Of a stretch of DNA of 64,000 nucleotides, positions 1 to 64,000 are shown one piece after another. The notes under the pieces were generated by a model. That model saw nothing but the letters and a program-made list of their open reading frames with translations. It did not search any database and was not told the DNA's origin. Numbering within the stretch: position 1 is the first letter of the stretch; every line of letters starts with the position of its first letter. The DNA comes from an uncultured Desulfobulbus sp. (GTDB lineage: Bacteria > Desulfobacterota > Desulfobulbia > Desulfobulbales > Desulfobulbaceae): assembly GCF_963665445.1 (NCBI RefSeq), contig NZ_OY762276.1, positions 776,001 to 840,000 on the forward strand, in the 5' to 3' direction. The position numbers and the translations under genes are program-made.

Positions 1-1
1 G

Positions 2-508
2 GAAACCAGTGCCCATCGTGACCTGGCCAACTGGGTCTATAACAAATTCGCCTCCTATGTTACCCGGTTTAAAGTGCAGGATTTGACGTCCGGCTTTCGC
101 CTGGTTCGGCTATCCGTGGCCAAGCAGTTTATTTACCTCTTGCCCAATACCTTTTCCTACCCTTCCACACTGACTCTTGGCTACCTCCGTAGCGGTCGCA
201 GCGTTAAGTATATCCCTATCCAGACAAAAGCCAGAAAAGGGAAAAGTAAAATTAAACTGCTGCGAGACGGGACACGTTTTTTCCTGATTATCACCAAGAT
301 CGCGACTCTCTTTTCGCCGTTCCGGGTGTTTCTGCCGATGAGTTTTTTCTTTTTTATGACAGGTAGTTGCTACTATAGCTATACTTTTGTGACTCAGGGG
401 CGGTTCACCAATATGTCGGCTTTATTGTTCAACAGTTCCATCATTATATTTATGATTGGTTTAGTCGCAGAGCAGATTAGCCAGATGCGTTATGATCGGG
501 TGGAGTAA
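2..508 (+). CDS. Glycosyltransferase family 2, C-terminal part (5' end outside window)
   Basis: The reading frame is open from base 2, so the gene starts upstream of the window; 168 residues remain. The visible part carries a DLTSGFRL segment, typical of the end of the catalytic domain in DPM1/GtrB-like polyprenyl-phosphate sugar transferases, followed by a basic stretch and two hydrophobic segments (about residues 110-130 and 140-160 of the visible part). This is the usual C-terminal membrane anchor of that subfamily. Such enzymes load a sugar onto a lipid phosphate carrier at the cytoplasmic membrane. It is followed after 11 bases by a GT4 gene, consistent with the surface polysaccharide locus. 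The GTG at 74 is an internal codon rather than the true start. Substrate unknown. Confidence 0.8.
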   Translation, partial: ETSAHRDLANWVYNKFASYVTRFKVQDLTSGFRLVRLSVAKQFIYLLPNTFSYPSTLTLGYLRSGRSVKYIPIQTKARKGKSKIKLLRDGTRFFLIITKIATLFSPFRVFLPMSFFFFMTGSCYYSYTFVTQGRFTNMSALLFNSSIIIFMIGLVAEQISQMRYDRVE

Positions 509-519
509 TAAGTGCCTTG

Positions 520-1728
520 ATGAAACCCAAACTGCTTGTCGTTACTTCTACCTTCCCTCGTTGGCCAGACGATACCGACCCTCCCTTTGTTTATGAACTT
601 TCCCGAAGGTTGACCGATACTTTTGATGTCACGGTGCACACACCACATTACCCTGGCGCTTTGGAAAATGAGCAGATGGGAGGGGTGCGGATTCATCGTT
701 TTCGCTATTTTTTTACCGATTTTGAGCGGTTAGCCGGTGGGCAAGGGATTGTCCCCAAACTTCGGCGCAGCAAACTGTATTACTTCTTGCTTCCTTTTTT
801 CCTTTTTGCCCAATTTTTCTCCCTGCTACTGCTCATTGTCAAAATTCGTCCTGATGTGATTCACGCTCATTGGCTGATCCCACAGGGTTTTTGGGCTATT
901 GCCGCCAAAAAAATATTCAAAATTCCGGTGATCATTACAGCCCACGGGGCCGACGTGTTCAGTTTTCGGAGCCAGGCCCTCAACATGGTAAAAAAATGGA
1001 TCGTCAATAATGCTGATCGGATGGTCACGGTCAGCTCAGCACTGGCTCGTGTGCTCTGCGATGATACCCACAGTCACCGGCAACCGGATATTATCCCTAT
1101 GGGTGTGGACGCCTCACTCTTTTCTCCTGAGAAAAAGCGCCAAGCGATCAGGGATCAATTTGGAATTCATGGTCCATTTCTGCTTTTTGTCGGGCGCTTG
1201 ACAGAGATAAAGGGGGGGCAGTATCTCATCGATGCTATGCCTAAGGTTATTGAACAATTTCCAGAAGCTAAACTTTTGATCGTCGGACATGGAGAAATGG
1301 AACAAGAACTGCGTGCACAGGCACGAATGTACGGCTTTGAAGAAGTTGTTCTGTTTGCCGGAGGCATAGCAAATATGCAACTTCCCGCCTACTATGCAAC
1401 CGCAGATATATTCATCGGCCCATCTATACAACTGGAAGGTGGCGATATAGAAGGGTTCGGGTTAACCTTTGTTGAGGCGATGATGAGTGGTTGCTTGGTA
1501 ATAGGCACCAGAGTCGGCGGGATTGAGGACATCATTCAAGATGGCGACACGGGCTATCTAGTGCCGCCCGCAGATGCTAACGTCTTATCCGCTAAAATTG
1601 TCGATGTCATTACTGCTATCAATCAACTCAATATTATGAGGGTAAAAGCAAGAAATGCGGCTGTCGGTCAATTTGATTGGAACCTAATAACTGCCAAATA
1701 TAAAAATGCGTATCTGGCTCATTTGTAA
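520..1728 (+). CDS. Glycosyltransferase family 4
   Basis: A 402-residue GT-B fold retaining glycosyltransferase, normal length for GT4. The N-terminal half has the donor/acceptor loop motifs HAHWLIPQGF and TAHGADVFSF. The C-terminal Rossmann half begins with LLFVGRLTEIKGG, and the nucleotide-sugar binding motif EGFGLTFVEAMMSG contains the E-x7-E pair. The ATG at 520 is preferred to the overlapping TTG at 517. The 3' end overlaps the next glycosyltransferase by 23 bases, so the two are probably translationally coupled. It likely adds a hexose or deoxyhexose to a lipid-linked polysaccharide on the cytoplasmic side; donor and linkage cannot be read from the sequence. Confidence 0.85.
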   Translation: MKPKLLVVTSTFPRWPDDTDPPFVYELSRRLTDTFDVTVHTPHYPGALENEQMGGVRIHRFRYFFTDFERLAGGQGIVPKLRRSKLYYFLLPFFLFAQFFSLLLLIVKIRPDVIHAHWLIPQGFWAIAAKKIFKIPVIITAHGADVFSFRSQALNMVKKWIVNNADRMVTVSSALARVLCDDTHSHRQPDIIPMGVDASLFSPEKKRQAIRDQFGIHGPFLLFVGRLTEIKGGQYLIDAMPKVIEQFPEAKLLIVGHGEMEQELRAQARMYGFEEVVLFAGGIANMQLPAYYATADIFIGPSIQLEGGDIEGFGLTFVEAMMSGCLVIGTRVGGIEDIIQDGDTGYLVPPADANVLSAKIVDVITAINQLNIMRVKARNAAVGQFDWNLITAKYKNAYLAHL

Positions 1729-2779
1729 ACGATATTACACTAACAAGGATTTAATAAAAGATCGGTTTGGCCGCCTCTATCATCTACCGAAGCAATGGGT
1801 GGCCAATGGTGCTGAAGTTTGGGTGAACGCCATAGATTATCGCAATAGCAACTGCGATGAATTGACAATAGAAGGGATTCATTTTCAAACCACTCCAGCA
1901 ACATTGGCGAACATATTGCCCCTTCCGTATTCACTGTACCGTTATTGCCGGAGGGTAAAACCCGATATTATTCTTGCCAGCGGTGACAGCCATATCGGGT
2001 TCATGGCATTGCTTATCGCCAAAAAACTCAACGTACCCTTTGTCTTTGATGTTTACGACTATTACCCGGTATTTAAAGGCAATCGTATTCTCGGCATGAA
2101 AACCATGTTCCGGTACGCAGTTCAGAAGGCTGATTTGGTCCTCTGTGCCAGCATACCGTTGCTAGACAGGCTTGCCTGCCTAAATCATAATCGGCTGTTG
2201 GTGGAAAACGGTGTGGATACTGCTCTCTTTGCTCCAATAGCAATGTCCCAGGCCAGAAAAGCCTTACATCTGGAACAAGAGGGTATTTTTATCGGCTATT
2301 TCGGTTCTATTAACGTGGCACGTGGGCCGCTGTTGATTGAAGCCTGCCGAATGCTCCGGAAAGATTTCCCCCCCCTGCAGTTGTTGCTGGCTGGCAAGGT
2401 TGATGGCGTCGAGTTGAACGACACCTGGATACGGTATTTGGGCAATCTGCCGCAAAGAGATATCCCCACGTTAATCAATGCCTGCAATGTGGTCACAATA
2501 CCTTATGCCGATACGCCGTTTAACCGTATGTGTGGAGCCTGCAAAATTGGCGAATATCTCGCATGCGGCAAACCGGTGGTGGCAACATGTGTTTCAGGAC
2601 ACGAGTTGATATTTTCCGGTATGGTGGCAACAGTCTGTGAACCAACCTCCCAAGGGGTGGCAGATGCCGTGAAGAAACAATTAGTGGCCCCTGAGATAAT
2701 GGGCTTTCCGACGCATTTGGGTTGGGAAAATATTGGCAAAACTGTGCAAAAAAAACTGCAAGGCATCATCCAAAAATGA
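1706..2779 (+). CDS. Glycosyltransferase family 4
   Basis: 357 residues. The N-terminal domain has DIILASGDSHIGF and PFVFDVYDYYP. The C-terminal domain has IGYFGSINVARGP and ACKIGEYLACGKPVVAT, the usual GT4 region for binding the nucleotide-sugar phosphates. The acidic pair of the E-x7-E motif is not clear, so it is a more divergent GT4 than its neighbour. The ATG lies inside the end of the preceding gene (23-base overlap). It is part of a run of five rightward glycosyltransferase genes and presumably adds one residue of the repeat unit. Substrate unknown. Confidence 0.8.
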   Translation: MRIWLICKRYYTNKDLIKDRFGRLYHLPKQWVANGAEVWVNAIDYRNSNCDELTIEGIHFQTTPATLANILPLPYSLYRYCRRVKPDIILASGDSHIGFMALLIAKKLNVPFVFDVYDYYPVFKGNRILGMKTMFRYAVQKADLVLCASIPLLDRLACLNHNRLLVENGVDTALFAPIAMSQARKALHLEQEGIFIGYFGSINVARGPLLIEACRMLRKDFPPLQLLLAGKVDGVELNDTWIRYLGNLPQRDIPTLINACNVVTIPYADTPFNRMCGACKIGEYLACGKPVVATCVSGHELIFSGMVATVCEPTSQGVADAVKKQLVAPEIMGFPTHLGWENIGKTVQKKLQGIIQK

Positions 2780-2792
2780 TTGGTACGGTACA

Positions 2793-3677
2793 GTGGCAAA
2801 AGTTCCTGAATTATTTATTGTCATCACCGATTTTAACGGGTTTCAGCAAACGAAGAATTGCCTTGATGCTTTAAGGAGAAGTGTTTACCAGGATTTTACC
2901 GTTGTGGTAGTTGATCATGGCACGACCAGTGAAACGCAGCAATCCTTGGAGCGAGAGTATCCGGACGTGGTGCGCATTGTTGGTTCTCCTGAGCTTTGGT
3001 GGACCGGTGCCACTAACCTCGGTGTCCGTCATGCACTCAATTGCGGTGCCGAACTGGTCATGCTGCTCAATAACGATTGTTATGTGACTCCGGAAACGAT
3101 TGGGGAATTAATCGCACTTTGGCGAGAAAATCCACCAGCGCTTATTGCCCCAGTTCAGCGTGATTGGAAAACAAGGGAAATATTATCCATCACTCCCCGC
3201 AGTTGTTTCCTGTTGGGATTTCCGACCATTCCTGGCCCGAAGATTTTAACTGCCGCGATGTATGATCAACGTTTACTACCAACTCGGCTTATTGTCGGAG
3301 GTAGAGGGGTATTAATCCCTGTCTCGATTTTTCAAGAGATAGGGTTATTAGATGAGCGTAATTTACCGCATTACGGAGCTGATCATGATTTCTATATGCG
3401 GGCATTATCTGAGGGTATTCCTTTGTTTGCCGCAGCTAGGGCTATCGTTGAAATCGACGCAAAGCGAACAACGATAGCAATTGATATGCGAAGTTTAAGT
3501 TGGAAAAATTGGTTGGAGACTTTATTTAGTTTCAAATCGCATAAAAATTTGAAGCACATATCTACTTTGTTTTTTAAACATTATCCTGTAAAAAATTTTT
3601 ATATAGTTGGTGTTTTTTTATATCTTATGAGATATTTAATTTTATATTTATGGTGCAAGATTAAATTAATTTTTTAA
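2793..3677 (+). CDS. Glycosyltransferase family 2 (rhamnosyltransferase-like)
   Basis: GT-A fold enzyme of about 294 residues. The start FIVITDFNG and VVVDHGTTS are the nucleotide-binding strands, LLNNDC is the DxD-like metal site, and GADHDFYMRAL is the usual ED/D acceptor motif. A hydrophobic C-terminal helix rich in Phe, Leu and Tyr suggests membrane association. I chose the GTG at 2793, 14 bases after the preceding stop, because the GT2 core starts directly after it; a TTG at 2733 would add 20 residues lying inside the upstream gene. Base composition turns AT-rich in the last 200 bases, where an AT-rich block begins. Confidence 0.78.
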   Translation: MAKVPELFIVITDFNGFQQTKNCLDALRRSVYQDFTVVVVDHGTTSETQQSLEREYPDVVRIVGSPELWWTGATNLGVRHALNCGAELVMLLNNDCYVTPETIGELIALWRENPPALIAPVQRDWKTREILSITPRSCFLLGFPTIPGPKILTAAMYDQRLLPTRLIVGGRGVLIPVSIFQEIGLLDERNLPHYGADHDFYMRALSEGIPLFAAARAIVEIDAKRTTIAIDMRSLSWKNWLETLFSFKSHKNLKHISTLFFKHYPVKNFYIVGVFLYLMRYLILYLWCKIKLIF

Positions 3678-3734
3678 ATAGCATCAATAGTATTGATTAC
3701 AACATTATAGAATATATATTTGGAATAGTTATAA

Positions 3735-4589
3735 ATGAAATTTTTTTGTGTTACGCCGTGTTTAAATTCTGAACAAACTATTGAACGAACAGTTCGTTCG
3801 ATAGTTGAGCAGACTGTTTTTAAAAGTAGTGATAATTATTTGTATTATATAATATGCGACGGATTATCTTCAGATAATACTGTTGGTGTAGTTAAAAAAT
3901 TTATAGATAATAATAAATTAAATAATAATATTAAAGTATTTGTAATTTCAGAAAAAGATAAAGGAATGTATGATGCTATTGCTAAAGGATTTGATTTGTC
4001 TCCTGTATGCGATGTATATTCGTATTTAAATTCTGGAGATTATTACTCTCCTTATGCATTTGAAATAGTATCTAGTGTGTTTAATGATTGTGGTGTTAGA
4101 TTTCTTACTGGTGCAAATGTATATTATAACGAAAATGGATACATGGTAAATTTTTTTATACCTATTAGGTATAAAAAAGAATTATTGTTAAAGGGCTTTT
4201 ATGGTAAAATTCTCCCATTTGTGCAGCAAGAGTCAACTTTTTGGGGTAATGAAATGCATGAAATGATTGATACTGTCACTTTTAGAGAGTTGAAATATGC
4301 AGGTGACTATTATTTATGGAAAACATTTATTAAAAAAAGTAATTTATATATTGTACATGCCTGGCTTGGTGGATTTTCAAAGCATGAAAATCAGCTAAGT
4401 GTAATTAATTACAATGATTATATTGATGAAATGAATATTTTAAGTGAAAAATATAATTTAAAAAATTTGATCGAATCGTTTTTTGAGTTATTTATTTTGT
4501 ACTTCCCCGAAAGTGTGAAGAGGAAATATTTCAATAATGTGATTGTTTATGATAATTTGTTAGGTAAATATAAGATTATTAAAAAATAA
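3735..4589 (+). CDS. Glycosyltransferase family 2 (WcaA-like), AT-rich
   Basis: 284 residues with a GT-A core: VTPCLNSEQTIERTVRSI at the N-terminus, then an ICDGLSSDNT strand and EKDKGMYDAIAKGF followed by LNSGDYYSP. These resemble the WcaA/colanic-acid branch of GT2. The gene is markedly AT-rich (long A/T runs, AT-ending codons) against the GC-balanced genes on either side, which suggests acquisition from another source. No transmembrane segment is evident. It sits between another GT2 and an FkbM methyltransferase, so it probably adds a side sugar of the surface glycan. Donor unknown. Confidence 0.8.
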   Translation: MKFFCVTPCLNSEQTIERTVRSIVEQTVFKSSDNYLYYIICDGLSSDNTVGVVKKFIDNNKLNNNIKVFVISEKDKGMYDAIAKGFDLSPVCDVYSYLNSGDYYSPYAFEIVSSVFNDCGVRFLTGANVYYNENGYMVNFFIPIRYKKELLLKGFYGKILPFVQQESTFWGNEMHEMIDTVTFRELKYAGDYYLWKTFIKKSNLYIVHAWLGGFSKHENQLSVINYNDYIDEMNILSEKYNLKNLIESFFELFILYFPESVKRKYFNNVIVYDNLLGKYKIIKK

Positions 4590-4654
4590 TAAAATCGTCT
4601 GATTTATTTATAAAAGATGATTTATTATTAAATGTGTATATAATAAATAATTAT

Positions 4655-5389
4655 ATGAATAAAGAATATTTTTATAAAAAAATAAATGCTATTTTTTCAC
4701 TGTTTGGATTTAAAATAGTTAGAAATATTTCTGATGATCTAAGCATGGAGTCTATGATAAAGAGACTTTCGTTGCTTAACATTAACATTAATACAATAGT
4801 TGACATTGGTGCTTCTGATGGGAAGTGGAGCGTATCTTGTATGGATTATTTTCCACGGGCTCAATATTTGGCGATTGAACCTCTTGAGGAAAGAAAAGAG
4901 CCGCTTGAAGTTTGTAAATCTAGGTTTAAAAATTTTAATTACGCTCTGTGTGTGGCGGGGGATATTGATGGCGGAGAGGTGGGCCTTAAGGTTACAGAAG
5001 ACCTTGATGGGAGCACTATTGATGGGATCAATCAAGGCGTCTTAAGGTTGTGTCGAATGCGCTCGGTAGATTCATTGATTTCAGAGTTAAGTTTGCCTGG
5101 CCCCTATCTAATAAAATTTGATACTCATGGCTATGAAATTCCAATTCTTTCTGGGTGTAAAAAAATATTGCTGAATACTAATGCTATAATTATGGAGACT
5201 TATAATTTTGATATATCTCCAAAATCAATAATGTTTTATGAGATGTGTATCCACATGAATAAGTTGGGATTTAGATCTGCGAATTTGGCTAATCCAATGC
5301 TGCGGTTATATGATAAAATGTTCTGGCAGTGTGATATTTTATTTTTAAGAAATGATCATGAATCATTTTTTTATAGAAATTATAGATAA
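4655..5389 (+). CDS. FkbM family SAM-dependent methyltransferase
   Basis: About 244 residues. The SAM-binding motif I is IVDIGASDGKWS, then LAIEPLEE as motif II. SVDSLISEL and LIKFDTHGYEIPILSG form the FkbM signature region with the DxxG(Y/E)E acid motif. The family O-methylates small molecules and sugars, so capping or decorating the glycan is plausible. Start is ATG 4655; an in-frame GTG at 4634 is an alternative, and neither has a good Shine-Dalgarno. The TAA stop lies at the left boundary of the 402-bp element (element bases overlap the stop by about two), so the gene's 3' end may have been set by that insertion. AT-rich like the gene before it. Confidence 0.82.
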   Translation: MNKEYFYKKINAIFSLFGFKIVRNISDDLSMESMIKRLSLLNININTIVDIGASDGKWSVSCMDYFPRAQYLAIEPLEERKEPLEVCKSRFKNFNYALCVAGDIDGGEVGLKVTEDLDGSTIDGINQGVLRLCRMRSVDSLISELSLPGPYLIKFDTHGYEIPILSGCKKILLNTNAIIMETYNFDISPKSIMFYEMCIHMNKLGFRSANLANPMLRLYDKMFWQCDILFLRNDHESFFYRNYR

Positions 5390-5789
5390 GTCAAAGACCA
5401 CCGGCAAAGCCGGTGGCTTGAAAGACTGGGAGCCGCTCAAAGCGGCATATGCAACTGATCCACTGACCACCCTTGGTGGTCAAGTTGTTGGCAAGATCCA
5501 GCAATAAAATATCACGAGTTCGCATCTATTATCTTTCGATTCTGACTCTTGTTGTTTTGTGTGAGTATAAGCAAAAACTGATGCTCCGGTATTCGTTGAT
5601 CGATTCCTCATTGAAATCTGGGAATTAAGCATCAGAAAAAATTGTGTTGATTCTTGCCTATGCTCTTTGCATTGTTGATCTCAACAAAGACGATCAAGAA
5701 CGCAATCAATTGTTTCTTTTCTGCAATCCAGTAACCGTCAAACTGTTGGAGTCCCCCGGCAAAGCCGGGGGGTTACCCAAGGGAAATTA
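5388..5789 (+). repeat. 402-bp structured element, copy A (inverted partner at 43503-43904)
   Basis: This stretch is almost base-for-base the reverse complement of 43503-43904; by eye I find one substitution, in the G-run after the right hairpin. Both copies are 402 bp. It is packed with perfect stems: 5398-5416 (CCACCGGC/AAA/GCCGGTGG), 5432-5446, 5465-5481, a long-range 8-bp pairing 5578-5585 with 5628-5635, and 5753-5771 (CCCCCGGC/AAA/GCCGGGGG). The two subterminal hairpins share the core CCGGCAAAGCCGG in the same orientation and lie 10 and 18 bases from the ends. There are no terminal inverted repeats and no obvious target duplication. That layout recalls IS200/IS605-derived palindrome-associated or REP-type elements. 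It contains no convincing gene. Confidence 0.85.
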
Positions 5790-5919
5790 ATTCGGATTCT
5801 TCTTATATTTTTTTGACTCACTTTGAACTGTTCTAACGATTTAAGTAAGTATTTTATTAAAAAACAGGAAAATATTTGCGTATTGCAAGCTAGCTTCGGG
5901 CTAAATTCGAGCGTTGTGT

Positions 5920-7188
5920 TTATAGACCAGAGTCTGCCCGCGTGACATAAGTTACAGCCTGGAACAGCAACTTTCCACAGATGCGGCGACGTTTGATGCC
6001 AAGTTGGATTAGTGTCGATGGCTCAGTCGATACCAAAGAGGCGGCCTGTGTCCTCAAGGCAACTTCCATTGCAACGGTTAGGCTGCTCGCATCGCCAGCC
6101 TTATAAAAAGAGACCGTTGAGTCATTAATCTCTGTATTTACAGGAATGTCTGATACTATTGACTTCGTCCCTAGAGCAACAGCGTCATAGACGGCACCAC
6201 CACCAGGACCGCCTTCGAACAGCGTTGGTTGGACGAGTGCAACCGCGCCTCGCAACAGGGACAGTTGGTCGACTTTGGGAATTAGACCGAGCGGGTGGAT
6301 TCGGTTGTATGTACGGTCTCGACGAACTTGCTCCATCAACCCTGTGAAATAATCAGGAAAACGGTGGTCCGTTGTTGCTCCGGTGCATACCAGCGACAGT
6401 TTGGGATGACGTTTTGCTACCTCTGCGAATGCCTTGAAGGCCGTTCCGTGATCCTTGTGCTTCCAGAACTGGTTGCAGATAATAAAATACGGTTTTTGTA
6501 CTTCATAGCGGGCAATGGCCTCTTCAGGGGGGACTGCAAAAGCATCGTTTGAAGCAGCGGGGCTAAATGGCATAACAAAAACCCGAGCACGCCGATTTGG
6601 ATAAAAAAAATCAATATCTTTTGCAACGTCCCTCGCATTGACAATCACGGCATCCGCACTATTGAGCATCTGGGCAAACGCTTGGTCGCGTTCAGTTCGT
6701 TCATGGTCGCTGAAGAATTGTGGCAGATGCTTGTGTTGGAAATCGAAAATGTACCCTACCCACGGAGTGCGCCCTGCCGGTAGGGGATTAATTGCCGGTA
6801 GCAAAGCCTCAAGTTTCAGACGCCGGCTAGCTAACGCAATGGAATTAGGGCCTTGATCGATTTTATGCAGTGTGGCGCTGGTCCCCTCAAATGCCCCTTC
6901 CAAATGGATAGGGGGCGGCCGATCCGCATCCATCGTGGTTCTGCCTAACTTGGCTCGTGTCCAGTTGCGAAGATTGTGCAACTGCACGAGCGGACCACAT
7001 GTTGGAATCAGTACATGCAATTCTGCTTCGGGAGCGGCAAGTTGCAGACTGGTAGCTATTAGTCGAAGAAAGTCAATGCCTCCTCCCCAATTGGCGAAAC
7101 CATGGGCTAGAAGGCCGATCCGGCGTGGCCTGCTTGGAGAAAGGAGATTAGGCGTGTGAGGATTTTCGGAGGAAACGTAGCCATTCAT
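5920..7188 (-). CDS. Glycosyltransferase family 4
   Basis: 422 residues. The start IGLLAHGFANWGGGIDFLR resembles the glycine-rich N-terminal loop of GT4 enzymes. The C-terminal domain has YFIICNQFWKHKDHGTAFKA and a donor-site block with LVQPTLFEGGPGGG, in which the usual E-x7-E region is modified by glycines. The ATG at 7188 follows AAGGACCT. It is the last gene of the leftward arm of the polysaccharide locus and ends 130 bases from the 402-bp element. GC content is ordinary, unlike the AT-rich acetyltransferase upstream. Donor and acceptor unknown. Confidence 0.8.
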   Translation of the reverse strand: MNGYVSSENPHTPNLLSPSRPRRIGLLAHGFANWGGGIDFLRLIATSLQLAAPEAELHVLIPTCGPLVQLHNLRNWTRAKLGRTTMDADRPPPIHLEGAFEGTSATLHKIDQGPNSIALASRRLKLEALLPAINPLPAGRTPWVGYIFDFQHKHLPQFFSDHERTERDQAFAQMLNSADAVIVNARDVAKDIDFFYPNRRARVFVMPFSPAASNDAFAVPPEEAIARYEVQKPYFIICNQFWKHKDHGTAFKAFAEVAKRHPKLSLVCTGATTDHRFPDYFTGLMEQVRRDRTYNRIHPLGLIPKVDQLSLLRGAVALVQPTLFEGGPGGGAVYDAVALGTKSIVSDIPVNTEINDSTVSFYKAGDASSLTVAMEVALRTQAASLVSTEPSTLIQLGIKRRRICGKLLFQAVTYVTRADSGL

Positions 7189-7311
7189 AGGTCCTTCATG
7201 TGCGCTGTAGCGCCAATATATGAGCCGCCGGGCGGCATTCTATGGTTGACTGTCGGGATAGCTTGGCAAATGGCTCAGTTTTGGTGGCTCACTCGCTCTC
7301 GCGATCTAACA

Positions 7312-8001
7312 TTATCCATTTTTTCTCTTTCTTATCAACTCGACTGCTGGATTTCCGATAACTGTCGTGAAGGGAGGAACACTCTTTGTGACCAGCGAAC
7401 CCATCCCAATAATTGAACCTTTTCCAATAACGATCGGTCTTTCATTTGTTCCATTTCTAATTGTTACACCAGTTCCAATATAAGCATAATCCTCAATTAC
7501 AACTTTTCCGTTGCAGTGAACACTCGGGGCAAATGTGACAAAATCACCGATAACGCAATCGTGAGCCACATATGAATATATGTTTGAATGAAAAAATTTT
7601 CCAATTTTTGCGTCAGATGTAATGGTTGTAAAAGGACAAAGAATTGCTCCTTCGCCAATATCGTTATTGTCAAAAATTATAGAATTTAACGCTCTTATTG
7701 TAAAAGGTTTAATATTGAAATTAATCATTTTTTTTGAAATTTTTTCACGAGATTTGTAGTCAGATATAGCAACGTTGAAATATTTATTTGAAGATTTTAT
7801 CGAAATAAATTCTGATTCGTCAATCACATTGTGCCCGTTGATTGCAAATTTTTGATTCTTATTCTTTACGACAAAAACCAATTCATATTTATTAGAATTT
7901 GATCCTTTAAGATTTGCTATCATTTGACGTGCAACTGGCATGACTTCTCGACCAAATCCTCCTGCACCGATTATTCCGTAAATTTCTGGTAAATTACTCA
8001 T
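7312..8001 (-). CDS. NeuD/PglD/PerB-like sugar O/N-acyltransferase
   Basis: 229 residues. An N-terminal Rossmann-like segment (IYGIIGAGGFGREV) is followed by a left-handed beta-helix built from hexapeptide repeats (for example EGAILCPFTTITSDAKIG and VVIEDYAYIGTGVTI), ending in IGMGSLVTKSVPPFTTVIGN, a typical acyl-CoA binding end. PglD and PerB of this family N-acetylate 4-amino-4,6-dideoxy sugars. With the GDP-perosamine synthase gene immediately upstream (36-base gap), I infer GDP-perosamine N-acyltransferase activity. ATG 8001 follows GGAG. The coding sequence is AT-rich compared with its neighbours. Confidence 0.83.
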   Translation of the reverse strand: MSNLPEIYGIIGAGGFGREVMPVARQMIANLKGSNSNKYELVFVVKNKNQKFAINGHNVIDESEFISIKSSNKYFNVAISDYKSREKISKKMINFNIKPFTIRALNSIIFDNNDIGEGAILCPFTTITSDAKIGKFFHSNIYSYVAHDCVIGDFVTFAPSVHCNGKVVIEDYAYIGTGVTIRNGTNERPIVIGKGSIIGMGSLVTKSVPPFTTVIGNPAVELIRKRKNG

Positions 8002-8037
8002 CTCTCAACTCCTCTTTTTGATTGCATAACCAAGTGA

Positions 8038-9144
8038 TCACTTAACACTGTCGAAATAGGTGGTGATGGAGTGGATCACCGTGTCAAGTTGATCGCGAGT
8101 CATACCTGGCCAACTCGGTAGGTTGATGCCACGCCAGGCCAAGTCTTCAGCAATTTTGTGTTTGCGGAAGTTCTTCGAATACATCGGCATAGTATGTATC
8201 GGATAGAACAGTGGCCGCGTCTCGATGCCCGCATCAGCTAGATACTTGCGCAAAGGATCGCGCAGGTCAGCACATCCTACGAGGATAGAGAACATCCAAT
8301 AGCTGTGGACCGTGCCGGGTGTTTCTGCATGAACCTCCACCGGCAGGCTGCATAGCTTAGATGTGTAGTATTCTGCCAAGCTACGTTTGCGCAAGATGAA
8401 TTCGTCAGCCCGTTCCAATTGCGCAAGGCCGATCGCTGCTTGGATGTTACTCATACGATAGTTGTAACCAACAACATCGTGCCAGTACTCACGGTGCGCG
8501 GCCAGGCCCTGACCTTTCAGGTGACGGGCGCGTTCCATCAGCGTTTTGTCGTTTGAGACCACCATGCCTCCCTCACCGGTGGTGATCGTCTTGTTGCCGT
8601 AGAAGCTGAAGGTCGAGATATCGCCGAATGTGCCGACATGGCGGCCCTTGTAGAGAGTTCCGAAAGCCTCGGCGCAATCTTCGATGATGAAAAGGCGGTG
8701 TTCTTTCGCAATGGAGATTAATGCCTCCATATCACAAGCCTGTCCGTATAAGTGCACAGGCATGATCGCACGGGTGCGTGGGGTGATATACCGCCGAACA
8801 TCGTCTGGGTCGATCTGCCAGGTAGACCGCAGAGAATCGACGAAGACCGGCGTTGCGCCGGTATATGCGATAGAGTTGGCCGAGGAAATGTACGTCAATG
8901 TTGGCACGATCACCTCGTCCCCGGGACCTATTCCTAGAGCCATGAGAGCTAAGTGGAGTGCCACTGTACCGTTACTGACGGAAGCCGCATGTGCGACACC
9001 GATTCGCGCAGCAAAGCGATCCTCGAATTCAGTAATAAAACGCCCGCGTGATGAGATCCACGAAGAATCCAAACATTCATTGACGTATTTTCGTTCATTT
9101 CCTCTCAAATCTGGTTGGTAAATTGGAATTTTATAGTTGCTCAC
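8038..9144 (-). CDS. per: GDP-perosamine synthase (DegT/DnrJ/EryC1/StrS aminotransferase)
   Basis: 368 residues of the fold-type I PLP sugar aminotransferase family. The PLP lysine is K185 in FYGNKTITTGEGGMV; VSNGTVALHLAL binds the PLP phosphate and IIEDCAEAFG holds the Asp that contacts the pyridine nitrogen. The start (PIYQPDLRGNE, NECLDSSWISSRG) and the block GQGLAAHREYWHDVVGYNYR match my memory of enteric Per/RfbE closely, which is why I name it rather than a generic aminotransferase. It converts GDP-4-keto-6-deoxymannose, the product of the Gmd encoded upstream, to GDP-perosamine with glutamate. It starts with GTG at 9144 after GGAG, and ends 36 bases before the acyltransferase. Confidence 0.88.
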   Translation of the reverse strand: MSNYKIPIYQPDLRGNERKYVNECLDSSWISSRGRFITEFEDRFAARIGVAHAASVSNGTVALHLALMALGIGPGDEVIVPTLTYISSANSIAYTGATPVFVDSLRSTWQIDPDDVRRYITPRTRAIMPVHLYGQACDMEALISIAKEHRLFIIEDCAEAFGTLYKGRHVGTFGDISTFSFYGNKTITTGEGGMVVSNDKTLMERARHLKGQGLAAHREYWHDVVGYNYRMSNIQAAIGLAQLERADEFILRKRSLAEYYTSKLCSLPVEVHAETPGTVHSYWMFSILVGCADLRDPLRKYLADAGIETRPLFYPIHTMPMYSKNFRKHKIAEDLAWRGINLPSWPGMTRDQLDTVIHSITTYFDSVK

Positions 9145-9147
9145 AAG

Positions 9148-10515
9148 TTACTCCTTTGTATTAAGTATGCGCCTAAAGATGTAGACTTGACCAGGAACTG
9201 AGATGAGACAGTATGCTATGATGGTTGAAAGTACAGTGCCAGTAGCTCCTAACAAGGGCGTTAACGCCCACTTGACGGCAAAAGCGGTGCTTGCCATGAC
9301 TATAGCTATGGACAGCTGAGCCCTTAGAATATTGGCGCTATTCATAAAAGCAGCTGTTACATTGGCCACACCATCAATTACTGTCCAGGTAGCAAGTGTC
9401 AACAGTAAGCCCAAGGCAGGTTGAAGCGGTGATTGAAGCCAATGCTCCAGTATCCATGGCATAGCACTTATGAGAATACCAGTTCCTACGGTTGTCAATA
9501 TTACAGCAACGAATATGCCCCGCCGTAAAGCCATCCTTGCCCAGCACAGGTTATTGCTAGCTATTGCATCGCCAAAAGCTGGCCAAAGACCCAGCATGGC
9601 GGCGTTCAGAATCATTGATATAAAGAGAAACAATTTCTGAACTAACGCAAAATCGCCGTACACACTTTGTCCCAAAATTTGGGTTATAACTATTGCGTCC
9701 GACTGAAAGGCAAAGGCCGCTGCTAGTTGTAGCAAAAAGAACATGCCCCCGGTTTTTAACAGTAACCTGACAGTTTGTTCATCTGCTAAGCGCCACCAGT
9801 TTTGCCCATTGAACATATCAAAATGATGAAGCCATATTAATGAATTGAGGATGTTTATCAGCGCCTGAACACCGAGGGTCGCTATAACTAATTCGGGAAT
9901 ACCACCACCCAAGTGTAGTGTGAGCGGAACCACGGTGATGGTCAGTAAACTGCATGCAACCTGATTTATCCCATTCAGATAGCCTTGCTGCACTCCTAAC
10001 TGTACACGTTGGATCAGACTGGCCGGAATGTTAACTGCTAGGATGATGGCAAAGATAGTCAGCGCCTTCAGCACCTCTGGGCGGTTCTCGATCGAGATTG
10101 AACCCGCCAGCGCTGTTGGTTCGGTACTAAACATTGACCAAAGGGTCCAGGCCAGGAAAAGCAAGCACCCCACCATGCAAGTGATTGCATAGCCAGACAC
10201 CAGCGTTCGTCGTAATAATATAGGGCCGCCAGCGGTTTTGGCCTTGGTGGCCTGATTTAGAACACCGTTACCAATACCTAAATCCGCAAACGCCATGAAC
10301 CCCTGAAATGCGCTGAGCATCATCCAAACTCCGAACAGCTCCGGGTGAAGGCTATGCCGGGCCATTGGCAACGTGAACAAAACTGCGATGCCTTGGCTCA
10401 ATCGCCCTAAATAGGTTGCCCCAGCTACGGCAATCACACGCTTTGTACGTGTGTCGGTGCTCCGTAAGGAGGTTATTATACTACGGATGTAAGAGGTCTT
10501 TAGATTGTTTTGCAA
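9148..10515 (-). CDS. Polysaccharide flippase (Wzx-type, MOP superfamily)
   Basis: 455 residues, almost entirely hydrophobic, with roughly twelve predicted membrane helices beginning at RVIAVAGATYLGRLSQGIAV. The first helices have LFGVWMMLSAFQGFMAFADLGIGNG, split here by the motif FADLGIGNG that is typical of Wzx/polysaccharide exporters. It would move lipid-linked repeat units across the inner membrane. It starts at TTG 10515 after GGAGG and ends three bases before the start of the perosamine synthase gene, so the genes are transcribed together. The gene symbol wzx is likely but the family is too divergent to assign by eye. Confidence 0.82.
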   Translation of the reverse strand: MQNNLKTSYIRSIITSLRSTDTRTKRVIAVAGATYLGRLSQGIAVLFTLPMARHSLHPELFGVWMMLSAFQGFMAFADLGIGNGVLNQATKAKTAGGPILLRRTLVSGYAITCMVGCLLFLAWTLWSMFSTEPTALAGSISIENRPEVLKALTIFAIILAVNIPASLIQRVQLGVQQGYLNGINQVACSLLTITVVPLTLHLGGGIPELVIATLGVQALINILNSLIWLHHFDMFNGQNWWRLADEQTVRLLLKTGGMFFLLQLAAAFAFQSDAIVITQILGQSVYGDFALVQKLFLFISMILNAAMLGLWPAFGDAIASNNLCWARMALRRGIFVAVILTTVGTGILISAMPWILEHWLQSPLQPALGLLLTLATWTVIDGVANVTAAFMNSANILRAQLSIAIVMASTAFAVKWALTPLLGATGTVLSTIIAYCLISVPGQVYIFRRILNTKE

Positions 10516-10590
10516 GAGACCTCCAACGTAATTGATTTGATGCTGCAGTGTTTTGCTTGAGTTGGAAATTGAATTTTTTGGAGGCCATTA

Positions 10591-11706
10591 TTATCTATCG
10601 TCGTAGCCATGCTGTCTTAACAGAGTTTGTCGTTTGGCCTGCGTAAGATCATGCGCCACCATTTCCCGGCACATATCTCGTGTGCTGATTTTAGGTGTCC
10701 AACCGAGTCGTTCCCTGGCTTTGCTATAATCTCCCAAGAGTGTTTCCACCTCGGTTGCTCTGAAGTATTTCGGATCAACCCGGATGATGGTTTGCCCGGC
10801 ATGCAGTGCGGGGGCATGATTGCCCGTGATGGCTTCAACCACCGCATGTTCGTCCATCCCCTGTCCCTTGAACTGCAGCGCTATGCCCAATTCCTCAGCC
10901 GCCCAGACAATGAACTGGCGCACGCTGTACTGGCGGCCGGTGGCAATCACAAAATCCTCGGGCTGGTCCTGTTGCAGCATCAGCCACTGCATCTCCACAT
11001 AATCCTGAGCATGGCCCCAGTCGCGGAGGGCGTCGAGGTTGCCCAGATAAAGGCAGTCTTCCAGGCCTTGGGCAATATTGGCCAGCCCACGGGTGATCTT
11101 GCGGGTGACAAAGGTCTCTCCACGCCGAGAACTTTCATGATTGAACAGGATGCCATTACAGGCATACATGCCATAGGCCTCCCGGTAATTGACCGTGATC
11201 CAGTAGGCGTAGAGCTTGGCCACCGCATAGGGGCTGCGGGGGTAAAAGGGCGTGTTTTCGTTTTGGGGCACTTGCTGCACCTGGCCGAACAGCTCGCTGG
11301 TGCTGGCCTGGTAGAATCGGGTTTTACTTTCCAGGCCGAGGGTGCGGATTGCCTCCAGGATCCTCAGGGTACCCAGCGCGTCGACGTTGGCTGTGTACTC
11401 GGGGCTATCAAAGCTGACCTTGACGTGGCTCTGCGCGGCCAGGTTGTAGATCTCGTCAGGCTGGGTTTCCTGGATGATGCGGATCAGATTGCCGGTGTCG
11501 GTGAGATCGCCGTAATGGAGGCGGAAGCGGAGGTTTTCGTGATGGGGATCCTGATAGAGGTGATCAATGCGCTGGGTGTTGAAGGAGCTGGCCCGGCGTT
11601 TAATGCCATGCACAAAATAGCCCTTCTCAAGGAGAAATTCCGTCAGATAGGAGCCGTCCTGGCCGGTAATGCCGGTGATGAGGGCAACTTTGGGTGGATC
11701 CTGCAT
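10591..11706 (-). CDS. gmd: GDP-mannose 4,6-dehydratase
   Basis: 371 residues of the extended short-chain dehydrogenase family. NADP binding is by [15 protein letters not shown] near the N-terminus. Catalytic residues are in STSELFG (Thr region) and the YxxxK motif [28 protein letters not shown] is the conserved Gmd substrate segment. It converts GDP-mannose to GDP-4-keto-6-deoxymannose, the branch point to GDP-fucose (fcl, directly upstream) and GDP-perosamine (per, downstream). ATG 11706 lies 6 bases after the fcl stop; a TTG at 11715 overlapping that stop is an alternative start. Both have AAGGAAAGGG upstream. Confidence 0.95.
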
Positions 11707-11711
11707 GATGT

Positions 11712-12680
11712 TCAAGCCCTTTCCTTAAGAAAACTTTTGTAGGTCTGCCTGAGGCCATGTTCCAAATCGATGGTTGCCCGCCAGCCCAAGGAGCGCAACA
11801 GTTGTGAATCGAGCAGTTTTTGCGGGGTGCCGTCAGGTTTTGTCGTGTCGTAGGTGATATTGCCGGAATAGCCGACGATCCGGGAAATGGTTGCTGCCAG
11901 TTCGGCAATACTGACGTCGTTGCCAAAGCCCACGTTGATGTGGCTCTGCATGGGAGAAGTATGACGGGCAATCACCTCCCTTGGCAGATTCATGACATGG
12001 ATGCAGGCCGACGCAAGGTCGTCAACGTGGAGAAATTCGCGTCGTGGCTTGCCGGTTCCCCAGATGACGGTCGAGGGAGTATTGTTAACCTTGGCTTCAT
12101 GGAACCGGCGAATCAGGGCAGGAATGACATGACTGTGTTCTGGATGGTAGTTGTCTCCAGGACCGTAGAGGTTAGTGGGCATTACACTGCGAAAATCGGT
12201 TCCATGGCTGCTGCCATGCTGCCGGTTAAAACTTTCGCACAGCTTGATGCCGGCAATCTTGGCAATGGCATAGGGCTCATTGGTCGGTTCAAGAGGGCCG
12301 GTCAATAAAGCATCTTCAGGTATCGGCTGGCAGGCAAATTTGGGGTAGATGCAGCTTGAGCCGAGAAAGAGCAGTTTTTTAACCCCTACCTGCCAGGCGG
12401 CATGGATGACATTAGCCTCCAGCATCAGATTCTGATAGATGAAATCCGCCGGAAAAATTGAATTTGCATGAATGCCGCCTACCCGTGCGGCCGCCAGATA
12501 GACCTGCTCCGGCCTGGTGGTTATGAAAAAATCACGGACCGTCGATTGATTGGTTAAGTCGAGCTCGCTGTGGGTGCGGGTAACGAAGTTGTGCTGCCCA
12601 CGGGCTTGAAGTGCCCTGACGATTGCTGAACCCACCATGCCGCGGTGTCCGGCGACGTATATGAGAGGTTGGCGATGCAT
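11712..12680 (-). CDS. fcl: GDP-L-fucose synthase
   Basis: 322 residues. NADP binding glycine motif [16 protein letters not shown], catalytic GSSCIYP and YAIAKIAG (Tyr-x3-Lys), and NLYGPGDNY are the known features of GDP-4-keto-6-deoxymannose 3,5-epimerase/4-reductase (Fcl/WcaG/GMER). It makes GDP-L-fucose from the Gmd product in two steps at one active site. It is the first gene of the leftward polysaccharide operon as far as can be seen, and it overlaps or abuts gmd. The upstream neighbour on the same strand is a broken regulator gene, so the operon promoter may lie in or beyond it. Confidence 0.95.
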
Positions 12681-12700
12681 AGGCGGTTTTTGTATGGGCG

Positions 12701-12952
12701 TTATGCTTTATTGTCTTCCAGGTTCCACAGCACGAACTCCGGTCGGTTGTTGAGGATGGCTGCGTTTTTCTCGTATTCGTCCATGGTTAAGGTCAATGTT
12801 CTGATCTTTTGCTTGATGTAGCGCTCGGTTTTGGTGGTGAGATCCAGCGGATTAGTGGTGTCTATGTCACCAATGAGGATAAGGTCAATAATACCAGTGT
12901 CCTTCCCGTCTGCGTAATCATCGATCAGCAACGCCTGTTGCAGGTGGGCCAT
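12701..12952 (-). pseudogene. C-terminal fragment of winged-helix/nucleotidyltransferase-like regulator
   Basis: The 83-residue frame matches, at roughly 80% identity by eye, only the last ~80 residues of the protein encoded at 14582-15160 (shared blocks LQQALLIDDYA, GKDTGIIDL, ERYI and NNAAILNNRP). The winged-helix N-terminal half is missing; the frame can be read back without a stop only into the end of the upstream gene. I read it as a 5'-truncated duplicate. A short stand-alone C-terminal domain remains possible, since the frame is intact and starts with ATG. It lies between the AlbA/ATPase gene and fcl, on the same strand. Confidence 0.7.
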
Positions 12953-12981
12953 CCGTTCGGTATAATCAGGAAAAATGTCAT

Positions 12982-14346
12982 CTAATTTGTTTGTTTATCG
13001 TTGTTAATGATGTGATAACCGCCAGACTTGGGTGCGCCGCGAAATTCAACGGCTCCTGCCTCCCTTAAGAGCTTGAGCCAGCGTTCTATATTTTTTTGCG
13101 AGGTTTGCAGGGCAGATGCAAAAAACGGTGCTCTTTTTCCCTCATTTTCCCTGATGAGCGTAAGTAGTGAATTTACTCCCTCATTTACTCCCTCATTTAC
13201 GCCCTCATTTACTCCCTCGCCTGCTTTGCTGTCCATGGGGTAAAGGGTTACTTTAAAACTATTGCCGATCAGTTCAAACTCCGGATCTTTCGCACCGAGG
13301 CTGCGCATTGCCTGCTGAACGCGTTTAATGCCTGAGCCATATTTTTCGATAATTCCGGCCTCTTTGAAAAGAGCTGCTATTTGTTTATTTCTTGGGCTGG
13401 AAGCATAGCGCCCTGAAATTATCTGTTCCAGGCTCATCCCCTCCGGCAGCTGACCCGGATTGAAAAACTCGATCCGGTCATGGAAAATTTTTAAGGTTGA
13501 GTCTGCGCTTGCCCGGTAATCCCTATGGACAATCATGTTAAGCACTATTTCCCTGACAGCCTCCAGGGGGTATTCCCAAACCTCTTTTCGCTGGGCCGCC
13601 CCTGTAAAGGCAAATCGTTTGTTGATGTGTTTGCGGATAAAATCGAGTGCAGACTCAACCTCTGTGAACAGATCATCGCGTATGGTTAAGCTGTCTTTAA
13701 TGATCGTCTCCGAGTCAAAACGACCAGCATCGATGGTGGTCATCAAGGTTGGTTGTTGAGAGAACATCAAGAAGCAGCCAAAAGTTATCCCCTGTTCGCG
13801 AATGAGCTCGAATTTCCGCAATACAGTCAACGGGTCGTCTGTGATTGGGTGATGGCGAAGAGCATTGGCAAGCGCAACGAACCGATTTACCTTCTCAAGG
13901 GAAATGTCATTGACCGTGTGGTTTGGGTCAGTGGCAAAATCCCAACTCAGGTTAATCGTCTTTAGATGCTCGTTGGCGATTTCCTCAAGACTCATCACAT
14001 GGTTGGAAGCATGTTTTCTGATGAGATATTTGCCTTTTATGCTGACTGGTTTGACCGGATAGCTCGGAACCCACAATACGGCGATATCCTTTCCCTGGTG
14101 ATGCACTATTTCAATTTCAGGTATGACTGACGGCGAGGTGGATGCCTTGACCTGGTTAATCCATTGCTGTGGGGTTTCTGCTGATAAGGAAATACCGACA
14201 ATGTCACCGTTGTCTTTGACTCCAATAACTACACGACCTCCCCTGGCATTGGCAAAAGCCACCAGCGTTTCAATGGTTTCCCGCCCAAATGAGGTTTTGA
14301 ATTCAAGTTCATCGTTTTCACTGCTGGTAAGTAACTGGCTCAACAT
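12982..14346 (-). CDS. AlbA_2/Schlafen-domain protein with RecG-like ATPase-fold C-terminal region
   Basis: 454 residues. The N-terminus (NDELEFKTSFGRETIETLV, then AFANARGGRVVIGVKDNG) is the AlbA_2 (Schlafen AlbA) putative DNA/RNA-binding domain. The middle (EAVREIVLNMIVHRDYRA, RIEFFNPGQLPEG and KYGSGIKRVQQAM) is the HATPase_c_4 type found in RecG-like proteins. A low-complexity run of four GVNE repeats links to a C-terminal winged helix (about residues 390-445) with a recognition-helix like end. Such proteins are annotated as putative transcription regulators and are common in accessory islands; no function is proven here. It is bracketed by the truncated and intact copies of the neighbouring regulator. 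Confidence 0.85.
   Translation of the reverse strand: MLSQLLTSSENDELEFKTSFGRETIETLVAFANARGGRVVIGVKDNGDIVGISLSAETPQQWINQVKASTSPSVIPEIEIVHHQGKDIAVLWVPSYPVKPVSIKGKYLIRKHASNHVMSLEEIANEHLKTINLSWDFATDPNHTVNDISLEKVNRFVALANALRHHPITDDPLTVLRKFELIREQGITFGCFLMFSQQPTLMTTIDAGRFDSETIIKDSLTIRDDLFTEVESALDFIRKHINKRFAFTGAAQRKEVWEYPLEAVREIVLNMIVHRDYRASADSTLKIFHDRIEFFNPGQLPEGMSLEQIISGRYASSPRNKQIAALFKEAGIIEKYGSGIKRVQQAMRSLGAKDPEFELIGNSFKVTLYPMDSKAGEGVNEGVNEGVNEGVNSLLTLIRENEGKRAPFFASALQTSQKNIERWLKLLREAGAVEFRGAPKSGGYHIINNDKQTN
13171..13218 (-). repeat. Four 12-bp tandem repeats inside the AlbA-domain gene
   Basis: On the + strand the unit ATTTACTCCCTC occurs four times in a row, with one T-to-G change in the third unit. 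On the coding strand it encodes the GVNE repeats of the linker before the C-terminal winged helix. Because the unit is four codons long, gain or loss of copies would keep the frame. Confidence 0.9.
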
Positions 14347-14401
14347 ATCGACCTGCCATTCATTTCAGTGTGGTTCGGGTTCGTTTCCCACCCCAACCTT
14401 A

Positions 14402-14581
14402 GGGCCTGTCAGCAAATAACTTGAACATCTTTCATCTCATCTTCGGGCCATCTTTGGCTGCGGCTCAATCGCAAAATCCTCGACGTAGCACTGCTACGCC
14501 TGTGTTTTTGCGCTGGTCGCCACAACCAAATCTGCCCCAAACCTGAGCGCAATTTTGTTCAAGTTATTTGCGAACAGCCCC
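14402..14581. mobile_element. 180-bp MITE with 26-bp terminal inverted repeats
   Basis: The left end 14402-14427 and the right end 14556-14581 are inverted copies sharing GCAAATAACTTGAACA exactly, with 3-4 mismatches in the outer ten bases. The direct triplet TTA flanks both sides, which fits a target duplication that contains the TA used by IS630/Tc1-type transposases. The interior has a GTAGCACTGCTAC hairpin near 14488. It encodes no protein. The right flanking TTA, read on the minus strand, is the stop codon of the regulator gene, so insertion occurred exactly at that gene's end. The parent transposase is not in the window. Confidence 0.78.
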
Positions 14582-15160
14582 TTAGAGTTGGAGTTTTGGG
14601 GATATGGGGCAGTCGTCATTCACTTTTTCCCACAGAATAAACTGCGGCCGGTTGTTGAGGATGGCGGCGTTATTCTCGTATTCTTCCGCTGTTAGGTTCA
14701 GCGTTCGTATTTTCCGCTCGATGTATCTTTCGGTTTTAGTGGTCAGGTCCATCAAGTTGGTTGTGTCAATATCACCGATAAGAACGAGATCGATAATGCC
14801 CGTGTCCTTACCCTCGGCATAGTCATCGATGAGCAGGGCTTGTTGCAGGTTGCCCAGTCGCTTGATGATTGATTCCAGTATCTGGTCCATGCCCAACGCT
14901 TTTTTTACCATGGAATGCAATTCGCTGAACAGTGGATGTTGCTGGTTGGCGGAGAAAAAAACCTGTCGCCCCTCCTTGTTGCTGACTAGGAGCTTGGTCT
15001 TGCACAATTGATTCAGTTCTTCCTTGACTTGGCTGGGGGACACTTGGAAGTCGGTGGACAGTTCACGCAGGTACGCTGCCCCGTTGGGGTTGAGGAAAAG
15101 GCGCATCAGGATTTTGATACGTGTCTTTGAGGTGATCAATCCGGAAAAAAGAGAGAGCAT
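14582..15160 (-). CDS. Winged-helix regulator with minimal nucleotidyltransferase-like C-terminal domain
   Basis: 192 residues. Residues 1-90 form an ArsR-like winged helix: SKTRIKILMRLFLNPNGAAY, then LRELSTDFQVSPSQVKEEL as helix-turn-helix, and a beta-wing GRQVFFSANQQH. Residues 100-180 contain LIDDYAEGKDTGIIDLVLIG, which resembles the D-x-D strand of a minimal nucleotidyltransferase fold, probably without full activity. I know this architecture from delta-proteobacterial polysaccharide loci, where it lies close to sugar-nucleotide genes, but have no proven function for it. ATG 15160 is preferred to TTG 15166. The stop codon sits at the MITE junction. Confidence 0.75.
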   Translation of the reverse strand: MLSLFSGLITSKTRIKILMRLFLNPNGAAYLRELSTDFQVSPSQVKEELNQLCKTKLLVSNKEGRQVFFSANQQHPLFSELHSMVKKALGMDQILESIIKRLGNLQQALLIDDYAEGKDTGIIDLVLIGDIDTTNLMDLTTKTERYIERKIRTLNLTAEEYENNAAILNNRPQFILWEKVNDDCPISPKLQL

Positions 15161-15276
15161 TGGCAAATGTTTTTTGTTCTAGTTTTTAGAACAAGTATCT
15201 TGTTTCGGAAAGAGCTTGTCAAGCGGAAAACAGCCCGAATCCGTATAACTCGTCTTCATCCAGATGTGGCCGGGCG

Positions 15277-15972
15277 TTACCTCTTAAAGTTTTCAATAAT
15301 TTTTTCATTCAGACAATCACGGAGAAATAAAATCATTTTATTCATATCATTCGACGAATAAAATTCGAGCATAAGATTGTTGAATATAAGCTGTTTTTTT
15401 ACAGGGACATTGATGATGGGAAACCCTCTGTTGAGCAAAATACCGTTCATCATGAAGCGCCCCATACGTTTATTGACATCCCAAAAAAATTGGGTTCTCG
15501 ACATTTTGAGAAAGGCGGCGATTGCTTGGTCGTAGATATCTTCTATCTGCTCGAGTTCAAATTCGGTTTGCAGCCATATGGCATCGAGTTTGTCCGGGGG
15601 AGGCGGTTCATAGTCAGTGCCTGCGATACTGACATTTCCTGAACGAAACACACCCCACTCAAATGCTTCTTCTTTTCCGGCAATGTTGTGTAGCTCAAGG
15701 GCGATCGATTTTGAAAATTCGAACCTATTGTCATTAATTATTTGAAAAAGATGCATCCAGGTATTTGCCTGATTAATGACCATGTTTTGATCACTTATTT
15801 TGTGTCCGCCAACTGTTACGCCATCGAGAATCGTTTGTACTTCAGGGAGTGTGATTGCGACGCCTTCAAGATTGACCGCCTCGTAAACCAGCGATGGCAC
15901 CTCTCGAACGGCGAGGTGTTTGGCGAGTCTTCTATTTGGGACCATGTTCCAGTATTTGTCCGATACATCCAT
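15277..15972 (-). CDS. Fic-fold protein with degenerate active-site motif
   Basis: 231 residues from ATG 15972 (after AGGA); an upstream in-frame GTG at 16104 would give 275. The Fic core is recognisable from SLVYEAVNLEGVAI, a possible relic of the inhibitory helix (Ala in place of Ser/Thr), through the Fic loop QFFWDVNKRMGRFMMNG. The canonical loop is HPFxxGNxR: here the catalytic His is Gln and the first Gly is Val, while Asn, Lys/Arg and the final Arg are kept. Fic enzymes transfer AMP or related groups to a target; without the His this copy may be inactive as an AMPylator, bind nucleotide only, or use another chemistry. It is isolated, with no antitoxin-like partner adjacent. Confidence 0.75.
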   Translation of the reverse strand: MDVSDKYWNMVPNRRLAKHLAVREVPSLVYEAVNLEGVAITLPEVQTILDGVTVGGHKISDQNMVINQANTWMHLFQIINDNRFEFSKSIALELHNIAGKEEAFEWGVFRSGNVSIAGTDYEPPPPDKLDAIWLQTEFELEQIEDIYDQAIAAFLKMSRTQFFWDVNKRMGRFMMNGILLNRGFPIINVPVKKQLIFNNLMLEFYSSNDMNKMILFLRDCLNEKIIENFKR

Positions 15973-16246
15973 TCTTAAATTTTCCTGAATCCGTGACAGC
16001 GGCTGGTTGCTGAATAGCTTGTCTCTGAGGATGATTGAAATTTTTAATGAGAAAATTCCGCTTGGTTGGCGTCTCCCCCAGCGCTTTGGGGTATTTTTCG
16101 GCACATCATCTTCATTGTCTCCAATGATAAAGCAAACGCGCCGATGAACGCTCGCGGAAACAGGATCTTAAAAAGAGTGAAATGATGCTGATGTTTCTGT
16201 TCTTGAAATAGAATGCTCTAGAGGCACCTGAAAAGATATACGAAAT

Positions 16247-17977
16247 TTACCTATTCTGCTGCTCCAAAGTCAGAAGAACATGATCACTCCCGCTCCAAAG
16301 TGGTCGGTCGGTTTGGGTGAAGAGAGGGGCAATACGTTGGCGCTTGTCTTCGCTTAACTGGTGCAGCCATTGTGCGGTGAGATCGGTTCTGAAGAGGACA
16401 TGAGTGATTTGACGTTGGTGAAGTTCGTCAATGATGGTGTGTTGGGAAGATGAAGAGGATGCGAGATATTGCGCCAAGATGCTGGCGGAAGAATAGGGTT
16501 GTTCGAACACGGGCTGGAAATCCATGTAATATCCACGGTTCCCGAGAAAGATACACAGGACCTTGGCATTTGCGGGAAGGAGGGTGTTGGCTCTCTGGAT
16601 GGCCGGATATTCGCGGCGGTAGGTGGAGATGTACTGGTCGCGGCTTTGGGTTCCCGAGAGATAGGGCAGAGGTTGGACAACCTTGAATTGGTGGATGATG
16701 TACTGACCGTTGTACCCCAACGCAGCACAGAGGAGCAGTGCGAGTGGAAGATCAGGCATCCATTTGACAGCAGCTATGGGCGAACATTTCTGGCGGATCC
16801 CGGAACGGAGACCGCGAATACCGTAGAGGGAGAGAATGACAAGGGGGGGCACGATGGGCACAACATAACGAATGCGCATCGCCTCCTGGAAAAAGGTAAA
16901 AAAGAAAGAGAGTAGGGTAAACCAGAGAAGAAAATTTTGTTCACGCCGCTGGCAGGGGGCTTTGGGTCGAAAGAGAAAGGCCAGCATCGGCAACAGGAGA
17001 AGAAAGGGGCTCAGCTTGCCGTCGAAATAGCGGGGATCGTCGTCTTTTCCTTCGATAAAGAAACGGATTGGCAGAAGCAGAGCCTCCCACCAGGTCTCAT
17101 TGTACAGAACCTTTCGTCCGCTCAAGGCAGTGTTGCTGTGAGAAGCCAATTTTTCTCTCAGCGACTCCGAAAAATCTTTCCTTATTTGTCTGGATTGTTC
17201 ATTGTCGGGGGGCGATGTTTTCTGGAACAGCTTATTGTGCAGTGGATAGATGGGATTGCCTGTCCAAACATAATTTTTGATCAGCCAGGGGGAAAAGGAA
17301 GCCAGGCTGGCGAGGAGAAAGACAACGGCGCAAAGCGAAGCCTTGAAATTGCTTCGATTCTGTGGAAGTGCACTCTGTTGGTAGAGTAAAGGAACGAGCA
17401 GGGTAAGAACGACGATCGACACAATCCCATTATATTTCGTTCCGGCAGCCAGGCCGCAGCAAAGGCCAGATAAGAGAAGGCGTTGCCAGGGGAAGTGTCG
17501 GTCAGCCCAATCGAGGAGCAGCAGCAGTGACGCTGTGGTGAAAAAAGCGAGACCGAGATCAACGTAGACGGTTATGGATAGTTTGACGATGATCGGCACG
17601 GAAAGAAAAAACAACACGCCATACAACGCATAATTTTTGCCTAGACGAGCGTTCAGATAGCGGTAAAGCAGCAAGCCGGTAAGCAGCGCAAAACCCAGGT
17701 GAATGTACTTGGGCAGGATATCGCTTCCCCAATAGAGGGCAAGGGTATAGAGCACATCGAGATTCATGGGGTAATAGGAGAAGGGTACCTCCGGAATCTC
17801 ATAGATGCCGCCGTGCTTGAGCCACAGTTTGGGCACAAAGAGATGGTGGGTGAGGGCGTCGCGGTCTACGGGCGGAACGGAGGCGAGAATGATGGTTGCC
17901 GCAATGAGAATGAGGAGGAGTGAAAACATGCCCCCAATGAGAAGGTTTTCATTCTTTCGCATTGAAATGTGTTGCAT
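16247..17977 (-). CDS. GT-C membrane glycosyltransferase (GT39/ArnT-like)
   Basis: 576 residues. After the first helix a loop carries PPVDRDALTHHLFVPKLW, matching the acidic first periplasmic loop of GT39/GT83-like lipid-phosphate-sugar dependent transferases. About ten hydrophobic helices follow up to residue 420, including LAAGTKYNGIV, and a soluble C-terminal domain follows. Such enzymes move a sugar from a polyprenyl carrier to a protein or lipid outside the membrane. It is the last gene of a leftward block that includes a thiol oxidase, a TMTC-like protein and pilA, so glycosylation of the pilin or another exported protein is my inference. Confidence 0.77.
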   Translation of the reverse strand: MQHISMRKNENLLIGGMFSLLLILIAATIILASVPPVDRDALTHHLFVPKLWLKHGGIYEIPEVPFSYYPMNLDVLYTLALYWGSDILPKYIHLGFALLTGLLLYRYLNARLGKNYALYGVLFFLSVPIIVKLSITVYVDLGLAFFTTASLLLLLDWADRHFPWQRLLLSGLCCGLAAGTKYNGIVSIVVLTLLVPLLYQQSALPQNRSNFKASLCAVVFLLASLASFSPWLIKNYVWTGNPIYPLHNKLFQKTSPPDNEQSRQIRKDFSESLREKLASHSNTALSGRKVLYNETWWEALLLPIRFFIEGKDDDPRYFDGKLSPFLLLLPMLAFLFRPKAPCQRREQNFLLWFTLLSFFFTFFQEAMRIRYVVPIVPPLVILSLYGIRGLRSGIRQKCSPIAAVKWMPDLPLALLLCAALGYNGQYIIHQFKVVQPLPYLSGTQSRDQYISTYRREYPAIQRANTLLPANAKVLCIFLGNRGYYMDFQPVFEQPYSSASILAQYLASSSSSQHTIIDELHQRQITHVLFRTDLTAQWLHQLSEDKRQRIAPLFTQTDRPLWSGSDHVLLTLEQQNR

Positions 17978-18011
17978 GAGAAGGTCGTTTCGAAAGAGAG
18001 AGTTACGCTTT

Positions 18012-19181
18012 CTACAGGTAGCGGGCTAAAATTTCAGTAGGAATGGCACCCGGGTATACCTTGCCGTCGATGACAAAGGTTGGTGTGCCGATAATGTTCA
18101 ATTTCATCCCTTCGCGAATTTCATGGAGCAGCGCGGCCCGAATCTGTGGGTGTCGTGTTGCCGCAGCCAGTTCCCCGCCGCTGATGCCGCTCATGGTAGC
18201 CAGCGTTCTCGTATTGAACGGTTCCTTTGTTCTCCCCATCGTATAGAGCGCGTCGTTCATTTTCCAGAATTTTCCTTGTGACCCAGCATAGATAGCAAGC
18301 ATTGCCATTTTCCCCGAACCAACATGAAAAGGTTCGGGGACGATAAGGCTGTTGAACGCATGGTCCATGGGATAATGATGATGCACCAGTCGAATTTCCT
18401 GTGGATGGGTGGCGATTAACCGGCGGAGGTAGATGTGCATCTTGCTGCATTGAAAGCACTGGTAGTCGGTGTATTCATGGATGGTCAACCGCGGTGACTC
18501 GGCACCGATCCAGGGGTGCCCTTCTTCGGTGAAGCCATGGGGGAGATCGTTTGCCAGAGGCGGGGGCGTGTAATGCCAGTAGGGAGGCAGCAGTGCTCCG
18601 GTGAGGGCGAACAGGCCGCAAAGCAAGGGAATCCCAACTGCGGTCGTTGGCGTGCGTAAGGCAATCCGCATCGCGCTGAGAAAACCGGTGGAATACGAGA
18701 GTGGGATAAACCTGCGTATAATTATCCAGCAAGAGAAAAGAAGTGCAAAGCTGATAGCATAACTGGCCATGCAAAGAATGCAGTGCGCTTTAATTTGGGT
18801 GGCTGAGATATAGCCCAGGTATAACGATGTACCCGAATAAAGGAGCGCCAGAAAAAATAATAGATACCATAAACCAAATTTTTCATGGTTCTCTCTTGAA
18901 ACCGGAAGAAAAGCAACAAGAAAAACAAGGTAGGCGAGTATACCCCAGACGGCCAGCGGCAGGCCCAGTAGAATGGACCAAGGACTCTGTGCGACCGTAT
19001 CGCAATTAATTGATTTGGTGAGGGCACAGAAGCTGGTGAATGCCGGATCTGTATAATTCCGGTAGTGCAGCCAGGCAAGGTACCCGGTGTCGAGAAGGCC
19101 GCAAAGGATCAGAGCGAGGACCGGGAAAGTGTAAAAGCAGTAGGGGGGTCTTCTGTTGGAACTATGTGGTGTGCGTGTCAT
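18012..19181 (-). CDS. VKOR-DsbA fusion, disulfide bond formation
   Basis: 389 residues. Residues about 20-200 are a four-to-five helix VKOR domain with its Cys pair (CALTKSINCDTV) and the CILC redox motif. After a linker, residues about 225-389 are a thioredoxin-fold DsbA-like domain with YTDYQCFQCSKMH (CFQC active site) and the cis-Pro loop GTPTFVIDGK. VKOR domains use quinone to reoxidise the DsbA-like partner, so the fusion is a complete periplasmic disulfide-forming machine. It lies next to the pilus genes whose pilin and PilY1 contain cysteine pairs, suggesting those as substrates. Confidence 0.9.
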   Translation of the reverse strand: MTRTPHSSNRRPPYCFYTFPVLALILCGLLDTGYLAWLHYRNYTDPAFTSFCALTKSINCDTVAQSPWSILLGLPLAVWGILAYLVFLVAFLPVSRENHEKFGLWYLLFFLALLYSGTSLYLGYISATQIKAHCILCMASYAISFALLFSCWIIIRRFIPLSYSTGFLSAMRIALRTPTTAVGIPLLCGLFALTGALLPPYWHYTPPPLANDLPHGFTEEGHPWIGAESPRLTIHEYTDYQCFQCSKMHIYLRRLIATHPQEIRLVHHHYPMDHAFNSLIVPEPFHVGSGKMAMLAIYAGSQGKFWKMNDALYTMGRTKEPFNTRTLATMSGISGGELAAATRHPQIRAALLHEIREGMKLNIIGTPTFVIDGKVYPGAIPTEILARYL

Positions 19182-19200
19182 CGAAGTGCTGAAAAAGGTG

Positions 19201-21267
19201 TCACTGCATGGCTGCTAGGGCTTTGTTCGCTGCCATAAAAATAACAGGGGCAACGAGTTTCACATCAACTGGAACCGAAGAGTAATCCTTGGGTAACCGT
19301 TCAAGTTCAACCTTGATCTGAGGCAGTCCGTGCAGACTGATCAGTTGATCGGCAAAATATTCGCCTTGTTTGAAATCCTTCGCCAAAAGCCGGTTTTCGA
19401 TCAAACTGCAGAGAATTCTCCTGTTGTCAGGCTCACCTTTCAAGGCATGCAAGAGAAACCATAAACCTTGGGGGTGATTTCCCGCTCTGGTAAGTGCCAC
19501 TCCGCAGTTGTAGAAGTAACGTTCTTTGTTGACCTGGGTGATATGCATCGCCCGGCTGGTATTTTCGGCGGCCTCATCGGGGCGATCGAGCCATAAGAGG
19601 AGATGTGCTTTCAGGTTGAAAAATCTGCTTTGCTGGTCGTTTTTGGCAATGACCTGGTCGATCTGTTCAAGGGCTTGGCTAAACTTCCCCTGGAGGGTGA
19701 GTGCATTTGTAAGGTCGAACCGGGAGGTGATGAAATTGGGATTGATGGCAAGGGAGCGTTGATAGTTGCTGACGGCCAAATCAAGCAGACCATACTTAAA
19801 ATAAACCTTGCCGATGTTGCCGACAATAGCGGCCTTAAAGGAAGTTCTGGGGCTTTCCAGGTGAAGGGCCTTTTCAAAGAGGGCAACGGCAGTTCGCAGA
19901 TTCTCCGGGCTTTTTTCTTTCTGCCATCCGTAAATTTCGCCAAGTTTGGCATAGGGCCTCGCATTGGTCGGGGCTTTGGCAAGCGCATCCGTCCAGAGGG
20001 ACTCCTCGGTGGCCCATACCTTGTTGCGGCTGTAGGTGCCGAGGCCTAAGGCGATGAGTACCACTGGGATGGAAAAAAGCAAGGCGGCGTAGATGAGCCG
20101 ACTTGATTGTTTACTCGTTTCGATGCTTGTGCAGAGTCCCGCCGCAACGGGGAGGAACAAAAACATGGAGGGCAAATAGTTGCGATGCTCAAAAATCATT
20201 TCCAGGGGAATGAAGGTTGATTCCACCAGATGATTGATGAAAAAAAAGAGGATGGCAAAGCCGAGCAAGGGGCTTTTGCGCCGTTGCAAGACGGCGAAAG
20301 CGATCAGGCCAAGACAGAGAAGAATCGCCGGTAAGGTGGTCCATGGTTGCCAAGGGGAAGTCGAAAGCGGAAAGCTGTGGTCAATGGAAAGACGGGAAGG
20401 TGAGGGAAAAAAAATAAGAGAAAGGTAAAAGAGCAGGATTGATGGTTGGGTCAGCAATCGTTCGCCGATAGAAAACGGTCGGCTGCCGATGGGTTTGTTG
20501 AGGTACTCGAGGAGGTTGTGGTCAATAATATAATAGGTTCCTGCTGCAAAGAAGCAGAGCGTTGCAATCAAGGTTGTGCGTAGCGCGATTGTTGAAAAAC
20601 GGTCGTTAGGGATGTGCAGAAAAAAATATTCTATAGCAAACAAAATCGGTATCAAGGTGATAGCATTTTCTTTACATCCCAACGCGAGAAGGAAACAGAG
20701 TAAAGATGAAGCGAAATAAGTGATCCTGCCTCGGCTTTCACGGGCTTGACGAGCTTTTATATAGGTGTAAAGGGCTAGAATAAAAAACATGGCCGCCATT
20801 GAGGCCATGCGTTGAACAATGTAGGTAACTGCCGGTACTTGTATAGGGTTAACAGCCCAGAGAAGGCTGGCAAGCAGCGCAATGGTATAAGCGTATTTTT
20901 TGTTCGTTACGGAGGCTTGTGGGGAATTAAGAAGTAGGATGGTACTGCGGAAGAGGAAAAAAGTGGAGCAGATATGAATGAGGAGATTGATTACATGGTA
21001 TCCCCTCGGATTATCCTGGCCAATCAACCAATTGATGGCAAAAGTAAAGTTGGCGATAGGACGATAGAAATTTCCTTCTGCAAATGGTTTGGAGAAAAAA
21101 GTGTGCCACAATGTTGCAGGAAAATAGTTGGTAATTTTAATTGGTTGATTGTTGACAATATTTGGAAGATCATCAAGGGTCCATGAAACGATCAGAGAGT
21201 TTGCCTGACATGCAGCGATAAAGAGAAAGATCAAAAATAGATAGCGACAAGTATGTTTAAATATCAT
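19201..21267 (-). CDS. TMTC-like membrane protein with C-terminal TPR repeats
   Basis: 688 residues. The first ~400 have about ten to twelve membrane helices; the first periplasmic loop has WTLDDLPNIVNN and NFYRPIANFTFAINW, which resembles the GT-C type O-mannosyltransferase-like TMTC family. The last ~270 residues form five or six tetratricopeptide repeats (for example FKAAIVGNIGKVYFKYGLLD). It lies immediately downstream of pilA on the same strand. I infer a transferase for pilin or another surface protein, but the catalytic carboxylates cannot be confirmed by eye; a role in polysaccharide export is an alternative. Confidence 0.75.
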   Translation of the reverse strand: MIFKHTCRYLFLIFLFIAACQANSLIVSWTLDDLPNIVNNQPIKITNYFPATLWHTFFSKPFAEGNFYRPIANFTFAINWLIGQDNPRGYHVINLLIHICSTFFLFRSTILLLNSPQASVTNKKYAYTIALLASLLWAVNPIQVPAVTYIVQRMASMAAMFFILALYTYIKARQARESRGRITYFASSLLCFLLALGCKENAITLIPILFAIEYFFLHIPNDRFSTIALRTTLIATLCFFAAGTYYIIDHNLLEYLNKPIGSRPFSIGERLLTQPSILLFYLSLIFFPSPSRLSIDHSFPLSTSPWQPWTTLPAILLCLGLIAFAVLQRRKSPLLGFAILFFFINHLVESTFIPLEMIFEHRNYLPSMFLFLPVAAGLCTSIETSKQSSRLIYAALLFSIPVVLIALGLGTYSRNKVWATEESLWTDALAKAPTNARPYAKLGEIYGWQKEKSPENLRTAVALFEKALHLESPRTSFKAAIVGNIGKVYFKYGLLDLAVSNYQRSLAINPNFITSRFDLTNALTLQGKFSQALEQIDQVIAKNDQQSRFFNLKAHLLLWLDRPDEAAENTSRAMHITQVNKERYFYNCGVALTRAGNHPQGLWFLLHALKGEPDNRRILCSLIENRLLAKDFKQGEYFADQLISLHGLPQIKVELERLPKDYSSVPVDVKLVAPVIFMAANKALAAMQ

Positions 21268-21360
21268 GGTTCGCTAGCGAGAAAGGCACTAATTTTTTCC
21301 TTATTGGTTTGGTGTGGAAGTGAAAAATTTATTTTTTTTTGGTAAATTTCTAGGGATAAT

Positions 21361-21383
21361 AAGGCGCCTTTTAAAGGCGCCTT
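21361..21383 (-). terminator. Stem-loop terminator downstream of pilA
   Basis: A 9-bp perfect stem, AAGGCGCCT at 21361-21369 pairing with AGGCGCCTT at 21375-21383, lies between pilA and the TMTC-like gene. On the minus strand a TTATTAT run follows, a weak U-tract, so read-through into the downstream genes is plausible. It probably sets a high pilA level relative to the downstream membrane genes. Confidence 0.6.
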
Positions 21384-21410
21384 ATTATATTGCTAAATGT
21401 AAAATAAAAA

Positions 21411-21851
21411 TTATGGTTTTACTTCTTTTGTAAAAACGTTACTGCCATCCCACGCGCCATTTGACGCATTTTGATAGTCTGAAGGACATCTTGCTGATCC
21501 ATCAGTTACAGTAATGGTAATTCCAGTATTTGGATCATTGTCTGCGTCCAAGATAGAGGCAGTGTTAGCGGTTGGATCGCCAGCGCGGGACATGGTGAAA
21601 CCCTGGCCGCCATTAAGATCGCCAAGATCAGGCGTCGCAGTATGTGATGGTATTGAAAAATAATCTGCTATCGCTGCTGCGATATTGTTAGCATCCGACT
21701 CAGCAGCCGAACAGAAAGTTTTATTCCTATACGCAATAAAGTTCGGAATGGCGATTGCCGCCAAAATACCGATGATTGCGATAACGATCATCAACTCGAT
21801 CAGGGTGAAGCCTTCTTCTTTTGCCCGCAGTCTCAGTCTGTTCAGTGTCAT
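21411..21851 (-). CDS. pilA: Type IV pilin, major subunit
   Basis: 146-residue prepilin. The short leader MTLNRLRLRAKEEG is followed by the class III cleavage site and N-terminal helix FTLIELMIVIAIIGILAAIA, with Glu at mature position 5, the signature of type IVa pilins. The mature chain of about 132 residues is longer than Geobacter e-pilins, with a Cys near mature residue 32 and another (SARCPSDY) near the C-terminus that could pair. PilD would cleave and N-methylate it. ATG 21851 follows GGAGG. It is divergent from the sensor/regulator pair and preceded by a -24/-12 promoter, so expression is probably sigma54-controlled. Confidence 0.93.
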   Translation of the reverse strand: MTLNRLRLRAKEEGFTLIELMIVIAIIGILAAIAIPNFIAYRNKTFCSAAESDANNIAAAIADYFSIPSHTATPDLGDLNGGQGFTMSRAGDPTANTASILDADNDPNTGITITVTDGSARCPSDYQNASNGAWDGSNVFTKEVKP

Positions 21852-21926
21852 GGTGTTTCCCTCCAGTAGGCGTTTGGGTTGCTCCGGTCGGTGATTCGCC
21901 GGGTGCGCTTTCAATGCCTCATCAAA

Positions 21927-21942
21927 AGCATATGCCGTGCCA
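21927..21942 (-). promoter_or_regulatory. Sigma54 (-24/-12) promoter of pilA
   Basis: On the minus strand the 16-mer TGGCACGGCATATGCT has the -24 GG and -12 GC exactly ten bases apart and matches TGGCACGN4TTGCW at all conserved positions except one. The expected start lies near 21916, giving a leader of about 65 bases. The adjacent response regulator is a sigma54 activator. Confidence 0.82.
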
Positions 21943-22134
21943 ACTTCCTTTTTCTGGTGAATTGGCTTTTTTTTCAATCTGTTAGCGTTATCCCTTTGTA
22001 TTTTTCCGGTCGGTTTATACAATCTGTAGAGAAATCGTCGTGCCCTTGGTGACAAACAGTGGCTTCTGGTGACAAATTTTGTCAGTTGGCAGGGCCTTGC
22101 TTGCCCATCTCTTGCTTCAGCGCCATCGTTTGCC

Positions 22135-23724
22135 ATGCGTTATAGTTTAACTACCCATATTGTCGCTCTTTTGTTGGCGGTGCTCGGGTTTGCCTCCGGG
22201 CTGACCTTCTTTGTCACCCTTTCATTCTGGTTGCGGGATGCTGGTTCTTCCTTTGCGCGGGAGAAGGAACTTGCCCTTGCCCTGTTCGCCGAGCGACAAT
22301 TCTATCGATCCCTGGAAATCGGATACAGGGGGGATTATTTGCAGGGGTTCATGCAGCAGGCCCTTGCGTCTGCAGGGGCTGTTTATGGTTGCGCCAAAGG
22401 GGATGATGGCACCCCTGTCTGTTTTGGTGATCAGGCAGCGGCTGGTGTTGCCGACCTCGGTAGTTTTCTTGGTGAGGCTCAACCCGGGATTGTGGTTCGG
22501 CGATTGTGCGGCAGGCAGTGGGTCGGCATAGTACCTGGAAAGCGGTACCTAGACCTCGCCCTGCAACTTCAGGGGGCGGACCTGGTTGCCCGCCCGATGG
22601 CCTTTCGTTTCGCCATGGAGCCATGGTATGGCAACATACTCGCCTTTCAGCGGTATATTGCGGTGTATCTCCTCATCAATCTCATTATTTTGTCGGTGGT
22701 GGGGTTTTTTCGGATGCGCGAAATAATCCTGCGGCCGGTGGAGCGTTTGCTGCATTTGACCAACTCGTACCGGGATGAACACGGGGTACCATTTCTTGCC
22801 CTTCAGAATGCGAACGAACTGGCGCAGCTCTATACCGCGATGCAGCAGATGCTCAATCGAATCAGGACCGATAGGGAAAAACTGCAGCAGCATGTGTCTT
22901 CTCTGGAGCAGGCCAATCTTCAACTGCGAAATACCCGTGAGGAAATGATCAGGACAGAAAAACTATCCTCGGTCGGGCGGCTGGCGGCCGGACTGGCCCA
23001 TGAAATTGGTAATCCAGTGGGGATCGTCCAGGGATATCTCGGCCTTCTCGGCCGGAGCGATGTTGGCGACAACGAGCGAAATGAGTTTTGCCGTCGTGCC
23101 GAGCAGGAACTGCAACGGGTCAACCAGCTTATCCGTCGGCTGCTTGATTTTGCACGTCCCTCATCCGGAAAAGAAGAACAGGTCGATCCCCACCTTGCAA
23201 TAGAGGAGGCTCTTGCCCTGCTTTGTCCGCAACCGCTGTTCGATGGTATCGAGATAACCTGTGCATTGTGTGAGCAATCTGCACATGTGCGGTGTGATTC
23301 TGGACAGTTGTTACAGGTCTTGCTTAATTGCCTGATGAATGCCGCTGATGCCATCCACACCGCAGGGTGCATGCCGGGAAGAATCAGAATAAGCAGCGTT
23401 TGGCATGAGCAGGACAACAGGCAATTTATTCGAATATTGATTGCCGACAATGGATGTGGGATGGAGGAGCACGAGTTGGCAGCAGCTTTTGACCCGTTTT
23501 TTACGACCAAGGCCCCTGGGCAAGGAACGGGTCTTGGCCTTTCGGTCTCCTATTCCTTGGTTCAGGCCATGGGGGGGGCGATCAGTCTGGCCAATCAGGC
23601 AGAGGGAGGGGCTGTGGTGACAATAGAGCTGCCCTTGAGTCTGGATGCTGGGGAGAACGACGATGACTGGTCTCAGAGCAGGGGAAAGGATGGTTCAAAT
23701 GGGTTCGGCTTCAGCGGATTGTAG
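22135..23724 (+). CDS. Membrane sensor histidine kinase (PilS-like)
   Basis: 529 residues from ATG 22135 (an upstream GTG/ATG extension to 22069 is in frame). TM1 (about 8-30) and TM2 (about 180-200) bracket a periplasmic sensor domain of ~140 residues containing several Cys. A HAMP region leads to the dimerisation helix, with the phosphoacceptor H289 in [21 protein letters not shown] site motifs are NCLMNAADA (N box), DNGCGM (G1) and [10 protein letters not shown] (G2). It is followed after 6 bases by a sigma54 activator and lies divergent to pilA, which suggests a PilS-type role controlling pilin transcription. The NtrB/ZraS class is the alternative. Confidence 0.85.
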
Positions 23725-23730
23725 ACAATC

Positions 23731-25113
23731 ATGAAAGACATAAAGCAGCGATTACTCATCATCGACGACGAAGACAACATGCGCCACATGCTGTCGTCGA
23801 TGCTGGTGCGTCTGGGCTACGAGGTGGAGACCGCAGCCAATGGGCGGTTGGGATTGGAGGCATTGAAAGAGACTGGCTTTGATGTTGTGCTTTGCGACAT
23901 CCGTATGCCGGAAATCGATGGAATGGAGTTTTTGCGCCTTGCCGGAGAAGAGGGACTCGCACCCACAATTATCATGATGTCGGCCTTTGGTTCTGTGGAA
24001 ACAGCCCTGGAGGCTATGCGCCATGGAGCCTACGATTATATTTCAAAGCCGTTCAAAGCTGATGAAATCGAATTGACCTTGCGCAAGGCAGAGGAGCGAG
24101 AGCGACTTAAACAGGACAATAAACTGCTCCGTGACAAGGTCGCCGCCCTGGAGGGGGAATGCGGTTTCGGGCGGATGGTGGCCCGGAGTAGGGCGATGCT
24201 CGATGTTTTCACCTTGGCGGCAAAGGTGGCGCCCCATCCGACCACGGTCCTGGTTACCGGAGAAAGTGGCACGGGGAAAGAGCTCGTTGCCCAGGGGATT
24301 CACGAGAAAAGTGGGCGTGAACGCGCAAAATTCGTTGCAGTGAATTGCGCAAGTCTACCGGAAAATTTGATTGAGAGTGAACTGTTCGGCTATAAGAAGG
24401 GAGCCTTTACCGGAGCGGACAAGGATAAGCTCGGCCTCTTTGTCCAGGCTGATAAAGGAACCTTGTTTTTAGACGAAATCGGTGAATTGACCCTCTCGCT
24501 GCAGGTCAAGCTGCTGCGGGTGCTGCAAGAGGGAGAGGTGCTGCCGGTTGGCTCGAACCTTCCTCAAAAGGTCAATGTTCGGGTCATCGCAGCCACAGCA
24601 CGCGATCTTGAACAGGAAGTTCGGATGGGTTTGTTTCGCCAGGATCTCTTTTATCGATTGAATGTTGTTCATATACGGTTGCCGCCCCTTCGCGAACGGA
24701 CGAGCGATATCCCCCTGTTGAGCGAATTTTTCCTGAAACGCCATACTCTGCGTCTTGGCTCACAGGCGGCATCGATTGCACCGGCGACCATGTTGTTGCT
24801 CATGCAATACAACTGGCCGGGCAACGTGCGTCAACTGGAAAATGTGATTGAGCGTGCCGTTGTGCTTGCTGAAAAAAAAGTCATCCTTCCGGAAAATTTG
24901 CCCGAGGAATTTGGCCATCGCTCCAATGGGCGGCGGATGGATGATTTTTTTGGTGGATTTTCCATTAAGCAGGGGCAGCGGGTTATGGAAACATCTCTCA
25001 TCCGCAGAGCGCTGCAGGCGACCGGAGGGAATAAATCAAAGGCCGCGGAACTGCTTGAGATAAGCTATCCCTCCCTACTGAGCAAGATCAAGGAGTATGC
25101 AATCAGCGGATAG
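23731..25113 (+). CDS. NtrC-family sigma54 response regulator (PilR-like)
   Basis: 460 residues. REC domain with phospho-acceptor D56 in VVLCDIRMPEIDG and conserved Lys in YISKPF. The central AAA+ domain has Walker A GESGTGKE, the sigma54-contacting GAFTGA loop, and an R-finger block (RQDLFYRLNVV). The C-terminus has a Fis-type helix-turn-helix (GGNKSKAAELLEISYPSLL). It would activate sigma54 promoters after phosphorylation by the upstream kinase. Candidate targets are pilA (21927-21942) and the operon starting at 25332 (25296-25311). Confidence 0.92.
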   Translation: MKDIKQRLLIIDDEDNMRHMLSSMLVRLGYEVETAANGRLGLEALKETGFDVVLCDIRMPEIDGMEFLRLAGEEGLAPTIIMMSAFGSVETALEAMRHGAYDYISKPFKADEIELTLRKAEERERLKQDNKLLRDKVAALEGECGFGRMVARSRAMLDVFTLAAKVAPHPTTVLVTGESGTGKELVAQGIHEKSGRERAKFVAVNCASLPENLIESELFGYKKGAFTGADKDKLGLFVQADKGTLFLDEIGELTLSLQVKLLRVLQEGEVLPVGSNLPQKVNVRVIAATARDLEQEVRMGLFRQDLFYRLNVVHIRLPPLRERTSDIPLLSEFFLKRHTLRLGSQAASIAPATMLLLMQYNWPGNVRQLENVIERAVVLAEKKVILPENLPEEFGHRSNGRRMDDFFGGFSIKQGQRVMETSLIRRALQATGGNKSKAAELLEISYPSLLSKIKEYAISG

Positions 25114-25147
25114 GGAAAGCGGCGGCAGAATGTGTGGCTAAATAAAG

Positions 25148-25184
25148 AAATTTAATAATCAGGCCTTGGTTGTTAAATTTTTTT
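25148..25184 (+). terminator. AT-rich stem-loop terminator after the response regulator
   Basis: AAATTTAATAATC pairs with GGTTGTTAAATTT across a seven-base loop, giving 13 pairs including two G-T, directly followed by TTTT. It separates the two-component pair from the minor-pilin operon, so the latter probably has its own promoter. Confidence 0.65.
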
Positions 25185-25295
25185 ACAAAAAAAACTTCGA
25201 GGCGATAAACATGCAGAGTACCCTGCAATGAGCTATTTGTTTCTTTTATCATTCATACCAGTAGAGTAGTGGTATATTTTTCCTGATACAGAATC

Positions 25296-25311
25296 TGGCG
25301 CAAATTTTGTT
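25296..25311 (+). promoter_or_regulatory. Candidate sigma54 promoter of the minor-pilin operon
   Basis: TGGCGCAAATTTTGTT keeps the -24 GG and -12 GT spaced by ten bases and matches most of the TGGCAC-N5-TTGCW consensus. The -12 position is T in place of C, which lowers confidence. The predicted start near 25322 leaves a leader of only about ten bases, containing the GGAGGG ribosome site of the first gene. Confidence 0.55.
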
Positions 25312-25331
25312 TGTAGGTGGTTGGAGGGCGT

Positions 25332-25865
25332 ATGATCACTCAACGGCGACATTGGATTTTTTCGACGCAGGGGTTCACCCTGATGGAAGTCATGGTGGTG
25401 GTGGCCATTGTTGGCATTATGGCCGCGATCGCCATCCCTAATTATTTGAGTTGGAAGCCAGGCTATGAATTTCGCGGCGCGGTCTCGAGAATTGCCAGCG
25501 ATTTGAACAAGGCCAAGATGAGGGCCTTGGAGATCCGGCGAGAAAGCAGGGTGCTTTTTTGTGGAGATGCGTACCAGGTTATCGATGGCGACCAGACCAT
25601 GTACTCCAACTGGCCCACACCTGCCGGTGCGGGAGGATGTTTGTCTGCAACCCAGCAAACAACCCTTGAAGGGGCAGGGCGTCGAGTAAGGAATGTCTCG
25701 CTTGCCGACTATAATAATGTCACGGTGGACTCCAATCCGACGCCGACGTTTTCTCCGCGAGGCTTTGCTACGACATTGGTTACCATCAAGGTGAAGCATG
25801 CAAAAAGCGGAGAATCCGCTCAAATTGCAGTGAATCAGACCGGCCGCGTGCGCGTGGAGTGGTGA
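25332..25865 (+). CDS. fimT: Minor pilin FimT/GspH-like
   Basis: 177 residues. Type IV pilin leader and helix QGFTLMEVMVVVAIVGIMAA with Glu at +5; the following segment YEFRGAVSRIASDLNKAKMR is the GspH/FimT signature. It opens the minor-pilin operon, and the ATG at 25332 follows GGAGGG. Minor pilins prime assembly of the pilus and join PilY1 at the tip. The stop overlaps the next start (TGATG). Confidence 0.87.
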   Translation: MITQRRHWIFSTQGFTLMEVMVVVAIVGIMAAIAIPNYLSWKPGYEFRGAVSRIASDLNKAKMRALEIRRESRVLFCGDAYQVIDGDQTMYSNWPTPAGAGGCLSATQQTTLEGAGRRVRNVSLADYNNVTVDSNPTPTFSPRGFATTLVTIKVKHAKSGESAQIAVNQTGRVRVEW

Positions 25866-26545
25866 TGATGAAAACAATGAAAGATACGCACGGATTCACC
25901 TTGGTCGAATTGTTGATCGCGATGGTTATCTTGGGCGCTGTGTTGACAGGCATTGTCCGCATGTTCAGCAACACAGGCCATTATCATTCCGCCCAGGAGA
26001 TGATGGTCGATCTGTCCCAGGACCTTCGCGCTGTGAAGCAGCTCATGGTCTATGAGCTGCGAACCGCTGGCTGCGACCCTCTCAACAAAGGTAGCTTCGG
26101 CTTTCAGGTGGATAGCGATGACCGCTATAACACCGATAGTAATTCAATCCACTTCACCACCGATATGGATAATGGCGATGGCGACGGGTATCTCGAACCC
26201 GACGGTGATGCCGATGATCCCAATGAAGAGATAACCTATTACCGTGATGACTGCGCGGGGAACGCCTTGGCTGCTGGGAACACGTCTGCCGGCTGTTTGA
26301 AGCGTAGGCTTGGCTCATCAGGTACCGGGCAACCGATGATGACCGGTGTGACCAACTTTGAGGTGCACTACTATGACCAGGATGGGACGGAACTGACCGG
26401 GGCCAACTTGGCGACCCTGGGGAAGTTGGAAAAAATCGATACGGTTCGCGTCATTATCCAGGCACAGGTGGAAGAGCCGACCAAGGTGAGTGCCGATGCG
26501 CGGACCCAGCAGCTGGACTTTCGCGTCCTGATCAGGAACGGGTGA
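25865..26545 (+). CDS. pilW: Minor pilin PilW-like
   Basis: 226 residues. Class III signal HGFTLVELLIAMVILGAVLT with Glu +5, then YHSAQEMMVDLSQDLRAVKQ, the PilW-type second segment. A GDGDGYLEPDGDADDPNEE stretch is acidic and could bind calcium. ATG overlaps the preceding stop; GTG at 25859 is an alternative start. It would sit in the priming complex with PilV and PilX. Confidence 0.83.
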   Translation: MMKTMKDTHGFTLVELLIAMVILGAVLTGIVRMFSNTGHYHSAQEMMVDLSQDLRAVKQLMVYELRTAGCDPLNKGSFGFQVDSDDRYNTDSNSIHFTTDMDNGDGDGYLEPDGDADDPNEEITYYRDDCAGNALAAGNTSAGCLKRRLGSSGTGQPMMTGVTNFEVHYYDQDGTELTGANLATLGKLEKIDTVRVIIQAQVEEPTKVSADARTQQLDFRVLIRNG

Positions 26546-26553
26546 GGAAGGAT

Positions 26554-26955
26554 ATGAACTCCATGAAACAGAGGGCAAAACTGGCAACCGGGCAGAGGGG
26601 GTTTACCCTGCTGGAAGTGTCCATAGCCATGGCTATCCTGGGTATCGGCATCATGTCGATCGTTGCCTTGCAGACTCGGGATATGATGTACAACAACAGC
26701 TCGCGCCGGCAGACCGAGGCCTATACCTGGGCCATGGATAGGGTGGAGCGGCTGAGAGCGATCTCATATACCGATACCGATCTCGCTGTAAGCGGTTCCC
26801 GGAAAACAGAAACAGAGGGGGCGTATTCTGTCAGGTGGCTCGTGAGTGACAATACCGCAAATGTTCCTGATACCAAAAAGGTGGATGTGACTGTCTTGTG
26901 GAATAATAACGTTATCTCGACCCTTTCTTTTACGCGGACACGGTCTGCGATTTAG
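26554..26955 (+). CDS. pilV: Minor pilin PilV-like
   Basis: 133 residues. Leader and helix RGFTLLEVSIAMAILGIGIM with Glu +5, followed by RRQTEAYTWAMDRVERLRA, the segment seen in PilV/GspI minor pilins, and a small beta domain. ATG 26554 follows AGGAAGG; a GTG at 26542 would be an extension. It starts eight bases after the pilW stop. Confidence 0.84.
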   Translation: MNSMKQRAKLATGQRGFTLLEVSIAMAILGIGIMSIVALQTRDMMYNNSSRRQTEAYTWAMDRVERLRAISYTDTDLAVSGSRKTETEGAYSVRWLVSDNTANVPDTKKVDVTVLWNNNVISTLSFTRTRSAI

Positions 26956-26987
26956 GTGGCTTGTATACAGTGGGGCAGGAGGCAGGT

Positions 26988-27551
26988 ATGAAATACATAT
27001 TACGTGATGAGCAGGGGACGGCTATCGTTGCCGCGTTACTTATTCTCCTTATGCTGACCTTTGTTGCTTTGACAGCGACCGACACGACGGTCAATGAGAA
27101 AACCATGATTCGCAATGAAGCTATTTTTGAACAGAATTTTTCTCTGGCAGAATCTGCTGCCCTTGAAGGTCTGCAAAAGCTGGCCAGCATGGATAATGAT
27201 GACATTGCAGATCTTCTGCCAAGTAGAATTTCGTCAACGTCAACGAACAAGGATCTTCTGGTCGGCTCTGATAGCGAGGAAATGAAAGATATCTTCGATC
27301 TTCTCGATTCGACTAGCGATGGCATTATCGATAAAGACGATTACTACGCTGCTAGCCCTTCGTTTGAAAAATCAAATATTGGCGCTGAAACTTACAGAAC
27401 AGCCTTGCTGCTTCCCATAGCCAATGGCGATTCCCTGAGTACGACAACCGCACGGAGCCGATTATACCGCTATGATACCATTGGCCTCTCCGAGGATGGT
27501 GGCGGAAAATCGATGATTCTTATCGGCTACAAACGAAGAATTGAGCACTGA
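26988..27551 (+). CDS. pilX: Minor pilin PilX-like
   Basis: 187 residues. The N-terminus DEQGTAIVAALLILLMLTFV and the following ESAALEGLQKLA helix fit the PilX N-terminal domain, in which the classical GF-TLxE is replaced by G-TAIV and no Glu at +5. It contains an EF-hand-like STSDGIIDKDDYY loop. The upstream AGGAGG supports ATG 26988. PilX usually works with PilY1, encoded directly downstream. Confidence 0.82.
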   Translation: MKYILRDEQGTAIVAALLILLMLTFVALTATDTTVNEKTMIRNEAIFEQNFSLAESAALEGLQKLASMDNDDIADLLPSRISSTSTNKDLLVGSDSEEMKDIFDLLDSTSDGIIDKDDYYAASPSFEKSNIGAETYRTALLLPIANGDSLSTTTARSRLYRYDTIGLSEDGGGKSMILIGYKRRIEH

Positions 27552-27578
27552 TTGTCCATAACTATTTTGAGGTCGCTC

Positions 27579-30500
27579 ATGAAGCTATTTCTTACTGTAT
27601 CCAGATTTTTGATGTTGTTGGCACTGCTGTCAATGGGGATACAAACCTCCATTGCCAATGCAACGGATTATACTATTAGCGTCAGCAGTGCAGCCCCGGT
27701 TGTCGAAGGAAGTACCACCGCAGTGGTTACGGTCAGCCTTTCACCGGCAGTTGCAACTGGAGAACAGGTGGCGATCTCATGGGCCACGGTTGATGGAACG
27801 GCAACTGCGGCGAGCGGAGACTACAACGCGGCAACGGGTACGCTCGTTTTCGATCCTGGCGATTCCGCCAAAAGCATCTCTGTCGCAGCGAATACGGATG
27901 GAACCGTCGAAAATAGCGAATCTTTGAAGATTCACGTTTCCAACCCGACCTTTGTTTCCGGAAGTGGTGTGTTGAGCGGTGACACAGATGTTGAACGGTC
28001 CGTAACAATTACTAATGTTGAGACAGCCACAGTAACCTTAAGTGGTGTGGTTGTCGATGGAACTGAGGGCACCTCGCTTTCTTATAAGATTGATCTCAGT
28101 AATCCGGTGGCAGACGATGTCGTTGTCAATTACTCCGTTGCGGGGAGTGGGACAGACGCTGCAGAGGGCACTGATTACACAAGTGGCAGTTCCGTCATCA
28201 TTCCTGCTGGCCAGACAACCTCTCTTATCCTCATCAATCTTGACGATGATCTTGTCGTTGAAAATGACGAAGAGTTGACAATCACCTTAGGTCCTCTCAG
28301 TTCGACCATCACTGCCGTGAGTTTGGGAAGTGCCACAACCGCAGTTGGCACAATTCGGGATAACGACAGCGCCAGTCTTTCGATCAACGATGTGAGTGTG
28401 GCTGAAAATGGCGGAAGCGTGAGTTTTACGGTGAGCTCGAGTGCAACCGTCGAATCGAGCGCCAGTGTGAGTTTCGATTATACAACTCAGGATGGCACCG
28501 CCACAGCCTCGGCCGATTACACGGCCCAAAGCGGAACAGGGACGATTTCAGGCGGCAACAGTACGGTTATTACCGTCCCGATTACCGATGATCTTCATGT
28601 TGAGGGGGCGGAGACTTTCACCTTGAAGCTCAGCAACTCGAGCAGCAACGCAAGCTTCAGCGATGACGAAGGCCTGGCGACGATCACGGATAACGACAGC
28701 GCGAGTCTTTCGATCAACGACGTAAGCGTGGCAGAAAATGGAGGCAGTGTAAGCTTCACGGTCACTTCGAGTGCGAGCATCGAACCGTCGGCGGGTGTCA
28801 GCTTTGATTTTGCCACCAGTGACGGCACCGCAGTCGCGCCTGGTGATTACACGGCCAGCAGCGGTACAGAGACCATTGCCAGCGGTACGAGCCAGACGAT
28901 CACTGTGCCCATTCAGGATGATGCAATTCTCGAGGGGAGTGAAACTTTTACCGTACAGCTGAGCAATCCGATCGGCGGAGTGAGCATCGCCGATAACGAG
29001 GGTGTTGCGACGATCACGGATAACGACAGTGCCAGCCTTTCGATCAACGACGTGAGTGTGGCCGAAAATGGAGGCAGTGTAAGCTTCACGGTCACTTCCA
29101 GCGCGCCTATCGAGCCTTCTGCGAGCGTGAGCTTCGATTTCACCACCAACGACGGCACCGCAGTCGCCCCCGGCGACTACACGACCAGCAGCGGTACAGA
29201 GACCATTGCCAGCGGTACGAGCCAGACGATCACTGTGCCCATTCAGGATGATGCAATTCTCGAGGGGAGTGAAACTTTTACCGTACAGCTGAGCAATCCG
29301 ATCGGCGGAGTGAGCATCGCCGATAACGAAGGTGTGGCGACGATCACGGATAACGACAGCGCGAGCCTTTCGATCAACGACGTGAGTGTGGCCGAAAATG
29401 GAGGCAGTGTAAGCTTCACGGTCACTTCCAGCGCGCCTATCGAGCCTTCTGCGAGCGTGAGCTTCGATTTCACCACCAACGACGGCACCGCAGTCGCCCC
29501 CGGCGACTACACGACCAGCAGCGGCACAGCGACCATTGCCAGCGGCACGAGCCAGAATATCACTGTTCCCGTGCAGGACGATGCGATTCTCGAGGGCAGC
29601 GAAACTTTTACCGTCAAGCTGAGCAACCCGAGCAGCGGTGTGAGCATCGCCGATAACGAGGGTGTAGGCACGATCACGGATAACGACAGCACCAGCCTCT
29701 CGATCAACGACGTAAGTGTGGCCGAAGATGGAACCAGTGCGACCTTTACGGTAACCTCGAGCGCCACCATCGAGCCTTCTGCGAGCGTGAGCTTCGACTT
29801 CACCACCAACGACGGCACCGCAGTCGCCCCCGGCGACTACACGACCAGCAGCGGCACAGAGACAATTGCCAGCGGAACGAGCCAGACGATCACTGTTCCT
29901 ATCCAGGACGATGCGATTCTCGAGGGCAGCGAAACCTTCAAGGTGCAGCTGAGCAACCCGAGCAGCGGTGTGAGCATAGCCGATAACGAGGGCGTGGCGA
30001 CAATCACGGATAACGACAGCGCCAGCCTTTCGATCAACGACGTAAGTGTGGCCGAGGATGGAGGCAGTGTAAGCTTCACGGTCACTTCCAGCGCGTCTAT
30101 CGAACCGTCGGCGAGCGTGAGCTTCGACTTCACCACCAACGACGGCACCGCAGTCGCCCTCGGCGACTACACGACCAGCAGCGGCACAGCGACCATTGCC
30201 AGTGGTACGAGCCAGAATATCACTGTTCCCATTCAGGACGATGCGATTCTCGAGGGGAGTGAAACCTTTACCGTCAAGCTGAGCAACCCGAGCAGCGGTG
30301 TGACGCTTGCCGATGATGAAGGTCAGGGTACGATCACGGATAACGACAGCACCAGCCTCTCGATCAACGACGTAAGTGTGGCCGAAGATGGAACCAGTGC
30401 GACCTTTACGGTAACCTCGAGCGCCACCATCGAGCCTTCTGCGAGCGTGAGCTTCGACTTCACCACCAACGACGGCACCGCAGTCGCCCCCGGCGACTAC

Positions 30501-33500
30501 ACGACCAGCAGCGGCACAGAGACAATTGCCAGCGGAACGAGCCAGACGATCACTGTTCCTATCCAGGACGATGCGATTCTCGAGGGCAGCGAAACCTTCA
30601 AGGTGCAGCTGAGCAACCCGAGCAGCGGTGTGAGCATAGCCGATAACGAGGGCGTGGCGACGATCACGGATAACGACAGCGCGAGCCTTTCGATCAACGA
30701 CGTAAGTGTGGCCGAGGATGGAGGCAGTGTAAGCTTCACGGTAACCTCGAGCGCCACCATCGAACCGTCGGCGGGTGTCAGCTTTGATTTTGCCACCAGT
30801 GACGGCACAGCCCTTGCGCCCGGTGATTACACCACCAGCAGCGGCACAGCGAACATTGCCAGTGGTACGAGCCAGAATATCACTGTTCCCATTCAGGACG
30901 ATGCGATTCTCGAGGGCAGCGAAACTTTTACCGTCAAGCTGAGCAACCCGAGCAGCGGTGTGAGCATCGCCGATAACGAGGGTGTGGGCACGATCACGGA
31001 TAACGACAGCACCAGCCTCTCGATCAACGACGTAAGTGTGGCCGAAGATGGAACCAGTGCGACCTTTACGGTAACCTCGAGCGCCACCATCGAGCCGTCG
31101 GCGAGCGTGAGCTTCGACTTCACCACCAACGACGGCACCGCAGTCGCCCCCGGTGACTACACCACCAGTAGCGGTACAGAGACAATTGCCAGCGGAACGA
31201 GCCAGACGATCACTGTTCCTATCCAGGACGATGCGATTCTCGAGGGCAGCGAAACTTTTACCGTCAAGCTGAGCAACCCGAGCAGCGGTGTGAGCATAGC
31301 CGATAACGAGGGCGTGGCGACGATCACGGATAACGACAGCGCGAGCCTTTCGATCAACGACGTAAGTGTGGCCGAGGATGGAGGCAGTGTAAGCTTCACT
31401 GTAACCTCGAGCGCCACCATCGAACCGTCGGCGAGCGTGAGCTTCGATTTCACCACAGCTGACGGCACAGCCCTTGCGCCCGGTGATTACACCACCAGCA
31501 GCGGCACAGCGACCATTGCCAGTGGTACGAGCCAGAATATCACTGTTCCCATTCAGGACGATGCGATTCTCGAGGGCAGCGAAACTTTTACCGTCAAGCT
31601 GAGCAACCCGAGCACCGGTGTGACGCTTGCCGATGATGAAGGTCAGGGTACGATCACGGATAACGACAGCGCGAGCCTTTCGATCAACGACGTAAGTGTG
31701 GCTGAGGATGGAACCAGTGCGACCTTTACTGTAACCTCGAGCGCCACCATCGAGCCTTCGGCGAGCGTGAGCTTTGATTTCACCACCAACGACGGCACCG
31801 CAGTCGCCCCCGGCGACTACACGACCAGCAGCGGCACAGCGACCATTGCCAGCGGCACGAGCCAGAATATCACTGTTCCCATTCAGGACGATGCGATTCT
31901 CGAGGGCAGCGAAACCTTTACCGTCAAGCTGAGCAACCCGAGCAGCGGTGTGACGCTTGCCGATGATGAAGGTCAGGGTACGATCACGGATAACGACAGC
32001 GCGAGCCTTTCGATCAACGACGTAAGCGTGGCCGAGGATGGAGGCAGTGTAAGCTTCACGGTCACTTCCAGCGCGCCTATCGAGCCTTCTGCGAGCGTGA
32101 GCTTCGACTTCACCACCAACGACGGCACCGCAGTCGCCCCCGGCGACTACACGACCAGCAGCGGCACAGCGACCATTGCCAGCGGCACGAGCCAGAATAT
32201 CACTGTTCCCATTCAGGACGATGCGATTCTCGAGGGCAGCGAAACCTTTACCGTCAAGCTGAGCAACCCGAGCAGCGGTGTGACGCTTGCCGATGATGAA
32301 GGTCAGGGTACGATCACGGATAACGACAGCGCGAGCCTTTCGATCAACGACGTAAGCGTGGTCGAGGATGGAGGCAGTGTAAGCTTCACGGTCACTTCCA
32401 GCGCGCCTATCGAACCGTCGGCGAGCGTGAGCTTCGACTTCACCACCAGTGACGGCACCGCAGTCGCCCCCGGTGATTACACGACCAGCAGCGGTACAGC
32501 GACCATTGCCAGCGGCACGAGCCAGACAATCACTGTTCCCGTGCAGGACGATGCTATTCTCGAGGGGAGCGAAACCTTCAAGGTGCAGCTGAGCAACCCG
32601 AGCAGCGGTGTGAGCATAGCCGATAACGAGGGCGTGGCGACGATCACGGATAACGACAGCGCCAGCCTCTCGATCAACGACGTAAGCGTGGCCGAGGATG
32701 GAACCAGTGCGACCTTTACGGTAACCTCGAGCGCCACCATCGAGCCGTCGGCGAGCGTGAGCTTCGATTTCACCACAGCTGACGGCACAGCCCTTGCGCC
32801 TGGCGACTACACCACCAGCAGCGGTACAGCGACCATTGCCAGCGGTACGAGCCAGACGATCACTGTTCCCGTGCAGGACGATGCTATTCTCGAGGGGAGC
32901 GAAACCTTCAAGGTGCAGCTGAGCAACCCGAGCAGCGGTGTGAGCATAGCCGATAACGAGGGCGTGGCGACGATCACGGATAACGACAGCGCCAGCCTCT
33001 CGATCAACGACGTAAGCGTGGCCGAGGATGGAACCAGTGCGACCTTTACGGTAACCTCGAGCGCCACCATCGAGCCGTCGGCGAGCGTGAGCTTCGATTT
33101 CACCACAGCTGACGGCACAGCCCTTGCGCCTGGCGACTACACCACCAGCAGCGGTACAGCGACCATTGCCAGCGGTACGAGCCAGACGATCACTGTTCCC
33201 GTGCAGGACGATGCTATTCTCGAGGGCAGCGAAACCTTCAAGGTGCAGCTGAGCAACCCGAGCAGCGGTGTGAGCATAGCCGATAACGAGGGCGTGGCGA
33301 CGATCACGGATAACGACAGCGCGAGCCTCTCGATCAACGATGTGACAGTTGCGGAAAATAGTGGGAATGCGGTCTTTACTGTGACTTCCAGCGTGACGAT
33401 CGAGCCGTCTGCCAATGCCAGTTTCAATTACTCGAGCTATAACGGAACTGCAGTCAATCCTCAGGATTACCTGATCTCCTTGGGCAGGGTGACCATTTCC

Positions 33501-36500
33501 AGTGGCACGAGCAAGACGATCCTGGTCCCTCTTCTTGATGATACTCTTCATGAGGGGAACGAAACTTTCACCGTAAAGTTGACTACCCCGAGCCCCGGCG
33601 TGAGTTTTGCCGATGACGAAGGTGAGGCCACGATTACGGACAACGACAGTACTATCCTCTCAATCAACGATGTGAGCGTGGCAGAGGATGGCGGGAGCGT
33701 GACCTTTACCGTAACTTCGAGCGCTACCATCGAGTCTTCGGCCAATCTCTCCTTTGACTTCACAACGGTGGATGGGACAGCTGTCTCTGCGAGTGATTAT
33801 GCGGCGTACACTGGTACAGGAGTCATTGCGAGCGGGACGACCGCTTCAGTAACGGTACCCATTCTCGATGACGTGGTAGTGGAAAGTCAGGAGCAGTTTT
33901 CGGTGCAGGTGACTGCGGCGCATAGTTCTGGAACTGCAAGTGTGAGCAGTACCCAGGGAAGCGGGCAGTGTACAATCAACGATAACGATTATGCGACACT
34001 TTCAATAGATGATGTCGCGCAGTACGAAGATGCTGGTCCCTTTGTTTTTACAGTAAAATCAAATTTGGTTGTTGCTCCGAACGCATCCATAACCGTTGAT
34101 TATGCGACCATAGATGGCACCGCCAAAGCGGGCAGCGACTATGTTGCACTTACAGGGACTGCCACCATAAGTGGTGGGGATAGCACGCCCCTGTCGGTTT
34201 CTGTTATCTCCGATAATAATACTCCCGAGTCCGATGAGATCTTCAATATTCAGTTATCGAATCCTTCGGCCCAGGTAAGCGGTTTTATCAAAGATGTAGG
34301 TGTGGGGACGATACTCAATGATGACTATCTGATTACGATTACCGATATTTCTCCTTTTGGATCAATAACCGAGACAACCGGGTTAGGTGTCACTCCCACC
34401 AGTGGAGATGTGAATTCGCTCGTTTATTCGCGTGGGAGCAGTCCCGTCTTTGAAATCAATGCGGAAATTCCCTGTCCGAATGGGTTGGGGCATAATGGCA
34501 AGTCGCACTCCATTTCAGATGTGTTGATAGATGGGACATCTGAAACGAGCGCAATCGGGCAATCGACGTATACCTATTCTTTCACAAGTATTTCGCAGGA
34601 TCATTCAATTGAGGCCCTTTTTACTTCGTATGTCGATTTTGATGTCGATGCGAATGGCCATATCGAGACTGGGTCCGGTAATGTTGCAGCTGGAAGCCAG
34701 GATTCAATAGAGGTTCAGGCAAATGCAACCCTCAAAGTTACCGCTGTCCCTGATTCTGGGTTTCATATATCGGATGTGCAAGTTGATGGGGTTTCGGTGG
34801 GTATACCCGAGACGTATTCTTTTGAAAATTGGATTGATGCGGATGCGACCTATAAAATTTTATTTGCCATAAATGATTTTGTCTTGGAGCCGGTGTCAAC
34901 CTACAAGACTATTTTCAATGATTCTGCAGAATCTGTCGTAGCGACAACAAAAACGATTACCTATGGCTCAAGCGGATCGTTTTATGTGAACCTCAATGAC
35001 TCTTCCTATGCTATTTACGGCATTCTCATCGACAACATCTCCTATCCCATTCCGGCCTCCGGGGTTGCGGTCAACTATACTGGTTTTACTTTGACCAATA
35101 CTGCCAACGATTATCTTGAAGTCAAGTTTCTGGCGGTCGATGCCAATCATCGGCTAGAAGTACAGGATTACGACACCAGCCCGATCTCAGACACACCTTT
35201 GGATGCCAAGTTGCGGCCAAAGCCTGCCGCTATCATGTTTGTTCTGGATGATTCCGGAAGTATGGATTGGGAGACGATCACCACTGATTCCGATGGACGG
35301 TACGGTGGAACGTATGAGTACGTGTATTCCTATCCTGATACTGTGAGAGCGAGGGTTTATGGAGATAATAGTCTGGAAAAATCTAACCAGCAGGCTCAAT
35401 GGCGGTCGCAATTCTTCGGGGTGAACAAGATGTTCTACAACCCCGGGGTTACCTACGTTCCCTGGCCAACGTTCACAGGTACACCTACTTCGCAACTTCC
35501 GGCAGTGGCTACCGATGGTCTGGCTCACGCCAATATCTATCGTCCCCGTTTTCATCCGTGGTACAGCCAGGACTGCACTGATGCGATCAACCTGGCCAAT
35601 GGGGTGACGACGGCCAATCTGAACAACTGTGATAACACTACCCAAAATACACACACCTTTCCCATGGATGATGTGTTTCTCGAGTACGAAGACAACACCG
35701 ACGCTATCATTGTTGACAACACGACTGCAGGGAGTTTTTCGACGAGCGGAAATTGGGGAACGTCCACAAATAGTGATATGTACGGCAGTAACTATCTGTA
35801 TACCATTAAGAATAAGCAACCGCACACTGCAACCTGGACGCTGTCGCCGACGAAGACGGCGACCTATCAGGTGTATACGCGGTGGGTCGATACGGCAGAT
35901 CGGCAGAACATCCCCTATACCATCAACTGTGCGAGCTGTGGCGGCGGCATCACGGTGAACATGGATCAGCGCTATCAAGGGGGAAAGTGGAACTCTCTGG
36001 GGGAATATTCCTTTACTGCAGGGGAAACTGTAACAATTAAACTGACGGATAATTTCAATCAAACTTCTTCGAGTTGTGCAGATGCTGTCAAGATTGTCCC
36101 CAAAGGGGACAGCATCAAGATACTGAATGCCCACTATTTTACCTGGGATGATGCCGATGGTGACGGCGAGATTGACTATGTCGATGCGGACTCCAATGGG
36201 CTGCTCGATAGAACCGAAACCATCACTGAGGATATTTACCTGGTCAACCTCTCCGATCCCGTTGAATACTACAAGGTTTTGAATAATTCTTCTGTCCTGA
36301 GTAGTACTAATTTGCAAGCCATCACTGCCGCAGCATTACCGTCAACAGTGGTGACCTTTGCCAGCCCAAGCGATGCTAATGCCTGGTTGAAAGAACGGCA
36401 GAATTGGTCTGATTGGTTCTCGTATTATCGAAAACGCACCCTTGCGGCCACAGGAGCTGTCGCGCGCGTTATCGACCAGATGGAGGATGTGGAGGTCGGT

Positions 36501-39500
36501 ATTCGTTCCATCAATGCAAGCAGCTCCTATGGTATTATCCAGTCCGTGCTGCCGGTCAATGTCGCAGGCGTCGGTGATGAAACTAATACCCTGCTGGCCA
36601 AGTTGTATAGCTTTCAGGTGGAAGGAAAAGGAACTCCGCTGCGTCAGGGGCTGCAGAAAGTAGGGCAGTATTTTGACGATACTGATTATGACAGTCTAGG
36701 GAAGCCTATTACTGGCGGTGTCGGCACCTCTCCGTACAATGCCAAAGAGGATGGCGATGAGTGCAAGCAGGTTTTTGCGGTGGTCATGACCGATGGCTAT
36801 TGGAATGGTTCAAACCCATCTCCTTCCGTGGGGAATGCCGATGGGAATAACGGGGCTCCCTATAGCGATGGATACTCCAACACCTTGGCCGATGTGGCGA
36901 TGTATTACTTTGAAAACGATCTGTCTTCCATGGATAACCTTGTTCCGGACGGTATTTACAACCACCAGCACATGGTAACCTATACCGTTGCTTTTGGTGT
37001 CTACGGGACGCTCAATCCCTCTGACTATGACTTTAACAAGTCGGTTTACCCCACCTGGCCCAGTCCGTGGGTTAACCCAACCGATGAGCATAAAATCGAC
37101 GATATGTGGCACGCGGCCGTGAACGGTCGCGGCAAGTACATGAGTGCTTCGCGTCCTGATGAGTTGGTCGACTCCTTACTTGATATTATGAATGATATTG
37201 GAACGCGGGTAGGTTCCGGCGCGTCCGTTTCGGTCAACGGCGACGAGATGTATGAGTCGGTCAGTGGCCAGACCCGTATGTTTCAGACCACCTACAACAG
37301 TGGAGACTGGCATGGTGATTTGAAATCCTACATGGTGGATACCACGACTGGCAATGTTGTGACCAACGCACCTGTTTGGTCGGCAGAAGATCAATTGGCA
37401 ACCAAGCTCACTGCCACGGGCACAGGGCATGTCAATCGTGTTATTGCCAGTTATAATGGAACCGCAGGTGTTGCCTTCAGGTGGGCAGACCTCTCAGCTT
37501 TGCAACAAAAGCAACTTTTTCCCTATTTTATCGAATCAACATCGACCACCTTGACCGGAGCAGATGTCGTCAACTACCTTCGTGGTTTGAAGACCTATGA
37601 AACCAGCAATACTGGTGGCGAATTCAGGGAGAGAGATGCCTCCCATCCCATAGGAGACATTGTCCACTCACTTGCCCGATACGAGGACGATGTCTTGTAT
37701 GTCGGTTCGAACGACGGAATGCTGCATGCATTTTTAGCAACGGATGCTGGGCTTGGCCAGGAACTTTTTGCCTATGTGCCGAATCTGGTCATGGGGAACC
37801 TGCGAGAGCTTGCCGATCCTGCTTATGATCATCTTTTTTATGTCGATAACACCCCTGATACCCAGGAAATGGGAAACTCGACCTACTTGGTTGCCGGCTT
37901 GGGGAAAGGTGGGAAGGGGTATTACTGCCTTGATATCACCAATGCCAAAACGGTGATAACCAGTGAGTCGACTTTGGCGTCCCGCGTGAAGTGGGAATAT
38001 CCCAGGGCTGATCTTGCCTTGGGTGGCGGCACCACCTACTCATTCGTGGCGGCAACCGTGGCAGGCGGCAACGATAGCATCTATGACAGCGCCAAGGGAT
38101 TTGCCAGCTCTTCCTATTATGTGGGGCAAACGATTTCTGTCTCCGGCGCTACTTCGAGCGGAGGATCCAATGATGGTATGTACACAATCAAAAGTATTGC
38201 CTCGGACGGTTCCTCTATTGAAGTCGCTTCAGGGAGTTTATCGACAGGGTACGGCAATGGCGCAACGGTCAGTTTGTCGGAGGCCTATGTCCTTCTGACT
38301 GGAAACACGTTTACCTTTTCCAGTGGGACGGGGACTGGTGGCAATGATGTCATTGCAGACAGCAATAGCGGATTCAGTCCTTCTATCTTTGCAGTGGGGC
38401 AGGTTATCTCGGTCATCGGCGCCAACTACGCCGATGGACTCAACAGCGGGACCAACGATGGGCAATATAAAATTACCAAGGTCGATTCGGCTGGAGGGTA
38501 TATCGAAATTCAGTCAGGGAGCCTGGTGACCGGCTATGGTAATCATAAAAATATCACCTTTACCAAAGCCAATATCGACCCCAAATTGGGCTATTCGTTC
38601 AGCAAGGCCTATTTTGTTGAAACCAACGACTTGTCGATCGGGTCCGGAGATTTGCAGGGATGGGTGGTTGTGTTTGGCAATGGCTATGGCTCGGAGAACG
38701 GGACGGCGATCCTCTATGTTCTCGATCCCTCAACTGGGGAGGTCATAAAACGTATCGAGACGGGCGTTGGTCCATTTAACGGATTGTCGACTCCGAATGC
38801 CATCGATGTGGATAACGATCTCAGGGTTGATTACGTCTATGCCGGTGACTTGCTGGGGAACATGTGGAAGTTCGATTTTACCTCCAGTAATCACGATGAC
38901 TGGCAGGTCGCCTATTGTGAGGGGGGCAACACCACCGATCATTGCAAGAGCACTGTTTCCGGGATTATTCCCAAACCGTTGTTTGCAGGGTTGAGCAATC
39001 AACCGATCACCGGTGCGCCCGATATCATGCGCCATCAATCTGGTGAGGGCTATATGGTTATCTTTGGCACCGGTAAATATGTGGGAGAGCCGGATCTTTC
39101 TTCCATATATACCCAGTCGCTCTACGGTATTTGGGATTGGGCCCCGGACTACCTGGATACCGGTTATAACGGAGCGCGTGTGGATGTGGGATCGACCTCG
39201 CCGCAGACGGCCACCCTGTCCAATTGGCCGGAGACGGATACAGCCGGCGATGCAACCCATACCCTGTTGCGCCAGGTTGCCTTGAGCGAGGGGTATTTAG
39301 ACACTGATGGTGATGGTGTTGTGGAGACTTCTTCCTATTACCGTAATATCTCTAATTATTCCGGGACCTATACGCTCACTCAAACCAGCAAATTGTCCGC
39401 AGGGCATCGTTTCCGGAACAAGGATATTAACGGTGATGGCAGTGTTGACGATAATGACCTCGTGCCGGATTCTAACGTTGGCTGGGTCTTTGATTTGCCC

Positions 39501-40019
39501 AGTAAAATTGATATTGATGGCGACGGTCAAGACAATGACAAGGACGGCACCATAGATGAGTCGGGTGAGCGTATCCCAGGTGAGCGTGTCGTCAATGACA
39601 CTGTGATTCGTGACGGCAAGGCGATTATTCTTTCCTTTGGCCTGACTGGAACACGCTGTAATTCCGGCGCCTATTCTTTCCTCAATGAGCGTGATGCCAA
39701 TACCGGAGGTATGACGTCTTCCGCTGTGTACGACTTGAACGGTGATGGCGAAATCGATGCCGATGATGGAGTGCAGATACAGGTCAATTACGATGCCAAC
39801 AACGACGGGAAGATAGACAGCAGTGATGTCATTACGGCCTACCCCTCAGATATCGCCTATGAAGGTCGTTTATATAACCCGGCAATTTTGCGGGAGAGCG
39901 ATGATTCGGACAAAGATCCGGAAGAGAAGAAATATTTCAGTACTTCCCAAGGGGCAATTATCGTTGTCAGTGAAAAGGCGGAAAAGCGAGGGTTTTCGTA
40001 CTGGCAGCAGATGGAGTGA
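27579..40019 (+). CDS. pilY1: Giant PilY1-type pilus tip adhesin with ~20 Calx-beta repeats
   Basis: 4,146 residues; ordinary PilY1 proteins have about 1,000-1,700. Order of parts: signal peptide (1-30); two divergent Calx-beta-like units (about 35-260); then 18 units of ~110 residues (264-2247) with SLSINDVSV starts and ILEGSETFTV cores; InlB/Bact-repeat-like segment (about 2250-2500); vWA with MIDAS VLDDSGSMDW (about 2551 on) and TDGYWNG; a golvesin-C-like insert (about 2690-2850) inside the vWA; PilC-type beta-propeller from DDVLYVGSNDGMLHAF (about 3370) with a duplicated ~75-residue insert (3486-3667); and EF-hand/dockerin-like loops such as DINGDGSVDDND and DLNGDGEIDADD near the C-terminus. 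ATG 27579 follows GAGG, 27 bases into the open frame. Location: pilus tip/outer surface. Calx-beta units bind calcium, so calcium-dependent stiffness or adhesion is likely. Confidence 0.9.
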   Translation: MKLFLTVSRFLMLLALLSMGIQTSIANATDYTISVSSAAPVVEGSTTAVVTVSLSPAVATGEQVAISWATVDGTATAASGDYNAATGTLVFDPGDSAKSISVAANTDGTVENSESLKIHVSNPTFVSGSGVLSGDTDVERSVTITNVETATVTLSGVVVDGTEGTSLSYKIDLSNPVADDVVVNYSVAGSGTDAAEGTDYTSGSSVIIPAGQTTSLILINLDDDLVVENDEELTITLGPLSSTITAVSLGSATTAVGTIRDNDSASLSINDVSVAENGGSVSFTVSSSATVESSASVSFDYTTQDGTATASADYTAQSGTGTISGGNSTVITVPITDDLHVEGAETFTLKLSNSSSNASFSDDEGLATITDNDSASLSINDVSVAENGGSVSFTVTSSASIEPSAGVSFDFATSDGTAVAPGDYTASSGTETIASGTSQTITVPIQDDAILEGSETFTVQLSNPIGGVSIADNEGVATITDNDSASLSINDVSVAENGGSVSFTVTSSAPIEPSASVSFDFTTNDGTAVAPGDYTTSSGTETIASGTSQTITVPIQDDAILEGSETFTVQLSNPIGGVSIADNEGVATITDNDSASLSINDVSVAENGGSVSFTVTSSAPIEPSASVSFDFTTNDGTAVAPGDYTTSSGTATIASGTSQNITVPVQDDAILEGSETFTVKLSNPSSGVSIADNEGVGTITDNDSTSLSINDVSVAEDGTSATFTVTSSATIEPSASVSFDFTTNDGTAVAPGDYTTSSGTETIASGTSQTITVPIQDDAILEGSETFKVQLSNPSSGVSIADNEGVATITDNDSASLSINDVSVAEDGGSVSFTVTSSASIEPSASVSFDFTTNDGTAVALGDYTTSSGTATIASGTSQNITVPIQDDAILEGSETFTVKLSNPSSGVTLADDEGQGTITDNDSTSLSINDVSVAEDGTSATFTVTSSATIEPSASVSFDFTTNDGTAVAPGDYTTSSGTETIASGTSQTITVPIQDDAILEGSETFKVQLSNPSSGVSIADNEGVATITDNDSASLSINDVSVAEDGGSVSFTVTSSATIEPSAGVSFDFATSDGTALAPGDYTTSSGTANIASGTSQNITVPIQDDAILEGSETFTVKLSNPSSGVSIADNEGVGTITDNDSTSLSINDVSVAEDGTSATFTVTSSATIEPSASVSFDFTTNDGTAVAPGDYTTSSGTETIASGTSQTITVPIQDDAILEGSETFTVKLSNPSSGVSIADNEGVATITDNDSASLSINDVSVAEDGGSVSFTVTSSATIEPSASVSFDFTTADGTALAPGDYTTSSGTATIASGTSQNITVPIQDDAILEGSETFTVKLSNPSTGVTLADDEGQGTITDNDSASLSINDVSVAEDGTSATFTVTSSATIEPSASVSFDFTTNDGTAVAPGDYTTSSGTATIASGTSQNITVPIQDDAILEGSETFTVKLSNPSSGVTLADDEGQGTITDNDSASLSINDVSVAEDGGSVSFTVTSSAPIEPSASVSFDFTTNDGTAVAPGDYTTSSGTATIASGTSQNITVPIQDDAILEGSETFTVKLSNPSSGVTLADDEGQGTITDNDSASLSINDVSVVEDGGSVSFTVTSSAPIEPSASVSFDFTTSDGTAVAPGDYTTSSGTATIASGTSQTITVPVQDDAILEGSETFKVQLSNPSSGVSIADNEGVATITDNDSASLSINDVSVAEDGTSATFTVTSSATIEPSASVSFDFTTADGTALAPGDYTTSSGTATIASGTSQTITVPVQDDAILEGSETFKVQLSNPSSGVSIADNEGVATITDNDSASLSINDVSVAEDGTSATFTVTSSATIEPSASVSFDFTTADGTALAPGDYTTSSGTATIASGTSQTITVPVQDDAILEGSETFKVQLSNPSSGVSIADNEGVATITDNDSASLSINDVTVAENSGNAVFTVTSSVTIEPSANASFNYSSYNGTAVNPQDYLISLGRVTISSGTSKTILVPLLDDTLHEGNETFTVKLTTPSPGVSFADDEGEATITDNDSTILSINDVSVAEDGGSVTFTVTSSATIESSANLSFDFTTVDGTAVSASDYAAYTGTGVIASGTTASVTVPILDDVVVESQEQFSVQVTAAHSSGTASVSSTQGSGQCTINDNDYATLSIDDVAQYEDAGPFVFTVKSNLVVAPNASITVDYATIDGTAKAGSDYVALTGTATISGGDSTPLSVSVISDNNTPESDEIFNIQLSNPSAQVSGFIKDVGVGTILNDDYLITITDISPFGSITETTGLGVTPTSGDVNSLVYSRGSSPVFEINAEIPCPNGLGHNGKSHSISDVLIDGTSETSAIGQSTYTYSFTSISQDHSIEALFTSYVDFDVDANGHIETGSGNVAAGSQDSIEVQANATLKVTAVPDSGFHISDVQVDGVSVGIPETYSFENWIDADATYKILFAINDFVLEPVSTYKTIFNDSAESVVATTKTITYGSSGSFYVNLNDSSYAIYGILIDNISYPIPASGVAVNYTGFTLTNTANDYLEVKFLAVDANHRLEVQDYDTSPISDTPLDAKLRPKPAAIMFVLDDSGSMDWETITTDSDGRYGGTYEYVYSYPDTVRARVYGDNSLEKSNQQAQWRSQFFGVNKMFYNPGVTYVPWPTFTGTPTSQLPAVATDGLAHANIYRPRFHPWYSQDCTDAINLANGVTTANLNNCDNTTQNTHTFPMDDVFLEYEDNTDAIIVDNTTAGSFSTSGNWGTSTNSDMYGSNYLYTIKNKQPHTATWTLSPTKTATYQVYTRWVDTADRQNIPYTINCASCGGGITVNMDQRYQGGKWNSLGEYSFTAGETVTIKLTDNFNQTSSSCADAVKIVPKGDSIKILNAHYFTWDDADGDGEIDYVDADSNGLLDRTETITEDIYLVNLSDPVEYYKVLNNSSVLSSTNLQAITAAALPSTVVTFASPSDANAWLKERQNWSDWFSYYRKRTLAATGAVARVIDQMEDVEVGIRSINASSSYGIIQSVLPVNVAGVGDETNTLLAKLYSFQVEGKGTPLRQGLQKVGQYFDDTDYDSLGKPITGGVGTSPYNAKEDGDECKQVFAVVMTDGYWNGSNPSPSVGNADGNNGAPYSDGYSNTLADVAMYYFENDLSSMDNLVPDGIYNHQHMVTYTVAFGVYGTLNPSDYDFNKSVYPTWPSPWVNPTDEHKIDDMWHAAVNGRGKYMSASRPDELVDSLLDIMNDIGTRVGSGASVSVNGDEMYESVSGQTRMFQTTYNSGDWHGDLKSYMVDTTTGNVVTNAPVWSAEDQLATKLTATGTGHVNRVIASYNGTAGVAFRWADLSALQQKQLFPYFIESTSTTLTGADVVNYLRGLKTYETSNTGGEFRERDASHPIGDIVHSLARYEDDVLYVGSNDGMLHAFLATDAGLGQELFAYVPNLVMGNLRELADPAYDHLFYVDNTPDTQEMGNSTYLVAGLGKGGKGYYCLDITNAKTVITSESTLASRVKWEYPRADLALGGGTTYSFVAATVAGGNDSIYDSAKGFASSSYYVGQTISVSGATSSGGSNDGMYTIKSIASDGSSIEVASGSLSTGYGNGATVSLSEAYVLLTGNTFTFSSGTGTGGNDVIADSNSGFSPSIFAVGQVISVIGANYADGLNSGTNDGQYKITKVDSAGGYIEIQSGSLVTGYGNHKNITFTKANIDPKLGYSFSKAYFVETNDLSIGSGDLQGWVVVFGNGYGSENGTAILYVLDPSTGEVIKRIETGVGPFNGLSTPNAIDVDNDLRVDYVYAGDLLGNMWKFDFTSSNHDDWQVAYCEGGNTTDHCKSTVSGIIPKPLFAGLSNQPITGAPDIMRHQSGEGYMVIFGTGKYVGEPDLSSIYTQSLYGIWDWAPDYLDTGYNGARVDVGSTSPQTATLSNWPETDTAGDATHTLLRQVALSEGYLDTDGDGVVETSSYYRNISNYSGTYTLTQTSKLSAGHRFRNKDINGDGSVDDNDLVPDSNVGWVFDLPSKIDIDGDGQDNDKDGTIDESGERIPGERVVNDTVIRDGKAIILSFGLTGTRCNSGAYSFLNERDANTGGMTSSAVYDLNGDGEIDADDGVQIQVNYDANNDGKIDSSDVITAYPSDIAYEGRLYNPAILRESDDSDKDPEEKKYFSTSQGAIIVVSEKAEKRGFSYWQQME
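28368..33317 (+). repeat. Tandem 330-bp Calx-beta-encoding repeats
   Basis: Fifteen units of exactly 330 bp (unit 1 from 28368 more divergent; units 2-15 from 28698 to 33317 nearly identical). Further diverged units follow to about 34320. Two alternating unit types (AEDGTSATFTV and AEDGGSVSFTV) give a 660-bp higher-order period between about 29688 and 31700. Confidence 0.92.
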
Positions 40020-40052
40020 GGCTTTAACCTGTGACCTCTACCGGAGAGAACA

Positions 40053-40475
40053 ATGAAAGGTAATCTAGCAGTATATTATTTGATCCTTATAGCAATTATG
40101 TTGTTTGCTTACACTGCTCAGCATGAACTGCATGCCAAGGAAGTGCTGGGTGAATTTGAAGCCGCACGCGTGGCCAACATGAACAAAGGCTGGGTTGACT
40201 CCATCACCGCCGATGGTATCGTTATTGATGATATTTATGTGCCGTTGTCATCTGTCAAATTGTACGATCAAGGCGGGTTTTTGAAAGATATCTCATCGCT
40301 TCGGGTGGGGGAGTATGTCGCCTTTCAGCGTGATGGCGAGCGGATGGAAATTCACCAGGTTGATGAGGTGGGTGAACGTCCGGGGGAGACTGCAACTTCT
40401 GTTCAGAAATCTTCAGGTTCTGCCCCGCCCAGCGATAAGGTCATTCGTCAGGTCGATGGTGTGTGGAAAAATTAA
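40053..40475 (+). CDS. Small exported protein of unknown function at the end of the pilus operon
   Basis: 140 residues. An N-terminal hydrophobic segment (MKGNLAVYYLILIAIMLFAY) could be an uncleaved anchor or signal. The remainder has a beta-rich part (WVDSITADGIVIDDIYVPLS, then LRVGEYVAFQRDG) resembling a small OB/SH3-like barrel and a Ser/Pro tail. It starts 33 bases after the pilY1 stop with GGAGAG upstream, at the position where other type IV loci carry pilE, but it lacks a prepilin site. I do not recognise the family; a PilY1-associated role is inference. Confidence 0.75.
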   Translation: MKGNLAVYYLILIAIMLFAYTAQHELHAKEVLGEFEAARVANMNKGWVDSITADGIVIDDIYVPLSSVKLYDQGGFLKDISSLRVGEYVAFQRDGERMEIHQVDEVGERPGETATSVQKSSGSAPPSDKVIRQVDGVWKN

Positions 40476-41206
40476 TTCGTCATTTGTTTGACTCTCTCTG
40501 CTTAATCCTTGGGCGGATGCAGCTATGGAATAGCATCCCACACTGCCTCCGTCCTGTTCCTCTTTCCCCCTCCCGTCAAGGCGAGTCTTGAGAAGCGTAC
40601 TATTATGATTTCTTGATTCCTGAATTTCAGGTTCGTGATTACAGAACCGGCATCGTAAAAAAATCAAAAACCTGAAAATTACGCTTAGTGAAATCAGTAC
40701 ATTACGAAGCTCGGAACATCTTCTCAGGGGTTTTTACGAGAACGATATTTTTTATAAACCGATTACTACGGAACTTCAGCTCAAGGGGAACAAAGACGAG
40801 ATCCCTTATATGTATTCGGGATGACAGAGATTAGGCGGCTATGTCTAGGGAGCGTATCGCCACCCCGAGGTCATCTCTCGACCATCGGGAGAGATCTCCT
40901 CTTTGCAAGCTGAGCTTTGATCGTAATCAAGTTGTATAAAGTCATCCTCTCTCACCTGGGCATCATGCAGGTCAGTAGTTTTCCTCCGAGGTGAAACTGG
41001 TCGATGCTGTTTTCCAGTTCGCTCTTCATTGCATTTTTTGCAGTGCATATCACTTGAAAAAAATCCCGATTCCGTTTTTACTCCGCACTCAATATTTGTA
41101 AATTTTTCAAAAAAAATATTACAAAAATGGAACAGTCGTGGGCACCTTGCAGGGTATTGTTTAAAGATATACTGTTATATTAGATTGTTGCAATGCTACC
41201 CTTTTT
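40476..41206. other. Non-coding stretch between pilus operon and P-II operon
   Basis: No convincing gene on either strand. A degenerate ~33-base repeat occurs twice in opposite orientation: GAGATCCC...TCGGGATGACA near 40799-40829, and its relative on the other strand near 40868-40902 (GAGATCTC...AGAGATGAC). They resemble the short dispersed intergenic repeats common in these genomes. I see no terminator of standard form immediately after the 40475 stop. Confidence 0.45.
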
Positions 41207-41222
41207 TGGCACAATTGTTGTA
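41207..41222 (+). promoter_or_regulatory. Candidate sigma54 promoter of the first P-II/amtB operon
   Basis: TGGCACAATTGTTGTA keeps GG and GT at ten-base spacing and the full -24 box; the -12 box is TTGTA rather than TTGCA. The predicted start near 41233 gives a leader of about 240 bases before the P-II gene, unusually long. Confidence 0.55.
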
Positions 41223-41443
41223 ATGTAATGCATATTCGACAAAGTTTTGTGTTTGCATGAATAACCAACGTTGAGGGGGAAGAGAAAACAATGATGATCG
41301 ATTCGCGATGAACGCATGCGGCCACGAAATGGGAATGTTGGCGCATGGGCGTAAAAAAATCTGGTCAACCCTGAGTGAGTATTGAATTAGAGCGCGTGCG
41401 TTTCAGACGGTAGCGCGCAAAGGTTTAGAACCGTGATGGGTGA

Positions 41444-41812
<369 letters not shown>

Positions 41813-41825
41813 TAAGGAGGAAATT

Positions 41826-43220
41826 GTGAAAAATAAATTAACTACAGCCTGCCTTTTGGCGATGTTGGCCCTGTTGTGGATATCTCCGGCCTTTGCGGAT
41901 GCCGCTGCCCCTGTACCCGATAAAGGTGACACTGCATGGATGATCACGGCGACAATGCTGGTCACCTTGATGACCATTCCTGGATTGGCACTGTTTTATG
42001 GCGGCCTTGTCCGTACCAAAAATATGCTTTCCGTACTCATGCAGGTTTTTACCATTTTTTCACTCTGCGTTGTCTTGTGGGTCTTGTATGGATACAGCAT
42101 TGCCTTTACCGAAGGAAACGCCTTTTTTGGCGGCTTTTCCAAAATTCTGCTCAAAGGGGTTGGGGTAGAATCGGTGGCTGGAACCTTTAGTAAGGGGGTG
42201 GTCATTCCTGAGCTGATATACGTTTTCTTTCAGGCTACCTTCGCAGCTATCACACCTGCCCTCATTGTCGGTGCCTTTGCCGAGCGGATGAAATTTTCAG
42301 CGGTGATAGCATTTATCGTGTTGTGGTTTACATTCGCCTATCTCCCGGTCGCCCATATGGTCTGGTTCTGGGCCGGCCCCGACGCGTATACCGATGCTGA
42401 TGCAGCAGCAAAGGCTGGTGCAACCGCGGGTTTTCTCTTTCAGAAGGGCGCGATTGACTTTGCCGGAGGAACGGTTGTCCATATCAATGCGGCTGTTGCC
42501 GGTTTGATTGGTGCCTTTATGGTCGGTAAGCGCGTCGGTTACGGGCGTGAATCAATGGCACCTCATAGTTTGACCATGACCATGATCGGCGCATGTCTTC
42601 TCTGGGTAGGCTGGTTCGGTTTCAATGCAGGTTCCAATCTCGAGTCGACCGGGCTTGCCTGTTTGGCCTTTGGAAACACCATGCTGGCCACGGCAGCTTC
42701 TGCCTTGTCTTGGACCATGGCAGAGTGGATGCTCAAGGGGAAACCCTCGATGTTGGGTGCGGCATCCGGTGCTGTCGCCGGTCTGGTCGCGGTCACTCCG
42801 GCCTGCGGTTGGGTCGGCATCGGTGGGGCGCTGGTTATCGGGTTGGCTGCCGGTGTCGTTTGCCTGTGGGGTGTCAATGGGCTGAAGCGCATGCTTGGCG
42901 CTGATGATGCCTTGGACGTTTTTGGTGTGCATGGCGTTGGTGGTATTTTGGGTGCCCTGCTCACAGGCATCTTTGCCGACCCTTCCCTTGGGGGGGTTGG
43001 TATCTATGATTATGTGGCCAATTCGGTGGCCGAATACTCGATTTCCGGTCAGGTGGTGAGTCAGCTCTGGGGCATTGGAACCACGATTGTTTGGTCGGCT
43101 GTCGTTTCTGTTGTTGCCTATAAACTGGTTGATATGACAATTGGTTTGCGGGTGACGGAGGAAGAGGAGCGTGAGGGCCTTGACACCATAACCCATGGTG
43201 AATCCGCCTATAATCTTTGA
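41826..43220 (+). CDS. amtB: Ammonium transporter AmtB
   Basis: 464 residues: N-terminal signal segment followed by about eleven membrane helices. Visible hallmarks include AWMITATMLVTLMTIPGLALFYGGLVRTKN in pieces (the DTAWM and ALFYGGLVR motifs) and the pore region DFAGGTVVHINA with the twin-His partner segment FGVHGVGGI. The C-terminal tail GLRVTEEEEREGLD contacts P-II. GTG at 41826 follows AAGGAGG. A strong terminator follows. Confidence 0.94.
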   Translation: MKNKLTTACLLAMLALLWISPAFADAAAPVPDKGDTAWMITATMLVTLMTIPGLALFYGGLVRTKNMLSVLMQVFTIFSLCVVLWVLYGYSIAFTEGNAFFGGFSKILLKGVGVESVAGTFSKGVVIPELIYVFFQATFAAITPALIVGAFAERMKFSAVIAFIVLWFTFAYLPVAHMVWFWAGPDAYTDADAAAKAGATAGFLFQKGAIDFAGGTVVHINAAVAGLIGAFMVGKRVGYGRESMAPHSLTMTMIGACLLWVGWFGFNAGSNLESTGLACLAFGNTMLATAASALSWTMAEWMLKGKPSMLGAASGAVAGLVAVTPACGWVGIGGALVIGLAAGVVCLWGVNGLKRMLGADDALDVFGVHGVGGILGALLTGIFADPSLGGVGIYDYVANSVAEYSISGQVVSQLWGIGTTIVWSAVVSVVAYKLVDMTIGLRVTEEEEREGLDTITHGESAYNL

Positions 43221-43253
43221 TCGATTCCTCTGGTAAGATATCCTGTTGGTCGA

Positions 43254-43287
43254 GGGTTCCTGCATTTTGCAGGGACCCTTTTTTTTT
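43254..43287 (+). terminator. Rho-independent terminator after the first amtB
   Basis: GGGTTCCTGCA pairs with TGCAGGGACCC across a short T loop, followed by a run of nine T. It lies 34 bases after the amtB stop. Confidence 0.85.
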
Positions 43288-43502
43288 ACATAATTACCGC
43301 CGAAGCTCAGCTCAAACTTTTTGTTGAGAGTTGCCTTGCAAGGGAGGGTAGGTGTTGTTCCCTGTCTACCGATACACTGTGCAGGCACGAAATCGATTTA
43401 AGGAAAGGGCATGTTGCCCATGGTGGGCACAAATAGACGTGCCCACCTTACCGATCCCGAAAGGAGGGCCTCCTGAGTTTTCCGGATGAGCCTTGGTGGT
43501 AA

Positions 43503-43904
43503 TAATTTCCCTTGGGTAAACCCCCGGCTTTGCCGGGGGACTCCAACAGTTTGACGGTTACTGGATTGCAGAAAAGAAACAATTGATTGCGTTCTTGATC
43601 GTCTTTGTTGAGATCAACAATGCAAAGAGCATAGGCAAGAATCAACACAATTTTTTCTGATGCTTAATTCCCAGATTTCAATGAGGAATCGATCAACGAA
43701 TACCGGAGCATCAGTTTTTGCTTATACTCACACAAAACAACAAGAGTCAGAATCGAAAGATAATAGATGCGAACTCGTGATATTTTATTGCTGGATCTTG
43801 CCAACAACTTGACCACCAAGGGTGGTCAGTGGATCAGTTGCATATGCCGCTTTGAGCGGCTCCCAGTCTTTCAAGCCACCGGCTTTGCCGGTGGTCTTTG
43901 ACTT
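43503..43904 (-). repeat. 402-bp structured element, copy B (inverted relative to copy A)
   Basis: Reverse complement of 5388-5789, with the same length and, by eye, one difference (the third base after the right stem). It lies between the two amtB operons with no gene interrupted. Its flanks on both sides differ from those of copy A, which fixes the boundaries to within one or two bases. The same five hairpins are present. No target duplication is evident. Confidence 0.85.
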
Positions 43905-44362
43905 TTTTGCAGGTTGAAAGATACCTTGGTCGAGCCTGAAGAGTGGAACCGGCAAGGGGTTGCTGGCAAACGGTGCGTATATTTCTTGGTTCCTGTGGGG
44001 GGGGGGGCATTCGTTGCAACGATTCAAGGCTGATGAGACCGTTTTTCGCAAAATATTTCATTTATGTTATTGATGAACAAAAATGTCTTCTTGGCTTGTA
44101 TGGGAAGGAGGGTATGGGAGAAAAAAGATATTTGAACTTGCGGCAATAAAAAAAGAAATTATAACCGACATTAGTATAAATGCCTGAATTCTAATTAAAT
44201 TTTTGAAAAAATCGACAAATACTTCAAAAATGTAAAATTATTTTCTGATTGGTTGCAAAAATGAGCGTATAATCAAAGGTATTTTTTTGTCTCTGTGGAG
44301 AATTTGGAATTGGATTGTTTTAATACTCTGAATTTACACATAAAAAAATTAAATAACAATAA
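43905..44362. other. Non-coding leader region before the second P-II gene
   Basis: No supported gene. Contains an 11-G homopolymer at 43997-44007 and, from about 44150, strongly AT-rich sequence leading to the sigma54 promoter. An ORF on the minus strand through copy B is not credible (see rejected). Confidence 0.45.
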
Positions 44363-44378
44363 TGGCATCTTGAGTGCA
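44363..44378 (+). promoter_or_regulatory. Candidate sigma54 promoter of the second P-II/amtB operon
   Basis: TGGCATCTTGAGTGCA has GG and GC spaced by ten and a good GTGCA -12 box. Predicted start near 44389, leaving a leader of about 54 bases with an ordinary GGAGG-type ribosome site. It is closer to the gene than the sigma54 candidate of the first operon. Confidence 0.65.
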
Positions 44379-44442
44379 AAGTGGTGCTCAATATCGATCA
44401 TGGTTTTGTTAGAATTGTGTTCAAAGATTTCGGAGGAAAACG

Positions 44443-44781
44443 ATGAAGAAAGTAGAGGCAATTATCAAGCCGTTCAAGCTTGAAGCGCTCAAGGAGGGCT
44501 TGGCGGATTTGGGCGTAACCGGCATGACGGTGAGTGAAGTCAAGGGCTTTGGCCGCCAAAAGGGTCACACGGAAATTTATCGTGGCGCAGAATATGTGGT
44601 CGAGTTTGTACCGAAAATTAAAGTTGAGATTGTTATTGCCGCAGAGTTGGTTGACCAGGTGGTCGCGAAGATCATGGAGAGCGTGAAAACCGGCAAAATT
44701 GGCGATGGAAAAATTTTTGTCACTTCAGTCGATAATGTCTATCGAATCCGAACTGGCGAGCTTGATAGGGAAGCAATTTAA
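44443..44781 (+). CDS. glnK: P-II nitrogen regulatory protein (second copy)
   Basis: 112 residues with Tyr51 in [24 protein letters not shown] and [11 protein letters not shown]. About 70% identical by eye to the copy at 41474. The GGAGG before ATG 44443 is clear. It is paired with a second amtB 39 bases downstream, so it is a parallel ammonium-sensing module and not a degraded duplicate. Confidence 0.88.
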
Positions 44782-44820
44782 GGTTCTTTTATAGAGTTTG
44801 AATATACTGGGGGTAGAAAC

Positions 44821-46149
44821 ATGAAAAAAAGATACGCAATTTTAGCTTTATCGCTTCTCGCTTTACCTGTGGTGTGCATGGGTGCGGAAGAAGCCGCGCC
44901 CACAATCGCCAGCAACAAGGCCGCGATTGATGGCGTGCAAACCAATTTGAACTATGTGTGGACACTTGTTGCCGCCGCTCTTGTTTTCTTTATGCAGGCC
45001 GGATTTGCCATGGTCGAGTCGGGATTTACCCGCGCCAAGAGTGCAGTCAATATTATGATGAAGAACCTGATGGACTTTTCCATTGGTTCCCTGGCGTTTT
45101 GGGCCGTTGGCTTTGGTATCATGTTCGGAGTGAATAAAACCGGTTGGTTTGGAACCTCTGACTTTTTTCTTTCCGGGTGGGGTGGGCCTGGAAGTGATGC
45201 CTGGGTGCTTGCCTTCTGGATGTTCCAGGTCGTCTTTGCTGGTACCGCAGCCACTATTGTTTCCGGTGCAGTTGCTGAGCGGACCAAATTTGTCGCGTAT
45301 CTTATCTATTCGGTGACGATTTGTGCCTTCATCTATCCGGTTTTTGGGTCCTGGGCCTGGGGCAGCTTGTTGAACGGCAGTGGTTGGCTGGAAGGGCTTG
45401 GCTTTATCGACTTCGCCGGTTCGACTGTTGTTCACTCTGTTGGTGGTTGGTGTGCACTGGCCGGTGCTATCGTCCTTGGGCCACGTATTGGCAAGTATGG
45501 ATCGAAAGGCGAGATTCGCGCGATACCCGGTCACAATATTCCAATGGCCGCAGCCGGTGTCTTTATTCTCTGGTTGGGTTGGTTTGGGTTTAACCCCGGT
45601 TCCACCACTACCGGTGACAGCTCTATCGCCATGATTTTTGTCACCACTAATCTTTCTGCTGCAGGTGGTGCGGTTGCCGCCATGTTCACCTCCTGGGTCA
45701 TGTTCAAAAAACCTGATATAGGTATGAGTTTGAATGGCGCTCTTGCAGGTCTTGTCGGCATCACGGCCGGTTGTGCCAATGTCTCTCCGACCAGTTCCAT
45801 CCTTATTGGCCTAATTGCCGGTGTACTGGTTGTTGTCTCCGTTGTCGTTCTTGATCGGCTGCATATTGACGATCCGGTGGGTGCGGTTTCGGTCCATGGC
45901 GTGTGCGGTGCCTGGGGAACGCTTGCTGCTGGTCTGTTCAACATGGAAGGGGCCACGGCCAAGATTATCGGCGTCCAGCTAGCTGGTATTGGCGCAGCCT
46001 TTGTTTGGGCCTTTGGTGTTTCCTTCATTCTCTTCAAGGTGATCGACGTGACCATGGGGATGCGTGTCAGCGAGGAAGAGGAGATGGTTGGTCTTGATAT
46101 CTCGGAGCATGGTGCCCATGCATACAACGATTTTCAAACCTTGAATTAA
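44821..46149 (+). CDS. amtB: Ammonium transporter AmtB (second copy)
   Basis: 442 residues with a signal-like N-terminus and about eleven membrane helices. FVMQAGFAMVE-like opening (FFMQAGFAMVESGF), the IDFAGSTVVHSVGG segment, and VHGVCGAWGTLAAGL carry the His-containing pore region; the C-tail GMRVSEEEEMVGLD is the P-II docking end. It belongs to a different AmtB subgroup from the first copy (other loop lengths and motifs), so the pair is unlikely to be a recent tandem duplication. Stop followed by a terminator. Confidence 0.93.
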   Translation: MKKRYAILALSLLALPVVCMGAEEAAPTIASNKAAIDGVQTNLNYVWTLVAAALVFFMQAGFAMVESGFTRAKSAVNIMMKNLMDFSIGSLAFWAVGFGIMFGVNKTGWFGTSDFFLSGWGGPGSDAWVLAFWMFQVVFAGTAATIVSGAVAERTKFVAYLIYSVTICAFIYPVFGSWAWGSLLNGSGWLEGLGFIDFAGSTVVHSVGGWCALAGAIVLGPRIGKYGSKGEIRAIPGHNIPMAAAGVFILWLGWFGFNPGSTTTGDSSIAMIFVTTNLSAAGGAVAAMFTSWVMFKKPDIGMSLNGALAGLVGITAGCANVSPTSSILIGLIAGVLVVVSVVVLDRLHIDDPVGAVSVHGVCGAWGTLAAGLFNMEGATAKIIGVQLAGIGAAFVWAFGVSFILFKVIDVTMGMRVSEEEEMVGLDISEHGAHAYNDFQTLN

Positions 46150-46178
46150 GATTCAGTTCTGCAGCAGTTCATCTTCAG

Positions 46179-46210
46179 CCCCCTGCGCATGCCAATGCGC
46201 CGGGGGTTTT
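46179..46210 (+). terminator. Rho-independent terminator after the second amtB
   Basis: CCCCC-T-GCGCAT pairs with ATGCGC-C-GGGGG (one internal mismatch) across GCCA and is followed by TTTT. Confidence 0.78.
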
Positions 46211-46363
46211 GTTTATTCATTGTATGGGGACGATAGGGCGAAGGAGGGGACGCTTGAAAAAAATGAGGCGAACACGTTTTGCATTCCTGCTCTAACTGGA
46301 TTATGATCTCACTTTAATTTTATAAAATCGCATAGGGCATCACTCACTGATGTTGGAGGTCTC

Positions 46364-46792
46364 ATGATCAATAAAGTTATATTAATCGGTAATTTGGGTG
46401 CCGACCCAGAAATTAGATACACTCAAAACGGTACTCCGGTCGCCACTTTCTCCTTGGCAACCACAGAGCGGCGCAAGGGGCAGGATGGACAGGTGCAGGA
46501 AATGACCGAGTGGCACCGGATTGTCGCTTGGCAGCGGCTGGCCGAGATTTGTGGCGAGTATCTTTCTAAAGGATCCAAAGTCTATATCGAGGGGCGTTTG
46601 CAGACACGTAAGTGGAAGGACCAGGGCGGGAATGACCGCTACACCACGGAGATCATCGCACGGGAAATGAAAATGCTGACTCCACGCGCAGCTTCAGCTG
46701 GGGGGGGCAGTGGAGAATTTGGCGGAGGGTATGGTTTCGGTGGGGATCCCTTTCCCGAGCCTCCCCCTGTTGGTGATGATGTTCCATTCTAA
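46364..46792 (+). CDS. ssb: Single-stranded DNA-binding protein
   Basis: 142 residues. OB-fold start [20 protein letters not shown], then [14 protein letters not shown] and [18 protein letters not shown], and the acidic tail ending DDVPF that docks replication and repair partners. The GGAGG before the ATG is clear. It is monocistronic, with its own terminator. Confidence 0.96.
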
Positions 46793-46810
46793 AAGGACTT
46801 TTTATTGTGT

Positions 46811-46843
46811 AAGCCTGGAAGGATTCGCTTTCAGGCTTTTTTT
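46811..46843 (+). terminator. Rho-independent terminator after ssb
   Basis: AAGCCTGGAAG pairs with CTTTCAGGCTT (one G-T) across GATTCG, followed by a run of T, 19 bases after the ssb stop. Confidence 0.85.
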
Positions 46844-46967
46844 GTGCCCATCGATCAAGATGTTCTTGCTGCTTTGAGGGCAAGATGGCTGGACTGATGG
46901 GTTTGTGGCCTGGCATCCGAGAGGGTGTCTTTTGTCTGAAATCGAAAATTTGTTTGGGGTGTGTGGT

Positions 46968-47285
46968 ATGTCTGTGTTTGAAAATGTAACCGTTGTTCGA
47001 GAGGCAAATGTTTATTTCGAGGGGAAGGTAACCAGCCGAACGGTTCAATTTGCCGACGGAACCAAGAAGACCTTGGGTGTCATGCTGCCGGGTGAGTACA
47101 CCTTTGGAACAGGCGCGCCTGAGGTTATGGAAATCATGGCAGGGGATCTCGAGGTGTTGTTGCCGGGGGAGACTTCCTGGCGTGGGGTAAAGCCGGGTGA
47201 ATCGTTTAATGTTGCCGGTGATTCCGAGTTCAGTCTCAAGGTGAAAAGCGTGGTTGATTACTGCTGCTCATACCTTGCGTCGTGA
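46968..47285 (+). CDS. ppnP: Pyrimidine/purine nucleoside phosphorylase
   Basis: 105 residues, the size of the PpnP (YaiE/DUF1255) cupin family. VREANVYFEGKVTSRTV, LGVMLPGEYTFGTGAPEVME and VLLPGETSW match the family's conserved blocks. It phosphorolyses several nucleosides to free base and ribose-1-phosphate. The frame extends to 46905 but the family start is ATG 46968. It stands alone between ssb and the nuo operon. Confidence 0.87.
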   Translation: MSVFENVTVVREANVYFEGKVTSRTVQFADGTKKTLGVMLPGEYTFGTGAPEVMEIMAGDLEVLLPGETSWRGVKPGESFNVAGDSEFSLKVKSVVDYCCSYLAS

Positions 47286-47553
47286 AGGCAGGCTCAGGTC
47301 GAGGACAGCTTGGGTTGATTGAAATGTTCAACAAATTTGATATGTGCAATTTGTCCGTTTTGTGCTGAGAATGATGCGCGAAAAATTCCAGGCCGCTGGG
47401 AGTGCACAAATATTGGGCATGGGGTCTTTTGAACCGCGAAATTTGAGAATCGGAAAAAGTAACCCGTGGCGAGTTTGCACATTTTGAATATCTCTATTTG
47501 AGAGGGTAGGGAGAGCTAAGAATTTCGGTCACTTTGTCAAGAAACTATTTTGC

Positions 47554-47582
47554 TTGACAGATGATACCCCGACAAGTAATGA
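47554..47582 (+). promoter_or_regulatory. Candidate sigma70 promoter of the nuo operon
   Basis: TTGACA at 47554-47559, a 17-base spacer, and TAATGA at 47577-47582. It precedes the nuoA start by about 85 bases. The rest of 47286-47553 holds nothing I can recognise. Confidence 0.5.
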
Positions 47583-47668
47583 ATAGCCGTTCATTCATTA
47601 TATCTAGAATAACCTACTGTTCACAGAAGGTTTCATCCATAATTTCACGTTTAAGGAGAGTCGGATTC

Positions 47669-48028
47669 ATGGCAACAGAACTGGTACTTTCAGCAATGGC
47701 CTTGCTCGGAATTGCTATCGTGATCCCCTTGTTCATGCTGGTGACCACGGTCTTCGGACCAAGCGCCGGCGGCAAGGCGAAAAACGAAGCCTACGAGAGT
47801 GGTGTTAAACGCATGATCGGATTGGCTGAGCAGAAATTCAGTGTCAAATACTATATGCTCGCCATTCTTTTTCTCCTGTTCGATATTGAGGCGGTGTTCA
47901 TGTATCCATGGGCTGTGAGCGTCCGTGAGCTCGGATGGTTCGGCTTCACGGAAATGGTCGTGTTCATGGTTCTTCTTCTTACTGGACTTATTTATATTCT
48001 TAAGAAAGGGGTGCTCAATTGGCGTTAG
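47669..48028 (+). CDS. nuoA: NADH-quinone oxidoreductase subunit A
   Basis: 119 residues with three membrane helices. KNEAYESGVKRMI resembles the conserved quinone-side loop with its Glu-Ser-Gly, and LFLLFDIEAVFMYPWAV is the NuoA signature. The in-frame ATG at 47561 lies inside the promoter, so ATG 47669 with AAGGAG is the start. First gene of the operon. Confidence 0.94.
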   Translation: MATELVLSAMALLGIAIVIPLFMLVTTVFGPSAGGKAKNEAYESGVKRMIGLAEQKFSVKYYMLAILFLLFDIEAVFMYPWAVSVRELGWFGFTEMVVFMVLLLTGLIYILKKGVLNWR

Positions 48029-48531
48029 GATTAGAAGCAAGTCTGGGTGATTCGGTACTGACCACCAAGCTCGACGCGGTTGTCAACTGGGGACGTCAGT
48101 ACTCTCTGTGGCCGTTTGTTTTCGGAACTGCCTGCTGTGCGATTGAATTCATGAGTGCTGCTGCAAGTCAGCTCGATATCAGCCGCTGGGGTGCGGAGGT
48201 TGTTCGCTTCTCCCCCCGTCAGGCTGATTTGTTGCTTGTGTGCGGTACCATCAGCTACAAGCAGGCCCCGATTCTCAAACGAATTTATGAACAGATGCCT
48301 GAGCCCAAGTGGGTTGTTGCAATGGGCGCATGCGCAAGCTCCGGTGGTGTGTATGATAATTACTGCACTGTGCAGGGTATCGATACCATCATTCCGGTGG
48401 ACGTGTATATCTCAGGATGTCCTCCTCGGCCTGAAGCAGTTCTGGATGCATTGATGAAGATTCAGGACAAGATCAAGGGTGAAAGTGTGATCAACGATCG
48501 CCACAAAGATTTTAAAGGGATTCTTGATTGA
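48019..48531 (+). CDS. nuoB: NADH-quinone oxidoreductase subunit B
   Basis: 170 residues. Cluster N2 ligands lie in GTACCAIEFM, the GACASSGGVYDNY region and YISGCPPRPEA. It starts with TTG 48019, overlapping nuoA by ten bases, after AAAGGGG. It carries electrons to ubiquinone or menaquinone at the junction of the peripheral arm. Confidence 0.95.
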   Translation: MALGLEASLGDSVLTTKLDAVVNWGRQYSLWPFVFGTACCAIEFMSAAASQLDISRWGAEVVRFSPRQADLLLVCGTISYKQAPILKRIYEQMPEPKWVVAMGACASSGGVYDNYCTVQGIDTIIPVDVYISGCPPRPEAVLDALMKIQDKIKGESVINDRHKDFKGILD

Positions 48532-48532
48532 T

Positions 48533-50248
48533 ATGAATACGACGGCGCTAGAAACCATTCAGGCCGCGTTCCCTGGTGTACCCTGCGATACAAGTGTCGA
48601 ATCAGCGGTGCTCACGGTCGCGTCTGACCAACTAATACCAACACTTTCCCGCCTGAAAAATGATCCGGCCTTGAACTTCGGCCTGCTGATCGACGTGACC
48701 GCTGTCGACTACCTGGATTACCCTGTAGCCCAGGAGGCGCGTTTTGCAGTGGTGTATGTGCTTCGTAACTGGGAAAGCAACATGCTCATCCAGGTCCGCA
48801 CCTTCGTGGCCGACCCTGAAGTCGGTGTTCAGACTGCAACTGGATTGTGGGATTCGGCCAACTGGGGTGAACGCGAAGCCTACGATCAGTACGGCATCGT
48901 TTTTCAGGGGCATCCGGATCTACGCAGGATCCTCAACCACTGGCAATTTCAGGGACATCCCCTGCGTAAGGATTATCCCATCGAAAAGGGACAGATCTGT
49001 TACGAGACCGATTCCCTGGAAAAGGAGATCAAGGCTCGGCTGGTCGTCAACGGTGTCGATGAAAACACCATGAGCGACATGAACACCGAGATCATGTATC
49101 TCAACCTTGGACCTTCCCATCCCGCGACCCACGGTGCGATTCGTATTCTCACCGCGCTCGATGGTGAAACCATTCTGGCCAATATCAACGAGATTGGCTA
49201 CCTTCACCGCGGCTTTGAAAAGACGGCGGAAAACCGCACTTATAATCAGGTCGTCCCGCTGACCGACCGTCTTAACTACTGTTCATCTCTGATGAACAAC
49301 GTCGCCTATGTCAAGGCGGTGGAATCATGGCTCGGAATTGAAATTACCGAACGCGCCAAATTCATGCGCGTCATACTCTCCGAGTTTTATCGCGTTCAGG
49401 ACCATCTGGTCTGCATCGCCGCCAACCTGGTTGATATGGGCGGCTTGACCAACTACTGGTACCTGTACAACCAGAAAGAGGCCTCCTACGACTTCATCTC
49501 CCGCCTGTGCGGCGCTCGTCTCACCAGTTCCTTCACTCGTATCGGCGGCATGTACCGCGACTTCTACGAGGGGTGGGAAGCGGATATGGAAGCCCAGCTC
49601 AAGGACATCGAGCAGGGCGTCAACGATTCGCTGGCCCTGGTACTGAAAAACCGCATTGTCCATGATCGTACCCAGAACGTTTGTATCATGCCGGCGGAAA
49701 AAGCCCTGTCCTACGGATACACCGGACCCTGTCTGCGCGCCAGCGGCGTCCCCTTCGATCTACGCAAGGACAACCCCTACTACTACTACGAGACCTATGA
49801 TTTCACCATCCCGGTGGGATCCAAGGGCGATATCTACGATCGCATCATGATTCGCTACCAGGAGATCTTCCAATCCATCTCCATTATCCGCCAGGCTATG
49901 AAACGAATCCCCAAGGGACCTGTTTCTGTCGAGGATAGTCAAGTTGCACTGCCGCCGAAATCCGAGGTCTACACCAATATCGAAGGCTTGGCCAACCACT
50001 TCAAACTCGTGTTCGAGGGGGTCAAGGCACCCAAGGGCGAATGGTACGACTCCTTTGAGGCGGCCAACGGTGAGCTTGGCTTCTACTTCGTTTCCGACGG
50101 CTCCGGTAGACCTTACAAGTGTAAGGTTCGGCCGCCCTGCTTCTACATGATGGGTGGTTTCCATGAGATGGTTGAAGGAGAAATGATTGCCGATGCAGTC
50201 ATCAATCTCGGTAGCATCAACATTATTGGCGGAGAGTTGGACAGATGA
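48533..50248 (+). CDS. nuoCD: NADH-quinone oxidoreductase fused subunits C/D
   Basis: 571 residues. The NuoC part (to about 185) ends with GWQF-like HPDLRRILNHWQFQGHPL and RKDYP. The NuoD part starts at MNTEIMYLNLGPSHPATHGA and includes YLHRGFEKTAENRTY. These are fused as in E. coli, rather than separate genes. ATG 48533 has AAAGGGA; TTG 48524 is an alternative. The 3' end overlaps nuoE by four bases. Confidence 0.95.
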   Translation: MNTTALETIQAAFPGVPCDTSVESAVLTVASDQLIPTLSRLKNDPALNFGLLIDVTAVDYLDYPVAQEARFAVVYVLRNWESNMLIQVRTFVADPEVGVQTATGLWDSANWGEREAYDQYGIVFQGHPDLRRILNHWQFQGHPLRKDYPIEKGQICYETDSLEKEIKARLVVNGVDENTMSDMNTEIMYLNLGPSHPATHGAIRILTALDGETILANINEIGYLHRGFEKTAENRTYNQVVPLTDRLNYCSSLMNNVAYVKAVESWLGIEITERAKFMRVILSEFYRVQDHLVCIAANLVDMGGLTNYWYLYNQKEASYDFISRLCGARLTSSFTRIGGMYRDFYEGWEADMEAQLKDIEQGVNDSLALVLKNRIVHDRTQNVCIMPAEKALSYGYTGPCLRASGVPFDLRKDNPYYYYETYDFTIPVGSKGDIYDRIMIRYQEIFQSISIIRQAMKRIPKGPVSVEDSQVALPPKSEVYTNIEGLANHFKLVFEGVKAPKGEWYDSFEAANGELGFYFVSDGSGRPYKCKVRPPCFYMMGGFHEMVEGEMIADAVINLGSINIIGGELDR

Positions 50249-50751
50249 GCGATCGATCACAACTGATAGAAACGGGGAAACCGTTCGCTTTTGATGCACA
50301 ACGAGATGCAGAGTTTGAGCGTCTGGTAACGCGATATCCCATTCGGGAATCCTTGATTTTGCCCTCGCTGTGGCTGGTGCAGGAGCAGGAAGGGTGGATC
50401 AGTGCAGAGGCCATGGCATATATCGCCGATCGTATCGGCTGTTTTGCCTCCATGGTGTATGAGGCCGCGACCTTCTACACCATGTACAACCTGCAGCCCA
50501 AAGGAAAATATCATATCTGCGTTTGCCGTACTCTCTCCTGTTACTTGTTGGGAAAACAGGAAATCGTCGATTACCTGCAGCGCGAGTTGGGAATTAAACC
50601 TGGCGAGGTCAGTGCTGATGGACAATACAGCCTGGAAGAGGTTGAATGCCTCGGTCACTGTGGTTCCGCTCCTGTGGTGCAGATTAACGGAGAGTTCTAC
50701 GAGTACATGAATGTGGACAAACTCAAAGAACTCTTGGCCACGATGAAATAA
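50245..50751 (+). CDS. nuoE: NADH-quinone oxidoreductase subunit E
   Basis: 168 residues of the 24-kDa thioredoxin-like subunit; the 2Fe-2S Cys are in HICVCRTLSCYLLG and VECLGHCGSAPV. ATG overlaps the nuoCD stop. With NuoF and NuoG it forms the NADH-oxidising module. Confidence 0.94.
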   Translation: MSDRSQLIETGKPFAFDAQRDAEFERLVTRYPIRESLILPSLWLVQEQEGWISAEAMAYIADRIGCFASMVYEAATFYTMYNLQPKGKYHICVCRTLSCYLLGKQEIVDYLQRELGIKPGEVSADGQYSLEEVECLGHCGSAPVVQINGEFYEYMNVDKLKELLATMK

Positions 50752-50765
50752 GGAGAGCGAACGAT

Positions 50766-52037
50766 ATGGAAGTAAAATTACTGAGTGCCAGATTTGATAT
50801 ACCGGACGCCCACAAAATCGAAGTGGCCAAGGAAAATGGCGCCTATTCCACCCTGGAGAAGGTTTTCTCCATGGAACCGGTAGAAGTCATTGAGCTGGTC
50901 AAGGCCAGTGGACTTCGTGGTCGTGGTGGTGCCGGCTTCCCCACAGGTTTGAAGTGGAGCTTTCTCCCTAAAGACATCAACAAACCCGTCTATCTTGCGG
51001 TCAACTCCGATGAGTCGGAGCCGGCCACCTTCAAAGATAGATACATCCTGGTCAAAGACCCGCATATGCTCATCGAAGGCATCATCATCTGTTGCTATGC
51101 CATCAAGAGCCATGCGGCCTATATCTACATCCGTGGCGAATATACCACCCAGGTCAAGGCCCTGCAGGCTGCCATCGATGAGGCCTATGCAGCGGGCTAC
51201 CTTGGCGAAACCGTTGATGGCCGAGACTACAAGCTCGACATCACCGTGCATCGGGGTGCCGGCGCTTATGTCTGCGGTGAGGAAACCGCGTTGCTCGAAT
51301 CCATCGAGGGCAAGAAGGGCCAGCCACGGAGTAAACCACCGTTTCCGGCTGTCGAGGGGTTGTATGGCTGTCCCACCATTATCAACAACGTCCAGAGTAT
51401 CGCCTCCTTGCCCTTTATTTTGACCAACGGTGCCGATGCCTACAAGGCCTACGGGACCGAGAAAAGCCCGGGAACCCATCTTTTTGGTATCTCCGGTCTG
51501 GTCAATAAACCGGGCATGTACGAGCTGCCGCTCGGTTTACCGATTCTCGAGGTGATCGAGAAGGTTGCCGGCGGTGTGCGTGACGGTCACAAACTCAAGG
51601 GAATCATTCCCGGCGGAAGTTCCACCCCGGTTATCCTCCCTGAAGAGGCTGAAGACCTGACGCTTGATTATGAGTCCATGGCAGCCCATAAAACCATGTT
51701 TGGTTCCGGTGGTATCGTTGTCCTCGATGATACCGTCGATATGGTCAAATTGGTGGAGAATCTCATCTATTTCTATCACCATGAATCCTGCGGGCAGTGC
51801 ACACCCTGTCGTGAAGGTCTGGGATGGATGCTCAAGATTGTGAAGAAGATCATTCGCGGCGAAGGAACGACGGCCGATATCGATCTGCTCACCGAATTGT
51901 GCGACAACATCGAAATGAAGACCGTATGCGTACTTTCGGCGGCTTGTACCATGTCGACACGCAGTTACTTGAAAAAATTCCGGCATGAATTCGAGGCCTA
52001 CGTCAAGGGCGGAGCCTCAACTCAGACCGCGATGTAA
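50766..52037 (+). CDS. nuoF: NADH-quinone oxidoreductase subunit F
   Basis: 423 residues. FMN/NADH motifs GLRGRGGAGFPTGLKW and NSDESEPATFKDR, and the 4Fe-4S site SCGQCTPCREG followed by the distal Cys. It receives electrons from NADH. The GGAGAG before ATG 50766 is clear. Confidence 0.95.
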   Translation: MEVKLLSARFDIPDAHKIEVAKENGAYSTLEKVFSMEPVEVIELVKASGLRGRGGAGFPTGLKWSFLPKDINKPVYLAVNSDESEPATFKDRYILVKDPHMLIEGIIICCYAIKSHAAYIYIRGEYTTQVKALQAAIDEAYAAGYLGETVDGRDYKLDITVHRGAGAYVCGEETALLESIEGKKGQPRSKPPFPAVEGLYGCPTIINNVQSIASLPFILTNGADAYKAYGTEKSPGTHLFGISGLVNKPGMYELPLGLPILEVIEKVAGGVRDGHKLKGIIPGGSSTPVILPEEAEDLTLDYESMAAHKTMFGSGGIVVLDDTVDMVKLVENLIYFYHHESCGQCTPCREGLGWMLKIVKKIIRGEGTTADIDLLTELCDNIEMKTVCVLSAACTMSTRSYLKKFRHEFEAYVKGGASTQTAM

Positions 52038-52053
52038 CGAGGATAAGGGTACC

Positions 52054-53616
52054 ATGGCTGATAAGATAAAACTGTTTGTTAACGGACAGGAAGTAGAAGT
52101 TGAATCAGGGAAGAATCTGATTGACGCTATAGGTGCTGTCGGCATTGAGATTCCTCATCTTTGCTATCATCCGGCGCTTGGGGCAGATGGTAACTGCCGT
52201 ATGTGTCTTGTTGGTATTGAGGATGGAAGGCCTCCCATTGTACCGGCATGCAAAACAAAGGCTGTCGAAGGCATGAAGGTGCTGCTCGATGCGGATCATA
52301 TCAAGAAAATCCAGCACGATATCATGGAGCTGGAGTTGATCAACCATCCGATCGACTGTCCCATCTGTGACCAGGCAGGCGAATGTAAACTGCAAGATTA
52401 TTACATGAAATACGACGGTCAGAAGAGTCGTATGACCGTCAAGCCGGTGCTCAAGTCCAAAAAGATGGATTTTGGCGCAGGTGTCGTCCATGATCAGGAA
52501 CGCTGCGTACTCTGCGCCCGTTGCGTTCGTTTCACCCGCCTGATCACCAAAACCGGTGAACTCGGTATCGTCAATCGTACGGATTATGCCCGGGTCAATA
52601 TCTTCCCCGGTCGTCCGCTGGCGAACCGCTATGCCTTGAACGTGGTTGATCTTTGTCCGGTCGGTGCCATGACCTCCAAAGATTTCCGCTTCAAACAGAG
52701 GGCCTGGTTCTTGACCAAGAGCAAGGGCATCTGTCAGGGCTGTAGCAAGGGCTGCAACATCTATATCGATCACAACCGCGAAAAGTACAAAGACGATGTC
52801 ATTTACCGCTATCGTCCGCGGCTCAATGAAAAGGTCAACGGCTACTTTATGTGCGACGAAGGCCGGATGACCTACAAACTGGAAAACGACAACCGTCTGA
52901 CCACAGGTCTGGTCGCCGGCCGTGAGGCCGGTATGGACGAGTTGATCGAGGCCACCCGCCGGATGATCAGCGAGGCCAAAAAAGTCGTTTTCCTTGCCTC
53001 CCCGAACAACACCCTTGAGCAGATGTATGCTATTCAACAGTTCGCCGAAAACGCCAAGGCAACGGTTTGCGGTTTCAGCGACGGGTACATCAAGGCAGGC
53101 GACGCCGATGGATATCTCATCCAGGATGACAAATCGGCAAACCGCGCCTCTTTTGGCCTGCTCGGCATCAACGACTCCAAGGCATCGTTTGATGCCGCAG
53201 TCAGTGATGCGGATCTGGTGATCAGCTTCAACAACGATCTTTCCAAATCGCTTGCGGCGGCCGATCTGGACGCTCTGCTTGAAAAGGCCAAGTTGATCTA
53301 TATTGGCACTTCACTTGGAACCTGTGCCTCCAAGGCGGCTGTGGCCGTGCCCATCGCTTCCTCCAGTGAGGATTGCGGAACCTTGATCAACATCGACCAG
53401 GTTTTGCAGCAGTTTGATGTGGCTGTTGTCAAAAATTCTCCAGCCGCCAACCTCATCGATGTGGTCAAGCAACTCGGTGGCCCTGTCTCGGATGTGAAAG
53501 AGGCACACGCTGGTCTGGTGAAATCTGTCTCAGCTCTTAATGGAATTGATTTGGAACAGGTTCCTGAAGAGGGAAGAGCATTAACCGATAACGAGGTCTC
53601 AAATGTCGCAGCTTGA
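52054..53616 (+). CDS. nuoG: NADH-quinone oxidoreductase subunit G (short form)
   Basis: 520 residues, against about 900 in E. coli: the C-terminal molybdopterin-like domain is much reduced. Clusters visible: N1b (PHLCYHPAL with CRMCLV), N5 region (CDQAGECKLQDYY), N4 (CVLCARCVRF) and an N7-like site CQGCSKGC plus YFMCDEG. ATG 52054 follows an AGGATAAGGG; the frame upstream to 51985 overlaps nuoF and is rejected. The 3' end overlaps nuoH by 14 bases. Confidence 0.92.
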   Translation: MADKIKLFVNGQEVEVESGKNLIDAIGAVGIEIPHLCYHPALGADGNCRMCLVGIEDGRPPIVPACKTKAVEGMKVLLDADHIKKIQHDIMELELINHPIDCPICDQAGECKLQDYYMKYDGQKSRMTVKPVLKSKKMDFGAGVVHDQERCVLCARCVRFTRLITKTGELGIVNRTDYARVNIFPGRPLANRYALNVVDLCPVGAMTSKDFRFKQRAWFLTKSKGICQGCSKGCNIYIDHNREKYKDDVIYRYRPRLNEKVNGYFMCDEGRMTYKLENDNRLTTGLVAGREAGMDELIEATRRMISEAKKVVFLASPNNTLEQMYAIQQFAENAKATVCGFSDGYIKAGDADGYLIQDDKSANRASFGLLGINDSKASFDAAVSDADLVISFNNDLSKSLAAADLDALLEKAKLIYIGTSLGTCASKAAVAVPIASSSEDCGTLINIDQVLQQFDVAVVKNSPAANLIDVVKQLGGPVSDVKEAHAGLVKSVSALNGIDLEQVPEEGRALTDNEVSNVAA

Positions 53617-54889
53617 TATCTTACTACTTGTCATTAGGGTCGCCTTCGGAGCCTTTGTTCCACTGTGCTTCATCGCGGTCCTTGTCTGGATGGAGCGAAG
53701 AGGGGCTGGCTTCTTCCAGGATCGTTCAGGTCCGAACCGTGCCAACATCTTCGGGTTTCGCGCGGCCGGCCTTGTGCAGAACCTGGCGGATGCAGTCAAA
53801 CTGATCACCAAGGAAGACATCATCCCCGATCACGTTAAGCACAAATTCTATTTTGTCCTGGCTCCGGTCATCGTCTTCTTTATCGCTGTCGTTTCATTTG
53901 CCGCGATTCCCTTTGCCGATGTCCTAAAGGTCGGCGGCAAGGAATACATGATGCAGACCATCCCCACCGACCTGGGCATCCTCTGGTTCTTGGCACTGGC
54001 TGGTTTTGCAGTCTATGGCATCATCCTCGCCGGTTGGTCATCGCATAACAAATACGGCATCCTCGGCGGCCTGCGTGCGGCAGCCCAGGTCATCAGTTAT
54101 GAAATACCCATGGGACTGGCTATCATCAGTGCCCTGGTTGTCTACGGCACGGTCAGCCTCACCGGCATTGCCCAATATCAGGGGCAGCTGCTCTTTGGCT
54201 TCATCCCCATGTGGGGTGTGGTCCTGCAGCCCCTTGGAGCCATCATCTTTATCGTCGCGGCCTTTGCCGAGGCGAACCGTACTCCCTTCGACCTGGCTGA
54301 GGGGGAGAGCGAGCTGGTTGCCGGTTTCCACGTCGAGTACTCTTCCATGAAATTCGGTATGTTTTTCATGGGTGAGTATGTGGCCCTGTTCACCAACGCC
54401 GCCATCATCGTCACCCTCTACTTCGGTGGCTTTCAGATTCCCTGGCTTGCCACTGAAACCCTGGTCGCCTACGCTCGTCCGATCACCTTTTTGATGATGA
54501 TTGCCCTCCCGGTCCTTGCCTGGGTCTTCATCCTCTGGATGAGCAAAAACAATCGAAGCCACTACTATCGGGAAAACGACCCCCGCGTGCGTGAGGCACA
54601 GGTCTACACCAAGATTGTCTGGGGCGTTGTGGCTGCTATTGAAGTCATGCTCTTCGTTTACCTGATTGCGGTTTCCGGTGGCGATGCAGACCGAGTGCTG
54701 GTTGCAATTCTCCAGGTACTTACCTTCCTGCTCAAAACTACCTTCATGTGTTTTGTCTATGTCTGGGTTCGTTGGACATTGCCTCGTTTTCGCTATGATC
54801 AGCTGCAGAGGTTAGGTTGGCAAACACTCCTGCCGCTTTCGTTGCTGAATATTTTCGTCACAAGTGCAGTTGTCGTTGCACTGAGTTAA
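53603..54889 (+). CDS. nuoH: NADH-quinone oxidoreductase subunit H, with internal extension
   Basis: 428 residues against ~325 in E. coli. The N-terminal signature VWMERRGAGFFQDRSGPNRA and the quinone loop EANRTPFDLAEGESELVAG are intact, and the family's C-terminal WVRWTLPRFRYDQLQRLGW is present. Additional ~70-100 residues, including a hydrophobic stretch (VYTKIVWGVVAAIEVMLFVY), sit before that end, likely adding helices. Confidence 0.92.
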   Translation: MSQLDILLLVIRVAFGAFVPLCFIAVLVWMERRGAGFFQDRSGPNRANIFGFRAAGLVQNLADAVKLITKEDIIPDHVKHKFYFVLAPVIVFFIAVVSFAAIPFADVLKVGGKEYMMQTIPTDLGILWFLALAGFAVYGIILAGWSSHNKYGILGGLRAAAQVISYEIPMGLAIISALVVYGTVSLTGIAQYQGQLLFGFIPMWGVVLQPLGAIIFIVAAFAEANRTPFDLAEGESELVAGFHVEYSSMKFGMFFMGEYVALFTNAAIIVTLYFGGFQIPWLATETLVAYARPITFLMMIALPVLAWVFILWMSKNNRSHYYRENDPRVREAQVYTKIVWGVVAAIEVMLFVYLIAVSGGDADRVLVAILQVLTFLLKTTFMCFVYVWVRWTLPRFRYDQLQRLGWQTLLPLSLLNIFVTSAVVVALS

Positions 54890-54902
54890 GAGAGGAGCTG
54901 GC

Positions 54903-55427
54903 ATGAGTGGAAAAGTCAAAATAATGGAGCGTGAGGGCAAGAGCCTTTACGAGCGAGTGTATCTCATTGAGGTGTTTAAGGGAATGGCCGTCACCTTCGG
55001 CCACTTCCTGAGAAACTTCCTTGATAACTCTAAACTATTGGTCAGGCATTATCCGGAACAGCAACCTGAGATCACTGCCCGGTGGAGAGGACGTCACCGT
55101 CTGACCAAACATGAGGACGGCACCATGAAGTGCGTGGCCTGCTTCATGTGTCAGACCAACTGTCCTGCTAATTGTATCATGATCGAAGCCGGCGAACGGG
55201 TTGATGGCAGAACTGAAAAAATGCCGGTTCGTTTCGATATTGATCTGCTTGAGTGCATCTACTGCGGGTACTGCGTCGAGGCCTGTCCGATGGATGCCAT
55301 TCGAATGGATACGGGTATATTTTCAGTTACCGGGAATGAGCGCGCATCGTTTTTGATGAGAATCGACGACCTGCTCGCCACCCCTGGTGCATTCTCTGAA
55401 GAAGAGTACAAGAAAGGGGGCGCTTGA
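54903..55427 (+). CDS. nuoI: NADH-quinone oxidoreductase subunit I
   Basis: 174 residues with two 4Fe-4S motifs, CVACFMCQTNCPANC and CIYCGYCVEACPMDA, and an N-terminal amphipathic anchor. Clusters N6a/N6b. Confidence 0.95.
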   Translation: MSGKVKIMEREGKSLYERVYLIEVFKGMAVTFGHFLRNFLDNSKLLVRHYPEQQPEITARWRGRHRLTKHEDGTMKCVACFMCQTNCPANCIMIEAGERVDGRTEKMPVRFDIDLLECIYCGYCVEACPMDAIRMDTGIFSVTGNERASFLMRIDDLLATPGAFSEEEYKKGGA

Positions 55428-55431
55428 TATC

Positions 55432-55941
55432 ATGTTTGCCGACGGGCTATTTATGTTATTTGCCGTTCTTGCTGTCCTTGGAGCGGCTGGATTGGTGTTG
55501 TTTCGTCACCCGATGAACGGAGCAATGAGTTTTGTCGTCACGCTGATTTCTTTGGCCGGACTATACGCCTTGCTTTCAGCCAAACTCATTTTCGCCCTGC
55601 AGCTGATTGTTTATGCCGGTGCGATCATGTCGCTTATCGTGTTCATCATCATGTTCTTGAATATTCAACCGGACGATCTGCCAAAGGAAGAGACCAAACT
55701 CTTCTATATCGCTGGCGGATTGGTTGTGGTGGCTCCGGTTGCCTATTTCTTGATCAAAATCGTCAATAAACTGCCAAACACCTCCACCGAATTGGTTGGC
55801 AACGACTTCGGCAGTGTCAAACAGGTCGGTCTGCTTCTGTTCAACAACTGGCTGGTCCCGTTTGAGATTGTCTCCATTCTGCTGCTGGTCTCCCTCATGG
55901 GGGCACTGGTCATCGCAGGGAAGAAGGAGGTCAGCAAATGA
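55432..55941 (+). CDS. nuoJ: NADH-quinone oxidoreductase subunit J
   Basis: 169 residues with about five helices; the signature segment [20 protein letters not shown] contains the pi-bulge helix. ATG 55432 is preferred over the upstream frame overlapping nuoI. Overlaps nuoK by ATGA. Confidence 0.92.
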
Positions 55942-56234
55942 TACACAGTTATCTCTATCTCAGTATCATCCTCTTTTGTTTAGGTGTGGTCGGCGTCATC
56001 TCTCGTCGCAACGTCTTTACCGTGTTCATGTCCATTGAGTTGATGTTGAATGCGGCTAACCTCGCGTTTATCGCCTTCTCGCGCGTTCATGAGAGCATGG
56101 ACGGGCATGTGCTTGCGATGATGGTTATGGCCGTAGCTGCCGCAGAGGCTGCACTTGCACTCGCTGTGGTCATTTTACTGCATAAACACAAGAGCAAGCT
56201 CGACACCAATGTGTTTAGCCTGCTGAAAGGGTGA
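55938..56234 (+). CDS. nuoK: NADH-quinone oxidoreductase subunit K
   Basis: 98 residues, three helices, with the conserved Glu in [14 protein letters not shown] and [12 protein letters not shown]. Antiporter-like proton path residue and typical NuoK length. Confidence 0.94.
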
Positions 56235-56238
56235 TACC

Positions 56239-58152
56239 ATGGAACATAGTGTAACCTACCTTGGTCTGATACCGCTCTTTCCGTTGATGGGAGCGGTACT
56301 TCTCGGACTGCTGCATGTCTTTACCTGTAACCGGAGAAAGTTGCCGGAGATTTACTACGGGTTGCTTGCCTGTGTCGGTCCGGTTCTTTCGTTCATCATG
56401 GCTCTGAAGGTCTTCTTCGCCCTCAAAGGCATGCCTGTTGAAGAGCGTTTTCTTTCCCACGTCGCCTTCACCTGGTTCAGTGTGGGCGATCTCCATATCA
56501 ACATGGGCTTTCTCGCCGATCCGCTGAGCTCTTTGATGCTCCTATTCGTCACCTTGATCGGCTCCCTGATTCATATCTACTCCATCGGCTACATGGGGGG
56601 AGACAAGAACTACGGGAAATTCTTTTCCTACCTGAACCTGTTCCTTGGTTCCATGCTCATCCTGGTCCTCGGCGACAGCCCGGTCGTTATGTTCGTCGGC
56701 TGGGAGGGTGTTGGTCTGTGCTCCTACCTGTTGATCAGTTTCTATTCCGAGGATACCGACAACGTGCTGGCCGGTAACAAGGCCTTCATCGTCAACCGTA
56801 TCGGTGACCTTGGCTTTGTTTTGGGCATGTCCTTCCTATTCTGGGGAATCGGAGCCCACGGTTTTGACTACTTGAGCCTCAAGGCAAATGTCCATCACCT
56901 GGCCCCCGGCGTTGCCCTGGCTGTGTGTCTGCTGCTCTTTGTCGGCGCCACCGGTAAATCAGCGCAGATACCACTCTATGTGTGGTTGCCCGATGCCATG
57001 GCCGGTCCAACCCCTGTTTCCGCGCTCATCCATGCGGCAACCATGGTCACCGCCGGTGTCTATATGGTGGCCCGCTTCAGCTTTCTCTACGCCCACGTAG
57101 AGTTGGCAGGCAACATTGTCGCCTGGGTCGGTATTCTTACCGCGCTGCTGGCAGCCATCTTCGGTATGTTCCAGGATGATATCAAAAAGGTCCTGGCCTA
57201 CTCAACGGTGAGCCAGCTCGGCTACATGTTCGCCGGTGTCGGCGTTGCCGCCTATTCGGCCGGTATTTTCCACGTCTTTACCCATGCATTCTTCAAGGCT
57301 CTGCTCTTTCTTGGAGCCGGCTCGGTCATCTATGCTCTGCACCACGAGCAGAACATCTGGAAAATGGGCGGCTTGAAAAACAAGATGCCCAAGACCTACA
57401 TCACCATGCTGATCGGCGCCCTGGCCCTGGCCGGCTGCCCGCCTTTCAGCGGTTTCTTCAGCAAGGATGAAATTCTCTACAGCGCTCTCGCCAGCGGCCA
57501 CTTCGGCATCTGGGCGATTGGTGTCCTGGTAGCCGGTATGACCGCCTACTACACCTTCCGCATGATCTTCGTCGTCTTCCATGGCGAGCCGCGTGACCAG
57601 CATGCCTACGAGCACGCCAAGGAATCCCCTGCGGTCATGACCGTACCGCTGATCATCCTTGCGGTCGGTGCCCTGTTTGCCGGTTTCCTCAATCTCCCCG
57701 GCATCTTCGGTGGTGACCAGATGGTCTCCCACTGGCTTGCCCCCAGCGTGACCGAGCATCACCCCCATGCAGGGCTGTTTGTCGAGATCCTCGCTATCGG
57801 TGCCAGTGTCGTGGCCTTTATCATCGGTATCAAGGCTGCATATGCGCGGTTCGGCAAGGGAGCGGAGGAGCCCAGCTTCTCCGGATTTGCCGACTTCGCG
57901 TATCACAAATTCTATGTTGATGAGCTGTACAACGCTGTCATCGTTCAGCCGTACAAGGCCATTGGTGCCGCGATTTGGAAAACCATTGAACCGAACGTCA
58001 CCGATGCTCCGGTTAAAAGCGTCAGTACTTTGTATATGTTGCTAGGTTCCGCATTCAAGGCCCTCCAGGTCGGTTTTGTTCGAGTCTACGCAATTTATAT
58101 GATCGTCGGCCTGAGTATTATGAGTCTGTTCCTCTTGCAAACGCTGAACTGA
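56239..58152 (+). CDS. nuoL: NADH-quinone oxidoreductase subunit L
   Basis: 637 residues, with the expected ~14 to 16 helices and the long lateral helix at the end. GWEGVGLCSYLLISF and PLYVWLPDAMAGPTPVSALI carry the Glu/Lys proton-path residues. Starts four bases after the nuoK stop. Confidence 0.95.
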   Translation: MEHSVTYLGLIPLFPLMGAVLLGLLHVFTCNRRKLPEIYYGLLACVGPVLSFIMALKVFFALKGMPVEERFLSHVAFTWFSVGDLHINMGFLADPLSSLMLLFVTLIGSLIHIYSIGYMGGDKNYGKFFSYLNLFLGSMLILVLGDSPVVMFVGWEGVGLCSYLLISFYSEDTDNVLAGNKAFIVNRIGDLGFVLGMSFLFWGIGAHGFDYLSLKANVHHLAPGVALAVCLLLFVGATGKSAQIPLYVWLPDAMAGPTPVSALIHAATMVTAGVYMVARFSFLYAHVELAGNIVAWVGILTALLAAIFGMFQDDIKKVLAYSTVSQLGYMFAGVGVAAYSAGIFHVFTHAFFKALLFLGAGSVIYALHHEQNIWKMGGLKNKMPKTYITMLIGALALAGCPPFSGFFSKDEILYSALASGHFGIWAIGVLVAGMTAYYTFRMIFVVFHGEPRDQHAYEHAKESPAVMTVPLIILAVGALFAGFLNLPGIFGGDQMVSHWLAPSVTEHHPHAGLFVEILAIGASVVAFIIGIKAAYARFGKGAEEPSFSGFADFAYHKFYVDELYNAVIVQPYKAIGAAIWKTIEPNVTDAPVKSVSTLYMLLGSAFKALQVGFVRVYAIYMIVGLSIMSLFLLQTLN

Positions 58153-58164
58153 TAAGGTGAAAGA

Positions 58165-59688
58165 ATGTTTGAACATGTCCTTTCTGTCATAATCTTCTTG
58201 CCCATCATTGCCGGGCTGTTGCTGCTCGCAACACCGGCAAACAGGACGGTCGCGCGATTTACGGGTATGGCTATCTCCCTGTCGGCTCTCGTTCTCAGTC
58301 TGGATCTGTACCTCAAGTTCCAGGCAACCGGGCATTTGGAATTCGTCGAAAATATTCCCTGGGTTCAGTCCCTCGGAGTTTCTTACTCCCTCGGTGTTGA
58401 CGGTATCAGCCTGTTTATCCTTATGGCGACCTCCGTTCTCCTGCCGATGGTCTACTTTGTCTTCTCCACCAGGGAGAAGGGCTATTACGCCAACCTGCTG
58501 CTGGTGCAGGGCGCTATGACCGGTGCCGTCTGCGCCACCGACATGGTCCTGTTCTATATCTTCTGGGAAGTCATGCTGCTGCCGGTTTTCTTCATGCTTG
58601 GCCTCTATGGCGGCGAAAAGAGACTGCCTGCAACCCTGAAGATCACCCTCTACACCATCGCCGGTTCACTGTTGATGCTGGCCGCCATCATCTATCTCGG
58701 CGTCAGCTATCACAGCCAGTTCAACGAGTGGAGCTTTGCCATGGATAAGATGGCCCAGCTCAACCTCAGCGGCCGGGTGGCAGCCCTTGCCTTCTTCGGT
58801 TTCATGATCGCCTTTGCGATCAAAATCCCGCTTTTTCCGTTCCACACCTGGCTGCCTGATGCCTACACCGAGGCACCGACCGCAACCACCTTTGTTCTCT
58901 CCGCCGTTATGGCCAAAATCGGTGTGTACGGAGTGATTCGTTTCGTCCTCCCGGTCTTTGATCAAGAGTTTGGCCGTTTCGCCATCCTGCTCTCCTACTG
59001 CGGTGTCATCGGCATGATGTACTGCGGCATTGCCGCCATCGCTCAGAAGGATTTCAAACGGATGCTGGCCTTCTCCTCCGCCTCCCATATGGGTGTGATC
59101 GCCCTTGGCGTGTTCTGCATGAACGTCCAGGCCCTGACCGGCTCCATCTATCAGATCGTTGCCCACGCAACAAGCACCGGTGTGCTCTTCCTCTTTGCCG
59201 GTGTTCTGGAGGAACGTACCCAGACCCGCAATATCGCCGATCTCGGCGGTATCGCGGCCAAGGCTCCTGTCTTTGCTCTGTACTTCGCCATTGCCATGCT
59301 GGCCTCCGTCGGTCTGCCCGGTACAAGTGGGTTCGTTGGCGAGTTCATGATCATCCTTGGAGCGATCAAGTTCAATACCCTGATCGGCGTCCTTGCCGGC
59401 ACCACTCTGATCGTCGGTGTCTGTTATATGCTGTGGATGTTCCAGCGTGTGTTCTATGAAAAATCCACGCCGAAATCCGAAGGGTTCAAAGATCTGAGCC
59501 TGGTGGAAGGACTGACCTTCCTGCCGGTCATCATCATCATCTTGGTGATGGGTATTTATCCGCATCCGTTCTTGAGCAAGATCACCCCGTCTACCGAGCT
59601 GGTATTCTCCGAGAAAGCACCTGCCGCTGTCCATACCGCAGCGGTAACGCCTGTCCAGGTTCCTGGGCTTAACCTTGAAAAGAACTAA
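58165..59688 (+). CDS. nuoM: NADH-quinone oxidoreductase subunit M
   Basis: 507 residues with fourteen helices; FYIFWEVMLLPVFFMLGLYG and PLFPFHTWLPDAYTEAPTAT are the antiporter-like signatures. Confidence 0.95.
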   Translation: MFEHVLSVIIFLPIIAGLLLLATPANRTVARFTGMAISLSALVLSLDLYLKFQATGHLEFVENIPWVQSLGVSYSLGVDGISLFILMATSVLLPMVYFVFSTREKGYYANLLLVQGAMTGAVCATDMVLFYIFWEVMLLPVFFMLGLYGGEKRLPATLKITLYTIAGSLLMLAAIIYLGVSYHSQFNEWSFAMDKMAQLNLSGRVAALAFFGFMIAFAIKIPLFPFHTWLPDAYTEAPTATTFVLSAVMAKIGVYGVIRFVLPVFDQEFGRFAILLSYCGVIGMMYCGIAAIAQKDFKRMLAFSSASHMGVIALGVFCMNVQALTGSIYQIVAHATSTGVLFLFAGVLEERTQTRNIADLGGIAAKAPVFALYFAIAMLASVGLPGTSGFVGEFMIILGAIKFNTLIGVLAGTTLIVGVCYMLWMFQRVFYEKSTPKSEGFKDLSLVEGLTFLPVIIIILVMGIYPHPFLSKITPSTELVFSEKAPAAVHTAAVTPVQVPGLNLEKN

Positions 59689-59694
59689 GGGCGG

Positions 59695-61122
59695 ATGACC
59701 ATCATGACAAACGATTTAATGTTACTCTTACCACTGATAATCGTTGGTGGAGGGGCAATTGTACTGATGCTCGCCTCTGCCTACAAAATACTGACCAATG
59801 ATACTGCGGCTTATGCCAGCGCCGCTATCTTCGCTGCAGCTTTTCTGGTGCAGCTGACCTTCTGCATCCAGGGCAACGCCATTCTCTTTTCCGATACCTT
59901 CAATGGTATCCTGGTGGCGAACTCCTTTTCCAAGGGTGCGGGCCTGATCATCTTTGCCTGTGGTCTGTTCACCGCCCTGAGTGCCCAGACCTACTTCAAG
60001 CAGAATGATTTCGGAAGCCCTGAGTTCTACAGCCTGACCGTCTTTGCCGCCTCGGGAATGTTGCTGCTGACCATGACCCAGGAGTTGATTTCCGCCTTCA
60101 TCGCCCTGGAAATCATGTCCCTGGCCATCTACATTCTCGTTGGCTACGACCGTAAAAACGTGATCAGCGCAGAAGCCGTATTGAAGTACCTCATGCTTGG
60201 CGCCTTTGCCGGGGCATTTTTCACCATGGGCAGTGCCTTTGTTTACGGACAGACCGGTACCACCCAGTTCGCCAAAATCGGCCAGTACGTAGCAGCCCAT
60301 GGATTCATCCAATCGCCTGCATTGATCGGCGGCGCCTTCTTCATTTTGGTCGCCTTTCTGTTCAAGGCCGCAGCCTTCCCGTTCCATGCCTGGGTCATCG
60401 ATGTCTATGACGGTGCCTCCATGCCGATCACCGGCTACATGGCTACCGGGCTGAAAACCGCAATCTTTGCCGTTTTCGCCAACTTCCTCGTGGCAGATCA
60501 GCAACTGCATGCAGGATGGATCACCTTCCTGTTCTATGTTTCCGTTCTGACGATGTTTGCTGGCAACCTGATTGCCATCGGTCAGCAGTCGCTTAAGCGG
60601 ATGCTCGCCGCCTCCGGTATCGTCCACTCCGGCTATCTGCTGATCGCCCTGGTTGCCGTTTCGACCCAGGAGTTCAGCGGTGCGGTCATTGCCTATTACC
60701 TGGCTGCCTATGCCGCAGGCACCCTGGGCATCTTCTCCGCTCTGAGCTATTTGAGTGGCAGAGGGGAGAAACGGGTCACCTTCGACGATTTCAAGGGATT
60801 GGCCAAGGTACGGCCCTATTCCGCCGCCGCCATCAGCATCTTCCTCCTTTCCATGGCCGGCATTCCTCCGACCGCTGGATTCATGGGGAAATTCTACATC
60901 ATCACCAGCGCCATCGACGCTGGCCAGGTGACTCTTGCCGTACTGGGTATCATCAGCAGCGTTATTTCCATGTGGTACTACCTGCGGCTGATCATCAACA
61001 TGTACTTCCATGAGGCGGAGGAGACCTTCGGTGACACTGCACCGTCGAATATCGCCTCTATGTGTACCTTTGTACTCGCCTTCTGCGTGTTCGCTATCAG
61101 TCTGTATCCGGTGGCCATCTAA
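59695..61122 (+). CDS. nuoN: NADH-quinone oxidoreductase subunit N
   Basis: 475 residues with antiporter fold: FIALEIMSLAIYILVGYDRK and FKAAAFPFHAWVIDVYDGAS. ATG at 59695 or 59704. Last gene of the operon, followed by a terminator. Confidence 0.94.
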   Translation: MTIMTNDLMLLLPLIIVGGGAIVLMLASAYKILTNDTAAYASAAIFAAAFLVQLTFCIQGNAILFSDTFNGILVANSFSKGAGLIIFACGLFTALSAQTYFKQNDFGSPEFYSLTVFAASGMLLLTMTQELISAFIALEIMSLAIYILVGYDRKNVISAEAVLKYLMLGAFAGAFFTMGSAFVYGQTGTTQFAKIGQYVAAHGFIQSPALIGGAFFILVAFLFKAAAFPFHAWVIDVYDGASMPITGYMATGLKTAIFAVFANFLVADQQLHAGWITFLFYVSVLTMFAGNLIAIGQQSLKRMLAASGIVHSGYLLIALVAVSTQEFSGAVIAYYLAAYAAGTLGIFSALSYLSGRGEKRVTFDDFKGLAKVRPYSAAAISIFLLSMAGIPPTAGFMGKFYIITSAIDAGQVTLAVLGIISSVISMWYYLRLIINMYFHEAEETFGDTAPSNIASMCTFVLAFCVFAISLYPVAI

Positions 61123-61151
61123 GCGCAGTCGCGTCTCAGAGTTCAGGACTA

Positions 61152-61186
61152 AAAAAGGATTCGGGATTTGATCCCGGATCCTTTTT
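61152..61186 (+). terminator. Rho-independent terminator after the nuo operon
   Basis: AAAGGATTCGGGAT pairs with ATCCCGGATCCTTT (one G-T) across TTG and is followed by TTTTT, 29 bases after the nuoN stop. Confidence 0.9.
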
Positions 61187-61388
61187 GCATTTGTACTTCC
61201 GGAACCTTTTCAGCGCTACCGGCTCTCCGTTCTTCTCGCTTGACAGAAATCGTGACGGGGGTAAGTATAGGCAGATTCCCTGGGAGAATAATTGGTCGGT
61301 CAATGTTCTCTGAAGATGGATTTTCCGGTTTCCGGCATCGTTTTTGGGTTGGTCGAACAGCAAAGTCTTTCTTGGTAGCGAGGTTTCA

Positions 61389-64000
61389 TTGCCTGATCCG
61401 ACTTGGTCTTCATTATTTTCGTGCAAACAACCACCCTCACCGCAGCATTCAAAGCGCCCCCCCTTATTCTCCTCAGACCATTTTAACGGCCTGCAACGCA
61501 GGCTGATCGTCATAGCCCTGGCCACCCTGTGTGCTGTCGCTGCGATTACCTACGGTGGTGACCAGCTCAACATCTTTTTCATCCGCAATAACCAGAGGCC
61601 CATCAGCGGAAAACTCTCTTACGAACTGAATACTTTTATTATCGATCGTTACCAGCATGCGGCTGATACCCTGGCAACCTATGGTGAAATTATTGATGTC
61701 AGTTCCGGGCGGATCCAGGATGATTATACCCCCCTGCTGCGAGTGCTCAATACCGCCCAGGGGGCGTTGAATGTGGCCTTTGTCTACGTGATGGATGGAA
61801 GCGGTCTTGTCGTCGGCTGTTCTACAGGACCTAATGGAGAAAACTTGCTCGGTAAGCAGTATGGGTTCCGTCCTTATTTCCTCGATGCAATGCAGGGCAA
61901 GTCTTCATTTTATCCCGCTGTGGGCGTAACCACCGGTCAAAAAGGCTTTTATTTCAGTTCCCCTGTGTATGGCTCGAAAAAGGGCACGCCGGTCGGCGTT
62001 GTCGTGATCAAGTCCAGCAGCGAATCTATCGACACTTTTTTTACTGGCCCGAAAGATTCAGTCGAAGCCCTTCTTCTTTCCCCAAATGGCGTGGTTTTCG
62101 CTTCGACCATTAAGGAGTGGAGCTTTAAAACCGGCTGGCCGCTTGCACCTGATCAGGCCAGACGCCTGCGCGACTCGCGCCAATTCGGTGATCTTGTACT
62201 CAAACCGTTGCCCTTTTCCCTCAAGGACCAGCTGGTGAGCTTTACCAATAAACGCTACTGCGCCCATATCCAGCCGCTCGCCCTGAATGGCTGGTCCATC
62301 GTCACCCTCATGGCAGCCCCCTTTCCCTGGGCCGTTCTCTTGTTGCTCAACAGTGTGGCCTTTTCCATTGGCATCCTTTGCGGACTGCTCGTTGTTCACG
62401 CCCACAAAGAGGAGGAACTGACCGGTCAGGTTATCGCCGGAAAAAGGGCCAGTCGACGAGCTGAGCGGCAACGCCACCACTCCATGCTTGAGCTGGAATC
62501 CATTTTCAGCGCCAGTCTGGTCGGGATTGTCCTTGTCAGAGATGGCCGCATTGTCAACGCCAACAATCGCATGACTGAGATCTTCGGCTACAGCCGTGAG
62601 GAAATTCTGCACAATACCATTCGTCAATTTTTTCCAGATCGCCAATCCTTTCGTTATTTTGTCCTGCAGTACCTGCCGTTGATGACCAAGGGGGATGTTG
62701 AACAAGTCGAGTACAACCTGCGGAAGAAGGACAGATCGATCATACCCTGTACCTTAAGTGGCAAGGCCATTGACAGCAAAAATCTGTCCCTGGGGACGGT
62801 ATGGGTCATCGAGGATATCTCCCGACGTAAATCCGTTGAACTCGAGTTGGAAAGGGCAAAAGCAGAGGCCGAATCGGCCAGTGTTGCCAAAAGTGAATTT
62901 TTGGCCAATATGAGTCATGAAATCCGTACTCCCATGAACGGTATCATTGGGCTGGCAAGTATTCTGTTGCGCGATCCCTTGAGCAACCAACAGCGCGAAC
63001 AACTCTCCATGATCCAGCGTTCTGCAATCCGCCTGATGACCATCATCAACGATATCCTTGATTTCTCCAAATTGGAAGCCGGACGCTTCGAGGTGGAACA
63101 CCAGCCTTTCTCCCTCGTCACTGTCCTGAAGGAGGTTATTATGCCCATGGAACAGACCGCCCTTCGCAAAAATATCCGACTGGAATACAGTATCGCCCAC
63201 AACGTGCCCCGGACAGTTGAGGGCGATCAGACAAAACTCATGCAGGTTCTGACCAACCTGGTCGACAACAGTCTCAAGTTCACCAAACAGGGCAAGGTCT
63301 CCATCCATGTCAGCCGCTCGCACCAAACGCTGGACCAACCGTCGCTTCTCTTTGAAGTAGCCGACACGGGGATGGGGATTGATCCTGACTATCAGCAACA
63401 TGTGTTCGAATCCTTTACCCAGGCCGATTCCTCCCACTCACGAAATTTTGGTGGGACCGGACTCGGCCTCTCCATCTCCAAAGGGCTGGTCGAATTGATG
63501 GGCGGACGCATCTGGTTTGAAAGCAAACCAGCACAGGGCACACGATTCTATTTTCTCCTCCCTCTGGACTCGTCCACCGGCAGTGATTCCGCGGCTAATC
63601 TTCAAGCGTATTCGGCAGATCCGGTGCAGGTCTTGCCCAATGGACACGGCAAACGCATTCTTGTGGCCGAGGATGAATACATCAACAAAATGTTGATTCG
63701 TACCCTGCTCAAGCAGGCAGGGTATCATGTGACCGTGGTCAACAATGGGCGGGAAGCCGTCGAGGCCTGGCGAGGCGGAATTTTTGATTGCATTCTTATG
63801 GATATTCAAATGCCTGAAATGGACGGATATGAGGCTGTGGACCGGATTCGCCAGGCGGAACGAGGATTGGCGCACATCCCGATTATCGCAATGACGGCTC
63901 ATGCCTTGCGCAGCGATCGGCAAAAATGCCTTGATGCCGGCATGGACGATTATGTGGCCAAACCCATCGACGGCAATGCGGTGTTGCGGTTGCTGCAGCG
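61389..64000 (+). CDS. Hybrid sensor histidine kinase, 3' end outside window
   Basis: At least 870 residues, no stop in the window. The start is a TTG at 61389 after GAGG; there is no ATG or GTG in the frame between the previous stop at 61311 and the first helix. Order: TM1 (LIVIALATLCAVAAI), Cache-like periplasmic sensor (VAFVYVMDGSGLVVGCST), TM2 around FPWAVLLLLNSVAFSIGIL, coiled-coil linker, PAS domain (SIFSASLVGIVLVRDGRIVN), HisKA with H510 in ANMSHEIRTPMNG, HATPase (QVLTNLVDNSLKFT, DTGMGI, GTGLGLS), then a receiver with D805 in ILMDIQMPEMDG. It has no linked output regulator in view. Confidence 0.88.
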   Translation, partial: MPDPTWSSLFSCKQPPSPQHSKRPPLFSSDHFNGLQRRLIVIALATLCAVAAITYGGDQLNIFFIRNNQRPISGKLSYELNTFIIDRYQHAADTLATYGEIIDVSSGRIQDDYTPLLRVLNTAQGALNVAFVYVMDGSGLVVGCSTGPNGENLLGKQYGFRPYFLDAMQGKSSFYPAVGVTTGQKGFYFSSPVYGSKKGTPVGVVVIKSSSESIDTFFTGPKDSVEALLLSPNGVVFASTIKEWSFKTGWPLAPDQARRLRDSRQFGDLVLKPLPFSLKDQLVSFTNKRYCAHIQPLALNGWSIVTLMAAPFPWAVLLLLNSVAFSIGILCGLLVVHAHKEEELTGQVIAGKRASRRAERQRHHSMLELESIFSASLVGIVLVRDGRIVNANNRMTEIFGYSREEILHNTIRQFFPDRQSFRYFVLQYLPLMTKGDVEQVEYNLRKKDRSIIPCTLSGKAIDSKNLSLGTVWVIEDISRRKSVELELERAKAEAESASVAKSEFLANMSHEIRTPMNGIIGLASILLRDPLSNQQREQLSMIQRSAIRLMTIINDILDFSKLEAGRFEVEHQPFSLVTVLKEVIMPMEQTALRKNIRLEYSIAHNVPRTVEGDQTKLMQVLTNLVDNSLKFTKQGKVSIHVSRSHQTLDQPSLLFEVADTGMGIDPDYQQHVFESFTQADSSHSRNFGGTGLGLSISKGLVELMGGRIWFESKPAQGTRFYFLLPLDSSTGSDSAANLQAYSADPVQVLPNGHGKRILVAEDEYINKMLIRTLLKQAGYHVTVVNNGREAVEAWRGGIFDCILMDIQMPEMDGYEAVDRIRQAERGLAHIPIIAMTAHALRSDRQKCLDAGMDDYVAKPIDGNAVLRLLQ

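What the first reader, a model, noticed from the sequence alone, without database searches (positions are those of the whole stretch)
5388..5789. 402-bp near-identical, highly structured element present twice in inverted orientation 38 kb apart
The stretch 5388-5789 is the reverse complement of 43503-43904, differing at one base by my reading. Flanks diverge sharply. Both ends have subterminal hairpins sharing the core CCGGCAAAGCCGG with AAA loops, in the same orientation, and several more perfect stems lie between. This fits an IS200/IS605- or RAYT-mobilised palindrome element with no transposase of its own, or a mobile structured RNA. Near-identity says recent movement or ongoing gene conversion. 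I do not recognise it as a named family.
Basis: partly seen in the sequence, partly recalled or inferred. Interest (0 to 1): 0.82.

Follow-up and report, generated by a model that had tools for sequence, protein, structure and literature searches.

The report
Transposase-free hitchhiker of an IS200 element
This is a short piece of mobile DNA with no transposase gene of its own that carries the hairpin ends of a small bacterial jumping gene (IS200) and has recently been copied to many places in one Desulfobulbus-like chromosome, apparently moved by that element's enzyme; it is a clean example of a known kind of element.

Summary
The genome holds 15 near-identical copies, differing pairwise at 0-4 positions. 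Their ends match IS200-type insertion sequences of the same genome that encode a Y1 transposase, TnpA; the middle 230-245 bp is unrelated to tnpA. The mobile unit is 396 bp (5389-5784 and 43508-43903). The outer 5 bases at the left end, TAATT on the IS strand (TGATT and TAACT in one copy each), are target sequence; the other end always finishes TGACT. One copy splits an HD-GYP gene; removing exactly 396 bp restores the frame and aligns to four congeners with no gap at the junction, so nothing is duplicated. Two intact tnpA genes of the same subgroup could act in trans; no PF07282 TnpB match was found. This is a homogeneous PATE (palindrome-associated transposable element) of an IS200 element: a new member of a known kind. 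The interior was found nowhere else (0 of 256 other genomes of the order), so its origin is open; it folds only modestly better than background. 11 of 15 copies have the active strand on the lagging-strand template, in the expected direction but not significant. All 15 lie in 36% of the chromosome around the terminus, unexplained.

The parts
5389..5784 (-). PATE copy 1, 396 bp; the strand given is the IS (tnpA-sense) strand
   Evidence: 15 copies; boundaries from conserved and variable flanks and from the empty site of another copy, L003
5389..5481 (-). IS200-type right end (RE), 80-85% identical to REs of tnpA-bearing elements of this genome and of congeners; ends TGACT
5397..5417 (-). RE subterminal hairpin GCCACCGGC-TTT-GCCGGTGGT
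5432..5446 (-). second RE stem GCCGCT-TTG-AGCGGC; the same stem-loop region is present in the tnpA-bearing elements
5464..5482 (-). third RE stem TGACCACC-AAG-GGTGGTCA, at the place just after the tnpA stop codon in the full IS
5483..5728 (.). interior of about 230-245 bp, 37% GC, no similarity to tnpA, no Pfam match above cut-off in the three frames tested, not found outside this genome
5729..5784 (-). IS200-type left end (LE), 87-95% identical to LEs of tnpA-bearing elements
5753..5771 (-). LE subterminal hairpin CCCCCGGC-TTT-GCCGGGGG
5772..5772 (.). private base of this copy, directly 5' of the LE hairpin foot on the IS strand (probable guide position)
   Evidence: the other 14 of 15 copies carry the alternative base
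5785..5789 (-). target pentamer TAATT flanking LE, not part of the element
   Evidence: TAATT in 13 of 15 copies, TGATT in 1, TAACT in 1
43508..43903 (+). PATE copy 2, 396 bp; IS strand is +
43503..43507 (+). target pentamer TAATT flanking LE of copy 2
   Evidence: L004
43508..43563 (+). LE of copy 2
43811..43903 (+). RE of copy 2, ends TGACT

Best explanation
The element is a homogeneous PATE: a non-autonomous derivative of a resident IS200-type insertion sequence. It keeps the LE and RE hairpins, their flanking guide regions and the cleavage site, while the tnpA gene and its leader are replaced by about 245 bp of unrelated, apparently non-coding DNA. Mechanism: TnpA made by an intact IS200 copy elsewhere in the genome binds the LE and RE hairpins on one DNA strand when that strand is single, typically on the lagging-strand template. 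It cuts after the TAATT-like pentamer that flanks LE and after TGACT at RE, closes the element into a single-stranded circle, and inserts it 3' of another TRAYT pentamer without target duplication. Shown here: the copies, the boundaries, the shared ends, intact tnpA genes, one empty site. Inferred from the known mechanism of the family: that TnpA acts in trans, the single-stranded circle, the role of the guide bases.
For: 15 copies at 99-100% identity, 0-4 pairwise differences within 396 bp. Both ends match the three complete or nearly complete IS200 elements of this genome first found (RE 80-81%, LE 87-88%; L017, L018, L020) and those of congeners (L078, L079: RE 85%, LE 93-95%). The LE hairpin is identical in the five tnpA-bearing elements aligned and the RE hairpin in four of those five, the fifth (L069) having one loop change. 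TnpA is Y1_Tnp (Pfam E 1e-38), matches solved transposases including ISHp608 (E 2e-20), and has HVH and YxxxQ. Complete tnpA in L070 and L071. RE ends TGACT in 15 of 15; LE flank TAATT 13, TGATT 1, TAACT 1 of 15. Copy L003 interrupts an HD-GYP gene; excising 396 bp restores the frame (Pfam HD_5 E 6e-35). Against the four foreign homologues fetched, the 396-bp excision aligns with no gap in two and, in the other two, with gaps at least 90 bases from the junction, whereas excising 402 bp adds 6 gap bases in each of the four. 11 of 15 copies have the IS strand on the lagging template.
Against: The PATE ends are closer to IS200 elements of congeners (L078, L079) and to broken copies in this genome (L072, L073) than to the two intact resident copies, so the mobilising TnpA may have been lost or be a cousin. 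The strand bias is not significant (one-sided p 0.059). The crowding of all 15 copies into 0.70-2.52 Mb (1 of 200,000 uniform simulations as extreme) does not follow directly from the mechanism. Only one empty site was shown; a second attempt (copy L010) found no homologue in 6 genomes.
Confidence: 0.93

Rival explanations
1. A mobile structured RNA: the interior encodes a functional non-coding RNA and the IS200 ends merely spread it.
For: The interior folds better than shuffles on the + strand: z -3.67, 0 of 200 shuffles as good; my script gave -2.77 and -2.95, 1 and 2 of 200. The interior is full-length in all 15 copies with few substitutions.
Against: In a run with 40 shuffles its z was -2.47 and 22 of 200 GC-matched segments of the same genome were as low; the - strand is weaker (z -2.48; -2.02). 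No Rfam match in the window. No relatives in 256 other genomes of the order, hence no covariation test. Identity of the copies is explained by recent spread.
Confidence: 0.05
2. A REP/BIME-like repeat spread by a domesticated RAYT (TnpA-REP) transposase.
For: Hairpin ends and a Y1 enzyme are shared features; one longer, divergent Y1 frame exists in the genome (L030, 224-aa frame, 33.8 bits), not examined further.
Against: The element is 396 bp with distinct LE and RE shared with tnpA-bearing IS copies of the same genome; the partner enzyme has the IS200-type YxxxQ arrangement (class features from passages of PMC6006769).
Confidence: 0.01
3. Copies kept identical by ongoing gene conversion among old insertions rather than by recent transposition.
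For: Near-identity alone does not separate the two.
Against: Copies are dispersed with unrelated flanks, and at least one site is empty in four congeners and disrupts a gene, so insertion is required there; 0-4 differences fit recent spread.
Confidence: 0.03

Closest known systems
Homogeneous PATEs of Haloquadratum walsbyi (PMC3119063, passages seen)
   Same: Too short for a transposase; near-terminal palindromes like those of IS605-type elements; no terminal inverted repeats; no target duplication; a 4-5 bp targeting sequence at the 5' end; several copies with high full-length identity.
   Different: The host is a Desulfobulbus-like bacterium, the likely parent is a solo-tnpA IS200 element in a genome without a PF07282 match, and the interior is not a recognisable remnant of the parent.
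IS200/IS605 elements IS608 and ISDra2 (mechanism from passages of PMC6006769; the pentamer of ISDra2 is recalled, from no call)
   Same: Subterminal hairpins, a target oligonucleotide flanking LE, RE ending in a similar oligonucleotide, lagging-strand preference.
   Different: No tnpA inside; the target here is TRAYT, a pentamer, rather than the tetranucleotide of IS608.
tnpA-truncated relatives: Desulforhabdus sp. TSK L118, L129, L141; ends-only L140 in a Spirochaetaceae MAG
   Same: Share the exact 28-base LE stretch and lack a complete tnpA; RE ending TGACT found in L118, L129 and L140.
   Different: The Desulforhabdus copies keep the 3' part of tnpA and their RE hairpin differs; L140 has only a short spacer between the ends. 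None has the interior of the window element.
PATE-like element of Halanaerobium hydrogeniformans (PMC7290912, passages seen)
   Same: Ends-only IS605 derivative in a bacterium, thought to be movable in trans.
   Different: Single copy, keeps the tail of tnpB; not a spread homogeneous set.

Membership tests
PATE (palindrome-associated transposable element) | Too short to code for a transposase | tested here: met
   396 bp; no Pfam match above cut-off in three interior frames; no similarity of the interior to the tnpA-bearing loci compared
PATE (palindrome-associated transposable element) | Palindromes near both ends, related to those of an IS200/IS605 transposon | tested here: met
PATE (palindrome-associated transposable element) | No target duplication | tested here: met
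   empty site of copy L003 against four congener homologues; one of 15 copies tested
PATE (palindrome-associated transposable element) | No terminal inverted repeat | tested here: met
   the ends read TCCCTTGGG... and ...TGACT on the IS strand; the hairpin regions are direct repeats, and the two inverted repeats reported are internal
PATE (palindrome-associated transposable element) | Mobilised in trans by a Y1 TnpA | not testable with these tools
   complete tnpA present in L070 and L071; activity needs an experiment
IS200/IS605 insertion sequence (autonomous) | Carries its own tnpA | tested here: not met
   no tnpA similarity in the interior; present in partners L070, L071
IS200/IS605 insertion sequence (autonomous) | Inserts 3' of a fixed tetra- or pentanucleotide | tested here: met
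   TRAYT in 15 of 15 copies
REP/BIME of RAYT | Mobilised by a class 2 TnpA-REP (YxxxNP context) | tested here: inconclusive
   the partner TnpA has YxxxQ; the possible RAYT-like frame L030 was not examined
Rfam non-coding RNA | Match to a curated family | tested here: not met
   0 matches in the window at gathering score

The most novel reading that the evidence does not exclude
An IS200 element whose tnpA gene and leader were swapped, right up to the point after the stop codon, for a 245-nt folded non-coding cargo of unknown origin that is itself useful (an RNA, or a single-stranded DNA structure favouring transposition), and that spreads preferentially around the replication terminus.
Probability: 0.1. 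Interest if true: 0.6.

Novelty: new member of a known kind. Interest (0 to 1): 0.3.

Why it matters
It gives a well-bounded, recently spread PATE in a bacterium, with intact candidate helper genes and a shown empty site, so trans-mobilisation by a solo IS200 transposase can be tested directly. Natural variants (two altered target pentamers, and one change beside the LE hairpin foot in the window copy) are ready-made tests of target recognition. The interior of unknown origin suggests that such elements can carry cargo that is not a remnant of the parent.

Tried and rejected
Origin of the interior: searched as DNA in 72 other genomes of the family and 256 others of the order (only 3 candidates scored per genome, so less sensitive than with up to 10), as one exact 24-mer in genome contigs and viral contigs, and inside the full-length query in plasmids (2 records, listed best places cover the RE only) and phages (none). 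warn that the window's own or a very near genome may be left out. No source was found.

Protein-coding interior: three stop-to-stop frames against Pfam gave nothing above cut-off (best DUF1363, E 0.076, 13.8 bits against a cut-off of 24.2). Not supported.

Functional RNA: z-scores differ between the tool (+ strand -3.67, - strand -2.48) and my script (+ strand -2.47 with 40 shuffles; -2.77 and -2.95 with 200; - strand -2.03 and -2.02). Against 200 GC-matched segments of the genome, 22 were as low as the + strand and 37 as low as the - strand. Not adopted.

TnpB relation: no PF07282 match in the genome (6 of 14 control genomes rang), so not pursued. PF01385 was not searched.

Second empty site (copy L010, DUF1858-type gene): no homologue in six congeners; inconclusive.

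Local hopping: three neighbour gaps under 20 kb, p 0.037 against uniform but 0.36 given the occupied arc; four gaps under 50 kb, p 0.10. Not supported beyond the arc-wide crowding.

L083 (congener) was first taken for a deletion-derived PATE. It is a copy with most of tnpA deleted that also lacks the terminal RE hairpin, so it is a remnant, not a PATE.

Full report
Observation. The two stretches are reverse complements with one difference. The whole genome (one contig, 5.08 Mb; window = C1:776001-840000) gave 32 matches: 15 near-full copies at 99-100% identity and 17 shorter ones to the ends only (40 of 51 candidates scored). All other 14 copies share one base against the window copy at 5388 (window position 5772), so that base is private to it. 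Within the 396-bp unit the other 14 copies differ from it at 1-3 positions; over all 105 pairs the differences are 0-4, mean 1.05, with 7 distinct sequences. This is a dispersed, recently spread repeat.

Partners. Several end-only matches come in pairs about 650 bp apart. The 143-aa product of L070 is Y1_Tnp (E 1e-38) and matches solved transposases including ISHp608; it has HVH and YIRDQ, the YxxxQ context that PMC6006769 gives for class 1, IS200-type enzymes (passages). On the IS strand the LE is the 5789 side and the RE the 5388 side. In the first subgroup L070 (the query) and L071 (98% amino-acid identity) are complete; L068 is frameshifted, L069 broken, L072 and L073 fragments. A second subgroup has four complete copies with 66-69% identical proteins (L021-L024); the ends of the two elements viewed (L076, L077) differ from ours. 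No PF07282 (TnpB-type) match was found.

What the element kept and lost. Alignment with five tnpA-bearing elements shows about 60 nt of LE and 94 nt of RE in common. The common RE begins just after the tnpA stop codon. Everything between, the tnpA leader and the gene, is absent and replaced by 230-245 bp (37% GC in the 230 bp measured) without similarity to tnpA.

Boundaries and target. On the IS strand every copy ends TGACT at RE (15 of 15). The five bases next to LE read TAATT in 13, TGATT in 1 and TAACT in 1 of 15; the variation lies in the flank pentamer, as expected of a target that is not part of the element. TGACT also closes the RE of other elements of this genome and of congeners (L068-L071, L076, L078-L081), while L086 reads TTACT. 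Copy L003 lies inside a gene; taking out 396 bp gives a continuous HD-GYP frame (HD_5 E 6e-35). Of 23 genomes of the genus, 5 including the own one matched this protein at E 1e-50. Against all four foreign homologues the 396-bp excision aligns across the junction: no gap in L162 and L163, and in L164 and L165 gaps only at least 90 bases away. A 402-bp excision adds six gap bases in each of the four. So the net insert is 396 bp and nothing is duplicated. Copies L010, L012 and L014 also lie within or at the end of longer reading frames. The window copy starts at the last base of the stop codon of an FkbM-type methyltransferase gene (4634-5389), and the empty site would still read TAA.

Distribution. 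In the genus, 14 of 23 genomes match, the own one included; in the other 13 only the ends match. Interior alone: 0 of 72 other genomes of the family, 0 of 256 others of the order (fewer candidates scored), no exact 24-mer in genome contigs or viral contigs, nothing in phages, and only RE matches listed in 2 plasmid records. An exact 28-base LE pattern has 26 loci in genome contigs: 23 under sulfate-reducer or 'Deltaproteobacteria' names, 8 of them Desulfobulbus, 2 in spirochaete MAGs and 1 in a Synergistaceae MAG. Of these 26, tnpA matches over positions 1-142/143 in 9 and 5-143 in 1, in part in 6, not at all in 4, and 6 hold too little DNA to tell. Desulforhabdus L118, L129 and L141 keep only the 3' part of tnpA; L140 has two ends with a short spacer. 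None of the 26 has our interior. L082 in a congener has similar ends, with an imperfect RE hairpin, around another interior, once at full length in its genome. This suggests, without proving, that elements of this kind arose more than once.

Replication. GC skew from 40 sampled stretches changes sign between 1.83 and 1.87 Mb (terminus) and between 4.25 and 4.33 Mb (origin); 4 of the 40 stretches have the other sign from their half. With the terminus at 1.85 Mb, 11 of 15 copies carry the IS strand on the lagging-strand template (one-sided p 0.059). This is the direction known for IS608 and ISDra2 (PMC6006769 passages) but not significant. All 15 copies lie between 0.70 and 2.52 Mb; 1 of 200,000 uniform simulations had so large an empty arc. 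That test was chosen after seeing the data. The first-subgroup IS copies and fragments (L068-L073) also lie in that arc at five of six places, the exception being L068 at 0.02 Mb; the second subgroup lies at 2.41, 3.81, 3.97 and 4.53 Mb.

Folding. As single-stranded DNA the whole element has z -5.9 and -5.1. The interior alone as RNA has z -2.48 (- strand) and -3.67 (+ strand) by the tool and -2.02 and -2.77 to -2.95 by script. In a background run 22 of 200 GC-matched genome segments were as low as the + strand value found there and 37 as low as the - strand value.

Known kind. PMC3119063 (passages) describes PATEs as transposase-free elements without terminal inverted repeats, with near-terminal palindromes related to IS605-type elements and no target duplication; those with over 90% full-length identity are called homogeneous. 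PMC7290912 (passages) describes a bacterial PATE-like sequence and PMC4853749 (passages) mentions PATEs. The element meets every sequence criterion tested; mobilisation in trans is inferred. The searches did not list a report of this element; they do not prove that none exists.

Name of the host. 

Noticed in passing
window 27552-40019 (+): A 4155-aa protein with 19 Calx-beta stretches, a Golvesin C-terminal domain and a PilY1 beta-propeller: a very large pilus-tip-like adhesin.
   Followed up: partly
own genome C1, 0.70-2.52 Mb: All 15 copies, and five of six first-subgroup IS200 loci, crowd into 36% of the chromosome around the replication terminus; cause unknown.
   Followed up: partly
L071 1027-2975: A tnpA-bearing IS200 copy whose RE is split by another insertion of about 1.95 kb with a 558-aa reading frame that looks like a transposase by eye.
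   Followed up: partly
L082 344-790: A PATE-like element in a congener with similar ends and a different interior, once at full length in its genome.
   Followed up: partly
L140: An ends-only element with the same LE and RE hairpins in a Spirochaetaceae MAG, pointing to transfer between phyla or to a binning error.
   Followed up: no
L084 about 688-734: A long near-perfect palindrome built on the LE hairpin in a congener.
   Followed up: no
L030 (G000:C1:3653411-3653779): A longer, divergent Y1 transposase-like frame (224 aa, 33.8 bits) that could be a RAYT.
   Followed up: no
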